A stretch of DNA of 64,000 nucleotides from Aquisphaera giovannonii. Lineage in GTDB: Bacteria; Planctomycetota; Planctomycetia; Isosphaerales; Isosphaeraceae. The translations under genes and the position numbers were made by a program. The first letter of the stretch is position 1. Each line of letters begins with the position of its first letter. The DNA is taken from positions 1,302,001-1,366,000 of the forward strand of contig NZ_CP042997.1 of assembly GCF_008087625.1 (NCBI RefSeq), in the 5' to 3' direction. The notes under the pieces were generated by a model. That model ran no database searches, was not told the origin of the DNA, and saw only the letters and a list, made by a program, of their open reading frames with translations. Positions 1 to 64,000 of the stretch are shown here, one piece after another.

Positions 1-1
1 G

Positions 2-2161
2 GTGCTCGGGGACGTGGACGAGCACTACGGCGGGAACTTCCTGAGCGAGGAGTCGCTTCTCGCCTACGCCCGCCAGAACGGCTACGACACCGCCGCGGTG
101 GGCAAGCTCGGCCCGGTCCTGATCCAGGACGTCACGCAGGGCAATCCGTCGGGCGGGGCGGTCCCCGCGCCGACCACCATCGTCATCGACGACAACACGG
201 GCAAGGCCGGCGGGATCCCGCTCCCGGCCGCACTCACGCAGCGCCTGGTGGCGGCGGGCGTGATCGGGTACGCGGGCCAGCCGGCGGGCACGGTCTCCGG
301 GGCGATCGCCGGGGCCCAGGTCGTGGCCCCCGACCGGAGCAACCGGGATCCGTCGCAGGCCTTCACCGGCCCCGCGGCGAACGTGGCCTCGAACAACGGG
401 TTCTCGGGGAGCAACGTCGCCGCCGGGACCGCGGCGCCGAACACCGTGCAGCAGCAGTTCTTCACCGACGCGATCACCAAGGGGGTGCTCCCGCAGTTCG
501 CCAGCGACGGCAAGCCGTTCGCCATGGTCTACTGGTCGCGCGACGCCGACGGCACCCAGCACAACCAGGGCGACAGCCTGGGCAGCCTGGCCCCGGGCAT
601 CGACGGGGCGACGTCCCGGGCGGCGGTCAAGAACGCCGACGACAACATCCGGCAGATCCTGGACGCCCTCCGGGCGAGCGGCCAGCTCGCCACGACCGAC
701 GTGTTCATCACGGCCGACCACGGCTTCTCCACGATCAGCCGGCAGGCCCTGGACACCGGCGGCTCGATCCGCTCGTACGCCTCGTCGCTCTCGTACCCGG
801 GCGTGAACCAGGGCTTCCTGCCGACGGGCTTCGTCGCGATCGACCTGGCGCACACGCTCGGCCTGCCGCTCTACGACCCGGACACGACCGTCAACGGCCC
901 GAACAACCAGCCGGCCAGCTACAGCCCCGTCGACCCGACGAAGGGCCAGCGCCCCCGGAGCGGCGACGGCCTGATCGGCGGCACGGGGGCGATCCCGGCG
1001 AGCGGCCAGGCGCCCGACGCCCAGGTCATCGTCGCCGCCAACGGCGGCTCGGACCTCATCTACGTCCCGAGCAAGGACGCGGCCACGGTCCGGAGGATCG
1101 TCGACTTCCTCAGCAAGCAGGACTACACCAGCGGGCTGTTCGTGGACGACGCGATGGGCTCGATCCCCGGGACGCTCCCCCTGAGCGAGATCAACCTGAA
1201 GGGGATCGCCACGCTGCCGACGCCGACGATCGTGATCAACTTCCGGACCTTCAGCACCGACTCGACCAACCCCCTGATGACCGGCGTGGAGGTCGCCGAC
1301 ACGACCCTCCAGCAGGGCCAGGGCATGCACGGCTCGTTCGGCCGCCAGGACACGTTCAACACGATGCTGGCGATCGGCCCGGACTTCAAGTCGGGCTACG
1401 CCGACCCGCTGCCGGTGAGCAACGCGGACGTCAACGGCACGCTCGCCACGGTGCTCGGGTTCCAGATCCCGTCGCTCGGCTCGCTCTCCGGCCGCACCCT
1501 GAGCGAGGCGCTGGTGCAGCAGGCGGGCGCGATGTCGGGCGTGACGCTGACGCCGGGCGTCCTCGCCTCGGCTCCGGACGCCTCCGGCACGCGGACGTTC
1601 CTGGCCTACCAGGACGTGACCTACTCCTTGAATGGGGCGACGGTCACTCGCCGCTACTTCGACGCCGCCGGCTACGCGGGCCGGACGGTCGGGCTGCCGG
1701 TCCTCCAGGGCGGGGCGCAGGGCGGCAGCCTCTTCGCCGGCCCGCAGGACCTCGCCGTGGTCGGGGGGACGGCCGGAGACCTGCTCTATGCCGGGCCCAA
1801 CCCGACCCAGCTCATCAGCGGGCCGGCGGCGGACCGCTTCGTCCTCACTCGCGGCGCGGGCCTCGCGACGGTCGTCGGCTTCGACGCCTCGCAGGGCGAC
1901 CGGATCGGCCTCCCGCGCGGGTTCTCCCTCGGCGGGCTTTCGCTCAGGAACGGGACCGGCGCCTACGCCGGCGACACCCTGATCTATAGCAGGGGGAATC
2001 GCCGGCTGCTGGCCGTCGTCCAGGGCGTGGATCGCAGGGCGCTGCGCCCGCGGGAATTCGTCCGCGTCGCCGGCCCCAATCGGGTCGCGTCGGCCGCAAA
2101 GTTCGGCGCCGCACACCTGGCCCATCGTCCCGCCGGCCCGCTCGCCATGCGGGGCCGCTGA
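2..2161 (+). CDS. Alkaline phosphatase superfamily phosphodiesterase with RTX-like tail (5' partial)
   Basis: The frame is open from the left edge, and the GTG at position 2 is probably internal, so the true start and the N-terminal nucleophile lie outside the window. The visible 719 residues carry metal-site motifs of the type I phosphodiesterase / nucleotide pyrophosphatase branch: DADGTQHNQG near residue 180, TADHGF near 238 and GMHGSFG near 445. The last 150 or so residues, after the catalytic part, contain a GGTAGDLLYAG / GPAADRFVL / FDASQGDRIGL stretch like one half of an RTX (haemolysin-type calcium-binding) roll, typical of exported proteins. Substrate cannot be told. It is probably extracellular or periplasmic. 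It converges on the antiporter gene, with REP-like hairpins between the two. Confidence 0.8.
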   Translation: MLGDVDEHYGGNFLSEESLLAYARQNGYDTAAVGKLGPVLIQDVTQGNPSGGAVPAPTTIVIDDNTGKAGGIPLPAALTQRLVAAGVIGYAGQPAGTVSGAIAGAQVVAPDRSNRDPSQAFTGPAANVASNNGFSGSNVAAGTAAPNTVQQQFFTDAITKGVLPQFASDGKPFAMVYWSRDADGTQHNQGDSLGSLAPGIDGATSRAAVKNADDNIRQILDALRASGQLATTDVFITADHGFSTISRQALDTGGSIRSYASSLSYPGVNQGFLPTGFVAIDLAHTLGLPLYDPDTTVNGPNNQPASYSPVDPTKGQRPRSGDGLIGGTGAIPASGQAPDAQVIVAANGGSDLIYVPSKDAATVRRIVDFLSKQDYTSGLFVDDAMGSIPGTLPLSEINLKGIATLPTPTIVINFRTFSTDSTNPLMTGVEVADTTLQQGQGMHGSFGRQDTFNTMLAIGPDFKSGYADPLPVSNADVNGTLATVLGFQIPSLGSLSGRTLSEALVQQAGAMSGVTLTPGVLASAPDASGTRTFLAYQDVTYSLNGATVTRRYFDAAGYAGRTVGLPVLQGGAQGGSLFAGPQDLAVVGGTAGDLLYAGPNPTQLISGPAADRFVLTRGAGLATVVGFDASQGDRIGLPRGFSLGGLSLRNGTGAYAGDTLIYSRGNRRLLAVVQGVDRRALRPREFVRVAGPNRVASAAKFGAAHLAHRPAGPLAMRGR

Positions 2162-2341
2162 GCCTGCTTCCCGACGAGCCGCGGTGCGTCACGCGGGGCC
2201 AACCAGCCCGCCACGCCCCGCCGGCCCCGTCGGGGCTCCTCACCGCGGCCACGCCCGCCTGGCCGGGCCGATGGACACGATGTCGAGTTGCGGCGTGAAG
2301 TACCCCCGCGGATTTTAGGGGGTGGCCGCACTGCAATACCA

Positions 2342-2378
2342 CCCTCTCCCGCTCGGCGGGAGAGGGCCGGGGTGAGGG
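2342..2378 (+). repeat. REP-like palindrome, copy A
   Basis: An 11-bp perfect stem (ccctctcccgc / gcgggagaggg, 3-nt loop) is followed by a ccggggtgaggg tail. Copy B at 2468-2504 is the inverted counterpart, with 35 of 37 positions identical. The pair resembles a BIME arrangement and may serve as a bidirectional transcript end for the two converging genes. Confidence 0.75.
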
Positions 2379-2467
2379 TCTTCGATCGCCTCGACCTTCG
2401 CCGAGGCCTCACGACTGCGGGCTCGTCGTGGCTGCGGGGCGCCCGGCGAGGAGCCGAGCCCGCCCCG

Positions 2468-2504
2468 CCCTCACCCCCACCCTCTCCCGCCGAGCGGGAG
2501 AGGG
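2468..2504 (-). repeat. REP-like palindrome, copy B (inverted)
   Basis: Inverted copy of the palindrome at 2342-2378. It has the same 11-bp stem with a complementary loop (cga instead of tcg); only two tail positions differ. The copies face each other across about 90 bp. Confidence 0.75.
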
Positions 2505-2556
2505 AGATATCTCCGCTCGAGTGCCGCGGCCGGCGCGACGCTCCGGCGTCGGCGGT

Positions 2557-4389
2557 TCACCTCGCCTCGCTCGCCGCGGCGTGCTCCCCCTCCCCGTCCC
2601 TCGCCGCGGGCAGCTCGCGGCCCTCGATGATGGAGTCCGGGTCGGGGAGGCCGGCGAGGAGCTCGGCGCGGATGCGGGCCCGCTCGCGGTCGACCTGCTC
2701 GGGCGTGGCCCGGAGGTGCCGCAGGAGGGATTCGGTCATCGACAGGGCGACCTCGCCCTCGCCGGAGAAGACGACGTCGGCGCCGGCCTCCCGGAGGCCC
2801 TCGACCTCGCGCAGGTACGCCGAGCGGGCGAAGATCAGGATCGAGGGGTTCAGCTCGCGGGCGTGGCGGATCGTCTCGGCGGTCCCCTGCATGGTCGAGC
2901 TGCCGATCACCAGCGCCACGGCGTCGGGCACGCCGGCGCTCTCGAGCGTCTCCCGGCGCGCCGCGTCGCCGTAGATGGCCGTCGTGCCATCGGCGTTGAG
3001 GCGGCGGACGGTCTCCACGTTCAGCTCGACGATCACCGGCTCCACGCGATTCTCCCGCAGCAGCCGGGCGAGCGTCCGGCCGACGGGCCCGTAGCCCACG
3101 ATCACCGACCGGAACCGGGCGCCGCTGGGCCCGTCAACCTCGCCGTCGCGGTCGCCGGCGGCCCCCTCGGCCCCGAGGCGCGTCGGCACGCCGTCGGGGG
3201 CCGGACGCTTCAGCATGCGGCCCAGGAGGCGGGTCATCGGGTCGACCAGCCGGTAGATCAGCGGATTGGCCGCGATGGAGGCGATGGCCGCCGCGACGAT
3301 GGCGTTCCTCGCCCGCTCGTCGATCACGCCGAGGTGCTCGCCGACGGTCGCCAGGATGAACGAGAACTCGCCGATCTGCCCCGCCACCAGGCTGACCGAC
3401 ACCGCCGTCCGCAGCGGGAGGCCGAAGGGGGCCACGACCGCGAAGGCGGCCAGCGGCTTGGCGAGCATCACCACGGCCACCGTCCACGCCACCAGGCCGG
3501 GCGACTCGAGCAGGAACTTCGGCCGGAAGAGCATGCCCACCGACACGAAGAAGAGCACGGCGAAGGCGTCCCGCATGGGCAGCGCCTCCGTCGCGGCCCG
3601 GAGGCTGAACTCCGTGCGGCCGACGACCATCCCGGCGAGGAACGCGCCCAGCGCGACCGACACGTCGAACAGCTCCACCGAGCCCACGGCGATCCCGAGG
3701 GCGATCGCCAGCACGGTCAGGGTGAACAGCTCGCGGGAGCGGGTCTGCGCGACCCGGTCGAGGACCCAGGGGATCAGCCGGTTCCCCAGCAGGAACGTCA
3801 GGCCGACCATCACGGCCACCTTCCCCAGCGCGAGGACGACCGCCAGGACCAGCCCCCAGCCGCCGACCTCCCTGGCGAAGACGGCCGGCATGAGGACGAG
3901 CACGAGCACCGTGAGCAGGTCCTCCACGACGCGCCAGCCGATGGCGATGTGGCCGGCCTTCGTCTGGAGGTCGCCGCTCTCCGCCATCACGCGGGTGAGG
4001 ATGACCGTGCTCGCCACGGAGAGGGCCAGCCCGAAGACGATCCCGGCGGGCCAGCCCCAGCCGTACGCGACGCCCACGAACGCCCCGAGGACCGTCGCGG
4101 CCAGGCTGAGCCCCACGGCACCCGGGATCGCCACCCGGCGGACGGCCAGCAGCTCCTCGACGTGGAACTGGAGCCCGACGCCGAACATCAGCAGGATCAC
4201 CCCGACGTCGGCGAACTGGTTCGCCAGGCGCCCGTCGGCCGTGAACCCCGGCGTGTACGGCCCGACCACGAGCCCCGCCATCAGGTAGCCGAGGATCGGC
4301 GAGAGACCGAGCCGGAGCGTGATGTATCCGCAGACGAGCGCCGCGCCCAGGCTCCCGGCGAGCGTCATGATTAGGCTGAGGTCTTCCAT
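2557..4389 (-). CDS. Kef-type monovalent cation:proton antiporter with RCK/TrkA-N domain
   Basis: A 610-residue inner-membrane protein of the CPA2 (KefB/YbaL) family, exchanging K+ or Na+ for protons. Residues 1-385 are a run of hydrophobic helices (GYLMAGLVVGPYTPG near the start, FLAGMVVGRTEFS in the middle). Residues 424-545 form a Rossmann TrkA-N/RCK domain with VIVGYGPVGRTLARLL as the nucleotide loop. There is no clear TrkA-C domain; the C-terminus is a charged tail. The frame stays open upstream to 4626, but the ATG at 4389 (MEDLSLIM) starts exactly where the hydrophobic domain begins and leaves room for a divergent promoter. It is transcribed away from the secreted protein at 4556. Confidence 0.88.
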   Translation of the reverse strand: MEDLSLIMTLAGSLGAALVCGYITLRLGLSPILGYLMAGLVVGPYTPGFTADGRLANQFADVGVILLMFGVGLQFHVEELLAVRRVAIPGAVGLSLAATVLGAFVGVAYGWGWPAGIVFGLALSVASTVILTRVMAESGDLQTKAGHIAIGWRVVEDLLTVLVLVLMPAVFAREVGGWGLVLAVVLALGKVAVMVGLTFLLGNRLIPWVLDRVAQTRSRELFTLTVLAIALGIAVGSVELFDVSVALGAFLAGMVVGRTEFSLRAATEALPMRDAFAVLFFVSVGMLFRPKFLLESPGLVAWTVAVVMLAKPLAAFAVVAPFGLPLRTAVSVSLVAGQIGEFSFILATVGEHLGVIDERARNAIVAAAIASIAANPLIYRLVDPMTRLLGRMLKRPAPDGVPTRLGAEGAAGDRDGEVDGPSGARFRSVIVGYGPVGRTLARLLRENRVEPVIVELNVETVRRLNADGTTAIYGDAARRETLESAGVPDAVALVIGSSTMQGTAETIRHARELNPSILIFARSAYLREVEGLREAGADVVFSGEGEVALSMTESLLRHLRATPEQVDRERARIRAELLAGLPDPDSIIEGRELPAARDGEGEHAAASEAR

Positions 4390-4478
4390 CAGACCAGAGT
4401 ACCGACCGGATGGCGGGCACGCCACCGCCGGCGCCCCGGCATCAGATCCACCTTCGCCCACTCGAGCGACGCAAGACC

Positions 4479-4508
4479 TTGACACTCCCGGTTGGGGCCT
4501 GGGATGAT
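4479..4508 (+). promoter_or_regulatory. Candidate sigma70-type promoter
   Basis: A perfect TTGACA at 4479-4484 is followed after 18 bp by GATGAT at 4503-4508 (4 of 6 matches to TATAAT). The transcription start would fall near 4515, about 40 nt before the start codon of the secreted protein gene. Confidence 0.45.
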
Positions 4509-4555
4509 GGGCTAATATGGGGCGACTGGGTAATTTGAGATCCGGAGAGGTTTTC

Positions 4556-5452
4556 ATGCGAACTTCGTCGAGCGGTCCGATTGGGCGGATGTGCGGGTCT
4601 GCTGCCTGGGGCGCCCTGGCCCTCATGGCGATGGTCCCATCCCAGGCCCGAGGGCAGGCGACCGGCCTCCCCGCGCCCCCGGATGCGAAGGCCTACTCGG
4701 AACCGCCGAAGGCCGCGCCCTTCAAGGTGGACTCCTCGACGCAGACCTGGACGGTCAAGTACTGCCTGGGCGGGATCTATCCGCACGGCAAGTTCGCGGT
4801 CATTGGCCAGGGGTCGGCGACGAGGAAGATCGCGATCGGGATCGATCTCCCCGGCCAGGCCCTGCCGCCGTCGCTGGCCGTGTCGGCGAAGACGTCGTTC
4901 GGCAAGAATGAGGTGGAGATCCCGATCGGCCCCATGGTCGCCAGCTGGGATCCGGGGGCGAAGGCGTACGTCATCGACGGCCGCGACCTGGACGTCGCGG
5001 CGGACGCCCTGGTCGCCGCCGTCAATCGGCTGGCGGCGGGCTTCGACTCGGACACCAAGGTCGAGGTCAAGTCGCCCGTGGCCCTCCTCGTGGCACCCCG
5101 AGGGCTGCCCGGGATCCAGCCCGAGCCGCTGGGGGCCGACAACCCGGTGACGATCGCGTTCCAGCAGGTCCTGCCCCCGGGCATCGGGACGATGCCGAGC
5201 GCGCAGGCCTCGCCGCAGTCGAGCCCCCAGGGGGGGGCCGCGGCGGGCCCGGGGGAGGTGAGGCCGGGGATGGCCCCGCCCGTGGAGGCCGTGCCCTTGA
5301 CGGAGGAAGGTACGACGCCGCTGCCTTCCGCCCGATCGACCGTCCCTCCCCCGGATGAGGGCACGGCGCCGCTGCCTTCCGCCCGATCGACGGTGACCCC
5401 GCGGCCCCCGACCCCGAACGTCCCTTCCCCGCCCGAGCCGGCCCCGAGATAG
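4556..5452 (+). CDS. Secreted protein of unknown function with Pro-rich repeated tail
   Basis: A 298-residue protein. A signal peptide is clear: MRTSSSGPIGRMCG, a hydrophobic stretch ALALMAMVP, then ARGQA as the likely cleavage site. The ATG at 4556 follows a ggagagg ribosome site with a 6-nt spacer, so the ATG 39 bases upstream is not preferred. Residues 55-205 look folded (KYCLGGIYPHGKFAVIGQG; repeated short beta-type segments). The tail is Pro/Ala-rich and carries two copies of a P-L-P-S-A-R-S-T unit separated by PPPDEGTA. I recognise no family. It was probably acquired or kept as an envelope protein; no neighbour suggests a function. Confidence 0.75.
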   Translation: MRTSSSGPIGRMCGSAAWGALALMAMVPSQARGQATGLPAPPDAKAYSEPPKAAPFKVDSSTQTWTVKYCLGGIYPHGKFAVIGQGSATRKIAIGIDLPGQALPPSLAVSAKTSFGKNEVEIPIGPMVASWDPGAKAYVIDGRDLDVAADALVAAVNRLAAGFDSDTKVEVKSPVALLVAPRGLPGIQPEPLGADNPVTIAFQQVLPPGIGTMPSAQASPQSSPQGGAAAGPGEVRPGMAPPVEAVPLTEEGTTPLPSARSTVPPPDEGTAPLPSARSTVTPRPPTPNVPSPPEPAPR

Positions 5453-5464
5453 TCCCGCGCCGCG

Positions 5465-5700
5465 TCTCAGTGCCTGCCCCTAAGCGACGCTTCCTGCAAT
5501 CCCTCTCAAGAAGGCGAGCCGATCCCGGTTCTCCCTTTACGAAGCGGGAGTCGGAGGGGGTGTATGTGTCAAGGCCGAGGCGATCGAACACACCCCCCTG
5601 TATCCCCCCTTCGTAAGGGGGGAAGCGGATCCGGACTTCCGCGACGACCGCGGCATTCTGAGGCGGTCCGGGGCCCTTGTCGCGGACTCATGACGGGCAT
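5465..5700 (-). mobile_element. MITE-like dispersed repeat, copy 1
   Basis: About 236 bp that aligns end to end with the reverse complement of 42565-42800. It shares gcgacgcttcctg at one end, a central pair of facing cttacgaag / cttcgtaag hairpins around ggccgaggcg, and gtccggggccc near the other end. The right end abuts the stop codon of the 1,382-residue gene (5701-5703). No coding capacity. Ends are approximate; this copy's terminal repeats are more worn than those of copy 2. Confidence 0.7.
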
Positions 5701-8700
5701 TCAGCGAGCCCTTGAGCCGAAGAGCCGCGAGGGATGGAACCGCGACTTCTTGTGCGGCTTCTCCGCCTCCTTCGGCGCGACGACGACGATGGACTGGGGC
5801 GGAGGGTTCACGGTGATCGGCGGGGGGCCGGCGGGCTGGCCCGGCGTTGCCGTCATACCGGGCGAGGCGGCCGTCTGCTGCAGTGGTGCCGTCGCGGCGT
5901 TGGCGGGCTGACCCGTCAGGAACTGGGTGACCCGCGCGAGGTCGGCGGGACGGGTCGGTGCCCCCCCGGGGGGCGCCGCCGCGGCGAGCGTGCGGCCGAG
6001 GCCCGCCGGCAGCGGCGGCGACGAGTCGAGCGCCGCGGGCAGGGGCGGCAGGTTGTCCGGGATGGACGCCGGCAGCCGTGCCGGGGGCTGCGCCGCGGGG
6101 GCGGCCGCCGAGGTCCGGATCACGTCGGGCTCGTCGAGGCCGGGGGCTCCGGCGGCCGGGCCGGCGGACGCGGACTCCACCTCGGCGGGCTTCACGTCCT
6201 TCAGGGGGTCCTCGCCGGAGGCGAAGTACGTGAGATTGACCTGGAGCTTGGTGGGGAGCGTCTGGGCCTCGCTCCGGACCCTGTACCCCATCCCCGGCAG
6301 GGGCACGTAGGGCTGCACGTCGACCGTCAGGGTGATCGACTTCGGCAGCGGGGCGCCGTCGGGGAAGAGCTCCTCGAGGCGCTTGAGGATGCTCACCGTC
6401 AGCGGCCTCAGCTTGACGACGTAGTCGTCCTTCACGCCCGAGTCGCCCGTCGTGGTGACGCCCAGGAAGCGGCCGTCGATGTCGCCCGCGAACCGCACCT
6501 GGAGCGTCCTGGGGGCCAGGCCGGTCGAGTTGGTCCACTTGATCCCGAGCTTCTCGCCGGGGTCGCTCGCCGCGACGAGGCGCGGCTTGTCCCCGTCGCC
6601 CCTCACCCAGCGGTAATAGAGGTCCAGCTTGGCCGACGCGAGGTCGTAGGCCACCTTGGCATCGGGGGCCTGCTGGGCCGCCTTCGCCGTGACCGGGATC
6701 AGCACGCGGTTGCTGATGCCGTTGGGGGTGGCGACGTAGAGCTCGACGTAGCGGTTCGTGGCGGGGGGCTGGTCCTTCGTGGTCGTCACGGCCGCGTTCT
6801 TGGGGATGCGGACGCGGATGACCTCGCGGCTGAGGATGTCCATGTCCCCGACGTCCGCGTCCTTCGTGGGCGGCGGGCTCGAGCTGTCCAGGGGCATGGA
6901 CTGGATGAGCCGGCCCCCGGCGACGACCTTCGTGTCGAGGATGTTGAAGTACTTGCCGTACAGGAGGATCTGGGCCCCGTTCTCGGCGTCGGGGTTGTAC
7001 TCGTCGATCCCCTCGAAGCCCGAGAGCTCCGGGACCAGGGCCGTGGCCCCCTCGCTGAACAGCTCGAAGCCGCTGGCGGTGTTCTCGAAGGGGACCTGCA
7101 CGACCCGCGACTGCTGCGGCAGCATGGCCTCGAGCTGGGCGAGCTTCGTCTGGAGGACCCGCAGGTCGTCGCCGCGGTAGCGCTGGGAGCTGCACGCGTC
7201 GAGCACGGCCTGGTGCAGCTCCTGGACGCGGCGGCCCTGCTCCATGGCGTGCTTCGTGTGGTAGATCAGGTGCTCGGGGTCGTGGAGCTTGAACCAGTTG
7301 CCGGCCACGTTGATCCGCATCGTGGGCAGGAACGTCGGCAGGAGCAGGATGGCGGTCGTCTCGCGGATCCCCGGCTCCAGCTTGCTCTTCTTGAGCCCGT
7401 AGTCCGGGCCCGGGCCGCCGCCGATGAGCTGGCTGGTGATGACCCCGAGGTTCGTCCGCTGGTTGGGCGGGTTCTGGAACCTCGGCGTGAACCGGAACCC
7501 GTAGTTGTTGTTCCCGTGCGCGTACGCCCAGACCGTCCGGTTCAGGGCGATCGTGTCCGAGGCCTGCTCGAGCTGCCGGCGGAAGGTGTTGAGCTGGTTG
7601 AAGCTGACCTGCCCGGTCGCGAAGGCGTACGCGAGCGCGAGCTGGAGGTCGCGCTTGAGGTTGAACGAGTCGGCGATGTTCTGCTGGTCGGTGACCGGGT
7701 CGAGCGAGAAGGTCAGGATCGGCCACTTCGCCTTCACGTAGTCGTTGAAGACCGCCTTGGCGACGTCGTTGGGCACGTCCGGCGGCAGGAAGAACCGCAC
7801 GTCGTCGACCATGTCGTCGGGGATGCCCCTGGCCCGGAAGACCCGCTCCACGTCGCGTCGCATCGAGCCGTCCAGGAGGACCGCGTCCAGGGTCATCGCC
7901 CAGCAGTACGAGGCGATGGGCTTGCCTTCCATGTTCTTCCGCATGCGGGCGAGGCGGCCCACCATCTCGTCGTCGAGGGCCTTCAGGTCGCTCGGCAGCT
8001 CGGGCCTCTCGTCGAATTCGCGCCGGCGGAACCCCTCGTAGACGCGCCTCATGAAATCGACGTCCGCGAAGACGGGCGGCTCGTCGGTCAGGTCCGTCCT
8101 CCTGGTCAGCACGTAGTACGAGTTGTTGAGGGCCTGGCGGAGGTAGGCGCGGACGTCCGTGGCGCGGATCTTCTCCGTCGCCCGGGAGTCGTAGACGTCC
8201 TTGGCGATCCGGTAGAGGTTCTCGGCGCCGAAATAGAACAGCAGGTCGCGCGAGGTGATGGGGTAGATCTGCTTCGGGTTCCGGGAGTTGGGCAGGTTGG
8301 CGCTGAGCTTCTGGAGCAGCCCCTGGTTGAAGAGGACCTCGTTCAGGCCGGCGACCCGCTTCGCCGCGTCGCGATTGGCCTCGTCGGCCTTGCGATCGGC
8401 CTCGCTCGCCGCGGGGTCCACGTGGTAGTACCAGGGGTTGTTGAGGAGGAACTCCACGTCGTCCGGCAGCGCCGTGGTGAAGAGCCCCTTGAGCAGCCCG
8501 AAGGCCTCGGGCGTGAGGACCTGCACCTCGCGGCTCCCTCCCGGCCCGGCCTTGCCCAGCCGATCGTCGAGCGGATTGCGGATGAGCCTGTCCAGCGTGT
8601 CCTTGACCAGGCCGGGGGCCTCCCCGGGGATCGGGCGGCCGCGCCGGATCGCGGCCGCGTAGCCGATCAGCTCATCGATCTCCTTCTGGCGGGCCTCGAC

Positions 8701-9849
8701 GCGCTGCGGCCGGGCCCGCAGGTCCGCGCCGGCGGCGTTGGCGAGCTCCTCGATCCGCTTCGCGATGAGGTCGGAGAGGATCTCCGGTTCGCCGGTGTAG
8801 GGCTTGATCGGCGATTCCCGGAGGATGAATGCCTTCAGCGGATCGACGATCGACTCCTCGACGGCATCCGTTCGGGAGGGGTTGGTGGCCCACTGCGGGG
8901 AGCGCCGGAGCAGGACCTGATAGGTCTGATCGAAACCCTTGTTCAGGAAGAGGAGCCCGCTGAGGCGATCCCTCTCGTTGGCGAGGTCCTTGCGCCCCGC
9001 GTACTTCTTCAGGTCGTCGAGCTGCCCGGCGCGGAGCACGTTGTAGATGAACGGCCCCAGCACGTCCACCAGGTCGTTGACGATCAGGTTCTGGAACGTC
9101 GAGGGGAGGAAGTCGGGCGTGAACTCATGCTCCACCGTCACCGACAGGTCGGCCCCGTGCCCCTGCAGCGTGCATTCGCCGGGCGTGATCGAGACGGGCA
9201 TCCGGACGAGATACAGGCCGTAGCCCGACGAGTCGTTCTGGTCCGGCCCCAGGCTGATGCGGCGGATCTCGTTCAGGTGCTCGAGGAACCGCCGCTTCTC
9301 GTCGAGGTACACCGTCGGCTCGACGCCCAGCCCGGCGATCTTCTGGTTGCCCGAGCTGTTGAAGCTCAGCGTGCCGAAGGTCCCCTTGGACTGGTCGATC
9401 GAGGCGTTGTCCCCGGGGATGGTGATGTTCGGGGGGGTGACCGTGGTGGAGCCGCCCGGGCTGAGGGCGGCGCCCAGGGTCGTGGACTGGGTCGTGGTCG
9501 CGGCGTCCAGCCGGTTGATGCGGGCCGCCAGGACGAGCTGGAACTGGTCCAGGTCCTTCTGGAACTGCCGGTCGAAGTCGATCCGGAACCGCGTCAGCCG
9601 CGCCTGGCTGAAGACGTCCGGCTGCTTGATGGCCACCAGGCCGTCGTTTCGGAGGCTCTCGGTGAGGGAGTCGATCCGCTTGCAGAGCTCCGAGACCGTC
9701 AGCGGCCTCGAGGGGTCGAACTTGAACGGGTTATACCGCTCGATCAGGCCGTCTTCCCCGGTCAGATACTGCCCGTGCGCGGCCCCCGCCGACGCGGCGG
9801 CGAGGGCGATGAGCAAGCAGGCGTCGGTCGCCAGGCGTCTGAGGGACAT
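5701..9849 (-). CDS. Large exported protein of unknown function (1,382 aa)
   Basis: Starts at the ATG at 9849, which is preceded by aggagg at good spacing and opens directly into a signal peptide (MSLRRLATDACLLIALAAAS, then AHGQ). The upstream in-frame extension is Pro/Arg-rich and unlikely to be translated. The mature chain has no motif I recognise: a long mixed alpha/beta region to about residue 1220, with beta-type segments such as LTVDVQPYVPLPGMGYRV near the end, then about 150 residues rich in Ala and Pro, and a basic C-terminus (HKKSRFHPSRLFGSRAR). The reading frame is intact and strongly GC3-biased. It is probably a periplasmic or outer-envelope structural or assembly protein. The stop codon lies at the edge of a MITE-like repeat, so the present C-terminus could have been reshaped by that insertion. 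Confidence 0.75.
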   Translation of the reverse strand: MSLRRLATDACLLIALAAASAGAAHGQYLTGEDGLIERYNPFKFDPSRPLTVSELCKRIDSLTESLRNDGLVAIKQPDVFSQARLTRFRIDFDRQFQKDLDQFQLVLAARINRLDAATTTQSTTLGAALSPGGSTTVTPPNITIPGDNASIDQSKGTFGTLSFNSSGNQKIAGLGVEPTVYLDEKRRFLEHLNEIRRISLGPDQNDSSGYGLYLVRMPVSITPGECTLQGHGADLSVTVEHEFTPDFLPSTFQNLIVNDLVDVLGPFIYNVLRAGQLDDLKKYAGRKDLANERDRLSGLLFLNKGFDQTYQVLLRRSPQWATNPSRTDAVEESIVDPLKAFILRESPIKPYTGEPEILSDLIAKRIEELANAAGADLRARPQRVEARQKEIDELIGYAAAIRRGRPIPGEAPGLVKDTLDRLIRNPLDDRLGKAGPGGSREVQVLTPEAFGLLKGLFTTALPDDVEFLLNNPWYYHVDPAASEADRKADEANRDAAKRVAGLNEVLFNQGLLQKLSANLPNSRNPKQIYPITSRDLLFYFGAENLYRIAKDVYDSRATEKIRATDVRAYLRQALNNSYYVLTRRTDLTDEPPVFADVDFMRRVYEGFRRREFDERPELPSDLKALDDEMVGRLARMRKNMEGKPIASYCWAMTLDAVLLDGSMRRDVERVFRARGIPDDMVDDVRFFLPPDVPNDVAKAVFNDYVKAKWPILTFSLDPVTDQQNIADSFNLKRDLQLALAYAFATGQVSFNQLNTFRRQLEQASDTIALNRTVWAYAHGNNNYGFRFTPRFQNPPNQRTNLGVITSQLIGGGPGPDYGLKKSKLEPGIRETTAILLLPTFLPTMRINVAGNWFKLHDPEHLIYHTKHAMEQGRRVQELHQAVLDACSSQRYRGDDLRVLQTKLAQLEAMLPQQSRVVQVPFENTASGFELFSEGATALVPELSGFEGIDEYNPDAENGAQILLYGKYFNILDTKVVAGGRLIQSMPLDSSSPPPTKDADVGDMDILSREVIRVRIPKNAAVTTTKDQPPATNRYVELYVATPNGISNRVLIPVTAKAAQQAPDAKVAYDLASAKLDLYYRWVRGDGDKPRLVAASDPGEKLGIKWTNSTGLAPRTLQVRFAGDIDGRFLGVTTTGDSGVKDDYVVKLRPLTVSILKRLEELFPDGAPLPKSITLTVDVQPYVPLPGMGYRVRSEAQTLPTKLQVNLTYFASGEDPLKDVKPAEVESASAGPAAGAPGLDEPDVIRTSAAAPAAQPPARLPASIPDNLPPLPAALDSSPPLPAGLGRTLAAAAPPGGAPTRPADLARVTQFLTGQPANAATAPLQQTAASPGMTATPGQPAGPPPITVNPPPQSIVVVAPKEAEKPHKKSRFHPSRLFGSRAR

Positions 9850-10027
9850 CCGTGTCCTCCTGGTTCGTCGGGGCCGAGACGGCAATTTCTCGATAAAGGG
9901 GACGGAGGGGATCCCCCCCTCTCCTCCGGGGACGGCACACCGAGAGGATCGGCACGGTTGATCCGCTACAATGAGCAAAATCCCTCCGGGCGGCCCCCGC
10001 GCCCTCGCGGGGCGACCGCGCCGGGCC

Positions 10028-10723
10028 CTACCCGGGACAGGCCGCCAGGAAGGTCCGGTCGAGGATCCGGAAGAGCAGGGTCTCGACGGGGCCGTCGCCT
10101 TGGGCGTGGATCCTCCCGCGGCCTTCCAGGTTCAGGAGGAGTCGGCCGATACGCTCGGCGGACATCGGCAGCCCGACGTCGCCCGCCACGCCGAGGAGCT
10201 CGCGGAAGGTCCACGTCTTCTCGGGATTACCGGACATGAGGCAGTAGACCCTGATCGCGTCGCTGTCCTCCCCGATGGGGAGGGTCGGGGGCCCGCCGCG
10301 CCCGGCCGCGGTCGCCTCCAGGGGCGTATCCGCGATCACCACGGCCTCCTCGCCCAGCCCCTCCAGGGCCTCGTCCAGGGTCGTTTCGAGGGGGGCCGAG
10401 TAGCGGACCTCCGCGGGCGGCTCCTGGCGGATGAGCCCCTCGCGGGCCAGGAACCGCACGTTGCTCGCCACCGCCCCGAAGTCCAGCCTCAGCCGGTCGG
10501 CGATCTCGTCGAGCGAGAGCGGCCCTGCGCCGGGGGCGCGGAGGAGTTGCAGCACGCGGTCCGCCGTGTTGAGGAACTGGCCGATGGGGGCCGGGATCGG
10601 CGTCGCCTCCGCCCGGGCGGTCGTGGCCGGCCCGTCGACCGCATCACGCTCGCCCCGGGCGGGCTCCGGCGGGGGTGATTTCGGCCCGTGCTTCCTGGAG
10701 GATGTGTTCTTCTGCGCACACAT
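10028..10723 (-). CDS. Winged-helix protein of unknown function
   Basis: A 231-residue cytosolic protein. After about 45 polar residues, residues 50-110 form a winged-helix-like unit (ADRVLQLLRAPG / LSLDEIADRLRLD / VRFLAREGLIRQ). A second helix-turn-helix-like region follows near 165-215 (TWTFRELLGVAGDVGLPMS / RIGRLLLNLEGRGRI). Two such units in tandem suggest nucleic-acid binding or a protein-protein role, as in ScpB-like or Rep-like folds, but no specific family is recognised. It lies 178 bp upstream of the large exported protein on the same strand, so they may share a transcript. Confidence 0.65.
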   Translation of the reverse strand: MCAQKNTSSRKHGPKSPPPEPARGERDAVDGPATTARAEATPIPAPIGQFLNTADRVLQLLRAPGAGPLSLDEIADRLRLDFGAVASNVRFLAREGLIRQEPPAEVRYSAPLETTLDEALEGLGEEAVVIADTPLEATAAGRGGPPTLPIGEDSDAIRVYCLMSGNPEKTWTFRELLGVAGDVGLPMSAERIGRLLLNLEGRGRIHAQGDGPVETLLFRILDRTFLAACPG

Positions 10724-10896
10724 GGGAGACCTCGGGCCGGGATGGCGGGGAGCTTCAAGGGGGCCTCACGGCGGCCCCGGAGGCGGCCGTCGTCTGAAGG
10801 TGCTTTTCATGGAACGCCGTGGGGGGCGGCGAAGCAAGAGGGAACCCGGAATTCGCCCCGGATGATCCGGGCGTCGCGCCCCAGGCCCCGGGCCGC

Positions 10897-10978
10897 TCAC
10901 GGCCCGGGAGGCAGGAGGCGGATCGGGCCGCCGCGGTTGAGGACGTCCACGCCCGGCTCGCGAGGGCGGCCGTGGAGG
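10897..10978 (-). repeat. 82-bp direct repeat, left copy (remnant of gene 3' end)
   Basis: Identical to 11950-12031 at 79 of 82 positions and in the same orientation, offset 1,053 bp. The right copy is the real 3' end of the gene at 11950-13497, including its TGA stop. This left copy reads the same codons on the minus strand but is attached to nothing. The two copies bracket exactly the two-gene nucleotidyltransferase cassette. Confidence 0.9.
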
Positions 10979-11059
10979 TTCCCGCCCCCGTATGGCCAGC
11001 CTCGAAGACTCCTCGGCGATGCCGCCCCTCGTCGGGGAGCGAAAACGCGGCGGGTACTG

Positions 11060-11068
11060 TGATAGAAT
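11060..11068 (+). promoter_or_regulatory. Extended -10 promoter for the cassette
   Basis: TGaTAGAAT is an extended -10 element with 5 of 6 matches in the hexamer. No good -35 is present, as expected for this promoter class. The start codon of the first cassette gene is 35 nt downstream. Confidence 0.4.
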
Positions 11069-11102
11069 CGGACGAGGCATTCGCTGGTCCGAGGGCATTC
11101 CC

Positions 11103-11336
11103 ATGGAATTACCCGTCAAGTTCCCGAGCGATTCCGAGACCATCCTGGATGACGTTGCGCGGTTCCGCGCCCTATCGCCGCTGGGACGCGTCTCCGCCAT
11201 CCGGAGCATCCTGGCGGATGGCCGGTTTCTTGTGAGCGTCTCTCCCCGATCGGCCCGGTCGGAGCGGCTCGACGCGGAGGAAGCCAGCCTTACCCGGCAG
11301 AGCATCCGCGACTTCATCAATCGCCATGGTCGATGA
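11103..11336 (+). CDS. Small protein, candidate antitoxin of nucleotidyltransferase module
   Basis: A 77-residue protein from the ATG at 11103. It is predicted helical and charged (LDDVARFRALSPLGRVSAIRS; SLTRQSIRDFINRH at the end). It overlaps the next gene by 11 bp in another frame, so the two are translationally coupled. Size, order and coupling fit the first gene of a two-gene toxin-antitoxin-like or abortive-infection-like module, but the sequence itself does not match an antitoxin family I recognise. The pair lies between the 82-bp direct repeats. Confidence 0.65.
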   Translation: MELPVKFPSDSETILDDVARFRALSPLGRVSAIRSILADGRFLVSVSPRSARSERLDAEEASLTRQSIRDFINRHGR

Positions 11337-11919
11337 CTCCGCATCGCTGCCGCGGGATTCCGTGTCGGCCGTCGAGTCCCTGGCGACGGCGTTCGATGCG
11401 CGGTCGGTCCGTTATGCGCTCATCGGCGGTCTGGCATTGGGCCTCCGAGGACGCCCTCGATTCACGCGGGACGTGGATTTCCTCCTCGAGATCCCCCAAG
11501 TCGTCCTGCCTGGGTTGCTGGAAGATCTCAAGGAGCGGGGCTTCGAGATCGACCCGACGGAGGTCATTCGACAATACACCCAGGAACACCTGACTTCCTT
11601 CCCGTTCGGCCACGTCCGCGTGGACTGGCTCAGGCCGGTCCTGCCCCTCTACTCGAGGGTCCTGGCCGATGCGACGCCCCTTGCTTGGACAGAAGGCCAT
11701 TCTGTCCGGGTCGCGAATGCCGAGGGCCTTATCCTGACGAAGATGGTCGCGTTCAGGCCGCAGGATCTGGTCGACATCGAGGTCCTGCTGACCGCGAACC
11801 GCGACGAGATCGATATCGACCTGATCCGAGAGCAGTGGGCCGCCTTCGCCGCCTCGGAGCCCGAGCGAACGGACTGGCTCGAGGCGGCGATCGCGAGGCG
11901 CGTCCTGCTCCGGGAATGA
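11326..11919 (+). CDS. Nucleotidyltransferase-fold protein (AbiEii/MNT-like)
   Basis: 197 residues. The nucleotidyltransferase core is visible: Tyr-Ala-Leu-Ile-GG at residues 30-35, followed by TRDVDFLL, so the metal-binding pair is Asp49 and Asp51. A third acidic position may be the Asp in HVRVDWL near residue 105. The family resembles the stand-alone nucleotidyltransferases of AbiE-type and MNT-HEPN modules, which transfer nucleotides to a tRNA, protein or small acceptor. No HEPN partner is present; the partner is the 77-residue protein whose gene overlaps it by 11 bp. It ends 30 bp before the right-hand 82-bp repeat. Confidence 0.75.
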   Translation: MVDDSASLPRDSVSAVESLATAFDARSVRYALIGGLALGLRGRPRFTRDVDFLLEIPQVVLPGLLEDLKERGFEIDPTEVIRQYTQEHLTSFPFGHVRVDWLRPVLPLYSRVLADATPLAWTEGHSVRVANAEGLILTKMVAFRPQDLVDIEVLLTANRDEIDIDLIREQWAAFAASEPERTDWLEAAIARRVLLRE

Positions 11920-11949
11920 GAGCCGGACAACTTGCCCCCGCCGCGCCAA

Positions 11950-12031
11950 TCACGGCCCGGGAGGCAGGAGGCGGATCGGGCCGCCGCGGTTGAGGACATC
12001 GACGCCCGGCTCGCGGGGGCGGCCGTGGAGG
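11950..12031 (-). repeat. 82-bp direct repeat, right copy (true gene 3' end)
   Basis: Begins with the TGA stop (tca on the + strand at 11950) of the surface-protein gene and covers its last 27 codons. Partner of 10897-10978, with three mismatches. Confidence 0.9.
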
Positions 12032-13497
12032 GCGGCGGAGACGCGGTCGATCGCGGACATGCTGTTGATGCCGGCGAAGGCGGCACGCCCGGCGGCCAGG
12101 CCGTGCCAGGCACGCCGGGGATCCTCGCCGGCCGCGGCGGTGAAGCTCTGGAAATGGACGCCCCCCCCCTGCCCCTTCATCGCCCCCTCGGCGAGCTGGA
12201 CCGGGCCGCACTCGCTGTAGCAGGCCAGCGGCAGGTCGCCGAGCGCGTGCGGATCCAGGCGGACCTCGACCTCGCCGGCCTGGGAGACGATCCGGTGGTC
12301 GTGCTTGCCCAGCGGCGAGGTCGCCAGCCAGGTCGTGCGGCCGAAGTCGTTCTCCACGTCGATCCGCCCCGACACCCGGCCCACGGTCAGGTCGCCGCGG
12401 ACCAGCCGCACGCGGAGGCCGCCGTCGATGTCCCGGTACGAGAGCTCCCGCATCGGCGGGACCTCCGACGTGATGCCCCGGCCGTCGTGCGTCGTCGAGA
12501 CGTTCTCCGCGAAGCCGGTCGCGGAGACCGAGACGTCCCCGCGGACCCCCTCGACGCGGCCGATCGCCATGTTGTCGACCGTGAGCGGCCCGTCGAGCTG
12601 GGAGATTTCGTACGAGGTGTCGTAGTCCCGGTCCCCCTCGCCGGCTATCCTCAGCGCCGCGTGCACGCCCTTCGCCCGGAACCCCGCCAGGCCGCCGCGG
12701 ACCCCGACGGCCCGGCACCTCGGCACGTACACGATGAGCCGGGCCTGCCGGCGCCACTGGCCCGAGACCTGGCCGGCCCCCTGCTCGTTCTTCGCCTCCA
12801 CGGTGATCTGGCCGTTCCCCTCGTCGCCGCGGAGCCCCGCGAGCCGGACGTGGACGAACTCGCGCCCCAGGAACTCCTTGAAGGGGAACCCCTCCCATTC
12901 GACCTTGAACTGCGGCTTATCGGCGAGGCCGATGTAGAAGCCGAAGACCTCCTTGCCCGAGGCCGCACGGCGCTCCAGCCGGATGCCGGCGAGGTCCTCG
13001 TCGATCCCCTTCCCGTCCCGGCTCAGGACGGACTTCTCGACGATGCAGCGGGCCTCGGGCTTGTCCCAGCCGCGGATCTCCACGTTCGGGGCGTCGATCA
13101 GGAGGAGGTCGTCGGCGGCCATCGGGAAGGCCGCGGTCGCCTTGCCCTCGTAGATGTCGGCGCCGGCGACGTAGACGCGGGACCTCTCGATCTCCCCGCG
13201 CAGCCCCTCCAGCTCCTTCGACAGCTCGTCCACCCGGCCGCGGCCCTCGGCGGCCGAGATCCGGGCGCCGGCGATGTCCCTGCGGAGGGCCTCGAGCTGG
13301 CCCAGGAGCCGGTCGTATCGCTCCTTGAGCCCCCGGGAGACGAAGTACGCCCCGGCCCGGTCGGAGCCGATGATCTGGGCGTCCCCGGGCGCCCGCGGGC
13401 GCGGCTTCGCCGCGTCGTCGGCCCTCGCGGACGGGCCGCAGGCGAGGGCGCAGGCCATTCCCAACAGGGCCAGGGCTAGGGCGTCGTGGCGTCGCAC
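11950..13497 (-). CDS. Exported protein with coiled coil, likely surface protein
   Basis: A 515-residue product from a GTG at 13497, preceded by gaggag with a 7-nt spacer; no closer ATG exists. The N-terminus is a signal peptide (hydrophobic ALALALLGMACALAC, then ARADD). Residues 45-115 form a heptad-rich coiled coil (RYDRLLGQLEALRRDIAGA...ELSKELEGLRGEIERSR). The remainder is rich in short beta segments with repeated GxxxV patterns, like the adhesin-type DUF4097 beta-helix proteins often found behind ECF sigma operons. It is the third gene of a sigma / anti-sigma / target operon, 11 bp behind the anti-sigma gene, and is probably co-expressed with them. The last 27 codons are duplicated at 10897-10978. 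Confidence 0.7.
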   Translation of the reverse strand: MRRHDALALALLGMACALACGPSARADDAAKPRPRAPGDAQIIGSDRAGAYFVSRGLKERYDRLLGQLEALRRDIAGARISAAEGRGRVDELSKELEGLRGEIERSRVYVAGADIYEGKATAAFPMAADDLLLIDAPNVEIRGWDKPEARCIVEKSVLSRDGKGIDEDLAGIRLERRAASGKEVFGFYIGLADKPQFKVEWEGFPFKEFLGREFVHVRLAGLRGDEGNGQITVEAKNEQGAGQVSGQWRRQARLIVYVPRCRAVGVRGGLAGFRAKGVHAALRIAGEGDRDYDTSYEISQLDGPLTVDNMAIGRVEGVRGDVSVSATGFAENVSTTHDGRGITSEVPPMRELSYRDIDGGLRVRLVRGDLTVGRVSGRIDVENDFGRTTWLATSPLGKHDHRIVSQAGEVEVRLDPHALGDLPLACYSECGPVQLAEGAMKGQGGGVHFQSFTAAAGEDPRRAWHGLAAGRAAFAGINSMSAIDRVSAALHGRPREPGVDVLNRGGPIRLLPPGP

Positions 13498-13508
13498 GGT
13501 CGTGCTCC

Positions 13509-14126
13509 TCAGGGGAAGGTGTGCATGGGCCTTGAGAGGGTCGCGAGCGCCGGGCCGGCCGCGGCGGCGGGGACATCCGGCACGCCCCGGGATGCGACGC
13601 GGCCCCCGGCCGCGTACCGGCCCCAGAGGGCCTCGGCGTCCCGCCGGACGTCCAGCAGGTCGGCCTCGCGGCGCAGGGTTTCCAGCTCGCGGTCGAGGCG
13701 GTCCAGCCTCGCGAGCCACTCGCGGGCGAGCCGCTCCCGATCGGACGGTTCCGCCGCGGCCGGGGGGACGTCCGGGGTGGTCGGGACGCGGGCGACGACC
13801 GGCTCGCGGGGGCCGTCGCCCGGCCGGGAGAGCCGATGCCAGGCCGCCAGGCCGATCGCGGCGAGGATCGCCGCGGCGGCCGCGAGCGAGGCGCGCCGCC
13901 GGGCCCGGCCGTCGCCGGCCGTCGGGGCGGGCCCCATCGCGGCCGAGGCCCAGAGGGCTCGCTGGGCGGCGGTGAGCGGCGGGACCCCCGCGAGCCCCCG
14001 CGTGAGCTCGCCCAGGCGGGCGGCGTCGCGGGCGCACGAGGGGCACCCGGCGAGGTGCCGCCGCGCCCGCACCCGGGCGAACGGGCCGCCGGCCGCGAGC
14101 GATGCCGCCACCTGGTCGCACCTCAT
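13509..14126 (-). CDS. Anti-sigma factor with zinc-finger (zf-HC2) domain
   Basis: 205 residues. It begins MRCDQVAASL and has the zinc-binding anti-sigma signature H-L-A-G-C-P-S-C at residues 24-31. A single membrane helix (SLAAAAAILAAIGLAAW) follows near residue 88, then a Pro-rich segment and a coiled coil (ERLAREWLARLDRLDRELET). The start overlaps the sigma gene's stop by 4 bp (ATGA), the usual arrangement for a sigma / anti-sigma pair. It should hold the sigma factor inactive at the membrane until an envelope signal releases it. Confidence 0.85.
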   Translation of the reverse strand: MRCDQVAASLAAGGPFARVRARRHLAGCPSCARDAARLGELTRGLAGVPPLTAAQRALWASAAMGPAPTAGDGRARRRASLAAAAAILAAIGLAAWHRLSRPGDGPREPVVARVPTTPDVPPAAAEPSDRERLAREWLARLDRLDRELETLRREADLLDVRRDAEALWGRYAAGGRVASRGVPDVPAAAAGPALATLSRPMHTFP

Positions 14127-14626
14127 GAGAGTTCCCTCCGCAGTTGTTCGAGCCCCGCGCCGAGGCGGCTCTTGACCGTGCCGACCGAGATGCCGAGCAC
14201 GCCGGCGACCTCCCGCAGCGACAGCCCGGCGGTGTAGTGCAGGGCGAAGACCTCCCGGACCGGCGGCGAGAGGCCGAGCATCGCGTCCCGGACGATCGCG
14301 CACCGCTCCCGCGTCTCGGTGAGGACCGCCGGGTCGGGATCCGGGCCCGCCCTCGAGGCCAGCAGGCCCTCATCGTCCTCCAGGGACGCCATCCGCGGGC
14401 GGCCCGCCCGATGGTCCAGGAAAACCCGGTAGGCGATCGTCATGACCCAGGCCCGCGGGTTGCGCAGCCCGGGCCGCGAGGCCAGGTTGCGCCAGACGCG
14501 CACGGCCACCTCCTGGAAGAGGTCCTCCGCGTCGTCCCCCCGCCCGCAGAGCCGCCGGAGGAAGGCCAGCACGACCGCGCCGTGCTCGTCGACCAGCCCC
14601 AGGAAGGCGTCGCGATCGCTGGGCAT
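14123..14626 (-). CDS. ECF RNA polymerase sigma factor
   Basis: A 167-residue sigma-70 family member of the extracytoplasmic-function type. Region 2 is seen in DAEDLFQEVAVRVWRNL with RNPRAWVMTIAYRVFLDHRR-like residues behind it. Region 4 is seen in LSPPVREVFALHYTAGLSLREVAGVLGIS and VGTVKSRLGAGLEQLRREL. The ATG at 14626 gives the usual family length; an upstream in-frame start at 14779 would add 51 Pro/Arg-rich residues and is less likely. It heads an operon with the anti-sigma factor (4-bp overlap) and the coiled-coil exported protein. Confidence 0.88.
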   Translation of the reverse strand: MPSDRDAFLGLVDEHGAVVLAFLRRLCGRGDDAEDLFQEVAVRVWRNLASRPGLRNPRAWVMTIAYRVFLDHRAGRPRMASLEDDEGLLASRAGPDPDPAVLTETRERCAIVRDAMLGLSPPVREVFALHYTAGLSLREVAGVLGISVGTVKSRLGAGLEQLRRELS

Positions 14627-14854
14627 GACGGCGTGGCACTCCGACCTCTCGGGACGGCGAATGGCCGGGCCCGACGCGGGCTCCGGCCGACGAAGGGTAA
14701 GACCGGGATCGCCGCCGGGGTGTTCGGCGAGGCGAGGGGGATTCCACTCGCCTCGCGCCGGCTCCTTGTATCGTCGCACGGGGCCGGCCTACAATCGCGC
14801 GAGGGGGTTTCCATCACCGCGAGCCGCCCGATTGCCACGCCACGGGAAGATGCC

Positions 14855-15199
14855 ATGACGGAGGATGTCGATCAAAGCCCAGGAGCCGGGGAGCCGTCCG
14901 GGAACAAGCTGCGGTTCGGCAGTTACACGGGCCTGCTGTACATGGCGGCGATGCTGGGCGTGCTGGCGTTCTCGCTGCTCCGGGAGACCGGCGAGACCTT
15001 CGCGTTCGAGCGGCTGAAGCCCGGCATGACGCCGACCCAGGTCGCCGCCGAGATCGGCTCGCCGAAGGCCGAGGCGAAGGACGGCGAGCGGCTCGTGCAG
15101 ACCTGGAAGATCCCCGACGGCCAGGTCTTCACGGTCGAATACCGCGACGGCAAGCTCGTGAGCAAGGAGAGGTCCACGGAAGCGAAGAAGCCCCATTGA
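14855..15199 (+). CDS. Small membrane-anchored protein with SmpA/OmlA-like C-domain
   Basis: 114 residues from the ATG at 14855. One membrane helix (TGLLYMAAMLGVLAFSLL) spans residues 25-42. The rest reads FERLKPGMTPTQVAAEIGSP, then WKIPDGQVFTVEYRDGKLVSKE, the LKPGMT...V...G...W.....G....V.F..G.V pattern of the SmpA/OmlA (BamE-like) fold. The family is usually involved in envelope assembly or inhibitor binding. The assignment rests only on that pattern. It is convergent with rpoB, with an AT-rich inverted-repeat element between. Confidence 0.7.
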   Translation: MTEDVDQSPGAGEPSGNKLRFGSYTGLLYMAAMLGVLAFSLLRETGETFAFERLKPGMTPTQVAAEIGSPKAEAKDGERLVQTWKIPDGQVFTVEYRDGKLVSKERSTEAKKPH

Positions 15200-15210
15200 G
15201 GCGATATCGA

Positions 15211-15415
15211 AATAAAACTTCAATAATACAAATACATTTAACCACGGAAAACACGGAAAAACACGGAAGGAATGCAAGATTGAGGGATTGTATCCTGGTC
15301 TACGAAAACAGACTCCTGATCCCAGGACGCAGTCTCTGCATCTGCCGACAATCTTGGTTTTATCATTCCGTGTGTCTCCGTGTTTTCCGTGGTTCAATGC
15401 ATTTGTATTGAATTC
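15211..15415. mobile_element. AT-rich element with about 50-bp terminal inverted repeats (MITE-like)
   Basis: The left arm (15216-15274) and right arm (15364-15415) are inverted copies sharing aatacaaat, ttaaccacgg or its complement, aaaacacgg and acacggaatg. About 90 bp separate the arms. Base composition is far more AT-rich than the surroundings, which marks it as foreign. The accacggaaaacacgg core resembles short dispersed repeats seen in other large bacterial genomes. No convincing coding potential. Confidence 0.7.
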
Positions 15416-15440
15416 GTCCTGCGTCGGTGGTCCGGCGCGC

Positions 15441-15475
15441 GGAAAGGCCGCCGGAGGGGAGGCCCTCCGGCGGCC
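15441..15475 (-). terminator. Rho-independent terminator of the rpoB operon
   Basis: A perfect 13-bp GC stem (15446-15458 with 15463-15475) with a 4-nt loop, followed on the minus strand by TTT at 15443-15445. It lies 35 nt behind the rpoB stop codon, so the ribosomal/rpoB transcript ends here. Confidence 0.75.
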
Positions 15476-15510
15476 GTGGTTTGGCTGATCGATCGCGTCG
15501 CGGGGCCCGA

Positions 15511-19242
<3,732 letters not shown>

Positions 19243-19635
19243 CTTGTCGCGCTCCTCAAGGGGAGATGGGGGGCACCGGGGTGCCGGCGGTCACCGTCCG
19301 CGGGCTCCTTCGGCGTCCGTCTTCCGTGTAGCGGGGCCTGCCTGCCGGGGGGTGGCCCGGCCGACGCCCTGGGGCGTCGCGCAGGGGTCGGGCTCGTGGC
19401 TACGGGGGTCGGGTCGGGGCCGAGGTGCGTTCACGTCGAATGGCCCGGGGTCGAAACTTCGGCGGCCCGCCGCGCGCCTCGAAACCCCGGGGCCGGCGGA
19501 GTCGGGCCCGCCGGCCTCGGGGTCGCTTGGCAGTTCGCTCGGGCAAGATCGGCGATCGGGTTCGGGGCGGTCCGGGACGGAGTGGGCCGGCGGGCCCGGC
19601 GGCGGGCGCCGCCGGGGCCGGCTCGCTCGGCGAGC
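19243..19635. other. Long rplL-rpoB spacer
   Basis: 393 bases between rplL and rpoB on the same strand, with no gene seen. It is very GC-rich with several potential hairpins near the rplL stop. The equivalent spacer in E. coli carries an attenuator and an RNase III site; a comparable role here is inference. Confidence 0.5.
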
Positions 19636-20046
<411 letters not shown>

Positions 20047-20221
20047 GGTCGGTCGGGTCCTTTCTTCTCTCGATCAGATCATGATGATTCTACGGGCGTG
20101 CGTCAAACCGGAGCACGCCGCGGGGACTCTGGCAGGCGGCCGGGACGCGTATCCGACGCATCCCGCCGGGGGAAACGAGGCGAAAGCGAAGGCAGCACTC
20201 GGGCGAGGCCGAGGCGTCCGG

Positions 20222-20788
20222 TCAGGCCCCTTCGGGCTTGGCCTCCTCGGCCGGCTCGGCGGTGCCTTCCTCCCCGCCGGACCCTTCGGACATGGTCTTC
20301 AACTGGCTCATCAGGCCGGCCGCCGGCGCGTTCGCCAGGGCCACGATCCGCTGCGCCGGCGCCAGCGCCAGCGCCACCACGCGGGCGATCAGCTGCTCGC
20401 GGCTGGGGAGCTTGGTGATGTCCTCGACCTGGCCGGGGCCGATGACCACCCCGTCGACCACGCCGCCCTTGATCTCCGGCTTCTTCAGGTTCTTGACCTG
20501 GGTGGAGATCTCCTTGGCCAGCTCGGCCACCCCCTCGCCGCCCCAGGCCAGGACCGTCGGCCCCTCCAGGTACTTCGAGAGGCCGCCCATCCCCATCTCG
20601 CCGAAGACCTTGCGGGCCAGCGAGTTCTTCAGGGCACGCAGCTTGATCGACTTCTTCCTCAGGTCGCGGCGGAGCTGGAACTCGGAGATCGCGTCCAGCC
20701 CCTTCAGGTCCATCACCAGGACCGACCGGGTCTCGCCGAGGTCGGCCCGGAGCTGGTCCATCATCAGTTCTTTGACATACTTGCTCAT
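20222..20788 (-). CDS. rplJ: Ribosomal protein L10
   Basis: 188 residues beginning MSKYVKELMMDQLRADLGE. The rRNA-binding N-domain contains RRDLRKKSIKLRALKNSLARK, and the C-terminal helix that carries L7/L12 dimers ends in an acidic Glu/Ala tail. L10 is the base of the ribosomal stalk. It lies 76 bp behind rplA and upstream of rplL, the conserved order. In other bacteria L10 represses its own operon by binding the leader; no such site could be confirmed here. Confidence 0.97.
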   Translation of the reverse strand: MSKYVKELMMDQLRADLGETRSVLVMDLKGLDAISEFQLRRDLRKKSIKLRALKNSLARKVFGEMGMGGLSKYLEGPTVLAWGGEGVAELAKEISTQVKNLKKPEIKGGVVDGVVIGPGQVEDITKLPSREQLIARVVALALAPAQRIVALANAPAAGLMSQLKTMSEGSGGEEGTAEPAEEAKPEGA

Positions 20789-20864
20789 GGCTTCGACTGT
20801 CGTCCCCGTCGTTCGGGTGTCGTCTTGCGGTCCCGGCCGGGCCCGCGGCGCTGGGCCGCGGGGA

Positions 20865-21545
20865 TCAGGCCACGATGCGGATCCCCGGGCTCATGGTGGC
20901 CGAGACGGTGATCGACTGGAGGTACGTGCCCTTGGCGGCCGCCGGCTTGAGCGTCCGCAGGTAGTTCAGGAAGGCGTTGATGTTCTCGACGAGCTGCTCC
21001 TCGGTGAAGGAGATCTTGCCGACGGGGACCGCCACGTTGCCCCCCTTGTCGTTGCGGAACTCGATCTTGCCCGCCTTGAACTCCCGGACCGCCGAGCCGA
21101 TGTCCGCCGTGACGGTGCCGGACCGGGGCGACGGCATCAGGCCGCGGGGGCCGAGCACGCGGCCCAGCGGGCCGACGATGCCCATCATGTCGGGCGTGGC
21201 GAGGGCGACGTCGAAGTCCATCGTCCCCCCCTTGATCTGCTGGGCCAGGTCGTCCGCCCCGACGATGTCGGCGCCGGCGGCGCGGGCCTTCTCGGCGTTG
21301 TCGCCCTGGGCGAAGACCGCCACCCGGACGCTCTTGCCGATGCCGTGCGGCAGCGCCACGGAGCCGCGGACGTTCTGGTCGCTCTGGCGGGGGTCGATCC
21401 CCAGGTGGGTCGAGACCTCGACCGTCTGGTTGAACTTGGTCGTGCCGAACCCCTTGAGGACCTTCACCGCCTCGGCCAGGGGGACCGGGGCGGGCGCCTT
21501 GAGCTTGTCGCTCAGGGCGCGATAGCGCTTCGAATGGTGGGGCAA
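20865..21545 (-). CDS. rplA: Ribosomal protein L1 (TTG start)
   Basis: 226 residues. I place the start at a TTG (21543-21545) because aaaggag lies 7 nt upstream and the product then begins [11 protein letters not shown], matching the usual L1 N-terminus. The in-frame GTG 48 bases further up has no ribosome site and adds residues foreign to the family. Diagnostic segments: [14 protein letters not shown] and [22 protein letters not shown]1 forms the mobile E-site stalk and is a classic translational repressor of the L11 operon, so a weak start codon may help keep its level down. Confidence 0.95.
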
Positions 21546-21682
21546 GTGGACTCTCCTTTCGCCCTCGCGGGCTGCCGCCTTCTCGATGCACACCGGCCGC
21601 CCGCGGGCGGTCGCGCCTTGGCGGGCCGGTCTCCTGACTCATCGGGGCCGCGTCCGCGGCCCCGCTCGCGCGTGCGCCCCGC

Positions 21683-22108
21683 TCAGCCCTTCACCTCGAC
21701 GCCCATGCTGCGGGCCGTGCCGGCGATGATCCGGCAGGCGTGCTCGATGTCGCGGGCGTTGAGGTCGGCGAACTTGGTCTCGGCGATCTTCTTGACCTGG
21801 TCGGCGGTGACCGACCCGACCTTCGTCTTGTTCGGCACCGCGGAGCCCGAGGCGATCCCCGCGGCCTGCTTCAGCAGCACGGCGGCCGGCGGGCTCTTGG
21901 TGATGAACTCGAACGAGCGGTCGGAGTAGACGGTGATCTCGACGGGGATCGTCGTCCCCTTCATGTCCTTGGTCCGTTCGTTGAATTGCATCACGAACTG
22001 ACCGATGTTCACCCCGTGCTGGCCGAGCGCCGGGCCCACCGGGGGGGCCGGGGTCGCCTGGCCTCCCGGGCACTGCAGCTTGACCTTCGCCGTCATCACC
22101 TTGGCCAT
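21683..22108 (-). CDS. rplK: Ribosomal protein L11
   Basis: 141 residues, standard length. The N-domain has [20 protein letters not shown] with the conserved Pro pair. The rRNA-binding C-domain has [18 protein letters not shown] and ending residues [13 protein letters not shown]. It sits at the GTPase-associated centre of the 50S subunit and is needed for stringent-factor signalling in other bacteria. It lies 93 bp behind nusG and 137 bp before rplA. Confidence 0.97.
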
Positions 22109-22201
22109 CGCGGATTCTCACTCTCTTCGGATTCGATTCGGTCCTGCGTGGTTCGCTCGACTGCTTACGCCCGGGCACCGGCCGCCCGCCGGCCGCCGGC
22201 C

Positions 22202-23071
22202 TCAGATCCGCTCGAGCTTCCAGTGCTCGAGGTCCACGGGCGTGGGCCGGTTGAAGATGATCAGCATGACCTTGACGAGGCCGCGGTCCTCGATGATGTC
22301 CTCGACGGTCCCCTCGAAGCTCTCGAACGGGCCGTCCTTGATCTTGACGCGGTCTCCCCGCTCGACGTCGATGCGGACCTTCGGCGCCTCGGTCGTGGAC
22401 TTCTCTTCCTCCTGGTGGAGCATCTGGTTCACTTCGACGTCGGTCATCTTGGTCGGCGTGCCGTGGGCGCCGACGAAGTCGCCGACGCCGGGGGTCTCGC
22501 GGACCAGGAACCACGTCTTCTCGTTCAGCTCCATCTGGACCATGATGTAGCCGGGGTACGTCTTCTTCTCGATGACCCGCTTCTTGTTGTTGCGGATCTC
22601 GGTGATCTTCTCGGTCGGGACGACGATCCGCGGCTTGCCCTCCTCGGTCTTGCCGAAGAACCGCTCCAGCCCCTGGATCTTCACCCGCCGCTGGAGGGCG
22701 TCGCGGATGGTGTCCTCGCGGGAGCTCTGCACCTTGAGGACGTACCAGACGAGCTCGGGGGCCGGCTCGTCGTCCTCCGTCGGCGTCGCGCCGTTGGACG
22801 CCGGGTGGGCCTCCTCCGTCGCCTCGTCGGCATCCCCGCCGTCACCCTCCGCCTCGGCCCGCGGGGCCTGCTTCGGGGCCCGGGCACCCTTGGCGTGGGG
22901 GCGGCCGCCGTCCGGCGTCTCCTCGACCGCGTCGTCGTCGGGAGGCAGGCCGCGATCGGCCTCATCGCCGGCGACCGAGTCCTCGTCGGCCGCGGCGTGG
23001 GCGCCGGGCGGCGTGGGCTCGGCGGCCTCGTCGGTGTTGTCGATCGGGTTGTCGGTCGAGTCGTCGCTCAT
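22202..23071 (-). CDS. nusG: Transcription elongation/antitermination factor NusG with long acidic N-extension
   Basis: 289 residues, about 105 more than typical NusG. Residues 1-105 are disordered and acidic (repeated Asp, Glu, Ala, Pro). From residue 107 the NGN domain follows (WYVLKVQSSREDTIRDAL ... YPGYIMVQMELNEKTW ... PGVGDFVGAHGTPTKMT), and a C-terminal KOW domain (GDRVKIKDGPFESFEGTVEDI). The ATG at 23071 opens the frame directly at the acidic run. NusG couples RNA polymerase with the ribosome or Rho. The extension could be a lineage-specific interaction tail. Confidence 0.95.
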   Translation of the reverse strand: MSDDSTDNPIDNTDEAAEPTPPGAHAAADEDSVAGDEADRGLPPDDDAVEETPDGGRPHAKGARAPKQAPRAEAEGDGGDADEATEEAHPASNGATPTEDDEPAPELVWYVLKVQSSREDTIRDALQRRVKIQGLERFFGKTEEGKPRIVVPTEKITEIRNNKKRVIEKKTYPGYIMVQMELNEKTWFLVRETPGVGDFVGAHGTPTKMTDVEVNQMLHQEEEKSTTEAPKVRIDVERGDRVKIKDGPFESFEGTVEDIIEDRGLVKVMLIIFNRPTPVDLEHWKLERI

Positions 23072-23194
23072 GGTCGAGTTCGGGTTGATGGCAGGGGAGA
23101 GGGCGAGGTCGGGGTATGTCGTCGTCGGGGCCGGTCCCCGGCCGGAGGGGCGCCGTCGCGGGGATCGGCACGGTGGCGGGGCGGGCCATCCGGC

Positions 23195-23719
23195 TCAGGC
23201 CGTCGAGCCGAATCCGCCCCCCCCGGCGAACTGGAGGACGCCGATGTTCCGCAGGATGAATAGCCAGAGCCAATCGACGACGAACAGGAAGACGGCCATC
23301 AGGACGACGGTGGTGAGGACGACGGTGGTCGCCCGGTAGAGGTCATCCTTGCTCGTCCACGAGACCTTGTTCATCTCCGCCTCGGTGGCGATGAGGAACT
23401 CGGCGAACGGCGGGAACTGGACGAGCCGGAAGATGGCCCAGCCGAGCGCGAGCAGCACGACCGTGGGGATGCTCAGCCTCGCCATCGGCTCGTAATCGAG
23501 GACCGACTGGTAGAGCAGGTACACGCCCGAGAGGACGATGACGCCCAGGCCGATCGCCGTCCAGAGGCGGGCGTTCCAGCCCTGCATGGGCTTGTACAGG
23601 CCGGTCTGGAGGAAGTTGAGGAAGAACCGGGTGACCATGCTCGGTGGACCGCCGCCGGGTTTCACCTTCGGGTTCTTCGCCGGCTTGGCCGCCGACAGGT
23701 CGTCTTTCACTTTGCCCAT
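23195..23719 (-). CDS. secE: Preprotein translocase subunit SecE (three-helix type)
   Basis: 174 residues with start placed at ATG 23719 (MGKVKDDL); a second ATG 18 bases upstream is possible. Two hydrophobic helices (LWTAIGLGVIVLSGVYLLY and LSIPTVVLLALGWAIFRLV) precede the conserved SecE part: amphipathic EFLIATEAEMNKVSWTSKDDL, then the essential membrane helix TVVLTTVVLMAVFLFVVDWLWLF (split here only by length). The minimal SecE has one helix and E. coli has three; this is the longer form. It lies directly before nusG, the universal order. Confidence 0.92.
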   Translation of the reverse strand: MGKVKDDLSAAKPAKNPKVKPGGGPPSMVTRFFLNFLQTGLYKPMQGWNARLWTAIGLGVIVLSGVYLLYQSVLDYEPMARLSIPTVVLLALGWAIFRLVQFPPFAEFLIATEAEMNKVSWTSKDDLYRATTVVLTTVVLMAVFLFVVDWLWLFILRNIGVLQFAGGGGFGSTA

Positions 23720-23927
23720 GGCACCGGTCTCAATCATCAAGAAAGTTCGCCGGGGAATCCGCCCCGGCAGCACGCCGCTCGCGGTCATTGGAGGGAAGAC
23801 GAGGCGGATGGGACCGGCGTCAAGGCATCCGGCCCGCTTTAGGCCGACGATCCGTCGCGGGGCCGTCGGCGACGGCCCGCCCGGGGATCCTCGGTGCGGG
23901 GCGAAGGCCGGATGGGGCCTGCCGCAG

Positions 23928-24000
23928 CACGAGCGGAGGGAATCGAACCCCCAACCGCCGGTTTTGGAAACCGGTGCTCTGCCAATTGAGCTACGCTCGT
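23928..24000 (-). tRNA. tRNA-Trp (CCA)
   Basis: 73 nt. Acceptor arms acgagcg / cgctcgt pair fully with discriminator G. D-loop agctcaattggcagagc, anticodon loop ttCCAaa within ccggt/accgg, and T-arm ggttcgattcc are all present. CCA reads UGG. It lies between rpmG and secE in the operon. Confidence 0.95.
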
Positions 24001-24215
24001 ATCGTCTCGATGCCGGCCGAGCGGCGGACCCCGCCGACCGGCCGCGATTCCTGGTGTCCCCGGCAACCTAACCCGGTCCCGCCGACGCCCCCTTATCGAG
24101 TGGACGGCGAAGGCGGCCATTTTCGCCGCGGCACCCGCCCACTCCCGGAGGGGGCCTCCTCCGCGTGGCCGGCTCCGCCGCCGGCCGCGGGCGACGGCTC
24201 GCGGCACGGGTCAGG

Positions 24216-24368
24216 TCACTTCTTCCGCGACTCCTTGTGGGGAGTGTGCTTACGCTCGCGACGGCAGTACTTCTTCAGCTCCAGGCGGCCGGCCCCGCGG
24301 GTCTCTTTCTGGACCCGGTAGTTCCGCTCCCCGCAGCCCGTGCATTCCAGCCACACATACTCACGCAT
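24216..24368 (-). CDS. rpmG: Ribosomal protein L33
   Basis: 50 residues from ATG 24368 ([17 protein letters not shown]). The family core RLELKKYC is present and the C-terminus is [11 protein letters not shown]. Of the two zinc-ribbon Cys pairs, the first (CTGC) is kept, but the second reads C-R-R-E instead of C-x-x-C, so zinc binding is probably lost or altered. It lies between tuf and tRNA-Trp. The ATG 30 bases upstream is in frame but gives a non-family N-terminus. Confidence 0.93.
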
Positions 24369-24591
24369 GACGACCCCGCTCCTATCCGGCTCCTGCAACG
24401 GCCCGGCGACCGGCGATCCCCGACTTCGGGGCGGGCCGGCCGCCTTCGCGGACCGAACGTATTCGACTCCGATCCGACTCGGTCAATCGATCAATGATGC
24501 CGGGGCCAGTCCCGCCGCGTCAAGTGCACGGCCGGGCCGGCCCCGCGGGCGCCCCATCGGGGGCGCCCCCTGCTCCCCGGGTGGCGGACGG

Positions 24592-25803
24592 TCACTCGAG
24601 GATCTTGACCACGACGCCGGCGCCCACCGTCTTGCCGCCCTCGCGGATGGCGAAGCGGAGGTTGTTCTCCATGGCGATCGGCGAGTGCAGCTCGACCGTC
24701 ATCTTGATGTTGTCGCCGGGCATGCACATCTCGGCCTCGCTGCCGTCCTCGGACAGCAGGTTGAGGATCGAGCCGGTCACGTCCGTCGTGCGGATGTAGA
24801 ACTGCGGGCGATACCCCTTGAAGAACGGCGTGTGGCGGCCGCCCTCCTCCTTGCCGAGGACGTACACCTCGGCCTCGAACTTGGTGTGCGGGGTGATCGA
24901 GCCCGGCTTGCAGATGACCTGCCCGCGCTCCAGGTCGTTCTTCTCAACGCCGCGGAGGAGGACGCCGACGTTGTCGCCGGCGACGCCCTCGTCGAGCGTT
25001 TTCTGGAACATCTCGACGCCGGTGATCGTCGTCGGCTTCTTGGCGCCGAAGCCGATGATCTCGACCGCGTCGCCGACCTTCACCTTGCCGCGCTCGATCC
25101 GGCCCGTGCCCACCGTGCCGCGGCCCTTGATCGAGAACACGTCCTCGATCGGCATCAGGAACGGCTTGTCGATCTCGCGGACCGGGTCCGGGATGTACTC
25201 GTCCATCGCCTTGACGAGGTCGAGGATCGGCTTGGCGGCCGCGTCGTCGCCGGGGTTCTCGAGGGCCGGCCGGCTGCTGCCGCGGATGATCGGGATCTCG
25301 TCGCCCGGGAACTTGTAGTGGGTGAGGAGCTCGCGGAGCTCCATCTCGACGAGCTCGAGCAGCTCGGGATCATCCACCAGGTCGATCTTGTTCAGGAAGA
25401 CGACCAGGGCCGGCACGCCGACCTGACGGGCCAGAAGGATGTGCTCCCGGGTCTGCGGCATCGGGCCGTCGGCCGCGGAAACCACCAGGATCGCGCCGTC
25501 CATCTGGGCGGCGCCCGTGATCATGTTCTTGATGTAGTCCGCGTGCCCCGGGCAGTCGATGTGGGCGTAGTGGCGCTTCTCGCTCTCGTACTCCACGTGG
25601 GAGACCGCGATCGTCACCGTCTTGGTGGCATCGCGGACGGTGCCGCCCTTGGCGATGTCGGCGTACGACTTCGTCTTGGCCTTGCCGCGCTCGGCCAGCA
25701 CCGCGAGGAGCGCCGCGGTCAAGGTCGTCTTGCCGTGGTCAATGTGCCCGATCGTGCCCACGTTGACGTGCGGCTTGGTTCTGGTGAATGTTTCCTTGGC
25801 CAT
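24592..25803 (-). CDS. tuf: Elongation factor Tu
   Basis: 403 residues. GTPase motifs in order: [14 protein letters not shown] (P-loop, residues 19-32), [12 protein letters not shown] (G3), NKIDLVDD (G4) and domain II/III segments [12 protein letters not shown] and [19 protein letters not shown]. It delivers aminoacyl-tRNA to the ribosome. It stands directly behind four tRNA genes and before rpmG, as in the tufB locus of proteobacteria. Confidence 0.98.
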
Positions 25804-25970
25804 GTGCGATAGCGCCTTTTCGGCATCCTGGAGTCGAAGTCAAAACGGCGGGAGCCTGCGGCACCCCTCCCCGCCAGCAAAGTCCGCTTTCGGACGGCCA
25901 TCCCAGCAGCCCGGGGTCGACCGCTGAGCACGTCAATCATGACGCCCGAATTCTTGGGCAACGACCCAAG

Positions 25971-26043
<73 letters not shown>

Positions 26044-26102
26044 TTGTGTTTCCTCGCGATTGCTCCCGGAGGTCGCGTGTCGTCCGCCCCCTTCGCGAGC
26101 AG

Positions 26103-26173
26103 AGCGGGTGATGGGAATCGAACCCACGCAGCCTGCTTGGAAGGCAGGGGCTCTACCACTGAGCTACACCCGC
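26103..26173 (-). tRNA. tRNA-Gly (UCC)
   Basis: 71 nt. Acceptor gcgggtg / cacccgc, anticodon loop ctTCCaa within cctgc/gcagg, T-arm gtgggttcgattcccat. Confidence 0.95.
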
Positions 26174-26341
26174 GTATGTCCCCGATCGGGCCGGCCCGTC
26201 GCTCGGGGTTGGGCCTGACCCTTATCTCGTCTCGTCTCGGCTGTCTCCTCGTCTCTCGCCCGCGGTCGGTCCCTCGTCTCGTCGTCGCCGGTCGGCCATC
26301 CGTCGTTTCGCCAGAGTCCCCCGGCCGAGTCGAAGTTCACA

Positions 26342-26423
26342 TGGGTGGAGCAGGATTCGAACCTGCGAAGGCAGTGCCACCAGATTTACAGTCTGGCCCC
26401 TTTGGCCGCTTGGGTATCCACCC
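26342..26423 (-). tRNA. tRNA-Tyr (GUA)
   Basis: 82 nt, class II with a long variable arm (tggcactgcctt). Acceptor gggtgga / tccaccc, anticodon loop ctGTAaa within ccaga/tctgg, T-arm gcaggttcgaatcctgc. Confidence 0.95.
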
Positions 26424-26527
26424 GTCTTGGGTCTTTCCTTCGTGCCCGGGATCGAGTCGATCGCGCATCCGTTCGGCGTGCTGAGCGAACCGGGCGGTGC
26501 GGCGGCCGTCGCCTCCAGGGTCGACAG

Positions 26528-26600
26528 AGCTGGCGGTGAGAGTCGAACTCACAACCTACGGTTTACAAAACCGTTGCTCTGCCGATTGAGCTACGCCAGC
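26528..26600 (-). tRNA. tRNA-Thr (UGU)
   Basis: 73 nt. Acceptor gctggcg / cgccagc, anticodon loop ttTGTaa within acggt/accgt, T-arm gtgagttcgactctcac. First gene of the tRNA-tuf transcript. Confidence 0.95.
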
Positions 26601-26622
26601 AACCTGGGCCGTGAAATCGTCT

Positions 26623-26650
26623 ACTCTATCGCCGGAAGGCACGATTGCAA
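26623..26650 (-). promoter_or_regulatory. Candidate promoter of the tRNA-tuf operon
   Basis: On the minus strand TTGCAA (26650-26645) and TAGAGT (26628-26623) are spaced by 16 bp. Transcription would start near 26616, about 16 nt before the first tRNA. Matches are moderate (4 of 6 each). Confidence 0.45.
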
Positions 26651-26954
26651 GAGGTTTCCACCGCTGAAACGGCGCAGGCCGATCAGCGCGATAGGTTATG
26701 GTAACGACACCCACTCCCCCTCGGCAAGGGCCGCGGCCCAAAAAACGTCCGCGCCTGCGGGCGCCGGCCGGCGACGATCGCGGCTCGCCATCGGGGCGTC
26801 GCGGCCCGTGGCCGCCGGGCCGGTCTTCCCGGAAGTCTTGAACCGGATTCGCGGAGGAGGCCGATAAAGCCGGTGACGAAGCTTGTCCGATCGGATCGCG
26901 TCCGGATCTGCCGGGGACGATGGAGTCCTCCGGCGCCGAAGGGGAGTGGAAATC

Positions 26955-28052
26955 ATGCCGGCCCACGATGGTCTCGGCGTTCGAGTCTTCCGAGGTTGCA
27001 TTTCCCTGGCCCTGGCCACCTTCCTGGCCGTGCAGGGCCGGGCCCAGGGCGTCCCGGACGGGGCGTTGGAACCCGTCGGCCCGGTGCCGGCGGGTGCCCC
27101 CGAGATGACGCCACCGCTCACGACGGCCGCGGCACCGGCGGCGTCGGGCGCCTCCGTCGCCGCGGGGTCCCGAGGTCGCATGTCGGTCCTCGAGGTCATC
27201 CGCGCCTCGATCTTCGACGACATCTACTCGGAGGAGGCCCAGGCGAGGTGGACGCCGCTGACGCTCCGGGGCTTCTTCACCGAAGGATGGGACCAGCCCT
27301 TCGTCCTGCCGACGGCCAGCGACAACGGGGTGCCCCGGCAGGGGTGGACCAACGCGTTCGGTGGCCACTTCTTCCGGGCCTGGTTCCTCGCGTTCGGGTA
27401 CGCGCAGGGGATCGACTCGACGATCGGCAACAGCTACTTCGGGCAGTACACGCTCTTCGTTCCGTTGAACCGGCGGTTCGAGGCCCAGGTGGACATCCCG
27501 TTCGTGATCTCGAGCAAGGGGGGCGTCCCCAGCCGCTATCGCGACAACTTCGGCGACATGGCCTGGCATGTCCGGCTCCAGCTCTCGGAGAGCAAGAACT
27601 TCAGCCAGTTGATCAACGTCGCCGTCCGGACTCCCACCGGGGACCCGGTCAACGGCAACGGGGTGACGTCGCTGCGGCCCATGTATCAGACGTGGTGGAA
27701 CGTCTTCGGCCAGTGGGTGCTGAGGACCGAGACCGGCGTCAACATCCCGGTGAGCCACACGCCGGCCTCGGGCCACACGACGTTACTCAACACCGTCGCG
27801 GTGGGCCGCTACTTCGCAGGGGACAAGGACGGGTGGATTCACATGCTGTGGCTCTACCTGGTGGCCCAGGAGAGCTCGGTGGTCGCCGGCAGCCCCCGGC
27901 GCGAGTCCGTCTTCAGCCTGACGCCCGGCATGCGGTCCCACCTGACCTTCCTGCCGGGCCTGTGGTTCCTCTTCGGCGGCGTGAACGTCCCCATGACCGG
28001 GCCGCAGTCGTACAGCTACCAGGGGATCATCGGCATCCTGAAGGACTACTAG
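26955..28052 (+). CDS. Exported outer-membrane beta-barrel-like protein
   Basis: 365 residues from ATG 26955 (ggggag upstream). A signal peptide (SLALATFLAVQGRAQG) is followed by a low-complexity Pro/Ala segment. From residue 105 on there are alternating hydrophobic beta strands with aromatic belts (FFRAWFLAFGYAQG, YTLFVPLNRRFEAQVDIPFV, WHVRLQLSESKNFSQLINVAV, LTFLPGLWFLFGGVNVPM), the pattern of an outer-membrane barrel or transporter-like (MetA-pathway-like) protein. Substrate unknown. It is divergent from the tRNA operon and convergent with the small protein at 28124. Confidence 0.7.
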   Translation: MPAHDGLGVRVFRGCISLALATFLAVQGRAQGVPDGALEPVGPVPAGAPEMTPPLTTAAAPAASGASVAAGSRGRMSVLEVIRASIFDDIYSEEAQARWTPLTLRGFFTEGWDQPFVLPTASDNGVPRQGWTNAFGGHFFRAWFLAFGYAQGIDSTIGNSYFGQYTLFVPLNRRFEAQVDIPFVISSKGGVPSRYRDNFGDMAWHVRLQLSESKNFSQLINVAVRTPTGDPVNGNGVTSLRPMYQTWWNVFGQWVLRTETGVNIPVSHTPASGHTTLLNTVAVGRYFAGDKDGWIHMLWLYLVAQESSVVAGSPRRESVFSLTPGMRSHLTFLPGLWFLFGGVNVPMTGPQSYSYQGIIGILKDY

Positions 28053-28123
28053 GTCGGCCCAGGGCCCGGGCGGCGCCCGCGTTCGGCGGCGTCCCCGGGG
28101 CCGATCTCCGGGCGCGACCGGAG

Positions 28124-28570
28124 TTACACCGGCGAGGCCGGCGCCATGGGGGCGACCGGCTCCGGCTCGTCGTCGCCCTGGTAGAACTCGAAGAATTGCT
28201 GGCCGGCGAAGTAGTCGGACATCGCCTTGCGGATGGAGCGGAGCTGCTTGAGGAAGCGGGCGTACTGCTGGATGAGCCGCTGCCGCTCGTCGGGCGGCAT
28301 GTCGAGGATGTCCACGTAGAATCGCCGCGCCTTCCGGGAGTCGTAGAAGCTCCAGAGGCGCTTGATCTTCAGGCCCGACTCCTCGTCCTCGAACTCGAGC
28401 AGGCGGGCATACTGGCGGGCCTTCATCTTCTTGGCGAACTGCACGAGCTCGGCGTTGCTCTCGAACCCGTGATTCTGGTCGATCCAGTCGACGATGTCCT
28501 CGGTGCTGAGTCGCGGCCCCTTCTGGGTGCACAGTTCCTTCAGGCTTGCGACGATCTCGGCAGGTCCCAT
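28124..28570 (-). CDS. Conserved-looking cytosolic protein of unknown function
   Basis: 148 residues, start ATG 28570. Mostly helical and highly charged: AEIVASLKELCTQKGPR, LVQFAKKMKARQYARLLEFE, KIKRLWSFYDSRKARRFY, then MPPDERQRLIQQYARFLKQL. No signal peptide, membrane helix or motif that I recognise. It has good codon bias and a divergent spacer toward the cytochrome gene, so it is likely real. Confidence 0.65.
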   Translation of the reverse strand: MGPAEIVASLKELCTQKGPRLSTEDIVDWIDQNHGFESNAELVQFAKKMKARQYARLLEFEDEESGLKIKRLWSFYDSRKARRFYVDILDMPPDERQRLIQQYARFLKQLRSIRKAMSDYFAGQQFFEFYQGDDEPEPVAPMAPASPV

Positions 28571-28894
28571 TCGTCCCCCCGGCGCGTCTGGCCAGACCCT
28601 TCGACGTCAAGCGGCTGGGATCGCCTTCCCGTGCATCCCCAACCCGTTTCGCCGGCTCGTCCTGAGTCCCATTCTCAACAATTCTAGGCGTCTCCCGTTC
28701 ACTTGTCGATGGACTTCCGTCCAAGGGTTCAGCGTTTCAGCGGCACGCACCTTCACGAGATTCACCCGTTCACGCGCCGGACGGCGATGGGGCCATTCCC
28801 GAGCGGCCGGCGGGGCCCTATAAAGAAGGGGAGAAGAACATCGGGCGGGACATCGATCGCGGCGGGCGCGGGGGTTTCGGGGAGGAGATGGGCG
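28571..28894. other. Divergent intergenic region
   Basis: 324 bases between divergent genes, presumably holding both promoters. No convincing hexamer pair or repeat seen. Confidence 0.5.
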
Positions 28895-30265
28895 ATGCGC
28901 GGATCCTGGATGCTGGTCGTGTCCCTCGCCGGCCGCCTCGCCCTGGGGGGTGAGCCTTCGAGGCCGTCGTCGCCGGACCCTGTCGCCGTGGACCGGGGCC
29001 GCACGGCGCTCCTCGCCCACGGCTACCTGAAGGCCGAGTGGGGCATCGACGCCTACCGGAACGCGTGGAAGTTCTGGGGGACCCCCGCACCCGACCCGGA
29101 GGCCGATCCGGAGGGCTACGCCCGCGCCTTCGCGTCCTATTACGGCCTGCACCCCGCGCCGTACGACAACGAGGGCCTGCCGATGGGCCTGCGGTGGTCG
29201 AAGAAGGCGGACGGCACGAAGGCCGGCTTCCAGGTCGACTGCATGGCCTGCCACGGCGGCTCCATCGCCGGCAAGAGCTACGTCGGGCTGGCCAACTCGA
29301 CGGTGGATTACGAGCTCCTGCTGTTCGACCTCTTCCGGGCCGACGGCCGGCGGCCTCCGCTCGTGCCGTTCACCATCAACACGGCGCGGGGGACGGTGAA
29401 CGCCGGCATGATGTCGATCGTCCTCCTGAGCGTGCGGAATCCCGACCTCTCGCGCCGGACCTTCCCGCTCCTGCTGGGATCGAACCTCCCCGAGCTGGAC
29501 GCGCCGGCCTGGTGGGTCCTGAAGCACAAGACGACGATGTACCAGGACGGCCGCACGCCGGCCGCCTCGGTGCGGTCGATCATGCAGTTCCTGCTCGCCG
29601 AGAAGACGCGGGCCGAGTTCGAGGCCCTGGAGCCGACCTTCGCGGACATCCGCGCCTACATCGGGAGCCTCGAGCCGCCGGCCTACCCGCTGCCCATCGA
29701 CGCCACGGTCGCCGCCCGCGGCAAGGCGGTCTTCGAACGCTCCTGTGCCCGATGCCACGGCACGTACGGCCCGGTCCGCTCGTATCCGAACAAGCTCGTC
29801 CCGCTGGACGTGGTCGGCACCGACCCGGCGCGCCTGCTGGGCATCTCGGACCGCGCCGTCGAGCACTACAACGCCTCCTGGTTCGCCGAGCACCACCCGG
29901 TGAGCCTCGACCGCAACGGCTACCAGGCCCCGCCGCTCGACGGCATCTGGGCGACCGCGCCGTATCTCCACAACGGCTCCGTCCCCACCCTCCACGCCCT
30001 GCTCCACTCCACGGAGCGGCCGGCCCGGTTCACCCGCCCCCCCTCGACCGAGCTGGAGCACTACGACGCCCGCAACGTGGGCTGGAAGTTCACCCCCGTC
30101 GAGGCCTCGCCCGCCGCCTCCCCCGCCCCGCGGAAGACCAGCCGCGAGGCCCACTTCGTCTACGACACCCATCGCTACGGCCTGGGCAACCAGGGCCACA
30201 CCTTCGGCGACAAGCTCACCGAGGACCAGCGCATGGACCTGATCGAATACCTCAAGACCCTCTGA
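28895..30265 (+). CDS. Exported di-haem c-type cytochrome
   Basis: 456 residues from ATG 28895, chosen because ggaggag lies 7 nt upstream and it opens a signal peptide (MRGSWMLVVSLAGRLALGG). Two haem-binding motifs are present: CMACH near residue 118 and CARCH near 287. Further His and Met residues (HNGSVPTLHALL, YLHNG) could be axial ligands. Layout with separated CxxCH motifs and WATAPYLHNGSVPTL is like the di-haem peroxidase / RoxA-type oxygenase group. It is periplasmic and electron-transferring; peroxidase, oxygenase or simple carrier cannot be decided. Confidence 0.82.
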   Translation: MRGSWMLVVSLAGRLALGGEPSRPSSPDPVAVDRGRTALLAHGYLKAEWGIDAYRNAWKFWGTPAPDPEADPEGYARAFASYYGLHPAPYDNEGLPMGLRWSKKADGTKAGFQVDCMACHGGSIAGKSYVGLANSTVDYELLLFDLFRADGRRPPLVPFTINTARGTVNAGMMSIVLLSVRNPDLSRRTFPLLLGSNLPELDAPAWWVLKHKTTMYQDGRTPAASVRSIMQFLLAEKTRAEFEALEPTFADIRAYIGSLEPPAYPLPIDATVAARGKAVFERSCARCHGTYGPVRSYPNKLVPLDVVGTDPARLLGISDRAVEHYNASWFAEHHPVSLDRNGYQAPPLDGIWATAPYLHNGSVPTLHALLHSTERPARFTRPPSTELEHYDARNVGWKFTPVEASPAASPAPRKTSREAHFVYDTHRYGLGNQGHTFGDKLTEDQRMDLIEYLKTL

Positions 30266-30298
30266 TCCGGCGGCCCCGTAGGCGACGTGGCCCGGCGA

Positions 30299-31156
30299 TC
30301 AGGACCTGATGTGGACGATCGTGCCGCCCATCCGCACGGGCGTGAAGGTGTCGGTGATCCCGAACAGGCTCTCGGCCGCCCCGATCATCAGGAAGCCCCC
30401 GGGGATCAGGGCTCGATGGAGGCCCTGGCAGAGGCGGCGCCGGTGACCCTCGTCGAAGTAGATGAGGACGTTGCGGCAGAGGACCAGGTCGAACGTGCCC
30501 AGGCTGGGCAACGGATGATTCAGATTGAGGCGGCGGAACTCGATGGCTCGACGGAGCCGATCGTCGATCGCCCAGGCGTCGCCCATCGGCCTGAAGTATC
30601 GATCCCGCTGCGCGGGGGGGACCCCGCGGGCGACGTCCGCCGCGGTGTATCGGCCTTCGCGAGCGATCGCCAGCGAGGCCTGGGAGACGTCCGTGGCGAG
30701 GATCGGGAAGTCGTCCAGCGTCAGCCCGAGGCCCGGCCGCGAAGCCAGGAAATCGGCCACGGCCATGGCCACGCTGTAGGCCTCCTGCCCCGTCGCCACG
30801 GCCGAGCACCAGATGCGGGCCCCGGGATCGGCGAGTCGCGTCGAGGCCCGCCTCTCGCGCAGGCGTCCGGCGAGGGCGGGGACGATCGACCGCCGGAGCT
30901 CCTCGAAGGGGTGGCCGTCGCGGTTGAACGACGTCTCCTTGGTGGTGATCGACTCGACGACCTGATCCCTCAGGGGCATGGAATTCGCCCCGCCCAGGGC
31001 CGCCGCGAGGGCGTCGTAGGACGGCAGCGCGTGCTGCCTGAGCACGGGCTCCAGGCGCGAGGTGATGAGGTACCGCTTGTCCTCGCCGATCACGAGGCCG
31101 CAGAGTTCGTGGATGGCCTTCCGGAGCGCCTGGAACGCCTCGCCCGAGAGCCTCAT
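30299..31156 (-). CDS. cheR: CheR-type protein glutamate methyltransferase
   Basis: 285 residues. The N-terminal helical CheR domain (FQALRKAIHELCGLVIGEDK) is followed by TTKETSFNRDGHPFEEL and the SAM-binding region WCSAVATGQEAYSVAMAVA. ILATDVSQASLAIAREGRY and DLVLCRNVLIYFD complete the Rossmann fold. It methylates receptor glutamates in the signalling helices. Its start overlaps the CheB stop by 4 bp, and it is the last gene of the six-gene chemosensory operon. Confidence 0.93.
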   Translation of the reverse strand: MRLSGEAFQALRKAIHELCGLVIGEDKRYLITSRLEPVLRQHALPSYDALAAALGGANSMPLRDQVVESITTKETSFNRDGHPFEELRRSIVPALAGRLRERRASTRLADPGARIWCSAVATGQEAYSVAMAVADFLASRPGLGLTLDDFPILATDVSQASLAIAREGRYTAADVARGVPPAQRDRYFRPMGDAWAIDDRLRRAIEFRRLNLNHPLPSLGTFDLVLCRNVLIYFDEGHRRRLCQGLHRALIPGGFLMIGAAESLFGITDTFTPVRMGGTIVHIRS

Positions 31157-32253
31157 GGGGGTGCCCCGGCCCCCAGGAGGGATGAGGCCCTCGGCCCGAT
31201 GCGGTCGAGTGGCAAGGTCTCGTCGACCAGGTTCGTGGCGACCGCGGCGCCGGGCATCCCCCAGACCACGCTCGTCGCCTCGTCCTGGGCGATCACGTGG
31301 GCCCCCCTCCGCTTCAGGGGGCCGAGTCCCCTGGCCCCGTCGTCCCCCATGCCCGAGAGCACGATGGCGAGGACGGAGCCGGGGTAGGCCTCCGCGACCG
31401 AGCGGAAGAGCACGTCGACCGAAGGCCGGCAGCCGTTCTCCGGCGGATGGTCATTGAGCGCGATGGACGCCCGGCCGGAGTGCCGGCGGACGACCATGTG
31501 CCTGCCCCCGGGCGCGACGTAGGCCGTCCGGGGCTCGACCTGCTCCCCGCTCGAGGCCTCGACGACGCGATAGGAGCACTTCCTCGCCAGGCTCTCCGCG
31601 AAGTAGTGGGTCATGCCCCGCGGCAGGTGCTGGACGATGAAGAGCGGCGCCGAGGCGTGCCTGGTCAACCCCGGCAGGACCGCGGTGAGGGCTTCGGGGC
31701 CGCCCGTGGACGAGCCGATGGCGACGGCCTGGTATCGCCCAGCCGGCCCAGCCGGCCCAGCCGGCCCCGCCGGGCCGGCCGCGGCGGGCCCGAGGGGCGT
31801 GGCCGCCGGCGCGGCTCGCCTCCGCCGGAGCGCGAAGAGGCGGACCTTGTCGTGGAGCTCTCGCCGGAGCGCCGCCGCGTTCGCGGCGGGATCCGGCCCC
31901 TCCGGCTTGCGGATGAAATCGAACGCCCCCCGCGAGAGGCCCTCCACCGTGATCGAGGCGCCTCGCTCCGTCAACGCGCTGACGAGGAGGATCCCGACGG
32001 GGGGACGGTCGGGGCGGGACACGTCGAGCCTCCGGATCTCGTCCATGGCCTCCAGGCCGCCGCGGCCCGGCATGGTGAGGTCGAGCGTGACCAGGTCCGG
32101 CGGCGATTCCCGCACGAAATCGACCGCCTTCTCGCCGCTCCAGACCGAGCCGACGACCCGCACGCCCGGGAGTTCCTTGAGCGCGTCCTCCATGGCCGAG
32201 CGGAAGATCCGGGAGTCGTCGACGATGAGGACTTGCAGCGGCTCGGGGGTCAT
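31153..32253 (-). CDS. cheB: CheB-type receptor methylesterase/deamidase with receiver domain
   Basis: 366 residues. Receiver domain at 5-125 with phosphoacceptor Asp58 ([14 protein letters not shown]). A Gly-Pro-Ala repeat linker follows (four GPA-type units, residues 155-170). The catalytic domain spans about 172-355, with Ser in [11 protein letters not shown], His in [16 protein letters not shown] and Asp in [12 protein letters not shown]. It removes methyl groups from the receptor when phosphorylated by the CheA hybrid. It overlaps the MCP gene and cheR by 4 bp each. Confidence 0.95.
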
Positions 32254-34349
32254 GCGGCGGTTGGATCCTCGGCGGTGTGCCCGGCCTGTCCGATGAGGTT
32301 CCGCAGGGTCCTGCTGATGCGGTCGAGCTGCTCGGCGGAGCCGTGGACCCTGGAGGCCGAGTCGGCGGTCGCCCGGGAGGTATCCCGGACCCCGTGGATG
32401 TCCGCCGAGATGCCGCTGGCGGCCTTCGCCGCCTCGGCGACGTTCCGCGAGACGTCGGTCGCCCCCCTCGCCGCCTCGGACACGTTCCGCGACATGTCCC
32501 CCGCGGCCTTGGCCACCTCGGCGATCGAGCGGGCGATGTCGCCGACCCCCCTGCTCGCCTCCGAGACGTTCTGGGAGATCATCGTCGCCGCCCGCGTCTG
32601 CTTCTCCACCGACTCCGAGATTCTACCAGAAGAGGCGTTGATCTCCCTGATGATTTGCGACACGCCCTGGATCACCTGGACGGACTTCCGCGTGTCCTCC
32701 TGGACGCCCTCGATCCGCCTCGCGATGTCCTCGGCCGCCTTGGCGCTCTGGTTGGCCAGCTCCTTGATCTCGTGGGCGACGACGGCGAAGCCCCGGCCGG
32801 CCTCCCCGGCGGAGGTGGCCTCGATGGTGGCGTTGAGCGCCAGGAGGTTGGTCTGGAGGGCGATCATCTTGATGGCCTCGGTGACCTTGCTGATCTCGGC
32901 GCCGGAGCGGTTCAGGAGCTGGATGGTCTCCGAGGCCGAGTCCGCCATGCGGCTCGCCTCGCCGGCGACGTGCGAGCCCTCGCGGACGTCGCCCAGCACG
33001 TCGGCGAACGAGCCGGAGATCTCGGCCACCGCCGCGGAGACGACGCTCACGTTGGCCGCGGTCTGCTCGGCGGCCGAGGAGATCGTGCCGACGTTGATGC
33101 TCATCTCCTCGCTCGCCGAGCTGATCGAGGCGACGCTCGTGCTCATCTCCTCGGCCGCCGAGGCCATCGTGCTGATGTTCGTCGTCAGCTGCTCCGACGC
33201 CGAGGCGACGCTGGACGCCCTCAGGGACGTGTGCTCGCTGTGGGAGAGCAGCCGGTCGGACACGCCGGAGAGGTCGCCCGCCGAACGGGCGAGCTGCGCG
33301 GAGATGCCCCCGACCTCGGTCACGATCCGCCGGGTGATGGAGAACGCGGCGAGCGAGCCCAGCGAGAGCCCCACGAGCGTGACGCCCAGGATCCAGGCCA
33401 GTCCGGTGGTGTAGGCCACGGCGCTGCGGTCGCGGCCGGCGGTCGCCTCCGCGGAGAGCAGCTTGTCGAGGGCGTTGATCCTCGCCAGGCAGCCCTCGGC
33501 CGCGGTCATCGACTCGCCCAGGCTCAGCATCGCGGCCCGGTTGGTGGAGTCGATCTCGGAGAGCTTCAGGATGCCCGCCTGCAGGGAGCGGATCTCGGCC
33601 AGGGCCGCCCCGCCCTCCGCCTGGCCGGCCGCGTCCCACTCGCGCGCCATCTCCAGCCCGGACTGGATCCGGCCCTGCAGCTCCGCCAGCCGCTTCTCCT
33701 CCACGGCCATCTCCTCCCGGCTCGAGGTCTCGATGTGCCTGGCCAGGGCCGGGTACATCCCCAGCAGCGCGGCCTGGACCTCGGCGAGGGCCTTCAGCCG
33801 CGCGACGTCTGCGGCCGAGGGGCTCGGCTTCGAGGCCAGGACGGCGATCCACTTCCTGAGGAGGGAGGCGAGGATGTCGGTCTGTCGCTGGATGTCGCCC
33901 TTCAAGATCCGCTTCGCCTTGAGGTTGGTGTTCTGGACCGCGAGGTCCAGCGCGTCGGAGTTGACCTTGGCGAAGGCCTCGACCGAGCTCCCGAGGGCAT
34001 CGGTCGCCGCCACCTGGCCTTCGGCGAGGTCGGCCGTCGTCAGGGCCTTGAGCCGCTCCAGGCCCGATCGGACGACGGCCAGGAACGATCGCGAGGCGGC
34101 GGCGAAGTTCTTCGACGCCTCGTCGTCCGGAGCGATGACCGCGTTCTTCTGCGCCCGGAGGCACTCCAGCAGCTTGGCCTGTACGTCGGCGAGGACCTCG
34201 CGCTTGACGAAGGTCCGGTCCACGAGCTCGCGGATCTGGGCGTTCATGTTCGCCAGTCGAGTCACGGCGACGAGGCCCACGGTGAACATGGAGGCCATGA
34301 GTATCGCCGCGACCATCAGCATCTTGTGGGAGAGCTTGAGATTCATCAT
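32250..34349 (-). CDS. Methyl-accepting chemotaxis protein
   Basis: 699 residues. A membrane helix ([20 protein letters not shown]) is at the N-terminus. About 285 helical periplasmic residues follow, then a second helix near 322-345 ([20 protein letters not shown]). The cytoplasmic signalling domain has the conserved hairpin tip [20 protein letters not shown] and [21 protein letters not shown] do not see a clear HAMP domain between the second helix and the signalling coiled coil. It is the sole receptor in the operon, so it probably feeds this pathway specifically. It overlaps cheB by 4 bp. Confidence 0.93.
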
Positions 34350-34387
34350 GGGTGCGACCCGGGCCGGCGGGGTTGGAGCGTGATGGA

Positions 34388-34873
34388 TCAGGTGGCATGG
34401 AATGTCGTTTCGACCGCGGCGAGCATCCGGCGGGCGTCGAGGACGACGAGCAGCTCCCCGTCGAGCTCGCAGACGCAGTCGATCAGGTCGCGGTGCCCCC
34501 GTCCCGGGGCCGGGCCCTCTCGGCCCGCACTCGCGAACGGCTCGATGCGAGCCGCCTCGACGGCCCGGATCTCCGAGACCTCGTCGACGATGACGCCGAA
34601 TGCCTCGCCGACCGGCGGCTTGAACAGGACGAGGCGGTTGTCGGGGGCCGCGGCGGCGGGCGGCATGCCCAGCAGCCGTCGGATGCTCAGCGCCAGGTGG
34701 ATGTGCCCCCGGATGTTCACCAGGCCGAGCACCTCGTCCGGCGCATGGGGCACTCGCGTCGTCGGGGCGGCGGGCGTGACCTCCTTGACGTCGAGGACGT
34801 CGAAGCCGAAGAGCCGGCCGTCGAGCCGGAACGTGCAGAACATCCGACCGGAGGGGGCCGCGGCGCTCGTCAT
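34388..34873 (-). CDS. cheW: CheW-like adaptor
   Basis: 161 residues forming a single CheW fold ([21 protein letters not shown] ... split here by length; then [20 protein letters not shown] and [13 protein letters not shown]). It bridges the receptor and the kinase. The ATG at 34873 overlaps the CheA-hybrid stop by 4 bp. It lies 38 bp before the MCP gene. Confidence 0.92.
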
Positions 34874-37800
34874 GCGTGGGCCTCCTTCGCCGCGAGCAAC
34901 CCGGCGACGGCCCGGATCAGGCGGTCCTGGTCGAGCTTGACCTCGTAGGCGTCGTAGCCGCATTCCCTCGCCCTGGCCTCGTAGGCGGGCCCGCTCAATG
35001 ACGTGAGCGCGAGCATCGGGATCTTGAGGCCACGCCGACGCACCTCCCGGGCGAACTCCCAGCCGTCCATGACGGGCATCTCGATGTCCGAGATGATCAG
35101 GTCGTAGGCCCCGCCCGCGGTCAGCAGGGCCGACGCCTGCTCCCCGTTCGCGGCCGTCTCGACGCGATGGCCTTCCGATTCCAGGCGGCGTCGGATGAGC
35201 TCCAGGAAGAACGGCGTGTCGTCGACCACGAGCACCCGCCCGGGGGGCCGCCCCTCGGATGCCGGGCGCGGGCCTCGCGGTTCGAAGGCGGCGAGGAGCC
35301 GGCGCACCAGTCCCTGCATGTCCAGGAAGAGCGTCATCCGCCCGCGGACGATGGCGGAGCCGATGACCCCCCGGTCGCACTCCGGGTGGGGTTGCAGGTC
35401 GACCGCGAGCGATTCCGTGTCCACGATCCTCGTGGCGAGGATGGCCACCGCCCGGGGGGAGGACTTCGGCAGGATCAACGCCGCCCGGGGGGCGGGCCCC
35501 GGGGGCGGGGAGCCCGGGGACGAGGCGGCGATCACCTGGTCGAGCCGCAGGAGGCGCGTCGGCAGGCCATCGACCGCCACGAACTCGTCCTCCCCGACGC
35601 GCTCGATCCGGTCGAGCCCGGCCATCTCCACGCGACGGATCTCGAGGAGCGGCAGCGCGAATTGCTCGCTCGGGCCGTACTCGAACAGCAGGACCCGGTG
35701 GGCCGGGGGGGCCCCCCCCTCGCCCCGGCGGGCCGTCGCGGCCGGCCTCGTCGGTTCGAAGCCCGGCCGGGCATGCTCCAGGATCCCGGCCGCGTCCGCG
35801 ATGAGCGCGACGCGGCCGTCGCCCATGATCGTCGCGCCGGAGAAGATCCGGACCCGCTTGATCGACGGGTGCATCGGCTTGACGACGACCTCTTCCGTGC
35901 CCCGGATCTCGTCCACCACCAGCCCGTAGCGGCGGCCGGCGGACCGCAGGACGAGGATGTAGGCGACCCGCCGCGGGTCGGGGCCCTCGTCGTGCCTCGC
36001 CGCCACCTCCGCCCCCGCCCCCCCCGCGAACGGGCGAGGCCGGCCCAGCACGTCGGCGAGGCGGACGACCGGCAGCAGGCGGCCTCGCAATCGGTAGACC
36101 TCGGAGTCGAACGCCAGCTCGACCCGCCCCTTCAGCCCGGGGTGCAGGCAGATCGCCTCCTCCAGGTCCCGCTGGGGTATGGCATACGGCTCGCCCCCGG
36201 CCGCGACCATGAGGCAGGGGATGATGGCGAGCGTCAGCGGCAGGCGGAGGATCATCGCGGTGCCGAGGCCCGGCCGGGAGTCGATGGTCAGCGTCCCCTC
36301 GAGCTGCTCGATGTTCGTCTTGACCACGTCCATGCCGACGCCGCGGCCGGACAACTCGGAGACCGACCGGGCGGTGGAGAAGCCCGGCAGGAGGATGAGC
36401 GAGAGCAGGTCGCGGCGGGACATCCGGTCGAGCTCGGCCTCGGACCGCAGCCGCATGGCCATCGCCTTCGCGCGCACGGCTTGAGGGTCGATGCCGCGCC
36501 CGTCGTCCCGGATCTCGATCCGGATCTGGCCCTCCTCGTGCGCGGCCGTGAGCTCGATCCGGCCGACCTCCGGCTTCCCCGCGGCGATCCGATCGGCGGG
36601 CGGCTCGATGCCGTGGTCGACGCTGTTGCGGACCAGGTGCGTGAGGGGGTCGGACAGTTGCTCGAGGATCGTCTTGTCGAGCTCCACCTCCCGGCCGACC
36701 ACCGCGACCTCGACCCGCTTCCCGAGCTGCCGGGCGAGGTCCCGGACCACCCTGGGGAACCTGCCGAAGATGTTCCCGATCGGCTGCATGCGGGCCCGCA
36801 GCACGGTCTCCTGGATCGCCGAGGTGACGGCATCGAGACGCTGCACGATGGGGCGCACCCGGTCGTCCTCCCGCTCGAACGCCAGGAGCGACTGGTTGCG
36901 GACCAGCGTCAGCTCGCCGGCCAGCGTCATGAGCCGGTCGAGCAGCTCCACGTTGATTCGCAGCGAGGCCGAACGGTCGGCCTCCGGCGCCGGGACGCGG
37001 CCGCCCGTCGTCGGCTGCCGAGGCGCGGCCGGTGGCGCCGGCCCCGGCTGCGCCCGACCCGGCTCGCGGGCCTCCGCGCCCAATCCGAGCCGTCGCCGGA
37101 CCTCCGCTTCCCCGAGCGCCGTGCGGAGCCTGCCGTGCCAGCGGACCGGGCCGCGGCCCAGGCCGGCGGCCAGGTCCGCCGGGCCGATCTCCAGGCCGGC
37201 GGCCTCCGCGGGCCCCACGCCCGCAAGCTCGGCCAGGAGGGGGCCGAGCGTGAGGCCCCGGCCGCGCGACCATTCGTCCAGGTCGATCTGGAGCGACACG
37301 GCCGCGTGCGGCTCGCGGGGCGTCGATTCGTCCGCCAGGCCGAGCACACGACGGATCTCTTCCCGCGGCACGTTCGAGCCGAGCCTGAACTCCAATCGCA
37401 GCGGCCCGGCAGGGAGCCCCTCGCGGAGGTCCCCGACATCGGCGACCAGCACGGGCGCGACGACCGTGCCGAGGTGAGCGAGCGTCGCGAGGTATTCGGC
37501 CAGGCGACCGGATCGCGGGCGGGCCGCCTCGCGCAGGTCGATCGCCCAGGAATCCGCGGCATCCGGCGCGGGGCGTCGGACCTGTTCCAGCCGCGTGAGG
37601 ATCCCCCCCAGGTCGGCGGAGTTGCTGTTCTCAGGGTCGTCCACGAGCGTGGCCAGGCGGTCGCCCGCGGCGATCAGGCGCTCGACCGCCGGGGCTCGCG
37701 GGCGCTCGACGCGATCCCGGACCACCTCGAGGGCCGACTCCATGGCGTCGGCGAGGGTGCGGATCGCCGTGTAGCCGAGGAATCCCGCATCCCCCTTGAT

Positions 37801-37944
37801 CGAGTGCACCGCCCTCAGGCAGCGGTCGGCCTGCTCGCGGGGGTCGGCATCCGCGCCGCCCTTCTCCAACGACAGGAGGGCCTGCTCCAGGGTCGCCAGA
37901 TGCTCCCTGGCCTGGGCCACGAACTCGTCCGGGCGTGCCGCCAT
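34870..37944 (-). CDS. cheA: CheA-type hybrid histidine kinase: Hpt, HATPase, two CheW domains, receiver
   Basis: 1,024 residues. Order: Hpt domain with phosphorylatable His47 ([14 protein letters not shown]); a poorly conserved region to about 330; dimerisation helices ([20 protein letters not shown]). Then the HATPase with [16 protein letters not shown] (N box), DDGRGIDPQ (G1) and [17 protein letters not shown] (G2). A CheW-like regulatory domain follows ([19 protein letters not shown]), then a second CheW-like unit near 740-880. The receiver domain at about 903-1020 has Asp in [16 protein letters not shown]. The fused receiver and absence of CheY suggest an alternative-function system (Wsp/Frz style) rather than flagellar chemotaxis. 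It starts 3 bp behind the Hpt-STAS gene. Confidence 0.93.
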
Positions 37945-37947
37945 GGC

Positions 37948-38766
37948 TCACCCGCCCTCCCTCGCCGAGCCGGCCTGGGCCTCGTAGGAGCCGCCCAGGC
38001 CCGTCACGCCCAGCACCGTTTCCATCTCGTCGGAGACCCCCGCCAGTTGGAGCCTCGGGCGGCCGAGCTGCGCGGCGTGTCGGGGCATCGCGGCCAGGAG
38101 CGCCAGCCCCTGCACGTCCAGGTCCCTCGTCGAGCGGAGATCGAGACGGATCGGGTCGCAGCCTCGCTCCTGGGCGTCGAGGTACTGGCGGCGGAGCCGC
38201 TCCGCGGCCGCCTCGTCGAGCAGCTCCGGGGCGACGATCGTCGCCGGGCTGGGCGCGTCCGCCCCCCGGAGGGCACCGGGGGATGCCGGGCTGCGGCCGG
38301 CGGGGGCCGGGGCCGGCGTGGTGGCCGGCCCCGGCCGATCGCCGATCCGGCCTCCGCCGGCGAGCAGCGATTCCAGCTCCGCGACGAGGCCCCGCGCGGG
38401 GCCGTCGAATCGGCCCATTAGGTCGACCTGGGGATCCTTGCTCGCCGCCGCGATCTTCCCCATCAGGTCCACGCCTCGCAGCAGGACGTCGATCCCCGCC
38501 GGCGAGAGGGTGAGCCGGCCCCGCTGGGCCGCGACGAAGCAGTCTTCCATCGCGTGGGAGACGCCCACCATCGCGTCGACGCCCACGACCCGCGCCGCCC
38601 CCTTGATCGAGTGGGCCGCGCGCATCATCGCGTCGAGCCGCGAGATATCTTCGGGCGACCTCTCGAGCGCGAGCAGGGCGGCGGAGAGCGCCTCCGAATG
38701 CGCCTCCACCTCGGACCGGAAGAGCTCCATCAGCGAGAGATCCTCGAGGCCGCTTCCGCTGCTCAT
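37948..38766 (-). CDS. Hpt-STAS fusion protein, first gene of chemosensory operon
   Basis: 272 residues from ATG 38766. Residues 1-125 form an Hpt four-helix bundle with His52 in RAAHSIKGAARVVG, the phosphotransfer motif. A Pro/Ala linker covers 140-170. Residues 172-268 look like a STAS domain: TIVAPELLDEAAAERLRRQ, then IRLDLRSTRDLDVQGLALL, where the residue that is Ser/Thr in anti-sigma antagonists lies in DVQGLALLA. It may pass phosphate or a binding signal between the kinase and a STAS-type regulator. Three base pairs separate it from the CheA hybrid. The combination is uncommon. Confidence 0.82.
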   Translation of the reverse strand: MSSGSGLEDLSLMELFRSEVEAHSEALSAALLALERSPEDISRLDAMMRAAHSIKGAARVVGVDAMVGVSHAMEDCFVAAQRGRLTLSPAGIDVLLRGVDLMGKIAAASKDPQVDLMGRFDGPARGLVAELESLLAGGGRIGDRPGPATTPAPAPAGRSPASPGALRGADAPSPATIVAPELLDEAAAERLRRQYLDAQERGCDPIRLDLRSTRDLDVQGLALLAAMPRHAAQLGRPRLQLAGVSDEMETVLGVTGLGGSYEAQAGSAREGG

Positions 38767-39160
38767 GGCGCCATCTCGATGGGAATTCGCCGCCCCTCCC
38801 CGGGACCGCGCGGCGACTGCCCGAATCCGATGAGGATCCGGCACGACGAACCCACGTCGGGCGACCTCGCCCGAATCAGTGGCGTCCATCGCACGGAGGG
38901 CACCCACGAACGGGGTACCCTGAGCTAGTCTACCCTCCGGACCGAGGCGTGGCGGTCCACTCTTCTCGATTTGTCTATTTTGCCTGCGGGTCCCCCCCAG
39001 GCAGGGGGATGCACGGTGAGCCCGGATGCGACGGACCGAGGTCCGTGAGAGGCCGAGGCCGCCCGCGTGGGCGGCGGCCGGATGCCGTGCTTCTCCTCCC
39101 AGCGGGGTCTCCGGTCGGCTGCCGTCTTCCTGCCCCCGGCCCGGCTCGCTTTGGGGCTCT
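38767..39160. other. Intergenic region upstream of the chemosensory operon
   Basis: 394 bases between the operon start and the dipeptidase stop, both on the minus strand. It presumably holds the chemosensory promoter. No clear hexamer pair, sigma54 site or repeat seen. Confidence 0.5.
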
Positions 39161-40435
39161 TCAGTCGTCGTGCGGCTCCGGCTTGATCTCGTCGACCTCC
39201 GGCGCCACTTCGGCCTGGAGTCTCGTCGCGACGTCGCCCGCCTCGCGGAAGACCCGGAGGATGTTGAGTCCCAGGACCTTGTGGACGTCGTCCTCGGAGT
39301 AGCCCCGGCGGAGGAGCTCGTCGGTGAGCCTCGGGTAGCAGGAGACGTCGTCGAGGCCGACGGGCCATCGGGTGATGCCGTCGAAGTCGGAGCCGATGCC
39401 GACGTGGTCGATGCCGGCGACCTTGGCGATGTGGTCGATGTGGTCGGCCACGTCCTTGATCGTGCCGCGGGCGAGGGTCTTGCCCTCGGTCCGGTACCAT
39501 GCCTCCAGGGCCTTCTTGCCGGCGGCCTCGTCGGCGTACCGGGCGAGGACCGCCTCGCGGGCGGCCTTCACCTTCTTCGCGGCGTCGGCGACGATGAAGT
39601 TGGAGTAGAAGTTGACCATCACCACGCCGCCGTTCTGCTTGACGCGGAGGAGGATCTCGTCGGGCACGTTCCGCGGCGACGGGCAGAGCGCGAAGGCGCT
39701 CGAATGGCTGGCGATCACCGGGGCCTTCGAGACGCGCAGGGCGTCGTCCATGGTGGCGACGGAGACGTGGGAGATGTCCACGAGCATCCCCAGCCGGTTC
39801 ATCTCCCGCACCACGCGCTCGCCGAAGGGGGTGAGGCCGCCGTGCTTCGGCCTGTCGTTGGCGGCGTCGGCCCAGCTCAGCGTCGAGTTGTGGGTGAGGG
39901 TCATGTACCGGGCGCCCAGCCCGTGGAAGGCGCGGAGCATGGCCAGGTCGTCCTCGATGGCGATGCCGCCTTCCATGCCGATGAGGCTGGCGATCTTCCC
40001 TCCCTTGACGATCCGCTCGACGTCGTCGGCGGTGAGGGCCAGCTCCAGGTCCTTCGGGTACTTCGCGACGAGGCGATGGACCAGGTCGATCTGCTCGACG
40101 ACGGTCTTCGCCGGGTTGGCGTGCTCGCTCGGGATGTAGACCGACCAGAACTGGGCCTTCACGCCCCCCTCGCGGAGCCTCGGGATGTCGGTCTGCCCGG
40201 AGTCCAGCCGCTTCGAGAGGTCGAACTTCGTGAGCGCCATGTCCCCCTCGGACCGCAGCCGCCAGGGGAGGTCGTTGTGCCCGTCCCACAGCAAGCCCGA
40301 GGCCTGGACGGCCTTCGCCCGCTCGGAGACGGGCGGGATGCCGTCGTCGGCCCTCGCGGCCGGGACGGAGGCCGGGGCGAGGGCGGCGAGGACGAGGAGG
40401 AGGGCGGAACGACGAAGGGGGCGGGTCGGGATCAT
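39161..40435 (-). CDS. Exported dipeptidase, peptidase family M19 (membrane dipeptidase)
   Basis: 424 residues from ATG 40435 with aggag upstream and a signal peptide (SALLLVLAALAPASVPAARA). Binuclear zinc-site residues of the M19 family are all visible: H-x-D in WDGHNDLPWRL, Glu in IGMEGGIAIEDD, His in LVDISHVSVATMDD and His in VIASHSSAFALC. HVGIGSDFDGI near the end closes the active site. It hydrolyses dipeptides, often with a D-residue or dehydro-residue, in the periplasm. It appears to be a single-gene unit. Confidence 0.93.
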   Translation of the reverse strand: MIPTRPLRRSALLLVLAALAPASVPAARADDGIPPVSERAKAVQASGLLWDGHNDLPWRLRSEGDMALTKFDLSKRLDSGQTDIPRLREGGVKAQFWSVYIPSEHANPAKTVVEQIDLVHRLVAKYPKDLELALTADDVERIVKGGKIASLIGMEGGIAIEDDLAMLRAFHGLGARYMTLTHNSTLSWADAANDRPKHGGLTPFGERVVREMNRLGMLVDISHVSVATMDDALRVSKAPVIASHSSAFALCPSPRNVPDEILLRVKQNGGVVMVNFYSNFIVADAAKKVKAAREAVLARYADEAAGKKALEAWYRTEGKTLARGTIKDVADHIDHIAKVAGIDHVGIGSDFDGITRWPVGLDDVSCYPRLTDELLRRGYSEDDVHKVLGLNILRVFREAGDVATRLQAEVAPEVDEIKPEPHDD

Positions 40436-40602
40436 GGCGGCTCCTGGACGAGGGGCGTCTCCGTGGCGGCCCTGCATTCTGGTGCAAGCCGTCGCCGGTC
40501 CTCAAGCCCCGAGCGTCCCCGCCGCGTGACGGACGGTCACCGGGCCGATATCATGGAAGGCGCCGGCGGGCTGCGCCCGCCGAGGTCGGCGCATCGAACC
40601 CG

Positions 40603-41097
40603 GTGGAGGGACCGGCCGTGGTGGACCCCGAACTCGAGCTCCGGCAGGCCCGCTCGAGGCGGCCCCGCCGCCCCCCCTGGCGTCCCATGGGCTTCCCCTG
40701 GAGATCGACGCTGTTCGCCGGCCTCTTCAGCGTCGCGTTCCTGGCCGTGGCCCCGACCGTCGCGTTCCGAGGGATCGACATCCTGGTCCCCGGCATCTGG
40801 AGCGTCAGCCCCATCGCGCCCTCGGCCTTCTCCACCCGCGGCGTCCTCGACGCGATCCTCGCCTCGGCCCTGTTCTCGGCCCTCGCGCTGACGGCGACGA
40901 TGGCCCAGCTCCAGTGGGGGTGGCCGGACCGGGCGGTGGCCCTGCTGGCCTTCCCGGCCGCCTGGGCCGTGGTCCTCCCCTCCGCGCTCGCCGACATGCC
41001 CTCGTGGCCCGCCTGGCTCACGCTCGGGACGCTGGCGGCGCTCGCCTTCGACCTCCACTGGCTCATCTTCTGCGGGGCGCGCGAGGCCCTCGACTGA
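40603..41097 (+). CDS. Small integral membrane protein of unknown function
   Basis: 164 residues from a GTG at 40603. After a basic N-terminus there are about four hydrophobic helices (STLFAGLFSVAFLAVAPTVA, AILASALFSALALTATMAQL, AVALLAFPAAWAVVLPSALA, WLTLGTLAALAFDLHWLIF). No family recognised. It is divergent from the dipeptidase. An internal ATG (MGFPWRS) is the alternative start. Confidence 0.6.
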   Translation: MEGPAVVDPELELRQARSRRPRRPPWRPMGFPWRSTLFAGLFSVAFLAVAPTVAFRGIDILVPGIWSVSPIAPSAFSTRGVLDAILASALFSALALTATMAQLQWGWPDRAVALLAFPAAWAVVLPSALADMPSWPAWLTLGTLAALAFDLHWLIFCGAREALD

Positions 41098-41175
41098 CCG
41101 GCCTCGCGTCGCGGGGAGGGTCCGGCGGCGATGGGAATGCCGGCCGCGTCGCGGGTGCGCGGCTCCGGCGGTCGG

Positions 41176-41583
41176 TCAGCAGCAGACGAGCATCGATTGC
41201 TTCACGAAGCTGACGAGCGTCCCGCGCCCGATCGCGATCTCCGCGTCCAGGTCCTGGACGTGTCGGCCGTCGACCATCAGGAAATAGTCACCCCGAGCGA
41301 AGCCCTCGAGGGCCCTGGCGAGCTGCGGCTCCCACTCGATCCGTCGATGCGAGCCGAGGCGGTACTCGACCAGATCGCCGACGGGGATGCACTGGGCGTC
41401 GGCCGGCGGGACGAGTCCGTGATAGACCCTCGCCGCGGGGTTGCGGTTGAAGTCCATCGCCTCCGCGCGAACTCTCTCGCGGATCAGGTCGCGGACCGTG
41501 ATCGGCACGCGGGAGAACTCCAGGACCCGCTCGTGGAAGACGTCGCCGGAAGTCGTTCTATCCCGGACGATCACGGCCTTCAT
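41176..41583 (-). CDS. Small protein, paralogue 1 of a tandem pair near the VMAP operon
   Basis: 135 residues, ATG 41583 with aaggagg upstream. Pattern: MKAVIVRDRTTSGDVFHERV, then ITVRDLIRERVRAEAMDFN, a YHGLVPPADA turn, a segment LARALEGFARGDYFLMVDGR, and LDAEIAIGRGTLVSFVKQ near the end. It aligns over its length with the protein at 41970 (shared VIVRD-T-G, ERVL-F, TV-DL-RE, DFN-P, HGL). I do not recognise a named family. Similar small proteins may accompany MoxR/vWA-type loci, but that is memory of context, not a match I can verify. Confidence 0.7.
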   Translation of the reverse strand: MKAVIVRDRTTSGDVFHERVLEFSRVPITVRDLIRERVRAEAMDFNRNPAARVYHGLVPPADAQCIPVGDLVEYRLGSHRRIEWEPQLARALEGFARGDYFLMVDGRHVQDLDAEIAIGRGTLVSFVKQSMLVCC

Positions 41584-41969
41584 CACCTGAGGCCTCCTTC
41601 TCGATCGCGATCCCTGCCTCGTGTGGGTGGATGGGCGGGCCGCGCGTACGCCATTCCGTGCCCGCCGGCTCCCGGACGGAGAGGTCAAATCAATGATCCA
41701 ACACAATCTGGCGTTTGTCAAGATTCCGGCACGGGCGGGGCGGCTCCGTTATTCCCCCGGATGTGGGCCGAGAGTCGTGATGCGTCCCGGCCCTCCCGAG
41801 GATCAAACCGGGGCAGAGCGCTCGGGCCTCGCCGCCCGGGGCGGGGCTTCGTGGGCTCGGCTCGTGGGCCCTCAACTCGGCCGCGTCAACGTATCCGTGA
41901 GAGAAGCGGCGGCGGATGCGGTTCCTCGCGGTGCCCTCGCCGGCATCGAATCCGACGCCATCGGGCGGA
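41584..41969. other. Spacer between the two paralogues
   Basis: 386 bases without a convincing gene. The stretch at 41690-41730 is locally AT-rich (caatgatccaacacaatctg) and could be a promoter for the left paralogue. Nothing else seen. Confidence 0.45.
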
Positions 41970-42374
41970 TCAGGGCCTGTCCAGCACGGTCATCCAGATG
42001 ACCCGGGCGAGCGTCCCGCGATCGATGAGGAACTCGTGATCGAGGCGCTCGACCCGCGTGTCGTCGAGCAGGAGCAGGTAGTGGCCGAGGTCGAAGGCCT
42101 GGGTGGTCCTGTCGAGCAGGGGCTGCGGCCGCACCGGGGGGGCGGGCGGCGAGGCGGAGGCGTGGTCCCCGGCGGAGGCCCCGGGGGTCTCCGGCCCGAT
42201 GAGGCCGTGAATGGTCGTCGACCCCGGGTCCTCGTTGAAGTCCCTGGCCTCCGCATGGGCGAGCTCGCGCAGCAGGTCGCCGACGGTGAGCTGGTCCGCG
42301 TCGAATGTCAGCACGCGTTCGTTGAGGATCTCGCCGGTGGGCGTCTCATCCCGGACGATCACGGTTTTCTTCAT
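41970..42374 (-). CDS. Small protein, paralogue 2 of a tandem pair near the VMAP operon
   Basis: 134 residues, ATG 42374. It begins MKKTVIVRDETPTGEILNERV, followed by LTVGDLLRELAHAEARDFNEDP and a Gly/Ser/Ala/Pro-rich insert (residues 68-88). It ends with AFDLGHYLLLLDD, LDHEFLIDRGTLARVIW. Same architecture as the protein at 41176 with diverged sequence, so a duplication kept both. It is transcribed divergently from the VMAP operon; a MITE-like repeat lies in the spacer. Function unknown. Confidence 0.7.
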   Translation of the reverse strand: MKKTVIVRDETPTGEILNERVLTFDADQLTVGDLLRELAHAEARDFNEDPGSTTIHGLIGPETPGASAGDHASASPPAPPVRPQPLLDRTTQAFDLGHYLLLLDDTRVERLDHEFLIDRGTLARVIWMTVLDRP

Positions 42375-43076
42375 GTGTCGTTGCCCCTATGGATGCCCGG
42401 CTAGGAGGGTCGCTCGTGCGGTGGACGACGACCTGCATCCCAGGCGTCCGGCCTCCCGCTTCGCGACCAGTCTCCGCGTGCCGTCCCGGGATCCCGGCGA
42501 GCCGGGCCGGCGCGGTCGGCGTTACGGGCCGACTGCTGGAAGGCAGCATGAACCATACCACATAGTGACTGTCTCATAAGCCCGCGCCGAGGGCCCCGGA
42601 CTCCTTCGGAGTGCCCCGGTCATCGCGGAGGGCCGGATCCGCTTTCCCCCCTTACGAAGGGGGGATACAGGGGGGTGATTTCGACCGCCTCGGCCTCGAC
42701 CGATACACCCCCTCTGACTCCCCCTTCGTAAGGGGGAGAACCGGGATCGGCCGGCCTTTTTACAAGGCTTCCAGGAAGCGTCGCCTATGGGACAGACTCT
42801 TAAACAACGCCCATCCCCGCGTGACGAGCGAGCCCCTGACGGATTTCATGGGCGGCGACGGGGGGCGGGACCCGCTGAGTACCGCCGCTTGCACGTGGCA
42901 TCGGCTTGAGTAGACTGTTCAGGGCCCGTTGATTCCTGTCGAACCCTCATCCCTCGCATCGGGCGGCGGGCCTGGACCGGCGGGGGGGGAGGTGTCGCGG
43001 CGGCCAGTCGTCCGGCCCCGAGGATGGGCCGGGCCGTCCGAAGATCGTGCCGAGATGACCACGCCTCGCCCCGTCG
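42375..43076. other. Divergent spacer upstream of the VMAP operon
   Basis: 702 bases without a gene. It contains the complete MITE-like repeat at 42565-42800. The remaining 276 bases before the VMAP start should hold its promoter; no strong hexamer pair is visible. Confidence 0.6.
42565..42800 (+). mobile_element. MITE-like dispersed repeat, copy 2 (complete)
   Basis: 236 bp with imperfect terminal inverted repeats: gtgactgtctcataagc at the left and, inverted, agagtctgtcccataggc at the right. TA flanks both ends (42563-42564 and 42801-42802), as expected for Tc1/IS630-type or similar TA insertion. Two hairpins around ttacgaag and ttcgtaag face each other in the centre. No coding capacity. 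Homologous to 5465-5700 in inverted orientation and, over the core, to 62690-62795. Confidence 0.75.
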
Positions 43077-44807
43077 ATGAGGCCCGCCATGCCGAGAGGG
43101 ATCGAGTTCGCCAGGGCGCGCGACGCCATCGCGTCGGCCTTCTCGCCGACGCAATTCGACCGGTTCCTCCTGGAGACGTTCGATTACCGGCGCGTCCACC
43201 ATGTCCAGGACGGCCCCTTCCTCGATGTCGTGACCGGCGTCCTCGAGGCGTTCGCGCGCGAGGGGCGGGACCTGAGCCTCCTGTCCGAGGTCGCGGCCGC
43301 CCGCCCCGACCGGCAGGACATCCAGGCGATCCATCGCCGGTACGAGGAGTCGCTCCGGCTTGAGCTCCCCGGGCCGTCGCCCGCCACCGGGGCCGATCGG
43401 TTCCTGCGATTCCTGGCGGAAGCCTTGCCGGACCGGGCGGACGTGGAGCGGGTCCTGGCGACGATCGGATCCCGGCTGCCCGGGGGATGGCCCTGGCAGG
43501 CGGGCCATCGAGAGGGCCTCGCCCGGCTGATCGCGGACGCGGACCGGGAACGGTGGATCCGCCTGCTCCTCTTCGGCACGCACTACGACCGCCGGGGCCG
43601 GCCCGGGCTCATGGACCTCGGCGAGGGCGCGTTGACACGCTGGGAGCGGGAGGGGATTCGGCTGGCCGAGAGGCTGGACGAGCTCGGCGTGGATGCGGCG
43701 GCCGCGGCGGACTGCTACGACCGCGCCCTGACGGCGCTCTCGTACCGGGCGTGCCGGCCTCCGGGCGCGAAGCCGACCCTGCTGCTCGTCGCCCATGCCG
43801 TCGTCGCGGCCCAGGAGGCCTGCTCGTCCGACCGGCCGGGACCGGGCGACGATCGGCCCCTCCAGCGATTCCTCCGGCACCTCGCCGCACGCGGCGAGGC
43901 GATCGCGTCGGGCCTCGAGGAGCTTCACGAAACCCTGGCCGCCCGCTGCGGCTGGGACGGGGGCCTTCGCGAAGACGCGGGCCGGGACGGCGATCGTTAT
44001 TCGGTCGTGGTCGAGCTGAAGGACGGCGCGGCGTGGTCGCCCGGCACGCCCTACTGGAGCCGGCGCGCCTGGCTCTATCGCCACGGGGCCGGCACCTGGG
44101 CGCGGCTGGATGACGAGCTGGAGGACCGCACCGAGACGGCCGCGACGATGCCCGGATACCTGAGCGCGATCTGCGACCGCGTCGCCCGCCTCACCGGCCA
44201 TGACGTGAGCCAGGAGCTGATCCCGTTCGAGATCTTCCTGCCGCGCAGTCGCCTCGGGCATGGCATCGACGAGTGGCAGGTCAGCGTGATGGGGGAGTTC
44301 CTGGTGGAGCTGGGATACCAGACACCGGTCGTGGTCCGGTCCCTCGAATCCGGGGAGGCCCGGAAGGCGAAGCTGGCGGCCCGCTGGAAGGGGCTCCGCG
44401 ACGCGAGGTCGTGGCACGCCGAACGGCACCTGGCCTTCAAGGAGCGGGGCGGAGATCCGACCGCCCACCTCAAGGAGTTCCTGGCGCGTCGGGACCTCCA
44501 GTGCGTGGTCCTGAAGCAGCCCTTGCCGCCCGACGCGGACCCCGCCCGGGAGTTCCCGTGCGTGCTCGCCGCGATCGCGGCGGGCGTCCCGGCGATCCTC
44601 TGGGCCCGCGACCCGTCCGTCGTGCCGAGGCTCTCGGAGGAGGTCAGCCGGTGGGCCGAGGGGCCGCCCAGGCGGCTCCCCGAGCTGGTCCATCAGCTCC
44701 GACAGGCGGCCGACGAAGGCGGCGATCCCCGCTGCCGGATCACCCTCTTCTTCGAGAACGGCGATTACGCATTGCCCCCGGAACACCAGGCCTCGGAGGC
44801 GCGCTGA
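43077..44807 (+). CDS. VMAP protein with N-terminal effector-associated domain (EAD1)
   Basis: 576 residues. Residues 5-95 match the EAD1 pattern: FSPTQFDRFLLETFDYR, then HVQDGPFLDVVTGVLEAF and AREGRDLSLLSEVAAARP, a small helical adaptor that pairs with effectors carrying the same domain. A helical middle region covers about 100-300. From about 307 the VMAP C-terminal domain is clear: YSVVVELKDG, AWLYRHGAGTWARLDDE, LIPFEIFLPRSRLGHGIDEW, LGYQTPVVVRSLESGEARK, W-KGL and GVPAILWARDP. By family knowledge VMAP is the hub of VMAP-MoxR-vWA ternary conflict systems. It abuts the MoxR gene with no gap. The ATG at 43089 is the alternative start. Confidence 0.85.
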   Translation: MRPAMPRGIEFARARDAIASAFSPTQFDRFLLETFDYRRVHHVQDGPFLDVVTGVLEAFAREGRDLSLLSEVAAARPDRQDIQAIHRRYEESLRLELPGPSPATGADRFLRFLAEALPDRADVERVLATIGSRLPGGWPWQAGHREGLARLIADADRERWIRLLLFGTHYDRRGRPGLMDLGEGALTRWEREGIRLAERLDELGVDAAAAADCYDRALTALSYRACRPPGAKPTLLLVAHAVVAAQEACSSDRPGPGDDRPLQRFLRHLAARGEAIASGLEELHETLAARCGWDGGLREDAGRDGDRYSVVVELKDGAAWSPGTPYWSRRAWLYRHGAGTWARLDDELEDRTETAATMPGYLSAICDRVARLTGHDVSQELIPFEIFLPRSRLGHGIDEWQVSVMGEFLVELGYQTPVVVRSLESGEARKAKLAARWKGLRDARSWHAERHLAFKERGGDPTAHLKEFLARRDLQCVVLKQPLPPDADPAREFPCVLAAIAAGVPAILWARDPSVVPRLSEEVSRWAEGPPRRLPELVHQLRQAADEGGDPRCRITLFFENGDYALPPEHQASEAR

Positions 44808-45791
44808 ATGAACGACTGGCACATCTTCCACGGCACCCCCCGCGAGCCGCACGCGGAGGGCCATCGCCTCCGGGACCTGGCGCCCCCCTGGCGGAGGTTC
44901 GGCGGGGCCGCCGAGACGCGCGGGCGCACCTACCTCCCCTCCCCGGAGGAGGTCGCCCTGGTCAACGCGGCCCTGTACCTCCGGCGGCCGATCCTGGTCA
45001 CCGGCCCGCCCGGCTCCGGCAAGTCGTCGCTCGCCTACGCGATCGCGGAGGAGCTGGCGCTGGGCGAGGTCCTGAAGTGGCCGATCAACTCGAGGTCCAC
45101 CCTGGCCGACGGCCTCTACCACTACGACGCCGTGGCACGGCTCCGCGACGCGCAGCTGGCGCCGGCGGCCTCGGCGGCGCCGCGGGCGACGGACGACATC
45201 AGCCCGTACCTCCGGCTCCAGTGGCTGGGGACCGCCCTCGCCTCGGGGTCGCCCCGCGTCGTCCTGATCGACGAGATCGACAAGGCGGACATCGACCTGC
45301 CCAACGACCTGCTGCACATCCTGGAGGAGGGCTCCTTCGTCATCCCGGAGCTCCAGCGCCTCGCCGAGGCCCATCCCGAGGTCCCCGTGCGGACCTGCGA
45401 GGCCGGGCGGGACGAGTCGATCGTCATCCCCGCGGGCGTCGTCCGGTGCCTGTCGTTCCCGATCATCGTCCTGACGAGCAACGGCGAGCGCGACCTGCCC
45501 CTGGCCTTCCACCGCCGCTGCCTGCGGCTCGATATCCAGCCCCCGGACGGCGACCGCCTCCTCCGCATCGTCGAGTCCCACCTCGGCGAGAGCCTGCAAC
45601 TGGACGCGGCGGCTCGCGAGCGGATCGGCCGGCTCATCGACGAATTCCTGAACCTCAGGAACCGGGGCAAGGTGATGGCGACCGACCAGCTCATGAACCT
45701 GGTGTATCTCCTCTTCCGGGGGGAGATGCGGGACGGCTCGGACGAGGCCCGCGGGATCCGGGACCTGCTCTTCCGGGGCCTGGACGAATGA
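44808..45791 (+). CDS. MoxR-type AAA+ ATPase of the ternary system
   Basis: 327 residues. Walker A GPPGSGKSSLAYAIAEE near 66-74 and Walker B VVLIDEIDKADIDLPNDLL near 150 are followed by a sensor region PIIVLTSNGERDLPLAFHRRC (Asn sensor 1, Arg finger side) near 222. A helical lid lies at the C-terminus. MoxR ATPases remodel or load client complexes using ATP and usually work with a vWA protein, here the next gene, whose ATG overlaps this stop (ATGA). Position between VMAP and vWA is the diagnostic order of the ternary system. Confidence 0.92.
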   Translation: MNDWHIFHGTPREPHAEGHRLRDLAPPWRRFGGAAETRGRTYLPSPEEVALVNAALYLRRPILVTGPPGSGKSSLAYAIAEELALGEVLKWPINSRSTLADGLYHYDAVARLRDAQLAPAASAAPRATDDISPYLRLQWLGTALASGSPRVVLIDEIDKADIDLPNDLLHILEEGSFVIPELQRLAEAHPEVPVRTCEAGRDESIVIPAGVVRCLSFPIIVLTSNGERDLPLAFHRRCLRLDIQPPDGDRLLRIVESHLGESLQLDAAARERIGRLIDEFLNLRNRGKVMATDQLMNLVYLLFRGEMRDGSDEARGIRDLLFRGLDE

Positions 45792-48700
45792 GCCCCGGGG
45801 GCGACGGGGCCGCCCGCTTCTCGGGACGCGACGCGGCCGCCCGCGAGATCGCGCGGGGGATCATGGAGTTCGCGGCCTCCCGGGGGTTCACGCCGTCCCA
45901 TGAGGACCTGCTGGACCTCCTCTGGCTGGCCGCGCACCTGCCGGCGGGGCATTCCTTCGCACCGGCCGCCGAGGGCGATCTCGCTCGCGCGCCGGGGGTA
46001 AGGCCGGCCCCGCGGCCCGCGGCGGAGCCCGTCCCGAAGGGGCCATCCGACTCGCCGGCCGATTCTCCGGCCGACGCCCTCTCCCCGGGCGAGGGCGCGA
46101 GCACGGAGGCCCCGGACGGGGGCCGGGTGCCGGTCTTCCCGCCCGGCGCGTCCCGGGGCGGCGAAGGGCCCGCGCTCGTGCTGCCGTCGCCGCCGGTGCT
46201 GCCCAGCGAGCGGGCCTTCCTCCAGGCCTGCCGGCCGTTGATGCTCCGGGGGCCCTCCCGCGCCCGGCTTTGCCCGGACGTGGAGGAGACGGCCCGGCGA
46301 TGGGCGGACGAGGGGATCGTCGAGGTCGCCCTGAGGCCCGCCACCGAGCGCCGGGTGGAGCTCGTCGTGGTCCTCGACTTCGGGCCGTCGATGGACATGT
46401 GGCGGGGCCTGATGCGGGAGGTGGCGCGCGCCTTCGTCGCCAGCGGCGGATTCCGCCGCGTGACCGTCGCCTGCATGCTCCGGGACGGCGGCTCGCCCCG
46501 GCTGGTCGACCCCCGCCACGCGGCCGACCGCACGGCCCCGGCGATCCTCCCGGGATGGTCGTCGGGGGCCGGCTCGCGACTCCTCCTGATCGTGACCGAT
46601 TGCATCTCGCGGCACTGGCGGGGCCCGGAGATGGGGCGGCTCCTCGGCCGCTGGGCGAGGGGAGGCGCGTCGGCCCTGCTCCAGGTCCTCCCGGAGCGGG
46701 AATGGTCCCGCACGGCGCTCGGGCGGGCCGAGTTCCGCCGGGCCGTCGCGTCCTCCGCACTCGCCCCCAACCGGCACTATCGCGAGGCCCGCGACCCCGC
46801 CGACGAGCTCGACCGGTGGCTCCTCGAGCAGGAGGCGACGGCCGTCATCGCCCCGGGGGCCCCCCTGCTCCCCGTCGCCCCCCTGCTCGACGTCGCCAGC
46901 CTCTCCCGTCTCGCCCGCTTCCTCGGCGGCCGGACGAGCCTGCCCGCCCCCTGCTTCCGGCTGAAGCCCGGCGAGGAGGCCCCGACGGTCGGCTCCCTCG
47001 ACCCGTCGCAGGCGCTCGACGCGTTCGTCCGGAGGGGGTCGAAGAGGGCTCGCGAGCTGGCGATCCTGCTGGCCGCGTCGCCGGCCGTCTCGCTGCCGAT
47101 CGCGCGGATCCTCCGCCGCAATTTCATGGGGCACGCGGGGGGGCCGGGGCTCGAGGCCGAGATCTGGACGAGCGGGCTCCTCGAGCTCATGGAGGAGCCG
47201 CTGAAGGACGATCCGGACCAGGTGCTCTACCGCTACCGCGCGGGCATCCAGCGCCGGCTCCTGGACGGCTCGCCGCGCGACCTGCGCCAGCGGGTCATCG
47301 AGGCGACCTCGCGATACCTGGAGGAGCATCTCGGGAGGCTCCGCGGGTTCGCCGCCATGCTCGCGGACCCCGCCAGCCACGCCGGGGGGCTGGAGACCGG
47401 GCCCGCCAGCGACCCCATGGCCTGGGTCGCCGCGGAGGTGCTCCGCCGCCAGGGGGGCGACCTCGCCCGCGTCGCGGCCTCCTACTCCGGCTCGTCCGCA
47501 CGTGCATCTTCCGCTGTCGCCGACCTGGCGAAGCGTGCCGAGCGCTATCTCCATTCCGGAGAGCATCTGACAGGCCGCTTTGCCTGGTCGCCCGACGGGG
47601 CCACGCTCGCCGTGCCGACCCTGGGCGGCCGCCTCGTGCTCGTCAATGCCGCCGACAACTCGCGGGCCTCGGTCCGCGCGAGCCGCCAGGCCGCACCTCA
47701 GGCGGCCTGGTCGCCCGACGGGACGGAAATCGCGATCGCGTGCCTGAGCCGGGTGGTTCGCGTCTTCAACAAGGACCGGCAGCAGCTCTATGAGCTCTGG
47801 GGGCACCAGAGTGGCGTCTCCGCAGTCGCGTATTCGCCGGAGGGGCGGTATCTCGCCAGCGGCACGATGGGAGGGTCCGTCCGGCTCTGGAGGCGGGCGG
47901 ATCGCGAGCAGATCAATTTGAAGCACGTCGCCACCCGGGGCGAGGTCCGGTCGCTGGCCTGGCTTGACGAGGAGCGGCTCGCCGCGGGATACGGGGACTG
48001 GACCGTCATCTACCGGGCGGGGCCGACCGGGCTGATCCTGGACCGGACCATCGAGGCGGCCGGGACCGCGCTCGCGCCCTGCACGCCGGCCGTCGCCGGC
48101 TGGCTCGAGGCCGAGGCCCATCTCGCGATCGGGCGGACGAACGGGGAGATCCAGTTCTGGCGATCCGGCGCGAGCGAGCCGGCCCGTAGCCTCTTCCCCG
48201 GCCAGGGCGCGGTGACGTCGATCGCCGCCTCGACGGACGGCCGCCTCCTCGCCACGAAGGGCAGGGATGGGACCGTCGCGGTCGTCCTCCTGGCCACCGG
48301 GAAGGTCGTCGCGTCGATGAGGCTGCCGCCGACCGAGTCGCCCTACGGCACGGTCGCCTTCCGCCCCGGCACGTCCTCCCTCGCCGTCGCCCGGCAGGAT
48401 GACCGCGAGGTCGCCCTCCATGCCCTCGACGAGACGCCGCCGCAGGAGACGGGACGGCTGCGGATTCGGGTCGTCGGCTCGGGGCCGGTCCAGACCGGTT
48501 TCCAGGACGCCTGCCGGCGAATCGGTCGCGAGATCGCCTCGCGGCATCACGAGCTCGTGATCAGCACCGCGAACAAGTCCACGGCCGATTACCACGCGTT
48601 CCTGGGCTACCTCGAGGCCGCCGAAGGGGGCGGCAGGGTCACCCTGGTCCGCGTCATGGACGCGAGGGGAGTCCAGCATCTCGAGACCCTGCGGTCCCTC

Positions 48701-50566
48701 GCCAACCCGGCCGGGAGCGGCGAGGGTGCCTTCCGAGACGCGGTCGTCCGGGAGCTGATGCGCGCCTTCACGCCGGAGGCCGTCCGCGCCCTGATGCCGG
48801 CGTGGAGTCGGCCGCAACCCGTCGGCGACGATCGGCCGGTCGCCGAGCCTTCCTTCGACCTCGCTTCCATGATGAAGTTCGATCCCAAGGAGCTGATGAC
48901 CCTGCTAATCGCCGCGGCGGATCGCCTGCCCGCGAATCGCGTACTCGCCGCCCTGCGAGACCGGGCGCCGCTCGCCTCGGCGATCGAGCTCGTCGTCGAG
49001 CCCATCGCGGAGGCGAGGAACAGGAACGGCGGGGAGGTCCAGGCGTTCGGCCTGTCGGACGCGGCGATCGCGATCGGGGGCGAGCGGGGGACCCTGCGGG
49101 CGATCTCGATCGCCGAGGAGTTCGAGATCCCGATCGTCCCTCTGCCGCAATTCGACGGCGCGGCGCGTCAGGCGTGGCAAGCCGGCGCGGGCGTTTCCTC
49201 GGAGCAGCCCGCCGACATCCCCGCATGGCGGGAGAGGCTCGGCGCCGGCCAGGCGATCGAGGCTCTCAGCGTCGCCGACATCGACGCCGTCCCGGTCCTG
49301 GCGGTCGACATCCTGGAATCGGCATCGGCCGTCGAAGGTGACCGGCCGTGGCCCCGCGTGGTGCTGCTCGAGGACGCGTCCGGCGTGGAGCCCCTCTTCG
49401 CGACGGGATTGGCCATCGACGGCCGCCGGATCCTGAGGCTCACTCTGCCGGCCCCGCCGGACCCGGCCGAGGAGGGGTGGCGCCTCCTCGTGGTCCATGA
49501 CGTCGAGGCCGGGCCCACAGGCCCCGACGCGAGGCGGCCCGCCCGAGAGGGGCGCTGGCAGCGGCGGATCCGGGGGGCCGGGCTGGAGTGGTTCCGATCG
49601 GAACCGCCGCTGGAGGGGTTCGGTGAGCCGCCGATCTTCGAGGCGATCGGCGACGATGTGCTCCGGGACGCCCCGGTCCGGCTGCGGGTCGCGCGCCGGT
49701 CCGGAGGCGAGACCATACGCGGCGTCGTCGAGGGGATCGACCCCGAGACCGTGCGCATCTGGTGCGACCGGCCGCTGCCTCCGGAACTGGCGGGCGCACC
49801 GGTCGTGATCCGTTCGTACGGCCGGCTCGTCGTCATGGGGATGGCCGTGGACATCGGGCTGCAAGGGGAGCCGGGCTCCTGCGTGGCCCTTCGCCTGACC
49901 GGGGAGATGATCGACCAGATCGTGAGTCCCGACGGCCGGGACGCGGCGGCAAGGCCGCGGTCGCCGGCCGCCGGGCTCGGCGTCGTGGTTCCCCGCTGGG
50001 TCCGGGTCGTGGGGTCCGGCCGTCATTACCTGTCCACCGCCGAGCGCGAGGCGGCCCGATCCGTCGGCCGGATCCTCGCCGACCTCTCCTACGGCCTGAT
50101 CACGGGGGGGTGGCCCGGCGTGGATTACGTCGCCGCCCAGGCCTTCTGGGAGGTCCTCCTGGACCGGGATATCCCGTCGCCCGCCGCCCGCCTGGTCCAC
50201 GAGGTTGCACCCGGCGGCAAGCCGGACTTCCCCGACGGGACCGTCGTCGAGGCCGGAAGCCCCGGCGGAGAGGGCCGGCCGGTAGCGCCGCGGGAGCACG
50301 CGATCGTGCTCATCGGAGGCTTCGAGGCGTCCAGGCGAGTCGCCGACGAGGGGAGGGCGAGGGGCATTCCCGTCTTCCCGATCCGGGGCACCGGCCAGGA
50401 GGCGGATGCCCTGCATGAGGATATGCTCGCGTCATGGCGCGTCGTGCCGGGGCTGCCCGCCTCCCCGGTGGAATTCGAGGAGGCGGCGAGCTGGCCCGGG
50501 GGCTTCCCGGACCTGCTCCGAAGCCTCCTCGCGGGGCTCCCCGCGGGCGACCAGGGGCCCGCATAG
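45788..50566 (+). CDS. vWA - beta-propeller - SLOG - SLOG sensor/effector protein
   Basis: 1,592 residues. Order: helical N-terminus and Pro-rich linker to 150; vWA domain of the SAV_2336-like type (ELVVVLDFGPSMDMW, MIDAS-like Asp197-x-Gly-x-Ser; LLLIVTDCISRHWRG). Then winged-helix-like region 420-540 and WD-type beta-propeller blades 595-885 (FAWSPDGATLAV; AVAYSPEGRYLASGT). First SLOG domain from 897 (VVGSGP; AIAIGGERGTLRA at 1097-1102). A region 1165-1370 may be a degenerate trypsin-like fold. Second SLOG from 1409 (VVGSGRHYLS; TGGWPGVDYVAAQAF; LIGGFEASRRVADEG at 1510). SLOG domains bind or process nucleotide-derived ligands in known conflict systems. Start overlaps the MoxR stop by 4 bp. 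The last gene of the operon. Confidence 0.85.
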   Translation: MSPGGDGAARFSGRDAAAREIARGIMEFAASRGFTPSHEDLLDLLWLAAHLPAGHSFAPAAEGDLARAPGVRPAPRPAAEPVPKGPSDSPADSPADALSPGEGASTEAPDGGRVPVFPPGASRGGEGPALVLPSPPVLPSERAFLQACRPLMLRGPSRARLCPDVEETARRWADEGIVEVALRPATERRVELVVVLDFGPSMDMWRGLMREVARAFVASGGFRRVTVACMLRDGGSPRLVDPRHAADRTAPAILPGWSSGAGSRLLLIVTDCISRHWRGPEMGRLLGRWARGGASALLQVLPEREWSRTALGRAEFRRAVASSALAPNRHYREARDPADELDRWLLEQEATAVIAPGAPLLPVAPLLDVASLSRLARFLGGRTSLPAPCFRLKPGEEAPTVGSLDPSQALDAFVRRGSKRARELAILLAASPAVSLPIARILRRNFMGHAGGPGLEAEIWTSGLLELMEEPLKDDPDQVLYRYRAGIQRRLLDGSPRDLRQRVIEATSRYLEEHLGRLRGFAAMLADPASHAGGLETGPASDPMAWVAAEVLRRQGGDLARVAASYSGSSARASSAVADLAKRAERYLHSGEHLTGRFAWSPDGATLAVPTLGGRLVLVNAADNSRASVRASRQAAPQAAWSPDGTEIAIACLSRVVRVFNKDRQQLYELWGHQSGVSAVAYSPEGRYLASGTMGGSVRLWRRADREQINLKHVATRGEVRSLAWLDEERLAAGYGDWTVIYRAGPTGLILDRTIEAAGTALAPCTPAVAGWLEAEAHLAIGRTNGEIQFWRSGASEPARSLFPGQGAVTSIAASTDGRLLATKGRDGTVAVVLLATGKVVASMRLPPTESPYGTVAFRPGTSSLAVARQDDREVALHALDETPPQETGRLRIRVVGSGPVQTGFQDACRRIGREIASRHHELVISTANKSTADYHAFLGYLEAAEGGGRVTLVRVMDARGVQHLETLRSLANPAGSGEGAFRDAVVRELMRAFTPEAVRALMPAWSRPQPVGDDRPVAEPSFDLASMMKFDPKELMTLLIAAADRLPANRVLAALRDRAPLASAIELVVEPIAEARNRNGGEVQAFGLSDAAIAIGGERGTLRAISIAEEFEIPIVPLPQFDGAARQAWQAGAGVSSEQPADIPAWRERLGAGQAIEALSVADIDAVPVLAVDILESASAVEGDRPWPRVVLLEDASGVEPLFATGLAIDGRRILRLTLPAPPDPAEEGWRLLVVHDVEAGPTGPDARRPAREGRWQRRIRGAGLEWFRSEPPLEGFGEPPIFEAIGDDVLRDAPVRLRVARRSGGETIRGVVEGIDPETVRIWCDRPLPPELAGAPVVIRSYGRLVVMGMAVDIGLQGEPGSCVALRLTGEMIDQIVSPDGRDAAARPRSPAAGLGVVVPRWVRVVGSGRHYLSTAEREAARSVGRILADLSYGLITGGWPGVDYVAAQAFWEVLLDRDIPSPAARLVHEVAPGGKPDFPDGTVVEAGSPGGEGRPVAPREHAIVLIGGFEASRRVADEGRARGIPVFPIRGTGQEADALHEDMLASWRVVPGLPASPVEFEEAASWPGGFPDLLRSLLAGLPAGDQGPA

Positions 50567-50618
50567 CCGCCGGGAGCGGCGGGCGGCCGGCGGCCGAGCG
50601 GAGGAGCCTCGTCCCGCC

Positions 50619-51050
50619 CTATCGCCGGAACAGCCGGGCCAGCAGGATGACCAGCCGCGCCAGCGGGCCCGGCCGCATCTCGGGCTTCGCCGCCTGGAGC
50701 GCCCTGAAGTAGGTCTCGAGGTCCTCGCCCGTCTCGACCCAGCGGCACTCGCGCCAGGGGACGTGCCGGCGGCAGCCGCAGCAGTACGTGGCCTCCGCCG
50801 TGTAGAGGAACGGGTCCTTCAGGTAGCTGCGGATGATCTCCTCCGGCATCCCGGTGCCGGCGCCGCATTTCCGGTGGACGTACGCCCGCGGCACGCCGGC
50901 GAGGTCGCCCTCGGCACGCTCCTCGGGCGGGAGGGTGACGTACTCCGACTGCTGCCCGTCGGGCCGGGGCTTCAGGTGCTCAGCCTCGTGGGCCCTGATC
51001 TCGCCGGCGTCGACGGACTCGTGGCAGAATCGGCAGCGGATCTGCGGCAT
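50619..51050 (-). CDS. Zinc-binding protein of unknown function
   Basis: 143 residues. The N-terminus IRCRFCHESVDAGEIRAHEAEH has a C-x2-C ... H-x4-H zinc-finger arrangement. A second Cys group CCGCRRHVPWRECRW lies near residue 90, and there is a Cys in VHRKCGAG. The C-terminus is basic. No enzyme motif. It is convergent with the vWA-SLOG gene and separated by 52 bp; it is not part of that operon. Confidence 0.7.
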   Translation of the reverse strand: MPQIRCRFCHESVDAGEIRAHEAEHLKPRPDGQQSEYVTLPPEERAEGDLAGVPRAYVHRKCGAGTGMPEEIIRSYLKDPFLYTAEATYCCGCRRHVPWRECRWVETGEDLETYFRALQAAKPEMRPGPLARLVILLARLFRR

Positions 51051-51141
51051 CGGCGTTGCCCCACGGCTGCGTGAGCATCAAGGAGTCGTCTTTCTCACAT
51101 GATGGCATTCTTTCCTCGCCTGCGGCAGCGGGGGGCATCGC

Positions 51142-51783
51142 TCAGGCGAAGACGCGGCTGCCGGCCGTCGGGCCGCCCGACTCCGCCACGGCCCGCGCGA
51201 CCACGCGGGCGATCTTGCCGCCGCCCTGGGCCGAGGGCTCGATGGGGGAGGTCGAGGCGTAGTCCGCGGCCTCCCGGCAGATGAGGCGCAGGTCGATGAC
51301 CGACAGGCCGGCGCGGAAGGCCTCGCGGAGGATGACCTCGTTGAAGAGGCGCAGGCCGGTCAGGTCCGGCAGGCCGAGGCCGGGGATGGCGTCGTAGACC
51401 GTGCAGACGATCGTCGGCAGGCCCTTCGCCGCCAGGGCCTGGAGCATCGCGCGGTAGTCGGCCTGGAACGCGACGCAGATCTCGCCCAGTCGGTGCAGGA
51501 CCTCGGCGAACGACGCGGCGGCCGCGTTGTGGATGAGGGCGCTATGCCCCAGGGCGTCGTTCCCGCCGACGCTCACGACGAGCTGCGTGGCGTCGGCCGG
51601 CAGCCGGTCCAGCTGGGCGCGGACTCCGGACGCGACCGAGCCGTCCACGGCCAGCAAGGTCGCCCGCCAGCCCGCCGGCAGCGCCCGGCGCGTGTGCTCG
51701 ATGACGGACGGGCCCCCGGGCACGTAGCGGGCGTTGTCGAAGACGGAGTCGCCCAGCAGGATGACGTGTCCCATGCGGCTCAT
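51142..51783 (-). CDS. SGNH/GDSL-family hydrolase
   Basis: 213 residues. Block I MGHVILLGDSVFDN carries the nucleophile Ser, block III VVSVGGNDALGHS the oxyanion Gly-Asn, and STSPIEPSAQGG sits near the expected end of the catalytic part, although the usual D-x-x-H pair is replaced (SPIEPS), so activity is uncertain. The start at 51783 overlaps the DinB stop by 4 bp; the ATG at 51774 is the alternative. It is translated together with the DinB protein. Confidence 0.82.
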   Translation of the reverse strand: MSRMGHVILLGDSVFDNARYVPGGPSVIEHTRRALPAGWRATLLAVDGSVASGVRAQLDRLPADATQLVVSVGGNDALGHSALIHNAAAASFAEVLHRLGEICVAFQADYRAMLQALAAKGLPTIVCTVYDAIPGLGLPDLTGLRLFNEVILREAFRAGLSVIDLRLICREAADYASTSPIEPSAQGGGKIARVVARAVAESGGPTAGSRVFA

Positions 51784-52298
51784 GCCTCCGAGTCCGGGAG
51801 GGCCTCCCGGCTCCAGTAGATCAGGTCCGTCATCGCGGGCTGGCCGCCCGCGGCGCGGAGGAGCATCGCGATCTGGCCGCGATGATACCAGGAGTGGCCG
51901 TACAGCTGGTCCAGGATGTCCCGCACCCGGTTGCGGAACCGCTTGCCGTCCAGGCTCCGGTACTCGACCTCCCGGTCCAGGGCCGCGTCGTCGAGGCCCC
52001 GGAGGTATGCGAACCAGAGGCTGCGGACGTCGTGCCAGTCGGCCGCGACCCGCTCCACCTCGGCGTCCTCGGGGAACAACGTGCCGGCGCTCGCCGGCGG
52101 GGCCGGAGCCGCGCCGAGGCGCGCGAGCCAGATCCTCCGGGCGAGGACCACGTGGGCCAGGATCGACACGGCCCGGCGGAATTCGGGCGAGCCCCGGCGC
52201 TCCTCTGGGACCGTTTCCATCGAGTTGAGCACCCAGGCGTGGGCGTCGCTTTCGTATTCCAGCCAGCGGAGATAGCCCTCGATCACGGATTGTGCCAT
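51780..52298 (-). CDS. DinB-superfamily protein
   Basis: 172 residues from ATG 52298 with aaggagg upstream. Four-helix bundle with metal-ligand-like His positions: ILAHVVLARRIWLARL near residue 50 and LDQLYGHSWYHRGQIAML near 140. DinB proteins are metal-dependent thiol transferases or hydrolases, with unknown substrates in most cases. It shares a transcript with the downstream SGNH hydrolase. Confidence 0.85.
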   Translation of the reverse strand: MAQSVIEGYLRWLEYESDAHAWVLNSMETVPEERRGSPEFRRAVSILAHVVLARRIWLARLGAAPAPPASAGTLFPEDAEVERVAADWHDVRSLWFAYLRGLDDAALDREVEYRSLDGKRFRNRVRDILDQLYGHSWYHRGQIAMLLRAAGGQPAMTDLIYWSREALPDSEA

Positions 52299-52637
52299 CG
52301 CCTCGATGCCTCCTTCTTCCACGGGATGGCGGCGGCCCGATCCGCCGCGCGCACTCCAGTCTTCGTCGCGAGGATGCAGCCACAGCGGCCTGGATACTCG
52401 ACCCAATCCCACGGTTCGCGCACGACCCGCTCGATCGGCGCGAGGCCGGCGGACGCGAGGCCCTCGACGATCCGCGTGGCCGGGCCCGCGGCCGATGTCC
52501 TCGACGAGCCCTCTTTCGCGCACCACCTGGGCGAGCCGGTTCAGCGGGTGCCGGTCAGGCGGCCTTCCCGCGAGCTCGACCGAGAGGTGGCCGGCATGGG
52601 TATGCGCGGCCGAATCGTCGCCCTCGCGGATGTCCAT
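52283..52637 (-). pseudogene. Possible frameshifted small gene
   Basis: Two adjoining minus-strand frames look coding but are in different registers. From 52637: MDIREGDDSAAHTHAGHL with codon bias like a real gene, to about 52495. Then, shifted, ATRIVEGLASAGLAPIER and VVREPWDWVEYPGRCG up to a stop at 52283 inside the DinB start. Together they would form one chain of roughly 115 residues. This could be a decayed gene, a sequencing indel or chance in GC-rich DNA. No family recognised. Confidence 0.35.
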
Positions 52638-52829
52638 GGGGAGCCTCCGTGCCCATTCGGGCCGGGACAGGTCGCGCGTCGCCGACGAGTTCCCCGGCGG
52701 CCGCGTCCGCAGGGCGCCGGCCCGCGTCGGGCCCTTGACCCTGCGCCCGGCAATTGTGAAGGATGGTTGGCCGTCGCGCCAATCATCCCGCGCCAGGGTC
52801 TCCTCTCGTCACGATTCGGTGTATCCTCG

Positions 52830-54728
52830 ATGCCCGCTCCTCGACGGCCCGCGGCGGTTGCGTTCCTGATCCTCGCGGCATCGCCCGCGTGGGCCGCCGG
52901 GGTCCGGCTCGGGGCGCCGTTCGGCGACCACATGGTGATCCAGAGGGACCGCCCGGTCCGGGTGTGGGGCGAGGCCGCGGGCGGGGCCGGCGTCCGGGTC
53001 CGCCTCGGGCCGCGCCAGGAGAGGGCCACGGCCGCGCCCGACGGCCGCTGGTCGGCGACGTTGGAGCCGCTGCCGGCCGGCGGGCCGTACGTCCTGACGG
53101 CCGAGTCTGGCGGGCAGAGGGCCGAGGCGGCGGACGTCCTCGTCGGCGACGTCTGGCTCTGCTCCGGCCAGTCGAACATGCAGATGACCTTGAAGGAAAG
53201 CGACGGCGGGCCCGAGGCCGCCGACGCCGCGGGGGCGCTCGGGAAGCTCCGCCTGTGCTCGGTCGGCAAACGCCCGAGCGCGGTCCCGGAGTCGGTCGGC
53301 GAGATCCGCTGGCGGGTCGCCTCGCGCGAGTCGGCGAGGGACTTCTCCGCGGTCGGATTCTTCTTCGCGGCCGACCTGCTGGCCGATCCCGCGCTCCGGG
53401 GCGTGCCCGTCGGGGTCATCGACGCCTCGTTCGGCGGGACGATGTGCGAGGGCTGGGTGCCCGCGGAGGCCCTGTCCGGCTTCGCCCGCGAGGACCTGCG
53501 AGACTCGATGTTCGGGATCCGCCCGTCGGGGCTGTACAACGGCATGATCGCCCCGCTGGGCAAGACCTCGATCAAGGGCGTGGTCTGGTACCAGGGCGAG
53601 GGCAACTCCGATCGACCGGCCCTCTATCCGAGGCTCCTGGCCGCCCTCTTCGCCTCGTGGCGGGGCCGGTTCGAGGACCCCGGCCTGCCCTTCATCGTCG
53701 TCCAGTTGCCGGACTATGCGCCCGGCTGGAGCGGCGTCTCCTGGGCCTGGATCCGCGAGGCCCAGGCGGCGGCCGTGCGGTCGGCGGAGCACGCGTCGCT
53801 GGCGGTCGGGATCGATACGAACGACGGGTCCGACCTGCATCCTCGCCCGAAGCGCGAGATCGGACGGAGGGCCGCGCTGCTGGCCCTCCACGACGTCTAC
53901 GGTCGCCCGGTCGTCGCGCGAGGGCCCGAGTTCCTGCGGGCGACGCCCGAGGGCGGCTCGCTGCGCGTGGCGTTCGACACGGCCGGGGACGGGCTGATGG
54001 CCCGCGGCGGCGGCCCGGTCCGAGGGTTCGCGGTGGCCGGGGCGGACGGCCGATACCGGTATGCCGACGCCGCGATCGACGGCGACGCGGTGGTCCTCCG
54101 CAGCCAGTCGGTCCCCTCGCCCCTGACGGTCCGCTACGCCTGGGCCGGGGCACCCGGCGCGAACCTCGTCAATCGCTCCGGGCTCCCCGCGGCGCCGTTC
54201 CGGACCGACAGGGCGACCCAGGCCGACGCCGACGTCCAGCGGCAGCTAGCCGGCCGCCTCGTCCAGACGAAGTCCTACGAGGTCGTGGTCGGCGGCAACG
54301 GCATGGTGACGAGCCTGGTCGCCGGCGGCAAGCAGTTCCTCTCGAACGACCCGGGATGGGCCGGCGGCACGACCCTCACGGGCGGCTGGGCCCCGCGCAA
54401 CCTGGCCGACATCCGCGAGCCCGGCCCGGGATTCCTCTCGTGCGCCGACGACGACGTCCGCCTGGACCTTGAGTTCGGCGAGGGAGGCATGGACTGGACG
54501 GTCGCGAACCGGGGCAAGGGCGAGGTCCGGCTCCGGATCGCCCTCCACCCGAAGGTCGCGGTCCATCGCCGCGGCGAGCCCGGGCCGGTGGAGCTCCGCC
54601 GCGATGCCGCCATCGTGCTCGTGACCGGGGCGGACCTCGTGAGCGGCCCGGAGGGCAGCCAGGTCCTGGAGGCCGCCATCGCCGGCGGGGCGACGAGGCG
54701 GCTCACGCTGTCCTTCGCGGGGAAGTGA
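52830..54728 (+). CDS. Exported sialate O-acetylesterase-like protein
   Basis: 632 residues from ATG 52830 with a signal peptide (AAVAFLILAASPAWAAG). An N-terminal beta domain (FGDHMVIQRDRPVRVWGEA) precedes the SGNH esterase: WLCSGQSNMQM with the nucleophile Ser, GVPVGVIDASFGGT, KGVVWYQGEGNS and the catalytic D-x-H in NDGSDLHPR. A C-terminal beta-rich domain follows from about 460. The family removes acetyl groups from sialic acids or other polysaccharides. It faces repeats downstream and stands alone. Confidence 0.9.
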   Translation: MPAPRRPAAVAFLILAASPAWAAGVRLGAPFGDHMVIQRDRPVRVWGEAAGGAGVRVRLGPRQERATAAPDGRWSATLEPLPAGGPYVLTAESGGQRAEAADVLVGDVWLCSGQSNMQMTLKESDGGPEAADAAGALGKLRLCSVGKRPSAVPESVGEIRWRVASRESARDFSAVGFFFAADLLADPALRGVPVGVIDASFGGTMCEGWVPAEALSGFAREDLRDSMFGIRPSGLYNGMIAPLGKTSIKGVVWYQGEGNSDRPALYPRLLAALFASWRGRFEDPGLPFIVVQLPDYAPGWSGVSWAWIREAQAAAVRSAEHASLAVGIDTNDGSDLHPRPKREIGRRAALLALHDVYGRPVVARGPEFLRATPEGGSLRVAFDTAGDGLMARGGGPVRGFAVAGADGRYRYADAAIDGDAVVLRSQSVPSPLTVRYAWAGAPGANLVNRSGLPAAPFRTDRATQADADVQRQLAGRLVQTKSYEVVVGGNGMVTSLVAGGKQFLSNDPGWAGGTTLTGGWAPRNLADIREPGPGFLSCADDDVRLDLEFGEGGMDWTVANRGKGEVRLRIALHPKVAVHRRGEPGPVELRRDAAIVLVTGADLVSGPEGSQVLEAAIAGGATRRLTLSFAGK

Positions 54729-55086
54729 CGACCCGCCCGGGGATCAGAGCCTGCCCGGTGACCCCCCCCAAATCGCTCCTTCACGAGGGGGCAGGAAGAT
54801 CCGGCTCTCCGGCTGAACGAGGGGGAGCCGAGCGGGGGACCGGTTGGGTGGCCGTGGTGGAAGCGCAGCGACACCACGGGCGGGCCATCGCGCCGGTCGA
54901 GTCCTAGCCCGGGAGCTGGGGCGATCCCGTGGTGTCGCTGCGCTTCCACCACGGCCACCCGGACCCCTCGTGAACGGTCAACTTGGGGAGCCAGAGCCTG
55001 GGACGGTCCCTATTCGGCTCTCCTCGTGAACGAGGGGAGCCGAGCGGAGGCCGATCACGACGGCACCAAGCTTACGGGGAGGACTC
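54729..55086. other. Repeat-filled intergenic region
   Basis: 358 bases between convergent genes. Filled by palindromes: the perfect inverted repeat at 54846-54960, plus hairpin tcggctctcctcgtgaacga at its right flank (55014-55043) and a related gaacgagggggagccgag at its left flank. No gene seen. Confidence 0.65.
54846..54960. repeat. Perfect 35-bp inverted repeat with 45-bp spacer
   Basis: Arms 54846-54880 and 54926-54960 are exact reverse complements (gggtggccgtggtggaagcg at the left end, mirrored at the right). Uninterrupted identity over 35 bp suggests recent origin or a selected function, such as a palindromic mobile unit or a bidirectional terminator between convergent genes. Confidence 0.9.
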
Positions 55087-55740
55087 TCAACGCTCCGACA
55101 GGGCCGTGGCTGCGAGCGGTCCCCAGCGGGCCGCGAACTGGTCCGCGTACTCCTCGACGCGTCGCACGTTCGCCTTGCTCCAGCGGCGACGGTACCAGTC
55201 GACGTGGTGGCCGAGCTCGTGGCAGAAGAGGTGCTCGACCACGAATCGCCTCAGGTCGCTTTCGGCGGCGAACCGGACGTGCCAGCGGCCGTGCTCCCGG
55301 GCGACCTGCCCGCCGAAGCGCAGGTAGGCGGCGGTCGTCCTCGACGGGAGTCGATCGCGCCCGAGGTCGAGCTTCCCGTCGCGGGGCCAGGGGTAGAGCA
55401 CGATGGCGCTCACGCCGCTCCCGCGGACGAACTCGGCCAGGGGGAGGAGGGCCCGCCCGCGACCGGGCCTCCTCCGGAGCCAGATGTGGGTGAGCCCCTC
55501 GGCATGCCCGGCGGGAAGCCGCGACAGCGCGGCCGCGAGCTCCTCGATCGCGACCGGGAAGGAGAACGCACTCGACGGGTTGTCCTGCACGAGGATCGGC
55601 GTCGACCGGCCCGGCGCGGGGGGGCGGAGCGAGTGGACGAGGGCGAAGACGTTGTCCGCGAGCCGGGGGCGGGCCCGGCCGCCGTGGATGTCGCCGTAGG
55701 TCCGGCTCTTCTTCCAGGGGGTCGCGGACCGCCGTTTCAT
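55087..55740 (-). CDS. HELGH-type putative zinc metallopeptidase
   Basis: 217 residues. The motif HELGHHVDWY near residue 177 supplies H-E-x-x-H, with a Glu in RRVEEYADQFAARW downstream as a possible third ligand, the layout of a gluzincin or SprT-like peptidase. The rest (RSTPILVQDNPSSAFSF, LSRLPAGHAEGLTHIWLRR) has no recognised family. Its ATG overlaps the stop of the methyltransferase gene by 4 bp, so both come from one message. Confidence 0.72.
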   Translation of the reverse strand: MKRRSATPWKKSRTYGDIHGGRARPRLADNVFALVHSLRPPAPGRSTPILVQDNPSSAFSFPVAIEELAAALSRLPAGHAEGLTHIWLRRRPGRGRALLPLAEFVRGSGVSAIVLYPWPRDGKLDLGRDRLPSRTTAAYLRFGGQVAREHGRWHVRFAAESDLRRFVVEHLFCHELGHHVDWYRRRWSKANVRRVEEYADQFAARWGPLAATALSER

Positions 55741-56597
55741 GGACGCCGGGAGGTGTCGCCGGAGGGGGTCGCGGCCGGCCTCGCCGCCTTGCCCGCCTCG
55801 TCCCGCTTGGGCGTATCCTCGGGCTTGTCGAAGATGATGACGTGCTGCCAGGGGAGGAACTCGAGCGAGTCCACGAACCGGAAGCCCTGCGGCTCGACCT
55901 CGCGGCGCACCTGCTTGACGGTCATCTTGTGCTCGGGCTTGATCGGCACCTCGGGATCCTCGCCCCGGAACTCGACCAGGACGAGCCGGCCGCCGGGGCG
56001 GAGGGCGACCAGGAGTCCCTTCAGGAGGGCCTCCGGGTCGGTCGCCTCGTGGTAGACGTCGACCATGAGGATGAGGTCCACCTTGCCGTCGGGGAGCTTC
56101 GTCGAGCGCTGGGTGGCGAGCACGGGCCTGATGTTGGCCAGCCCCGCCTCGCGCGCGTTGCGCTCGAGCATCGCGATCATCTCGCGCTGGACGTCGGTGG
56201 CCAGGACGGTCCCCTTCTCGCCGACCCGGCGGGCGAGGCGGATGCTGTGATATCCGGCCCCGGCGCCGACGTCGGCGACTGTGTCGCCGGGCCGGATCTT
56301 GAGGGCGTCGAGCATCGCCTCGGGCTGCTCCTCCTGGACGCGGGTCTCGCGGAAGAGCCACTCGACGCCCTCCCACGACATCACGTCGGCGATCCGCCGC
56401 CCCTTGTAGAACCCCGGCCGGTCCCGCCGGGCGTTCGGATTCGCCCTGGCCGCGCCCGCGGGCCTCTCCTGGGCGGACGCCTCGGATGCCGGCGTGACGA
56501 CCGCCAGCGTCGCGGCCGTCGCCGCGAGCAGGAGCCGGCGGAGCCGCCCCGGCTGGTCACCTCGTCCGGTGCAGCGGCCACGATCCGGATGCGGCAT
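55737..56597 (-). CDS. Class I SAM-dependent methyltransferase with signal peptide
   Basis: 286 residues. Residues 18-43 look like a signal peptide (RRLLLAATAATLAVVTP, SEASAQE). The Rossmann fold follows: GDTVADVGAGAGYHSIRLA (motif I), GTVLATDVQREMIAML (II), DLILMVDVYHEATDPEALL (IV) and LRPGGRLVLVEF (V). Export of a SAM-dependent enzyme is odd because SAM is cytosolic; family members of this secreted type occur widely but their substrate is unknown. Alternatively the N-terminus anchors it to the membrane. Cotranscribed with the metallopeptidase. Confidence 0.85.
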   Translation of the reverse strand: MPHPDRGRCTGRGDQPGRLRRLLLAATAATLAVVTPASEASAQERPAGAARANPNARRDRPGFYKGRRIADVMSWEGVEWLFRETRVQEEQPEAMLDALKIRPGDTVADVGAGAGYHSIRLARRVGEKGTVLATDVQREMIAMLERNAREAGLANIRPVLATQRSTKLPDGKVDLILMVDVYHEATDPEALLKGLLVALRPGGRLVLVEFRGEDPEVPIKPEHKMTVKQVRREVEPQGFRFVDSLEFLPWQHVIIFDKPEDTPKRDEAGKAARPAATPSGDTSRRP

Positions 56598-56636
56598 GGA
56601 ATCCCCCTCGGGCGATCGCGATACGCCGGGCGGTGT

Positions 56637-57524
56637 TCAGTCGGCGAGGGCGTAGCGGATGATGCAGTAGAGCGCCTGGAAGCCGTCCTTGACGCCGATC
56701 TTCTTCCCCTCGCGGTAGGTCCGGCCGTGGTACGAGACGGGGATCTCGTAGATCCGGCAGGCGCGGGAGCCCCCGTTGTCGTCCTTGATCTGGTGGCGTG
56801 CCACCTTGGCGGTGACCTCGGGCTCGAAGCCGAACCGGTCGCTCTTCAGCACGATCCCCTGGATGATCTCGCGGCGGAAGAGCTTGTAGCAGACCTCCAT
56901 GTCCGTGAGGTTCAGGTTCGTGAACATGTTGGAGAGCAGGGTGAGGCCGCGGTTGGCGATCGAGTGCCAGAAGTAGAGCACGCGGTGGGTCTCGCCGATG
57001 AACCGCGAGCCGAAGACGACGTCGGCCTTGCCCTCGATGATCGGCTGGAGGAGTTGGGGATACTGCTCCGGCTCGTACTCGAGGTCGGCGTCCTGGACGA
57101 TGACGACGTCGCCGGTGGCGTGCTGGAACCCGGTCCGCAGCGCCGCGCCCTTGCCGCGATTGACGTCGTGGCAGACGACGGTCAGGTCCCCGTCGCGGTC
57201 GGCCATCTCGCGGAGGATCTCGCGGGTGCCGTCCTTGGAGCAGTCGTCCACCACGATGATCTGCTTGGGGATGGGCACGGCGCGGACGCGGCGGAGGATC
57301 TCGTGGATGGTCTTCCGCTCGTTGTAGGCGGGGATGACGACCGACAGGACGAAGCCCTCGGGGATGCGGTAGACGCCCACCTTGCGGCAGAAGGTCTCGC
57401 CCAGGGTCTCGATGAGCCACTCCCGCCGCTGCTCGTCGCTCCCGAACGCGGGGACGGGCCCGGGCCCGAGTCCCTGACCGTCGGCGGACATCGAAGGGGT
57501 CTCGATCGAGGACGGCTCGTGCAT
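56637..57524 (-). CDS. Glycosyltransferase family 2, dolichol-phosphate-mannose-synthase type
   Basis: 295 residues. GT-A fold: [18 protein letters not shown] (N-terminal nucleotide site), [34 protein letters not shown], the metal-binding D-x-D in [17 protein letters not shown] and VFGSRFIGE. No clear C-terminal membrane helices, so it probably works at the membrane surface, transferring a sugar to a lipid carrier. About 55 polar residues precede the domain; ATG 57491 (MSADGQG) is an alternative start. It lies 40 bp upstream of the methyltransferase gene and may share its transcript. Confidence 0.9.
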
Positions 57525-57839
57525 CGCCTGACAGGCCTCCGGCCCGGATCGGCCCGGGGTCGCCTACGCCTCCCCGCGAGGGGGACGCGACCGGGCTCCC
57601 GCGCCCACTCGCTCCACGCTCCAGGGCCGCCTCGACGCGTCCGGGCGGCCGACCGACTCATCCGATTCAGGATAAGCCACGGCGTGAGTCAGGGGAAGGC
57701 GAGTGCCGAGGGCATGGCGGAACGTCGGACCAACCTCGAGGGGAGCCGGACCTCGCAGCCGTCCGTCCGGTCCCTGGCTCTCCAGGAAGCTGGAGATACG
57801 ATAAGATCAGGGAACATCTTGTCTTGCGGGGTGGATTCG
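57525..57839. other. Divergent spacer with possible toxin operator
   Basis: 315 bases between the glycosyltransferase and the toxin-like gene. Near its right end aagat (57803-57807) and atctt (57816-57820) form a short dyad overlapping a TAAGAT -10-like hexamer, a possible autoregulatory operator. Otherwise nothing seen. Confidence 0.4.
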
Positions 57840-58250
57840 ATGCCGAGGGTCTTCCGAGTGATGCGCATCGATCAGGACGGCTTGCCTCATGTCGACCCCT
57901 CGGCAACGGGGCTTGGAGTCAGGCCCGGAGTCGATGTCGATCTGGATCGAGATGTCGTCCTGCAGAACGGCAAGGGCATGTCCGTAAACCCGGACTGGCG
58001 ATTCGCGCCGCTCTTTCGCATACCCAGCAGGTTGCGCCATTTGTGCCATGGGGCACGCGGACCGGATAGTAGCGGCTGCTTTCGTTACGGGAGCGGTCCG
58101 TTCGAGGCAGCCCCCTTCGCCGAAGGTCTCAGCCTGGAGCCGGACTCCCCCACTCATGCCAATGTCACGCCGATTACGCCAATGACCCTGGAGCAATACC
58201 AGGACGCGATTGCTCGCACTCGCCCCGGATGGACCATCGATGAGGCTTGA
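57840..58250 (+). CDS. Tse2-like ADP-ribosyltransferase-type toxin (candidate)
   Basis: 136 residues. Pattern of the Tse2-like family: VFRVMRIDQDGLPHVDPSAT with R near the start; GLGVRPGVDVDLDRDVVLQ; GKGMSVNPDWRFAPLFRIPS; a His in SPTHANVTPITPMTLEQYQD; and AIARTRPGW at the end. Tse2-type toxins are proposed ADP-ribosyltransferases acting in the cytosol. Base composition is less GC-biased than neighbours. The next gene starts 4 bp after its stop, as in toxin-immunity pairs. The family call is from pattern only. Confidence 0.6.
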   Translation: MPRVFRVMRIDQDGLPHVDPSATGLGVRPGVDVDLDRDVVLQNGKGMSVNPDWRFAPLFRIPSRLRHLCHGARGPDSSGCFRYGSGPFEAAPFAEGLSLEPDSPTHANVTPITPMTLEQYQDAIARTRPGWTIDEA

Positions 58251-58253
58251 GCC

Positions 58254-58772
58254 ATGCCACCACGCGATTCCACATTCAGCCCGGGTTACGATGCCACGGT
58301 CCGGGGCCTCCGCGAGTTGCATCGGTTGACCGTGGCGGGCCGGCTGGACTCTCCCGAAGCGGACGCGATTCGCGATGTCACCGACGCCCCGTGGGAGGCC
58401 CTGACGGAAGTCGAGAAGAAGCGGATTGCCGGGCTGTCCGAGGACCTTTACTCGATGACCGATCCGCCGCGGGAACCCATCGAGGAGGTGGAAGACCGCT
58501 TCTTGGATGTGATCGCCGAAATCCTCTACCCCTCGCGGGGGCATGCGCCCGATGGTCTGCTCGAGCAGCTGAGGCGATGGAAGGACGAGCTCGACCCCGC
58601 CCTGCTTAGCTACCTTCGAGGCCAAATCTGGTTGCGCACCGGCGACCTTGCCACGGCCGCCCTGTTCTTCAAGCACGCCTTCGAGCTTCGTCCAGGGAAC
58701 AAGGAATACTTCATATGGTATCAGGTCACGCGGAAGGCCGAATCCCGCGAGCGGGTCGCCGCGTTGCCTTGA
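58254..58772 (+). CDS. Partner of the Tse2-like protein (candidate antitoxin/immunity)
   Basis: 172 residues, largely helical and acidic: RGLRELHRLTVAGRLDSPEA, PPREPIEEVEDRFLDVIAE, LSYLRGQIWLRTGDLATAAL and FFKHAFELRPGNKEYFIW, the last like a TPR unit. No DNA-binding motif. It is cotranscribed with the toxin-like gene (3-bp gap) and followed by a terminator, so the two form one unit. A role in neutralising the toxin is inferred from that arrangement. Confidence 0.65.
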   Translation: MPPRDSTFSPGYDATVRGLRELHRLTVAGRLDSPEADAIRDVTDAPWEALTEVEKKRIAGLSEDLYSMTDPPREPIEEVEDRFLDVIAEILYPSRGHAPDGLLEQLRRWKDELDPALLSYLRGQIWLRTGDLATAALFFKHAFELRPGNKEYFIWYQVTRKAESRERVAALP

Positions 58773-58852
58773 TTGCGTCGCCGCTCGCGGGTTCATGAGT
58801 GCCGCGCGCAACAAAAACCGCCCGGGGCAGGGCCCTGCCCCCAGCGGCTTTG

Positions 58853-58887
58853 GCGGCGGCGGGGCGATTGCCCGCCGCCGCTTTTCT
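58853..58887 (+). terminator. Rho-independent terminator of the toxin/partner unit
   Basis: An 11-bp GC stem (gcggcggcggg with cccgccgccgc) and 7-nt loop are followed by ttttctt. It lies 80 bp behind the partner gene stop. Confidence 0.75.
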
Positions 58888-58940
58888 TCGGCCGGGGCCG
58901 AAGGATCGGCCCCGGCGATGGTCCCTCGGCCTTCGCCCGG

Positions 58941-59699
58941 TCAGATCGACGGCTTGGTGGAGCCGGGGACCGTCGGGATCGGGGGCTTGGGCACGCTGGG
59001 GGTGGACGGGATCGACGGGGTCGTCGCGTCCGGGGTCACGCTCGGGGCCGGGGTCGGCGGGGCCGGCGGGGTCGCCCCCGGGGTCGGCGGGGTGGGGGCC
59101 ATCGTGTCGGCGGGGGGAGTCGTCGCCGACGGGTTGATCGGCCGGTCCGCGGCCGGCGGGGCGGGGGCGGCCGCCGGGGCCATCGCGTTCTGGCCGGTGC
59201 TCATCGGGGTCTCGTAGATCGGCATGCTGGAGCCGAAGACGGCCGGCGAGTAGTCGCCGTACACGCCCGCGTACGAGCCGCTGTAGCAGCCCGAGTAGCA
59301 CCCCGAATAGCAGCCGTAGGAGGCCGGGAAGCAGGAGTCGCACTCGCTGTACGAGCGGTGGCACCCGCCGAAGCCGCCGCCCTTGCGGCCGAAGCAGCTG
59401 AACAGGCCCGAGAACAGGCCGCACCGCTTCCGGGGCGTGTAGCAGGGGTCGTAGCAGCTGTCGTAGCCGCCGTAGCAGCCCCCGTAGCAGCTGCTATAGC
59501 AGCCGCTGTAGCTGGTCCCGTAGCAGCCGCTGTAGCACGAGGGCTCGACGACGCCCGAGTACGGGGCGTGGTAGCCGTCGGCGTAGCAGCCGCTGTAGCA
59601 GGAGTCGTAGTACGCCGTCGGGGCGAACGTCACGTCGCACGACTTGTGATGGCAGCCCAGACCGCTGAGCGCCATCAGCATCACGATCGTACCTTGCAT
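58941..59699 (-). CDS. Cys/Tyr/Gly-rich lipoprotein with CYSGCY repeats
   Basis: 252 residues. MQGTIVMLMALSGLGC ends in a lipobox-like LGC, so Cys16 would be lipidated. Residues 25-150 are repeats of C-Y-S-G-C-Y type (CYSGCYADGY, CYGTSYSGCYSSCYGGCY, CYSGCYSGCYSGSY), with about 30 Cys in all. The C-terminal 80 residues are Pro/Thr/Ala-rich. Such composition suggests a cross-linked or metal-binding envelope structural protein. An excellent ggagg ribosome site precedes ATG 59699. No family recognised. Confidence 0.72.
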   Translation of the reverse strand: MQGTIVMLMALSGLGCHHKSCDVTFAPTAYYDSCYSGCYADGYHAPYSGVVEPSCYSGCYGTSYSGCYSSCYGGCYGGYDSCYDPCYTPRKRCGLFSGLFSCFGRKGGGFGGCHRSYSECDSCFPASYGCYSGCYSGCYSGSYAGVYGDYSPAVFGSSMPIYETPMSTGQNAMAPAAAPAPPAADRPINPSATTPPADTMAPTPPTPGATPPAPPTPAPSVTPDATTPSIPSTPSVPKPPIPTVPGSTKPSI

Positions 59700-60079
59700 G
59701 TGGAACCTCCGGGTGCGAAATCAACGGGCCGTGCGGCCGCACGACCAATCCGGCACCTGAACCCGTTGCGACTTCGAGAATGGCCGGCCAATCCGGGCGT
59801 CACGCGCTCTCCAGAGCCTGGACGCCTTCTGACCCCTGGATCTGCGTGTTCCGCAAACCTTGCTCAGAACGCTCAGATTCTAAATCCGAATTCCAAGGCT
59901 TGCAACACGACGCGGGAGAATGGCTAGGGGGCGTAGCCTGGATAAAATAATTGTAAGGATCGTGTTGGTCAATGCGGGCGGACGCGGGAGGTTTCCTCGC
60001 CGGGATCGGCTGTGCGGGTTATGCTCGTACGACATTCACGTCGATGGGGTGGCGTCGCGGTCGAACATCGAGGGGGCCG
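59700..60079. other. Divergent spacer
   Basis: 380 bases between the Cys-rich lipoprotein and the 60080 gene. An AT-rich patch at 59930-59960 (ggataaaataattgtaagg) is a likely promoter region for the rightward genes; no clear hexamer pair can be fixed. Confidence 0.45.
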
Positions 60080-60805
60080 ATGGGATCGAGATCGTCCGGG
60101 AGGAAGGGGCAGCCGGGGCGAATCGAGGCCGCGCCGACGCTGCCGGAGGGGGCGCAGGGGGGGATGCCGGATGGCGGCCGCACGGCCGCGGCGAGCCTCG
60201 CGGGCCTTCCCCCGGCGTCTGCATCGCCGTGGCCGCGATGGGCGCGGATCGTCGCGAGCCTGGCGATCCTCTATCACATGGCGGCGGTGGTCGCGGGGGC
60301 GGTGGGCGTGCCCCCGTCGTCGCCGCTGGAGCGCCGGTTCGCGGACACCTTCGCCGCGTATCACGACCTGGTGGACCAGGGTTATGCGTATCGCTACTAC
60401 GCGGAGCCCCCGCCGACCCCGGTCGCCGCGGCGGTGGTCCGCTTCGGCGACGGTCGCGAGGACGTGACGGTCCGGCTGCCGGACCGGTCCCTGGGGTGGC
60501 CGCTCATGCGGCATCAGAGGCAGCTCGCCCTGGCGAATGCGCTGTTCAACGACGTCCAGGGCGCCAGGCGGTCCGGCGGCGAGGCCACGCTCAGCCGGCT
60601 GGGCCGGGCGTACGCGCGGCACCTCGGCCACGCCTACCCGGGGAGCCGCAGCGTGACCCTGCACGTCCAGCAGCACCTGATCCCCAGCCCGGAGCACGTC
60701 CGGCGGTCGGCCGCCGCGCCCGGGGGCCGGGGGTTCGACCTCTTCGACGAAGACCTGTTCACATCACCCGAGTGGGTCGGAGATTATCCGTGCGACGGAT
60801 CGTGA
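60080..60805 (+). CDS. Membrane-anchored protein of unknown function
   Basis: 241 residues from ATG 60080 (gaggggg just upstream). After a polar N-terminus, one hydrophobic helix (ARIVASLAILYHMAAVVAGA) spans about 57-76. The remaining outward-facing part has LERRFADTFAAYHDLVDQGY and LMRHQRQLALANALFNDVQG. It overlaps the next gene by 16 bp in a different frame, so it is probably the partner of that HTTM protein. No named family. Confidence 0.65.
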   Translation: MGSRSSGRKGQPGRIEAAPTLPEGAQGGMPDGGRTAAASLAGLPPASASPWPRWARIVASLAILYHMAAVVAGAVGVPPSSPLERRFADTFAAYHDLVDQGYAYRYYAEPPPTPVAAAVVRFGDGREDVTVRLPDRSLGWPLMRHQRQLALANALFNDVQGARRSGGEATLSRLGRAYARHLGHAYPGSRSVTLHVQQHLIPSPEHVRRSAAAPGGRGFDLFDEDLFTSPEWVGDYPCDGS

Positions 60806-62274
60806 GCGACCTGGCGGCCTACCTGCGGGCGCTGTCCTCGGCCGCTCGCCGCGGCTGGGACGCCTTCTTCTTCGCCCCGGCGGACCCGACCCCCCTGGGC
60901 CTGGTGCGGATCGCCACCGCCCTGCTGGCCGCGTGGAGCCTGTTCGTCCTCGGGCTGGACCTGGACGCCTACCTCGGCTCCCACGGCTGGGCGGACCCGG
61001 CCGCGATCCGCGGGCCCCAGCTCGAACGCCAGCCGTGGGCGTGGTCGTTCTGGTTCCTCGTCCCCGACGCGATGCTGCGCCCGGCCTGGATCGCCTGCCT
61101 CGCGACCTACCTGCTCCTGGCCGCGGGGCTGTTCAGCCGGGTGACGGCGGTCCTCGGGTGGATCATCTACGTCTCCACCGTGCGGCGGGTGCCGATCGCG
61201 CTCTTCGGCTTCGACCAGGTGATCTCCACCCTGCTCTTCTACCTGATGATCGCCGGCGCCAGCGGGCAGGCCGTCTCGCTCGACCGGTTCTTCCGACGCT
61301 GGCGGGACGCCCGGGCGGTGGCGGCCTCGAAGGCCTTCGCCGCCGGCATCGGCCGGCTCGTCGCGCCGAGGATCCCGGCGGTGCCGGCCCCGACCGTGTC
61401 GGCCGGCGTCTCGCTCCGGCTGATCCAGCTCCACCTGGTGTTCATCTACCTGATGGCGGGGCTGGCCAAGCTCCAGGGGCCCTCGTGGTGGAACGGCATG
61501 GCGCTCTGGGGCACGATGATGGCCGGGGAGTTCGTCACCCGGGACTTCTCCGGCCTGGCCGACTGGCCGTACGTCATCAACGCCCTGACGCACGCGAGCC
61601 TCGCGCTCGAGCTGCTCTACCCGGTGCTCATCTGGGTGGGCGTGCTCCGGCCGCTCATGATCGCCGGGGCCGTCGCGCTGCACCTGGGGATCGCCTTCGT
61701 GGCGCCCGGCCTGACCGAGTTCGGCCTGGCGATGATCGCCGCGAATCTCGCCTTCTCCTCCGGGGCCTGGCTGCGGAGCCTGGTCGCGGGTCGCCCGGAC
61801 GCGCAGCCCGCGCTGCGGGTCCTCTTCGACGGCCAGTGCCCGCGCTGCCGGGCCACCATGGCGGGGCTGACCGCCGCGGACCCGGACCGCGTGCTGGAGC
61901 CGATCGACCTCAACGCCGTGGAGCCGTCCTCGGTCCATCCGTCGCTCACGAAGGACGCCTGCATGGCCTCGATGCACGCCGTCCGCCCGTCGGGCCGGGT
62001 GTATGCCGGATTCGACGCCATGCGTGCGATCGCCGGATGCCTCCCGATCGCCTGGCCGTTGGCCGCGATCGGCCGGCTGCCGGGGGTCGCCGTCGTCGGG
62101 AGAAAGGTTTACAATCGGATTGCCGCCTCGCGCCCCCGGGACGTCCCCTGCACGGACGAAGCCTGCGCGCTGCCGGGGCGGGGCCAGTCCGCCCTCTCAG
62201 GTGAACGCGACCGAGATCCCCGGGAGCCTTCCCGCCCGGCCAGGATTCCTGCCGAGGAGATGCAGCCGCGATGA
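60790..62274 (+). CDS. HTTM-domain membrane protein fused to DUF393 thiol domain
   Basis: 494 residues from GTG 60790 (ggag 7 nt upstream); GTG 60802, overlapping the previous stop, is the alternative. Residues 1-330 hold about eight membrane helices with the HTTM pattern of vitamin K-dependent gamma-carboxylase relatives (LGLVRIATALLAAWSLFVLG; FGFDQVISTLLFYLMIAGAS; LIQLHLVFIYLMAGLAKLQG; WWNGMALWG). Residues 345-460 form a DUF393 thioredoxin-like domain with VLFDGQCPRCRATM (C-x-x-C). Redox coupling of the two is inferred. It overlaps its neighbours on both sides. Confidence 0.88.
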   Translation: MRRIVSDLAAYLRALSSAARRGWDAFFFAPADPTPLGLVRIATALLAAWSLFVLGLDLDAYLGSHGWADPAAIRGPQLERQPWAWSFWFLVPDAMLRPAWIACLATYLLLAAGLFSRVTAVLGWIIYVSTVRRVPIALFGFDQVISTLLFYLMIAGASGQAVSLDRFFRRWRDARAVAASKAFAAGIGRLVAPRIPAVPAPTVSAGVSLRLIQLHLVFIYLMAGLAKLQGPSWWNGMALWGTMMAGEFVTRDFSGLADWPYVINALTHASLALELLYPVLIWVGVLRPLMIAGAVALHLGIAFVAPGLTEFGLAMIAANLAFSSGAWLRSLVAGRPDAQPALRVLFDGQCPRCRATMAGLTAADPDRVLEPIDLNAVEPSSVHPSLTKDACMASMHAVRPSGRVYAGFDAMRAIAGCLPIAWPLAAIGRLPGVAVVGRKVYNRIAASRPRDVPCTDEACALPGRGQSALSGERDRDPREPSRPARIPAEEMQPR

Positions 62275-62621
62275 GCCCGAACCACAGCGCCGGGGGCCAG
62301 GACGCGAGGGCCCTCCGCGACCGCCCCGCCCCCGCCCAGGTCGTCCCGCACCTGTACGTCCACGAGCCCGGCTGGCGAGTCAGCCTCAAGCGCGGCAGCC
62401 ACCGCGAATTCTGCTACGCCCAGGCACCCGGGCAGGACTACTACCACCGCATCCTCGACGGCGAGCTCTATCTCCACCACGGCGACGAGAAGCTCTGCCT
62501 GAGCTGCGCCTGCCGCCGCGGCCTGATCGAATTCGAGCCCCGGGGCCTCGCCAGGCCGATCGACATCTCCCTGGCCGATTCCGCCGAGCTGCCCACCTTC
62601 CACCCCGACGACGACCTTTGA
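62271..62621 (+). CDS. Small protein of unknown function with Cys cluster
   Basis: 116 residues. It overlaps the HTTM gene by 4 bp (ATGA). It has VVPHLYVHEPGWRVSLKRGS, YYHRILDGELYLHHGDEKL and CLSCACRRGLIEFEP, so the Cys group could bind metal. Soluble, no signal peptide. As third gene of the operon it may assist the membrane pair. No family recognised. Confidence 0.65.
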   Translation: MSPNHSAGGQDARALRDRPAPAQVVPHLYVHEPGWRVSLKRGSHREFCYAQAPGQDYYHRILDGELYLHHGDEKLCLSCACRRGLIEFEPRGLARPIDISLADSAELPTFHPDDDL

Positions 62622-62689
62622 GCCGCATGGCTACGCCTAACACGCCGCGCCTGCGTCGACCTTGTCGCTTGCCAAGGGTAGCCAATCCG

Positions 62690-62795
62690 GCTCTCCCCCT
62701 TGCGAAGGGGGAGTCGGAGAGGGTGGATCGGGCCGGCCGAGGCGATTGAATCCACCCCTCTCTATCCCCCCTTCGTAGGGGGAAGCGATCGACGC
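62690..62795 (+). repeat. MITE-like dispersed repeat, core-only copy 3
   Basis: Matches the central hairpin part of the 236-bp family (tctcccccttgcgaaggggg, ggccgaggcg, ccccccttcgtaggggg), but the terminal arms are absent or unrecognisable. It lies between the small protein and the M28 peptidase. Confidence 0.6.
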
Positions 62796-62828
62796 GCGGC
62801 GAAAGCCTCGACTCGGATTCGCGCCGGA

Positions 62829-64000
62829 TTATCGGGCCGCGGCCTTCTCCTCCGGCTTGATCTTGGTGGGGGCCTTCTCCGCCGTGGCGACGGACCATCC
62901 CAGCCGGAACGCGGCGCGGGCGACGCGGGCGGCCTTCTCGACGTCGGCCTTCTCGACGTCGTCCGTCGGCCTGTGGTAGTCCTCGTGGACGCCGGCGAAG
63001 AAGAAGATGACGGGCACGCCCTTGTGGGCGAAGCTCGCGCTGTCGGTCCGGTGGAAATACTCGTCCGCGTCGAAGACGAGCTCCAGGCCCTCGGCCTTGC
63101 AGAGTCGCTGGGCGGCGGGGACCAGCGCGTTGTATTCGTCGTGCCGGGGCGAGGGGGTCACGCCGATCCTGTGCGGGTCGTTGCGGCTGACCATGTCGAG
63201 GTTGATGTCCGCGACGACCTTGTAGCCCTCCGGCAGGGTCATGTGGCCGGCGAACCACTGGCTGCCGAGCAGGCCCTTCTCCTCTCCGGAGACCCAGAGG
63301 AACGCCACGCTCCGCGACGGGCGCGGGGCCTGCCCGAAGGCCTCCGCGATCTCCAGGAGCGAGCTCGTGCCCGAGGCGTTGTCGTCCGACCCGTTGAAGA
63401 TCTCGCCCTTCTCGTCCACCCCCACGTGGTCGTAGTGGGCGCTGAAGACGACGACCTCCTTCTTCTTCTCCGGGTCCGAGCCGGGGAAGAGGCCGACGAC
63501 GTTGCGGTCGGTCTTCACTTCCCTGCGGGCGGCGAAGCCGAACCGCGCGCCGAGCCCGTCCGGTGCCCGGGGCTTGCTGTCGGCCGTCAGGCCCAGCCCC
63601 GCCACGAGGACGTCGCGGACGGGATCGGTCAGGCCGATGACGGGGATCTCCGAGGGGGATGAGGCCAGCCGCATGGACGGCCGGTCGAAGCCCATGCCGC
63701 GGGCGTCCAGCGTCCGGGCGGCGGCCGGCCATTCGCGTCCGGGCGGCCGGATGAGCAGCACGGCGACCGCCCCGTTCTTGCGGGCGGCCTGGCCCTTGGC
63801 GAACGGGTTGAACGCCGGGGCGTGGCCGTCGGACTTCGGGCCCTCGCCGGGCTGGCCGTCGTAGACCAGGGCGATCTTGCCGCGGACGTCCAGCCCCTCG
63901 TAGTCGTCCGCCCCGGGATCGGACCGCGACCGGCCGTAGCCGGCGAAGACGACCGGGGCCTCGATCTCCCCGGCCACCAGGCCCCTCGGGTAGAGGAAGA
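62829..64000 (-). CDS. Metallopeptidase family M28 with PA domain (5' end beyond window)
   Basis: At least 390 residues visible; the frame runs off the right edge, so the N-terminus is missing. A PA-like insertion (VRGKIALVYDGQPGE, VAVLLIRPPG) precedes the catalytic domain. The zinc ligands of M28 are all present in order: VFSAHYDHVG (His), NGSDDNASGTS (Asp), SGEEKGLLGSQWF (Glu pair), ADINLDMVSR (Asp) and DYHRPTDDVEK (His). It is a co-catalytic two-zinc aminopeptidase, probably exported. It ends in a Lys/Ala/Pro-rich tail. Confidence 0.92.
   Translation of the reverse strand, partial: FLYPRGLVAGEIEAPVVFAGYGRSRSDPGADDYEGLDVRGKIALVYDGQPGEGPKSDGHAPAFNPFAKGQAARKNGAVAVLLIRPPGREWPAAARTLDARGMGFDRPSMRLASSPSEIPVIGLTDPVRDVLVAGLGLTADSKPRAPDGLGARFGFAARREVKTDRNVVGLFPGSDPEKKKEVVVFSAHYDHVGVDEKGEIFNGSDDNASGTSSLLEIAEAFGQAPRPSRSVAFLWVSGEEKGLLGSQWFAGHMTLPEGYKVVADINLDMVSRNDPHRIGVTPSPRHDEYNALVPAAQRLCKAEGLELVFDADEYFHRTDSASFAHKGVPVIFFFAGVHEDYHRPTDDVEKADVEKAARVARAAFRLGWSVATAEKAPTKIKPEEKAAAR

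Follow-up and report, generated by a model that had tools for sequence, protein, structure and literature searches.

The operon and its distribution

The window, a stretch of 64,000 nucleotides from the Aquisphaera giovannonii genome, carries on its minus strand a run of six genes (positions 30299-38766) with short gaps or overlaps between their open reading frames, in the order Hpt-STAS, CheA-REC, CheW, receptor, CheB and CheR. The leading gene (37948..38766) encodes a protein of 272 aa, in which Pfam detected an Hpt domain at aa 12-98 (E 3.7e-15) and a STAS_2 domain at aa 183-257 (E 1.6e-8; 35 bits against a cut-off of 29.2). Using Pfam, an AF2 model, Foldseek and an alignment of relatives, we divided the protein into the Hpt domain, with the H-box histidine placed by the alignment at His52, a linker (about aa 139-170) and a STAS domain (about aa 175-257). 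The AF2 model (mean pLDDT 80.1, pTM 0.50) consists of a bundle resembling a CheA P1 domain, a low-confidence linker and a STAS fold, the relative orientation of the two domains being unfixed. Foldseek matched the bundle to the P1 domain of Thermotoga CheA (1tqg; TM 0.90 by target, E 2e-3).

The second gene (34870..37944) encodes a CheA hybrid kinase of 1024 aa. Pfam and motif boxes revealed its own P1 (Hpt) domain, H-kinase_dim, HATPase_c, two CheW units and a C-terminal receiver; the P1 histidine, the N, G1 and G2 boxes and the receiver Asp and Lys are present in all 11 loci aligned. The remaining minus-strand genes were assigned by Pfam to a CheW coupling protein (34388..34873), a chemoreceptor with an N-terminal 4HB sensor (4HB_MCP_1) and an MCPsignal domain (32250..34349), a CheB methylesterase with a receiver (31153..32253, also recognized by motifs) and a CheR methyltransferase with CheR_N and CheR domains (30299..31156). 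No HAMP match was found in the receptor at E<=1, and no TPR match in CheR. These results bear out the initial annotation, which had described a six-gene chemosensory operon headed by an Hpt-STAS fusion, with a kinase carrying two CheW-type units and its own receiver and a receptor lacking an obvious HAMP domain.

The same annotation had noticed no CheY, diguanylate cyclase or flagellar gene nearby, which agrees with our Pfam scan of 12 predicted flanking genes. These lie in the interval from about 24.6 to 48.8 kb, reaching about 6 kb beyond one end of the operon and 10 kb beyond the other, with two small low-scoring ORFs left out. Among these 12 genes, six of which gave no Pfam match and the last of which was scanned in part, CheY, GGDEF and flagellar proteins were all absent. 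Flagellin, the sole flagellar family searched in the whole genome, was absent as well. The operon thus holds the CheA, CheW, MCP, CheB and CheR set of the alternative-cellular-function type, without flagellar output as judged by flagellin. Within the window we also observed an EAD1/VMAP-C protein, an AAA ATPase and a WD40-repeat protein in a row (43077-50566, the last gene scanned in part), which resemble a conflict (defence) system.

When the Hpt-STAS pair was searched for in other genomes, as had been suggested for a check, 13 distinct loci were found in Planctomycetota. Five belong to the family of the window: the window itself (G000), its congener Aquisphaera insulae (G002), G010, G012 and G026. 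Others come from other families (G039, G053, G455, G471 and L082, the last being the same locus as G453), and L078, L079 and L080 are without family placement. The order Hpt-STAS, CheA, CheW, receptor, CheB, CheR is kept in 12 of the 13 loci, window included, and because it recurs in this way the six-gene arrangement is not a matter of chance. In the thirteenth locus, G471, CheB and CheR were not found within the roughly 4 kb covered downstream of the receptor. The CheR gene of the Gemmata-like locus L082 (16758-17575) matches in two pieces, perhaps through a frameshift or an assembly error.

The fusion was detected in at least 5 of the 45 genomes sampled from the window's family, at least 4 of 95 genomes of the family of G053 (G053, G453, G455 and G471) and at least 1 of 392 genomes in an even sample of the phylum, namely the window's own; all three counts are lower bounds, part of the candidates having been scored (6 per genome in the sample of 392). 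The five family genomes with Hpt-STAS, out of the 45, are also those with a full-length orthologue of the operon CheA. A literature search for Hpt-STAS, STAS-Hpt and 'HPt and STAS', with a coverage that lay mostly outside subscription journals, returned no paper on such a protein, and none was noticed among the papers listed for related subjects.

Ancestry of the Hpt domain and of the kinase

Next to the operon CheA, which has a P1 domain of its own, the Hpt domain of the fusion is of another kind. The 13 Hpt domains share a mean identity of 52.0% with 13 WspE-type P1 domains, 27.2% with the P1 domains of the operon CheAs and 25.1% with four other P1/Hpt domains used as a control; this comparison leans toward the Hpt because 11 of the 13 Wsp P1 domains were fetched by similarity to it (11 of its 74 non-Hpt-STAS loci), and the operon CheA P1 domains are the fair control. 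For every one of the 13 Hpt domains, the best Wsp P1 is closer than the P1 of its own operon CheA. In the tree, the Hpt domains and the WspE-type P1 domains form a single group with support 99/98. The Hpt of Hpt-STAS thus bears a WspE P1-like signature and belongs with the P1 of WspE-type kinases, not with that of its own CheA. Tandem P1 matches in one frame were also seen in Wsp-like CheA genes, three in G027 (G027:C1:6017934-6019472) and two in G010 (L178, 15474-16352).

The kinases tell a different story from the Hpt. In midpoint-rooted trees with 13 WspE-type kinases for comparison, the 13 operon CheA cores cluster together (100/97) beside four sister CheAs (92/86), and the WspE-type kinases form a separate group (100/100). 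The operon therefore has the WspE-type P1 of the Wsp system (WspA-F, WspR), but placed on a STAS protein apart from the kinase, and the kinase core is not of the WspE type. Besides this P1, it shares with Wsp a non-flagellar character and, in relatives, a WspR-type receiver gene beside the operon. It differs in having one CheW gene where Wsp has two, a CheR without the TPR match expected of CheR-TPR, and, in relatives, a neighbouring regulator with a PP2C or cyclase output and not the GGDEF of REC-GGDEF. We considered a plain assignment as a Wsp operon and dropped it, as the kinase core, the number of CheW genes and CheR do not fit. Genes of the wsp type have been reported from other planctomycetes, as far as the accessible part of that paper goes (PMC6461901).

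We next compared the operon with those of the sister kinases, which are the four best-scoring non-orthologous relatives (G010, G011, G020 and G027). A C-terminal receiver is absent from all four sister CheAs examined. In each sister operon a stand-alone CheY separates the receptor gene from CheB, and no Hpt-STAS gene leads the operon. The Hpt-STAS operons, in contrast, carry a receiver on CheA in 13 of 13 cases (11 judged by the aligned Asp, the other two, G455 and G471, by how far the match extends), and in the 12 that have both receptor and CheB there is no room for a CheY between them. Compared with these sisters, then, the Hpt-STAS operon is without a CheY and carries both a CheA receiver and Hpt-STAS, the combination that a His-Asp-His-Asp relay would call for. 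Being midpoint-rooted, the trees leave either the sister type or the Hpt-STAS type as the older state.

WspR-type regulators in the relatives

In 8 of the 13 loci, a gene with a WspR-type receiver lies head-to-head with the Hpt-STAS gene. Its output domain is a PP2C phosphatase in seven, identified by Pfam in L078, L079, L080 and L082, by similarity and PP2C motifs in G053, and by similarity in G455 and G471, where the G471 copy ends at the contig end. In the eighth (G039; L181, 14067-15200), Pfam identified the receiver as joined to a class III adenylate/guanylate cyclase in place of PP2C. The receiver of the L082 protein is 58.6% identical to that of Pseudomonas moorei WspR. With rough gene calling in 11 loci, the WspR-type receiver gene was a neighbour common to six and all other neighbours were common to at most three, setting aside five flanking genes that the window has in common with its congener G002. 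The initial annotation had named an output gene of the CheY or GGDEF kind, shown to be the target of the operon, as a finding that would speak against its reading. The relatives go toward an output gene as the target; the link is a genomic one, short of proof, and it is absent at the window.

No regulator adjoins the Hpt-STAS gene in the window or its four family members (0 of 5). Each of these five genomes has a REC-PP2C homologue elsewhere, with 50-57% identity. It lies within a Wsp-like operon in G010, beside CheB and apart from the Wsp-like operon in the window's genome (at 541 kb) and in G002, and within a different chemosensory operon in G026. In G012, a genome that has Hpt-STAS and no Wsp-like P1, it stands alone. 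Because the neighbouring CheB looks like the component that the Wsp-like system lacks, the REC-PP2C protein of the window's genome may not serve the operon of the window.

Co-occurrence was analysed in 37 genomes of the family (G000-G036), with Hpt-STAS itself excluded from the P1 count. REC-PP2C was present in 23 of 23 genomes with a WspE-type P1 (>70 bits, a line chosen after the list was seen and applied to the P1 score, not to membership of a Wsp operon). Of the 13 genomes without such a P1, with G012 set apart, three had REC-PP2C (G024, G032 and G033) and ten did not (Fisher p 1.1e-6, a guide value only as the genomes are related). These three genomes have REC-PP2C although both a Wsp-like P1 and Hpt-STAS are absent from them. 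A phylogeny of REC-PP2C intended for assigning copies to systems was indecisive, with weak support and long branches.

Related arrangements were observed elsewhere. A second chemosensory operon in the window's genome (L053, 5244-15540; G000:C1 at about 2.259-2.270 Mb) encodes REC, REC-PP2C, a stand-alone STAS protein in which the serine described below is absent as well, a stand-alone Hpt, CheA, a receptor, CheW, CheR and CheB, and forms an unfused parallel of the window system. In L135 (12908-15571) and L144 (12506-14859), Wsp-like operons are each followed by two WspR-type receivers, one of them REC-PP2C-like; the second is cyclase-like in one (NaphS2) and HD-GYP-like in the other (a planctomycete MAG), as judged by sequence.

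The STAS domain and a proposed phosphorelay

The C-terminal part of the fusion has the STAS fold of the SpoIIAA/RsbV antagonists, on which the first reading of this DNA depended. Besides the Pfam match, a profile of the STAS parts matched SpoIIAA, RsbV and MlaB in a PDB profile search, and Foldseek aligned the modelled domain with SpoIIAA (1th8_B; TM 0.66 by target, E 8e-3) and RsbV (6m36_D; TM 0.73 by target, E 2e-2). The D-S-S-G serine of these antagonists is missing. At the positions of the paired SpoIIAA serines, one of which is the phosphosite, Ser occurs at neither place in any of the 13 loci. V-Q stands there in the window and the other four loci of its family, A-V in L078, L079 and L080, P-T in G053 and G039 (with Thr at the second place, 2 of 13), P-A in L082 and in G455, a near-copy of it, and A-A in G471. 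This argues against a classical phospho-switch, and we dropped the canonical switch as the leading reading. A STAS protein can work without such a switch, as MlaB does.

The usual partners of such antagonists are HATPase_c_2 proteins (anti-sigma kinases). They are present in each of ten genomes searched, and the 100 kb to either side of Hpt-STAS hold none of them as far as its contig reaches, several contigs being short and L078-L080 lying outside the search. The nearest match in the window's genome is 101 kb away and below the cut-off; E<=1e-5 was applied in the nine other genomes. The initial annotation had expected output through a STAS/anti-sigma type partner rather than a motor. A non-motor output of the operon is likely, and that part stands; the reading of the STAS domain as itself the anti-sigma output is not supported by the serine positions or by the HATPase_c_2 search. 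Most likely, the STAS domain docks or dimerises the adaptor.

We propose, at roughly even odds (a probability of about 0.5), a relay from the CheA histidine through the CheA receiver and His52 of Hpt-STAS to a WspR-type receiver effector, with STAS as the docking module. In this scheme the array of receptor, CheW and CheA would control autophosphorylation of CheA on its own P1, and CheB and CheR would provide adaptation. The phosphate would then pass from the P1 to the C-terminal receiver of CheA, from there to His52, and from His52 to the receiver aspartate of a WspR-type regulator, which would act through a PP2C phosphatase or, in one relative, through a class III cyclase. A WspE P1-type Hpt would in this way give a non-Wsp kinase access to WspR-type receivers. 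Each transfer step is inferred; taken together, the adaptor most likely hands phosphate from the operon CheA to such receivers. The candidate target in the window's genome would be the REC-PP2C protein at about 541 kb on the same contig, although this assignment is uncertain and the protein probably also serves the Wsp-like system of that genome. That G012, with Hpt-STAS and no Wsp-like P1, keeps an orphan REC-PP2C speaks for the relay, although with the weight of a single genome, which carries another CheA too. In known systems, STAS proteins are targets of PP2C phosphatases of this kind, and because of this partner switching may occur one step further downstream.

Known systems offer partial parallels. 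In the HptB-HsbR-HsbA system of Pseudomonas aeruginosa, a separate Hpt also feeds a receiver-PP2C regulator, and the HptB to HsbR step is a known parallel (PMC6482189, in its accessible part). The corresponding pairing here comes from neighbourhood in relatives, REC-PP2C lying beside the Hpt gene in 7 of 13 loci and not at the window. The Hpt here is instead fused to STAS within a chemosensory operon, and the four REC-PP2C proteins that we scanned have no counterpart of the kinase/anti-sigma domain present in HsbR; CrsR, like HsbR, carries an anti-sigma domain (PMC6482189, same portion). The Che1 locus of Shewanella, with CrsR and CrsA, similarly has a STAS protein and a regulator of the receiver-PP2C type alongside its chemosensory genes, but CrsA is a separate antagonist and the locus has CheY and CheD (PMC9855816, from the text available). 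In Campylobacterota, a link from a REC-PP2C-kinase protein via STAS to a chemoreceptor has been proposed (PMC9239204, accessible text). In the portions available of these papers and of PMC12654446 and PMC6461901, an Hpt-STAS protein is not described.

CheS of rhizobia, likewise a STAS protein of a chemosensory operon, attaches to CheA and directs the flow of phosphate among CheYs (PMC12654446, available portion). This precedent speaks for the relay, and it also suggests a different role. By analogy, STAS could bind CheA while the Hpt acts as a phosphate sink or shuttle among CheA-REC, CheB and other receivers, tuning adaptation, and the lineage of the window would have no dedicated effector. 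The missing serine, this precedent and the five family loci without an adjacent regulator are in keeping with such a distributor. We nevertheless consider it unlikely, as a WspR-type effector gene adjoins Hpt-STAS in the majority of the loci described above and kinases that feed WspR-type receivers carry an Hpt of this same type; CheS, moreover, is a single-domain protein of a flagellar system with two CheYs (PMC12654446, same portion).

CheA could also phosphorylate Hpt-STAS directly, bypassing its receiver. The CheA core would then act on STAS-docked Hpt-STAS to feed WspR-type receivers, the P1 of CheA would feed CheB and its receiver would be a mere phosphate sink. Two unlike P1-type domains in one operon, and kinase boxes present in the 11 aligned loci, would suit this; the relay fits better with a CheA receiver that co-occurs with Hpt-STAS and is absent in the four sister kinases, which makes the direct route quite improbable. 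Least probable of the readings weighed here, by a small margin, is that STAS is itself the output, acting on an anti-sigma or similar partner once His52 is phosphorylated: its fold is close to SpoIIAA and RsbV, its profile also matches MlaB, which works without such a switch, and HATPase_c_2 proteins exist elsewhere in the ten genomes, but the serine is absent, no HATPase_c_2 match was found less than 100 kb from Hpt-STAS along its contig and the most shared neighbour is a receiver-effector gene.

Returning to the relay, we tentatively suggest, at somewhat less than even odds, that a Wsp-class P1 was cut loose, tagged with STAS and plugged into an unrelated CheA, in an array that lost CheY and gained WspR-family effectors. 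The sister operons with CheY would then be the likely before-state and the Wsp-like operons the likely donor. If this is true, the output of a chemosensory array may change in evolution through an added adaptor with the right phosphodonor surface, the kinase being unchanged, with CheY dropped and a receiver placed on CheA. In planctomycetes, a chemoreceptor could then plausibly be linked to signalling by PP2C or cyclase.
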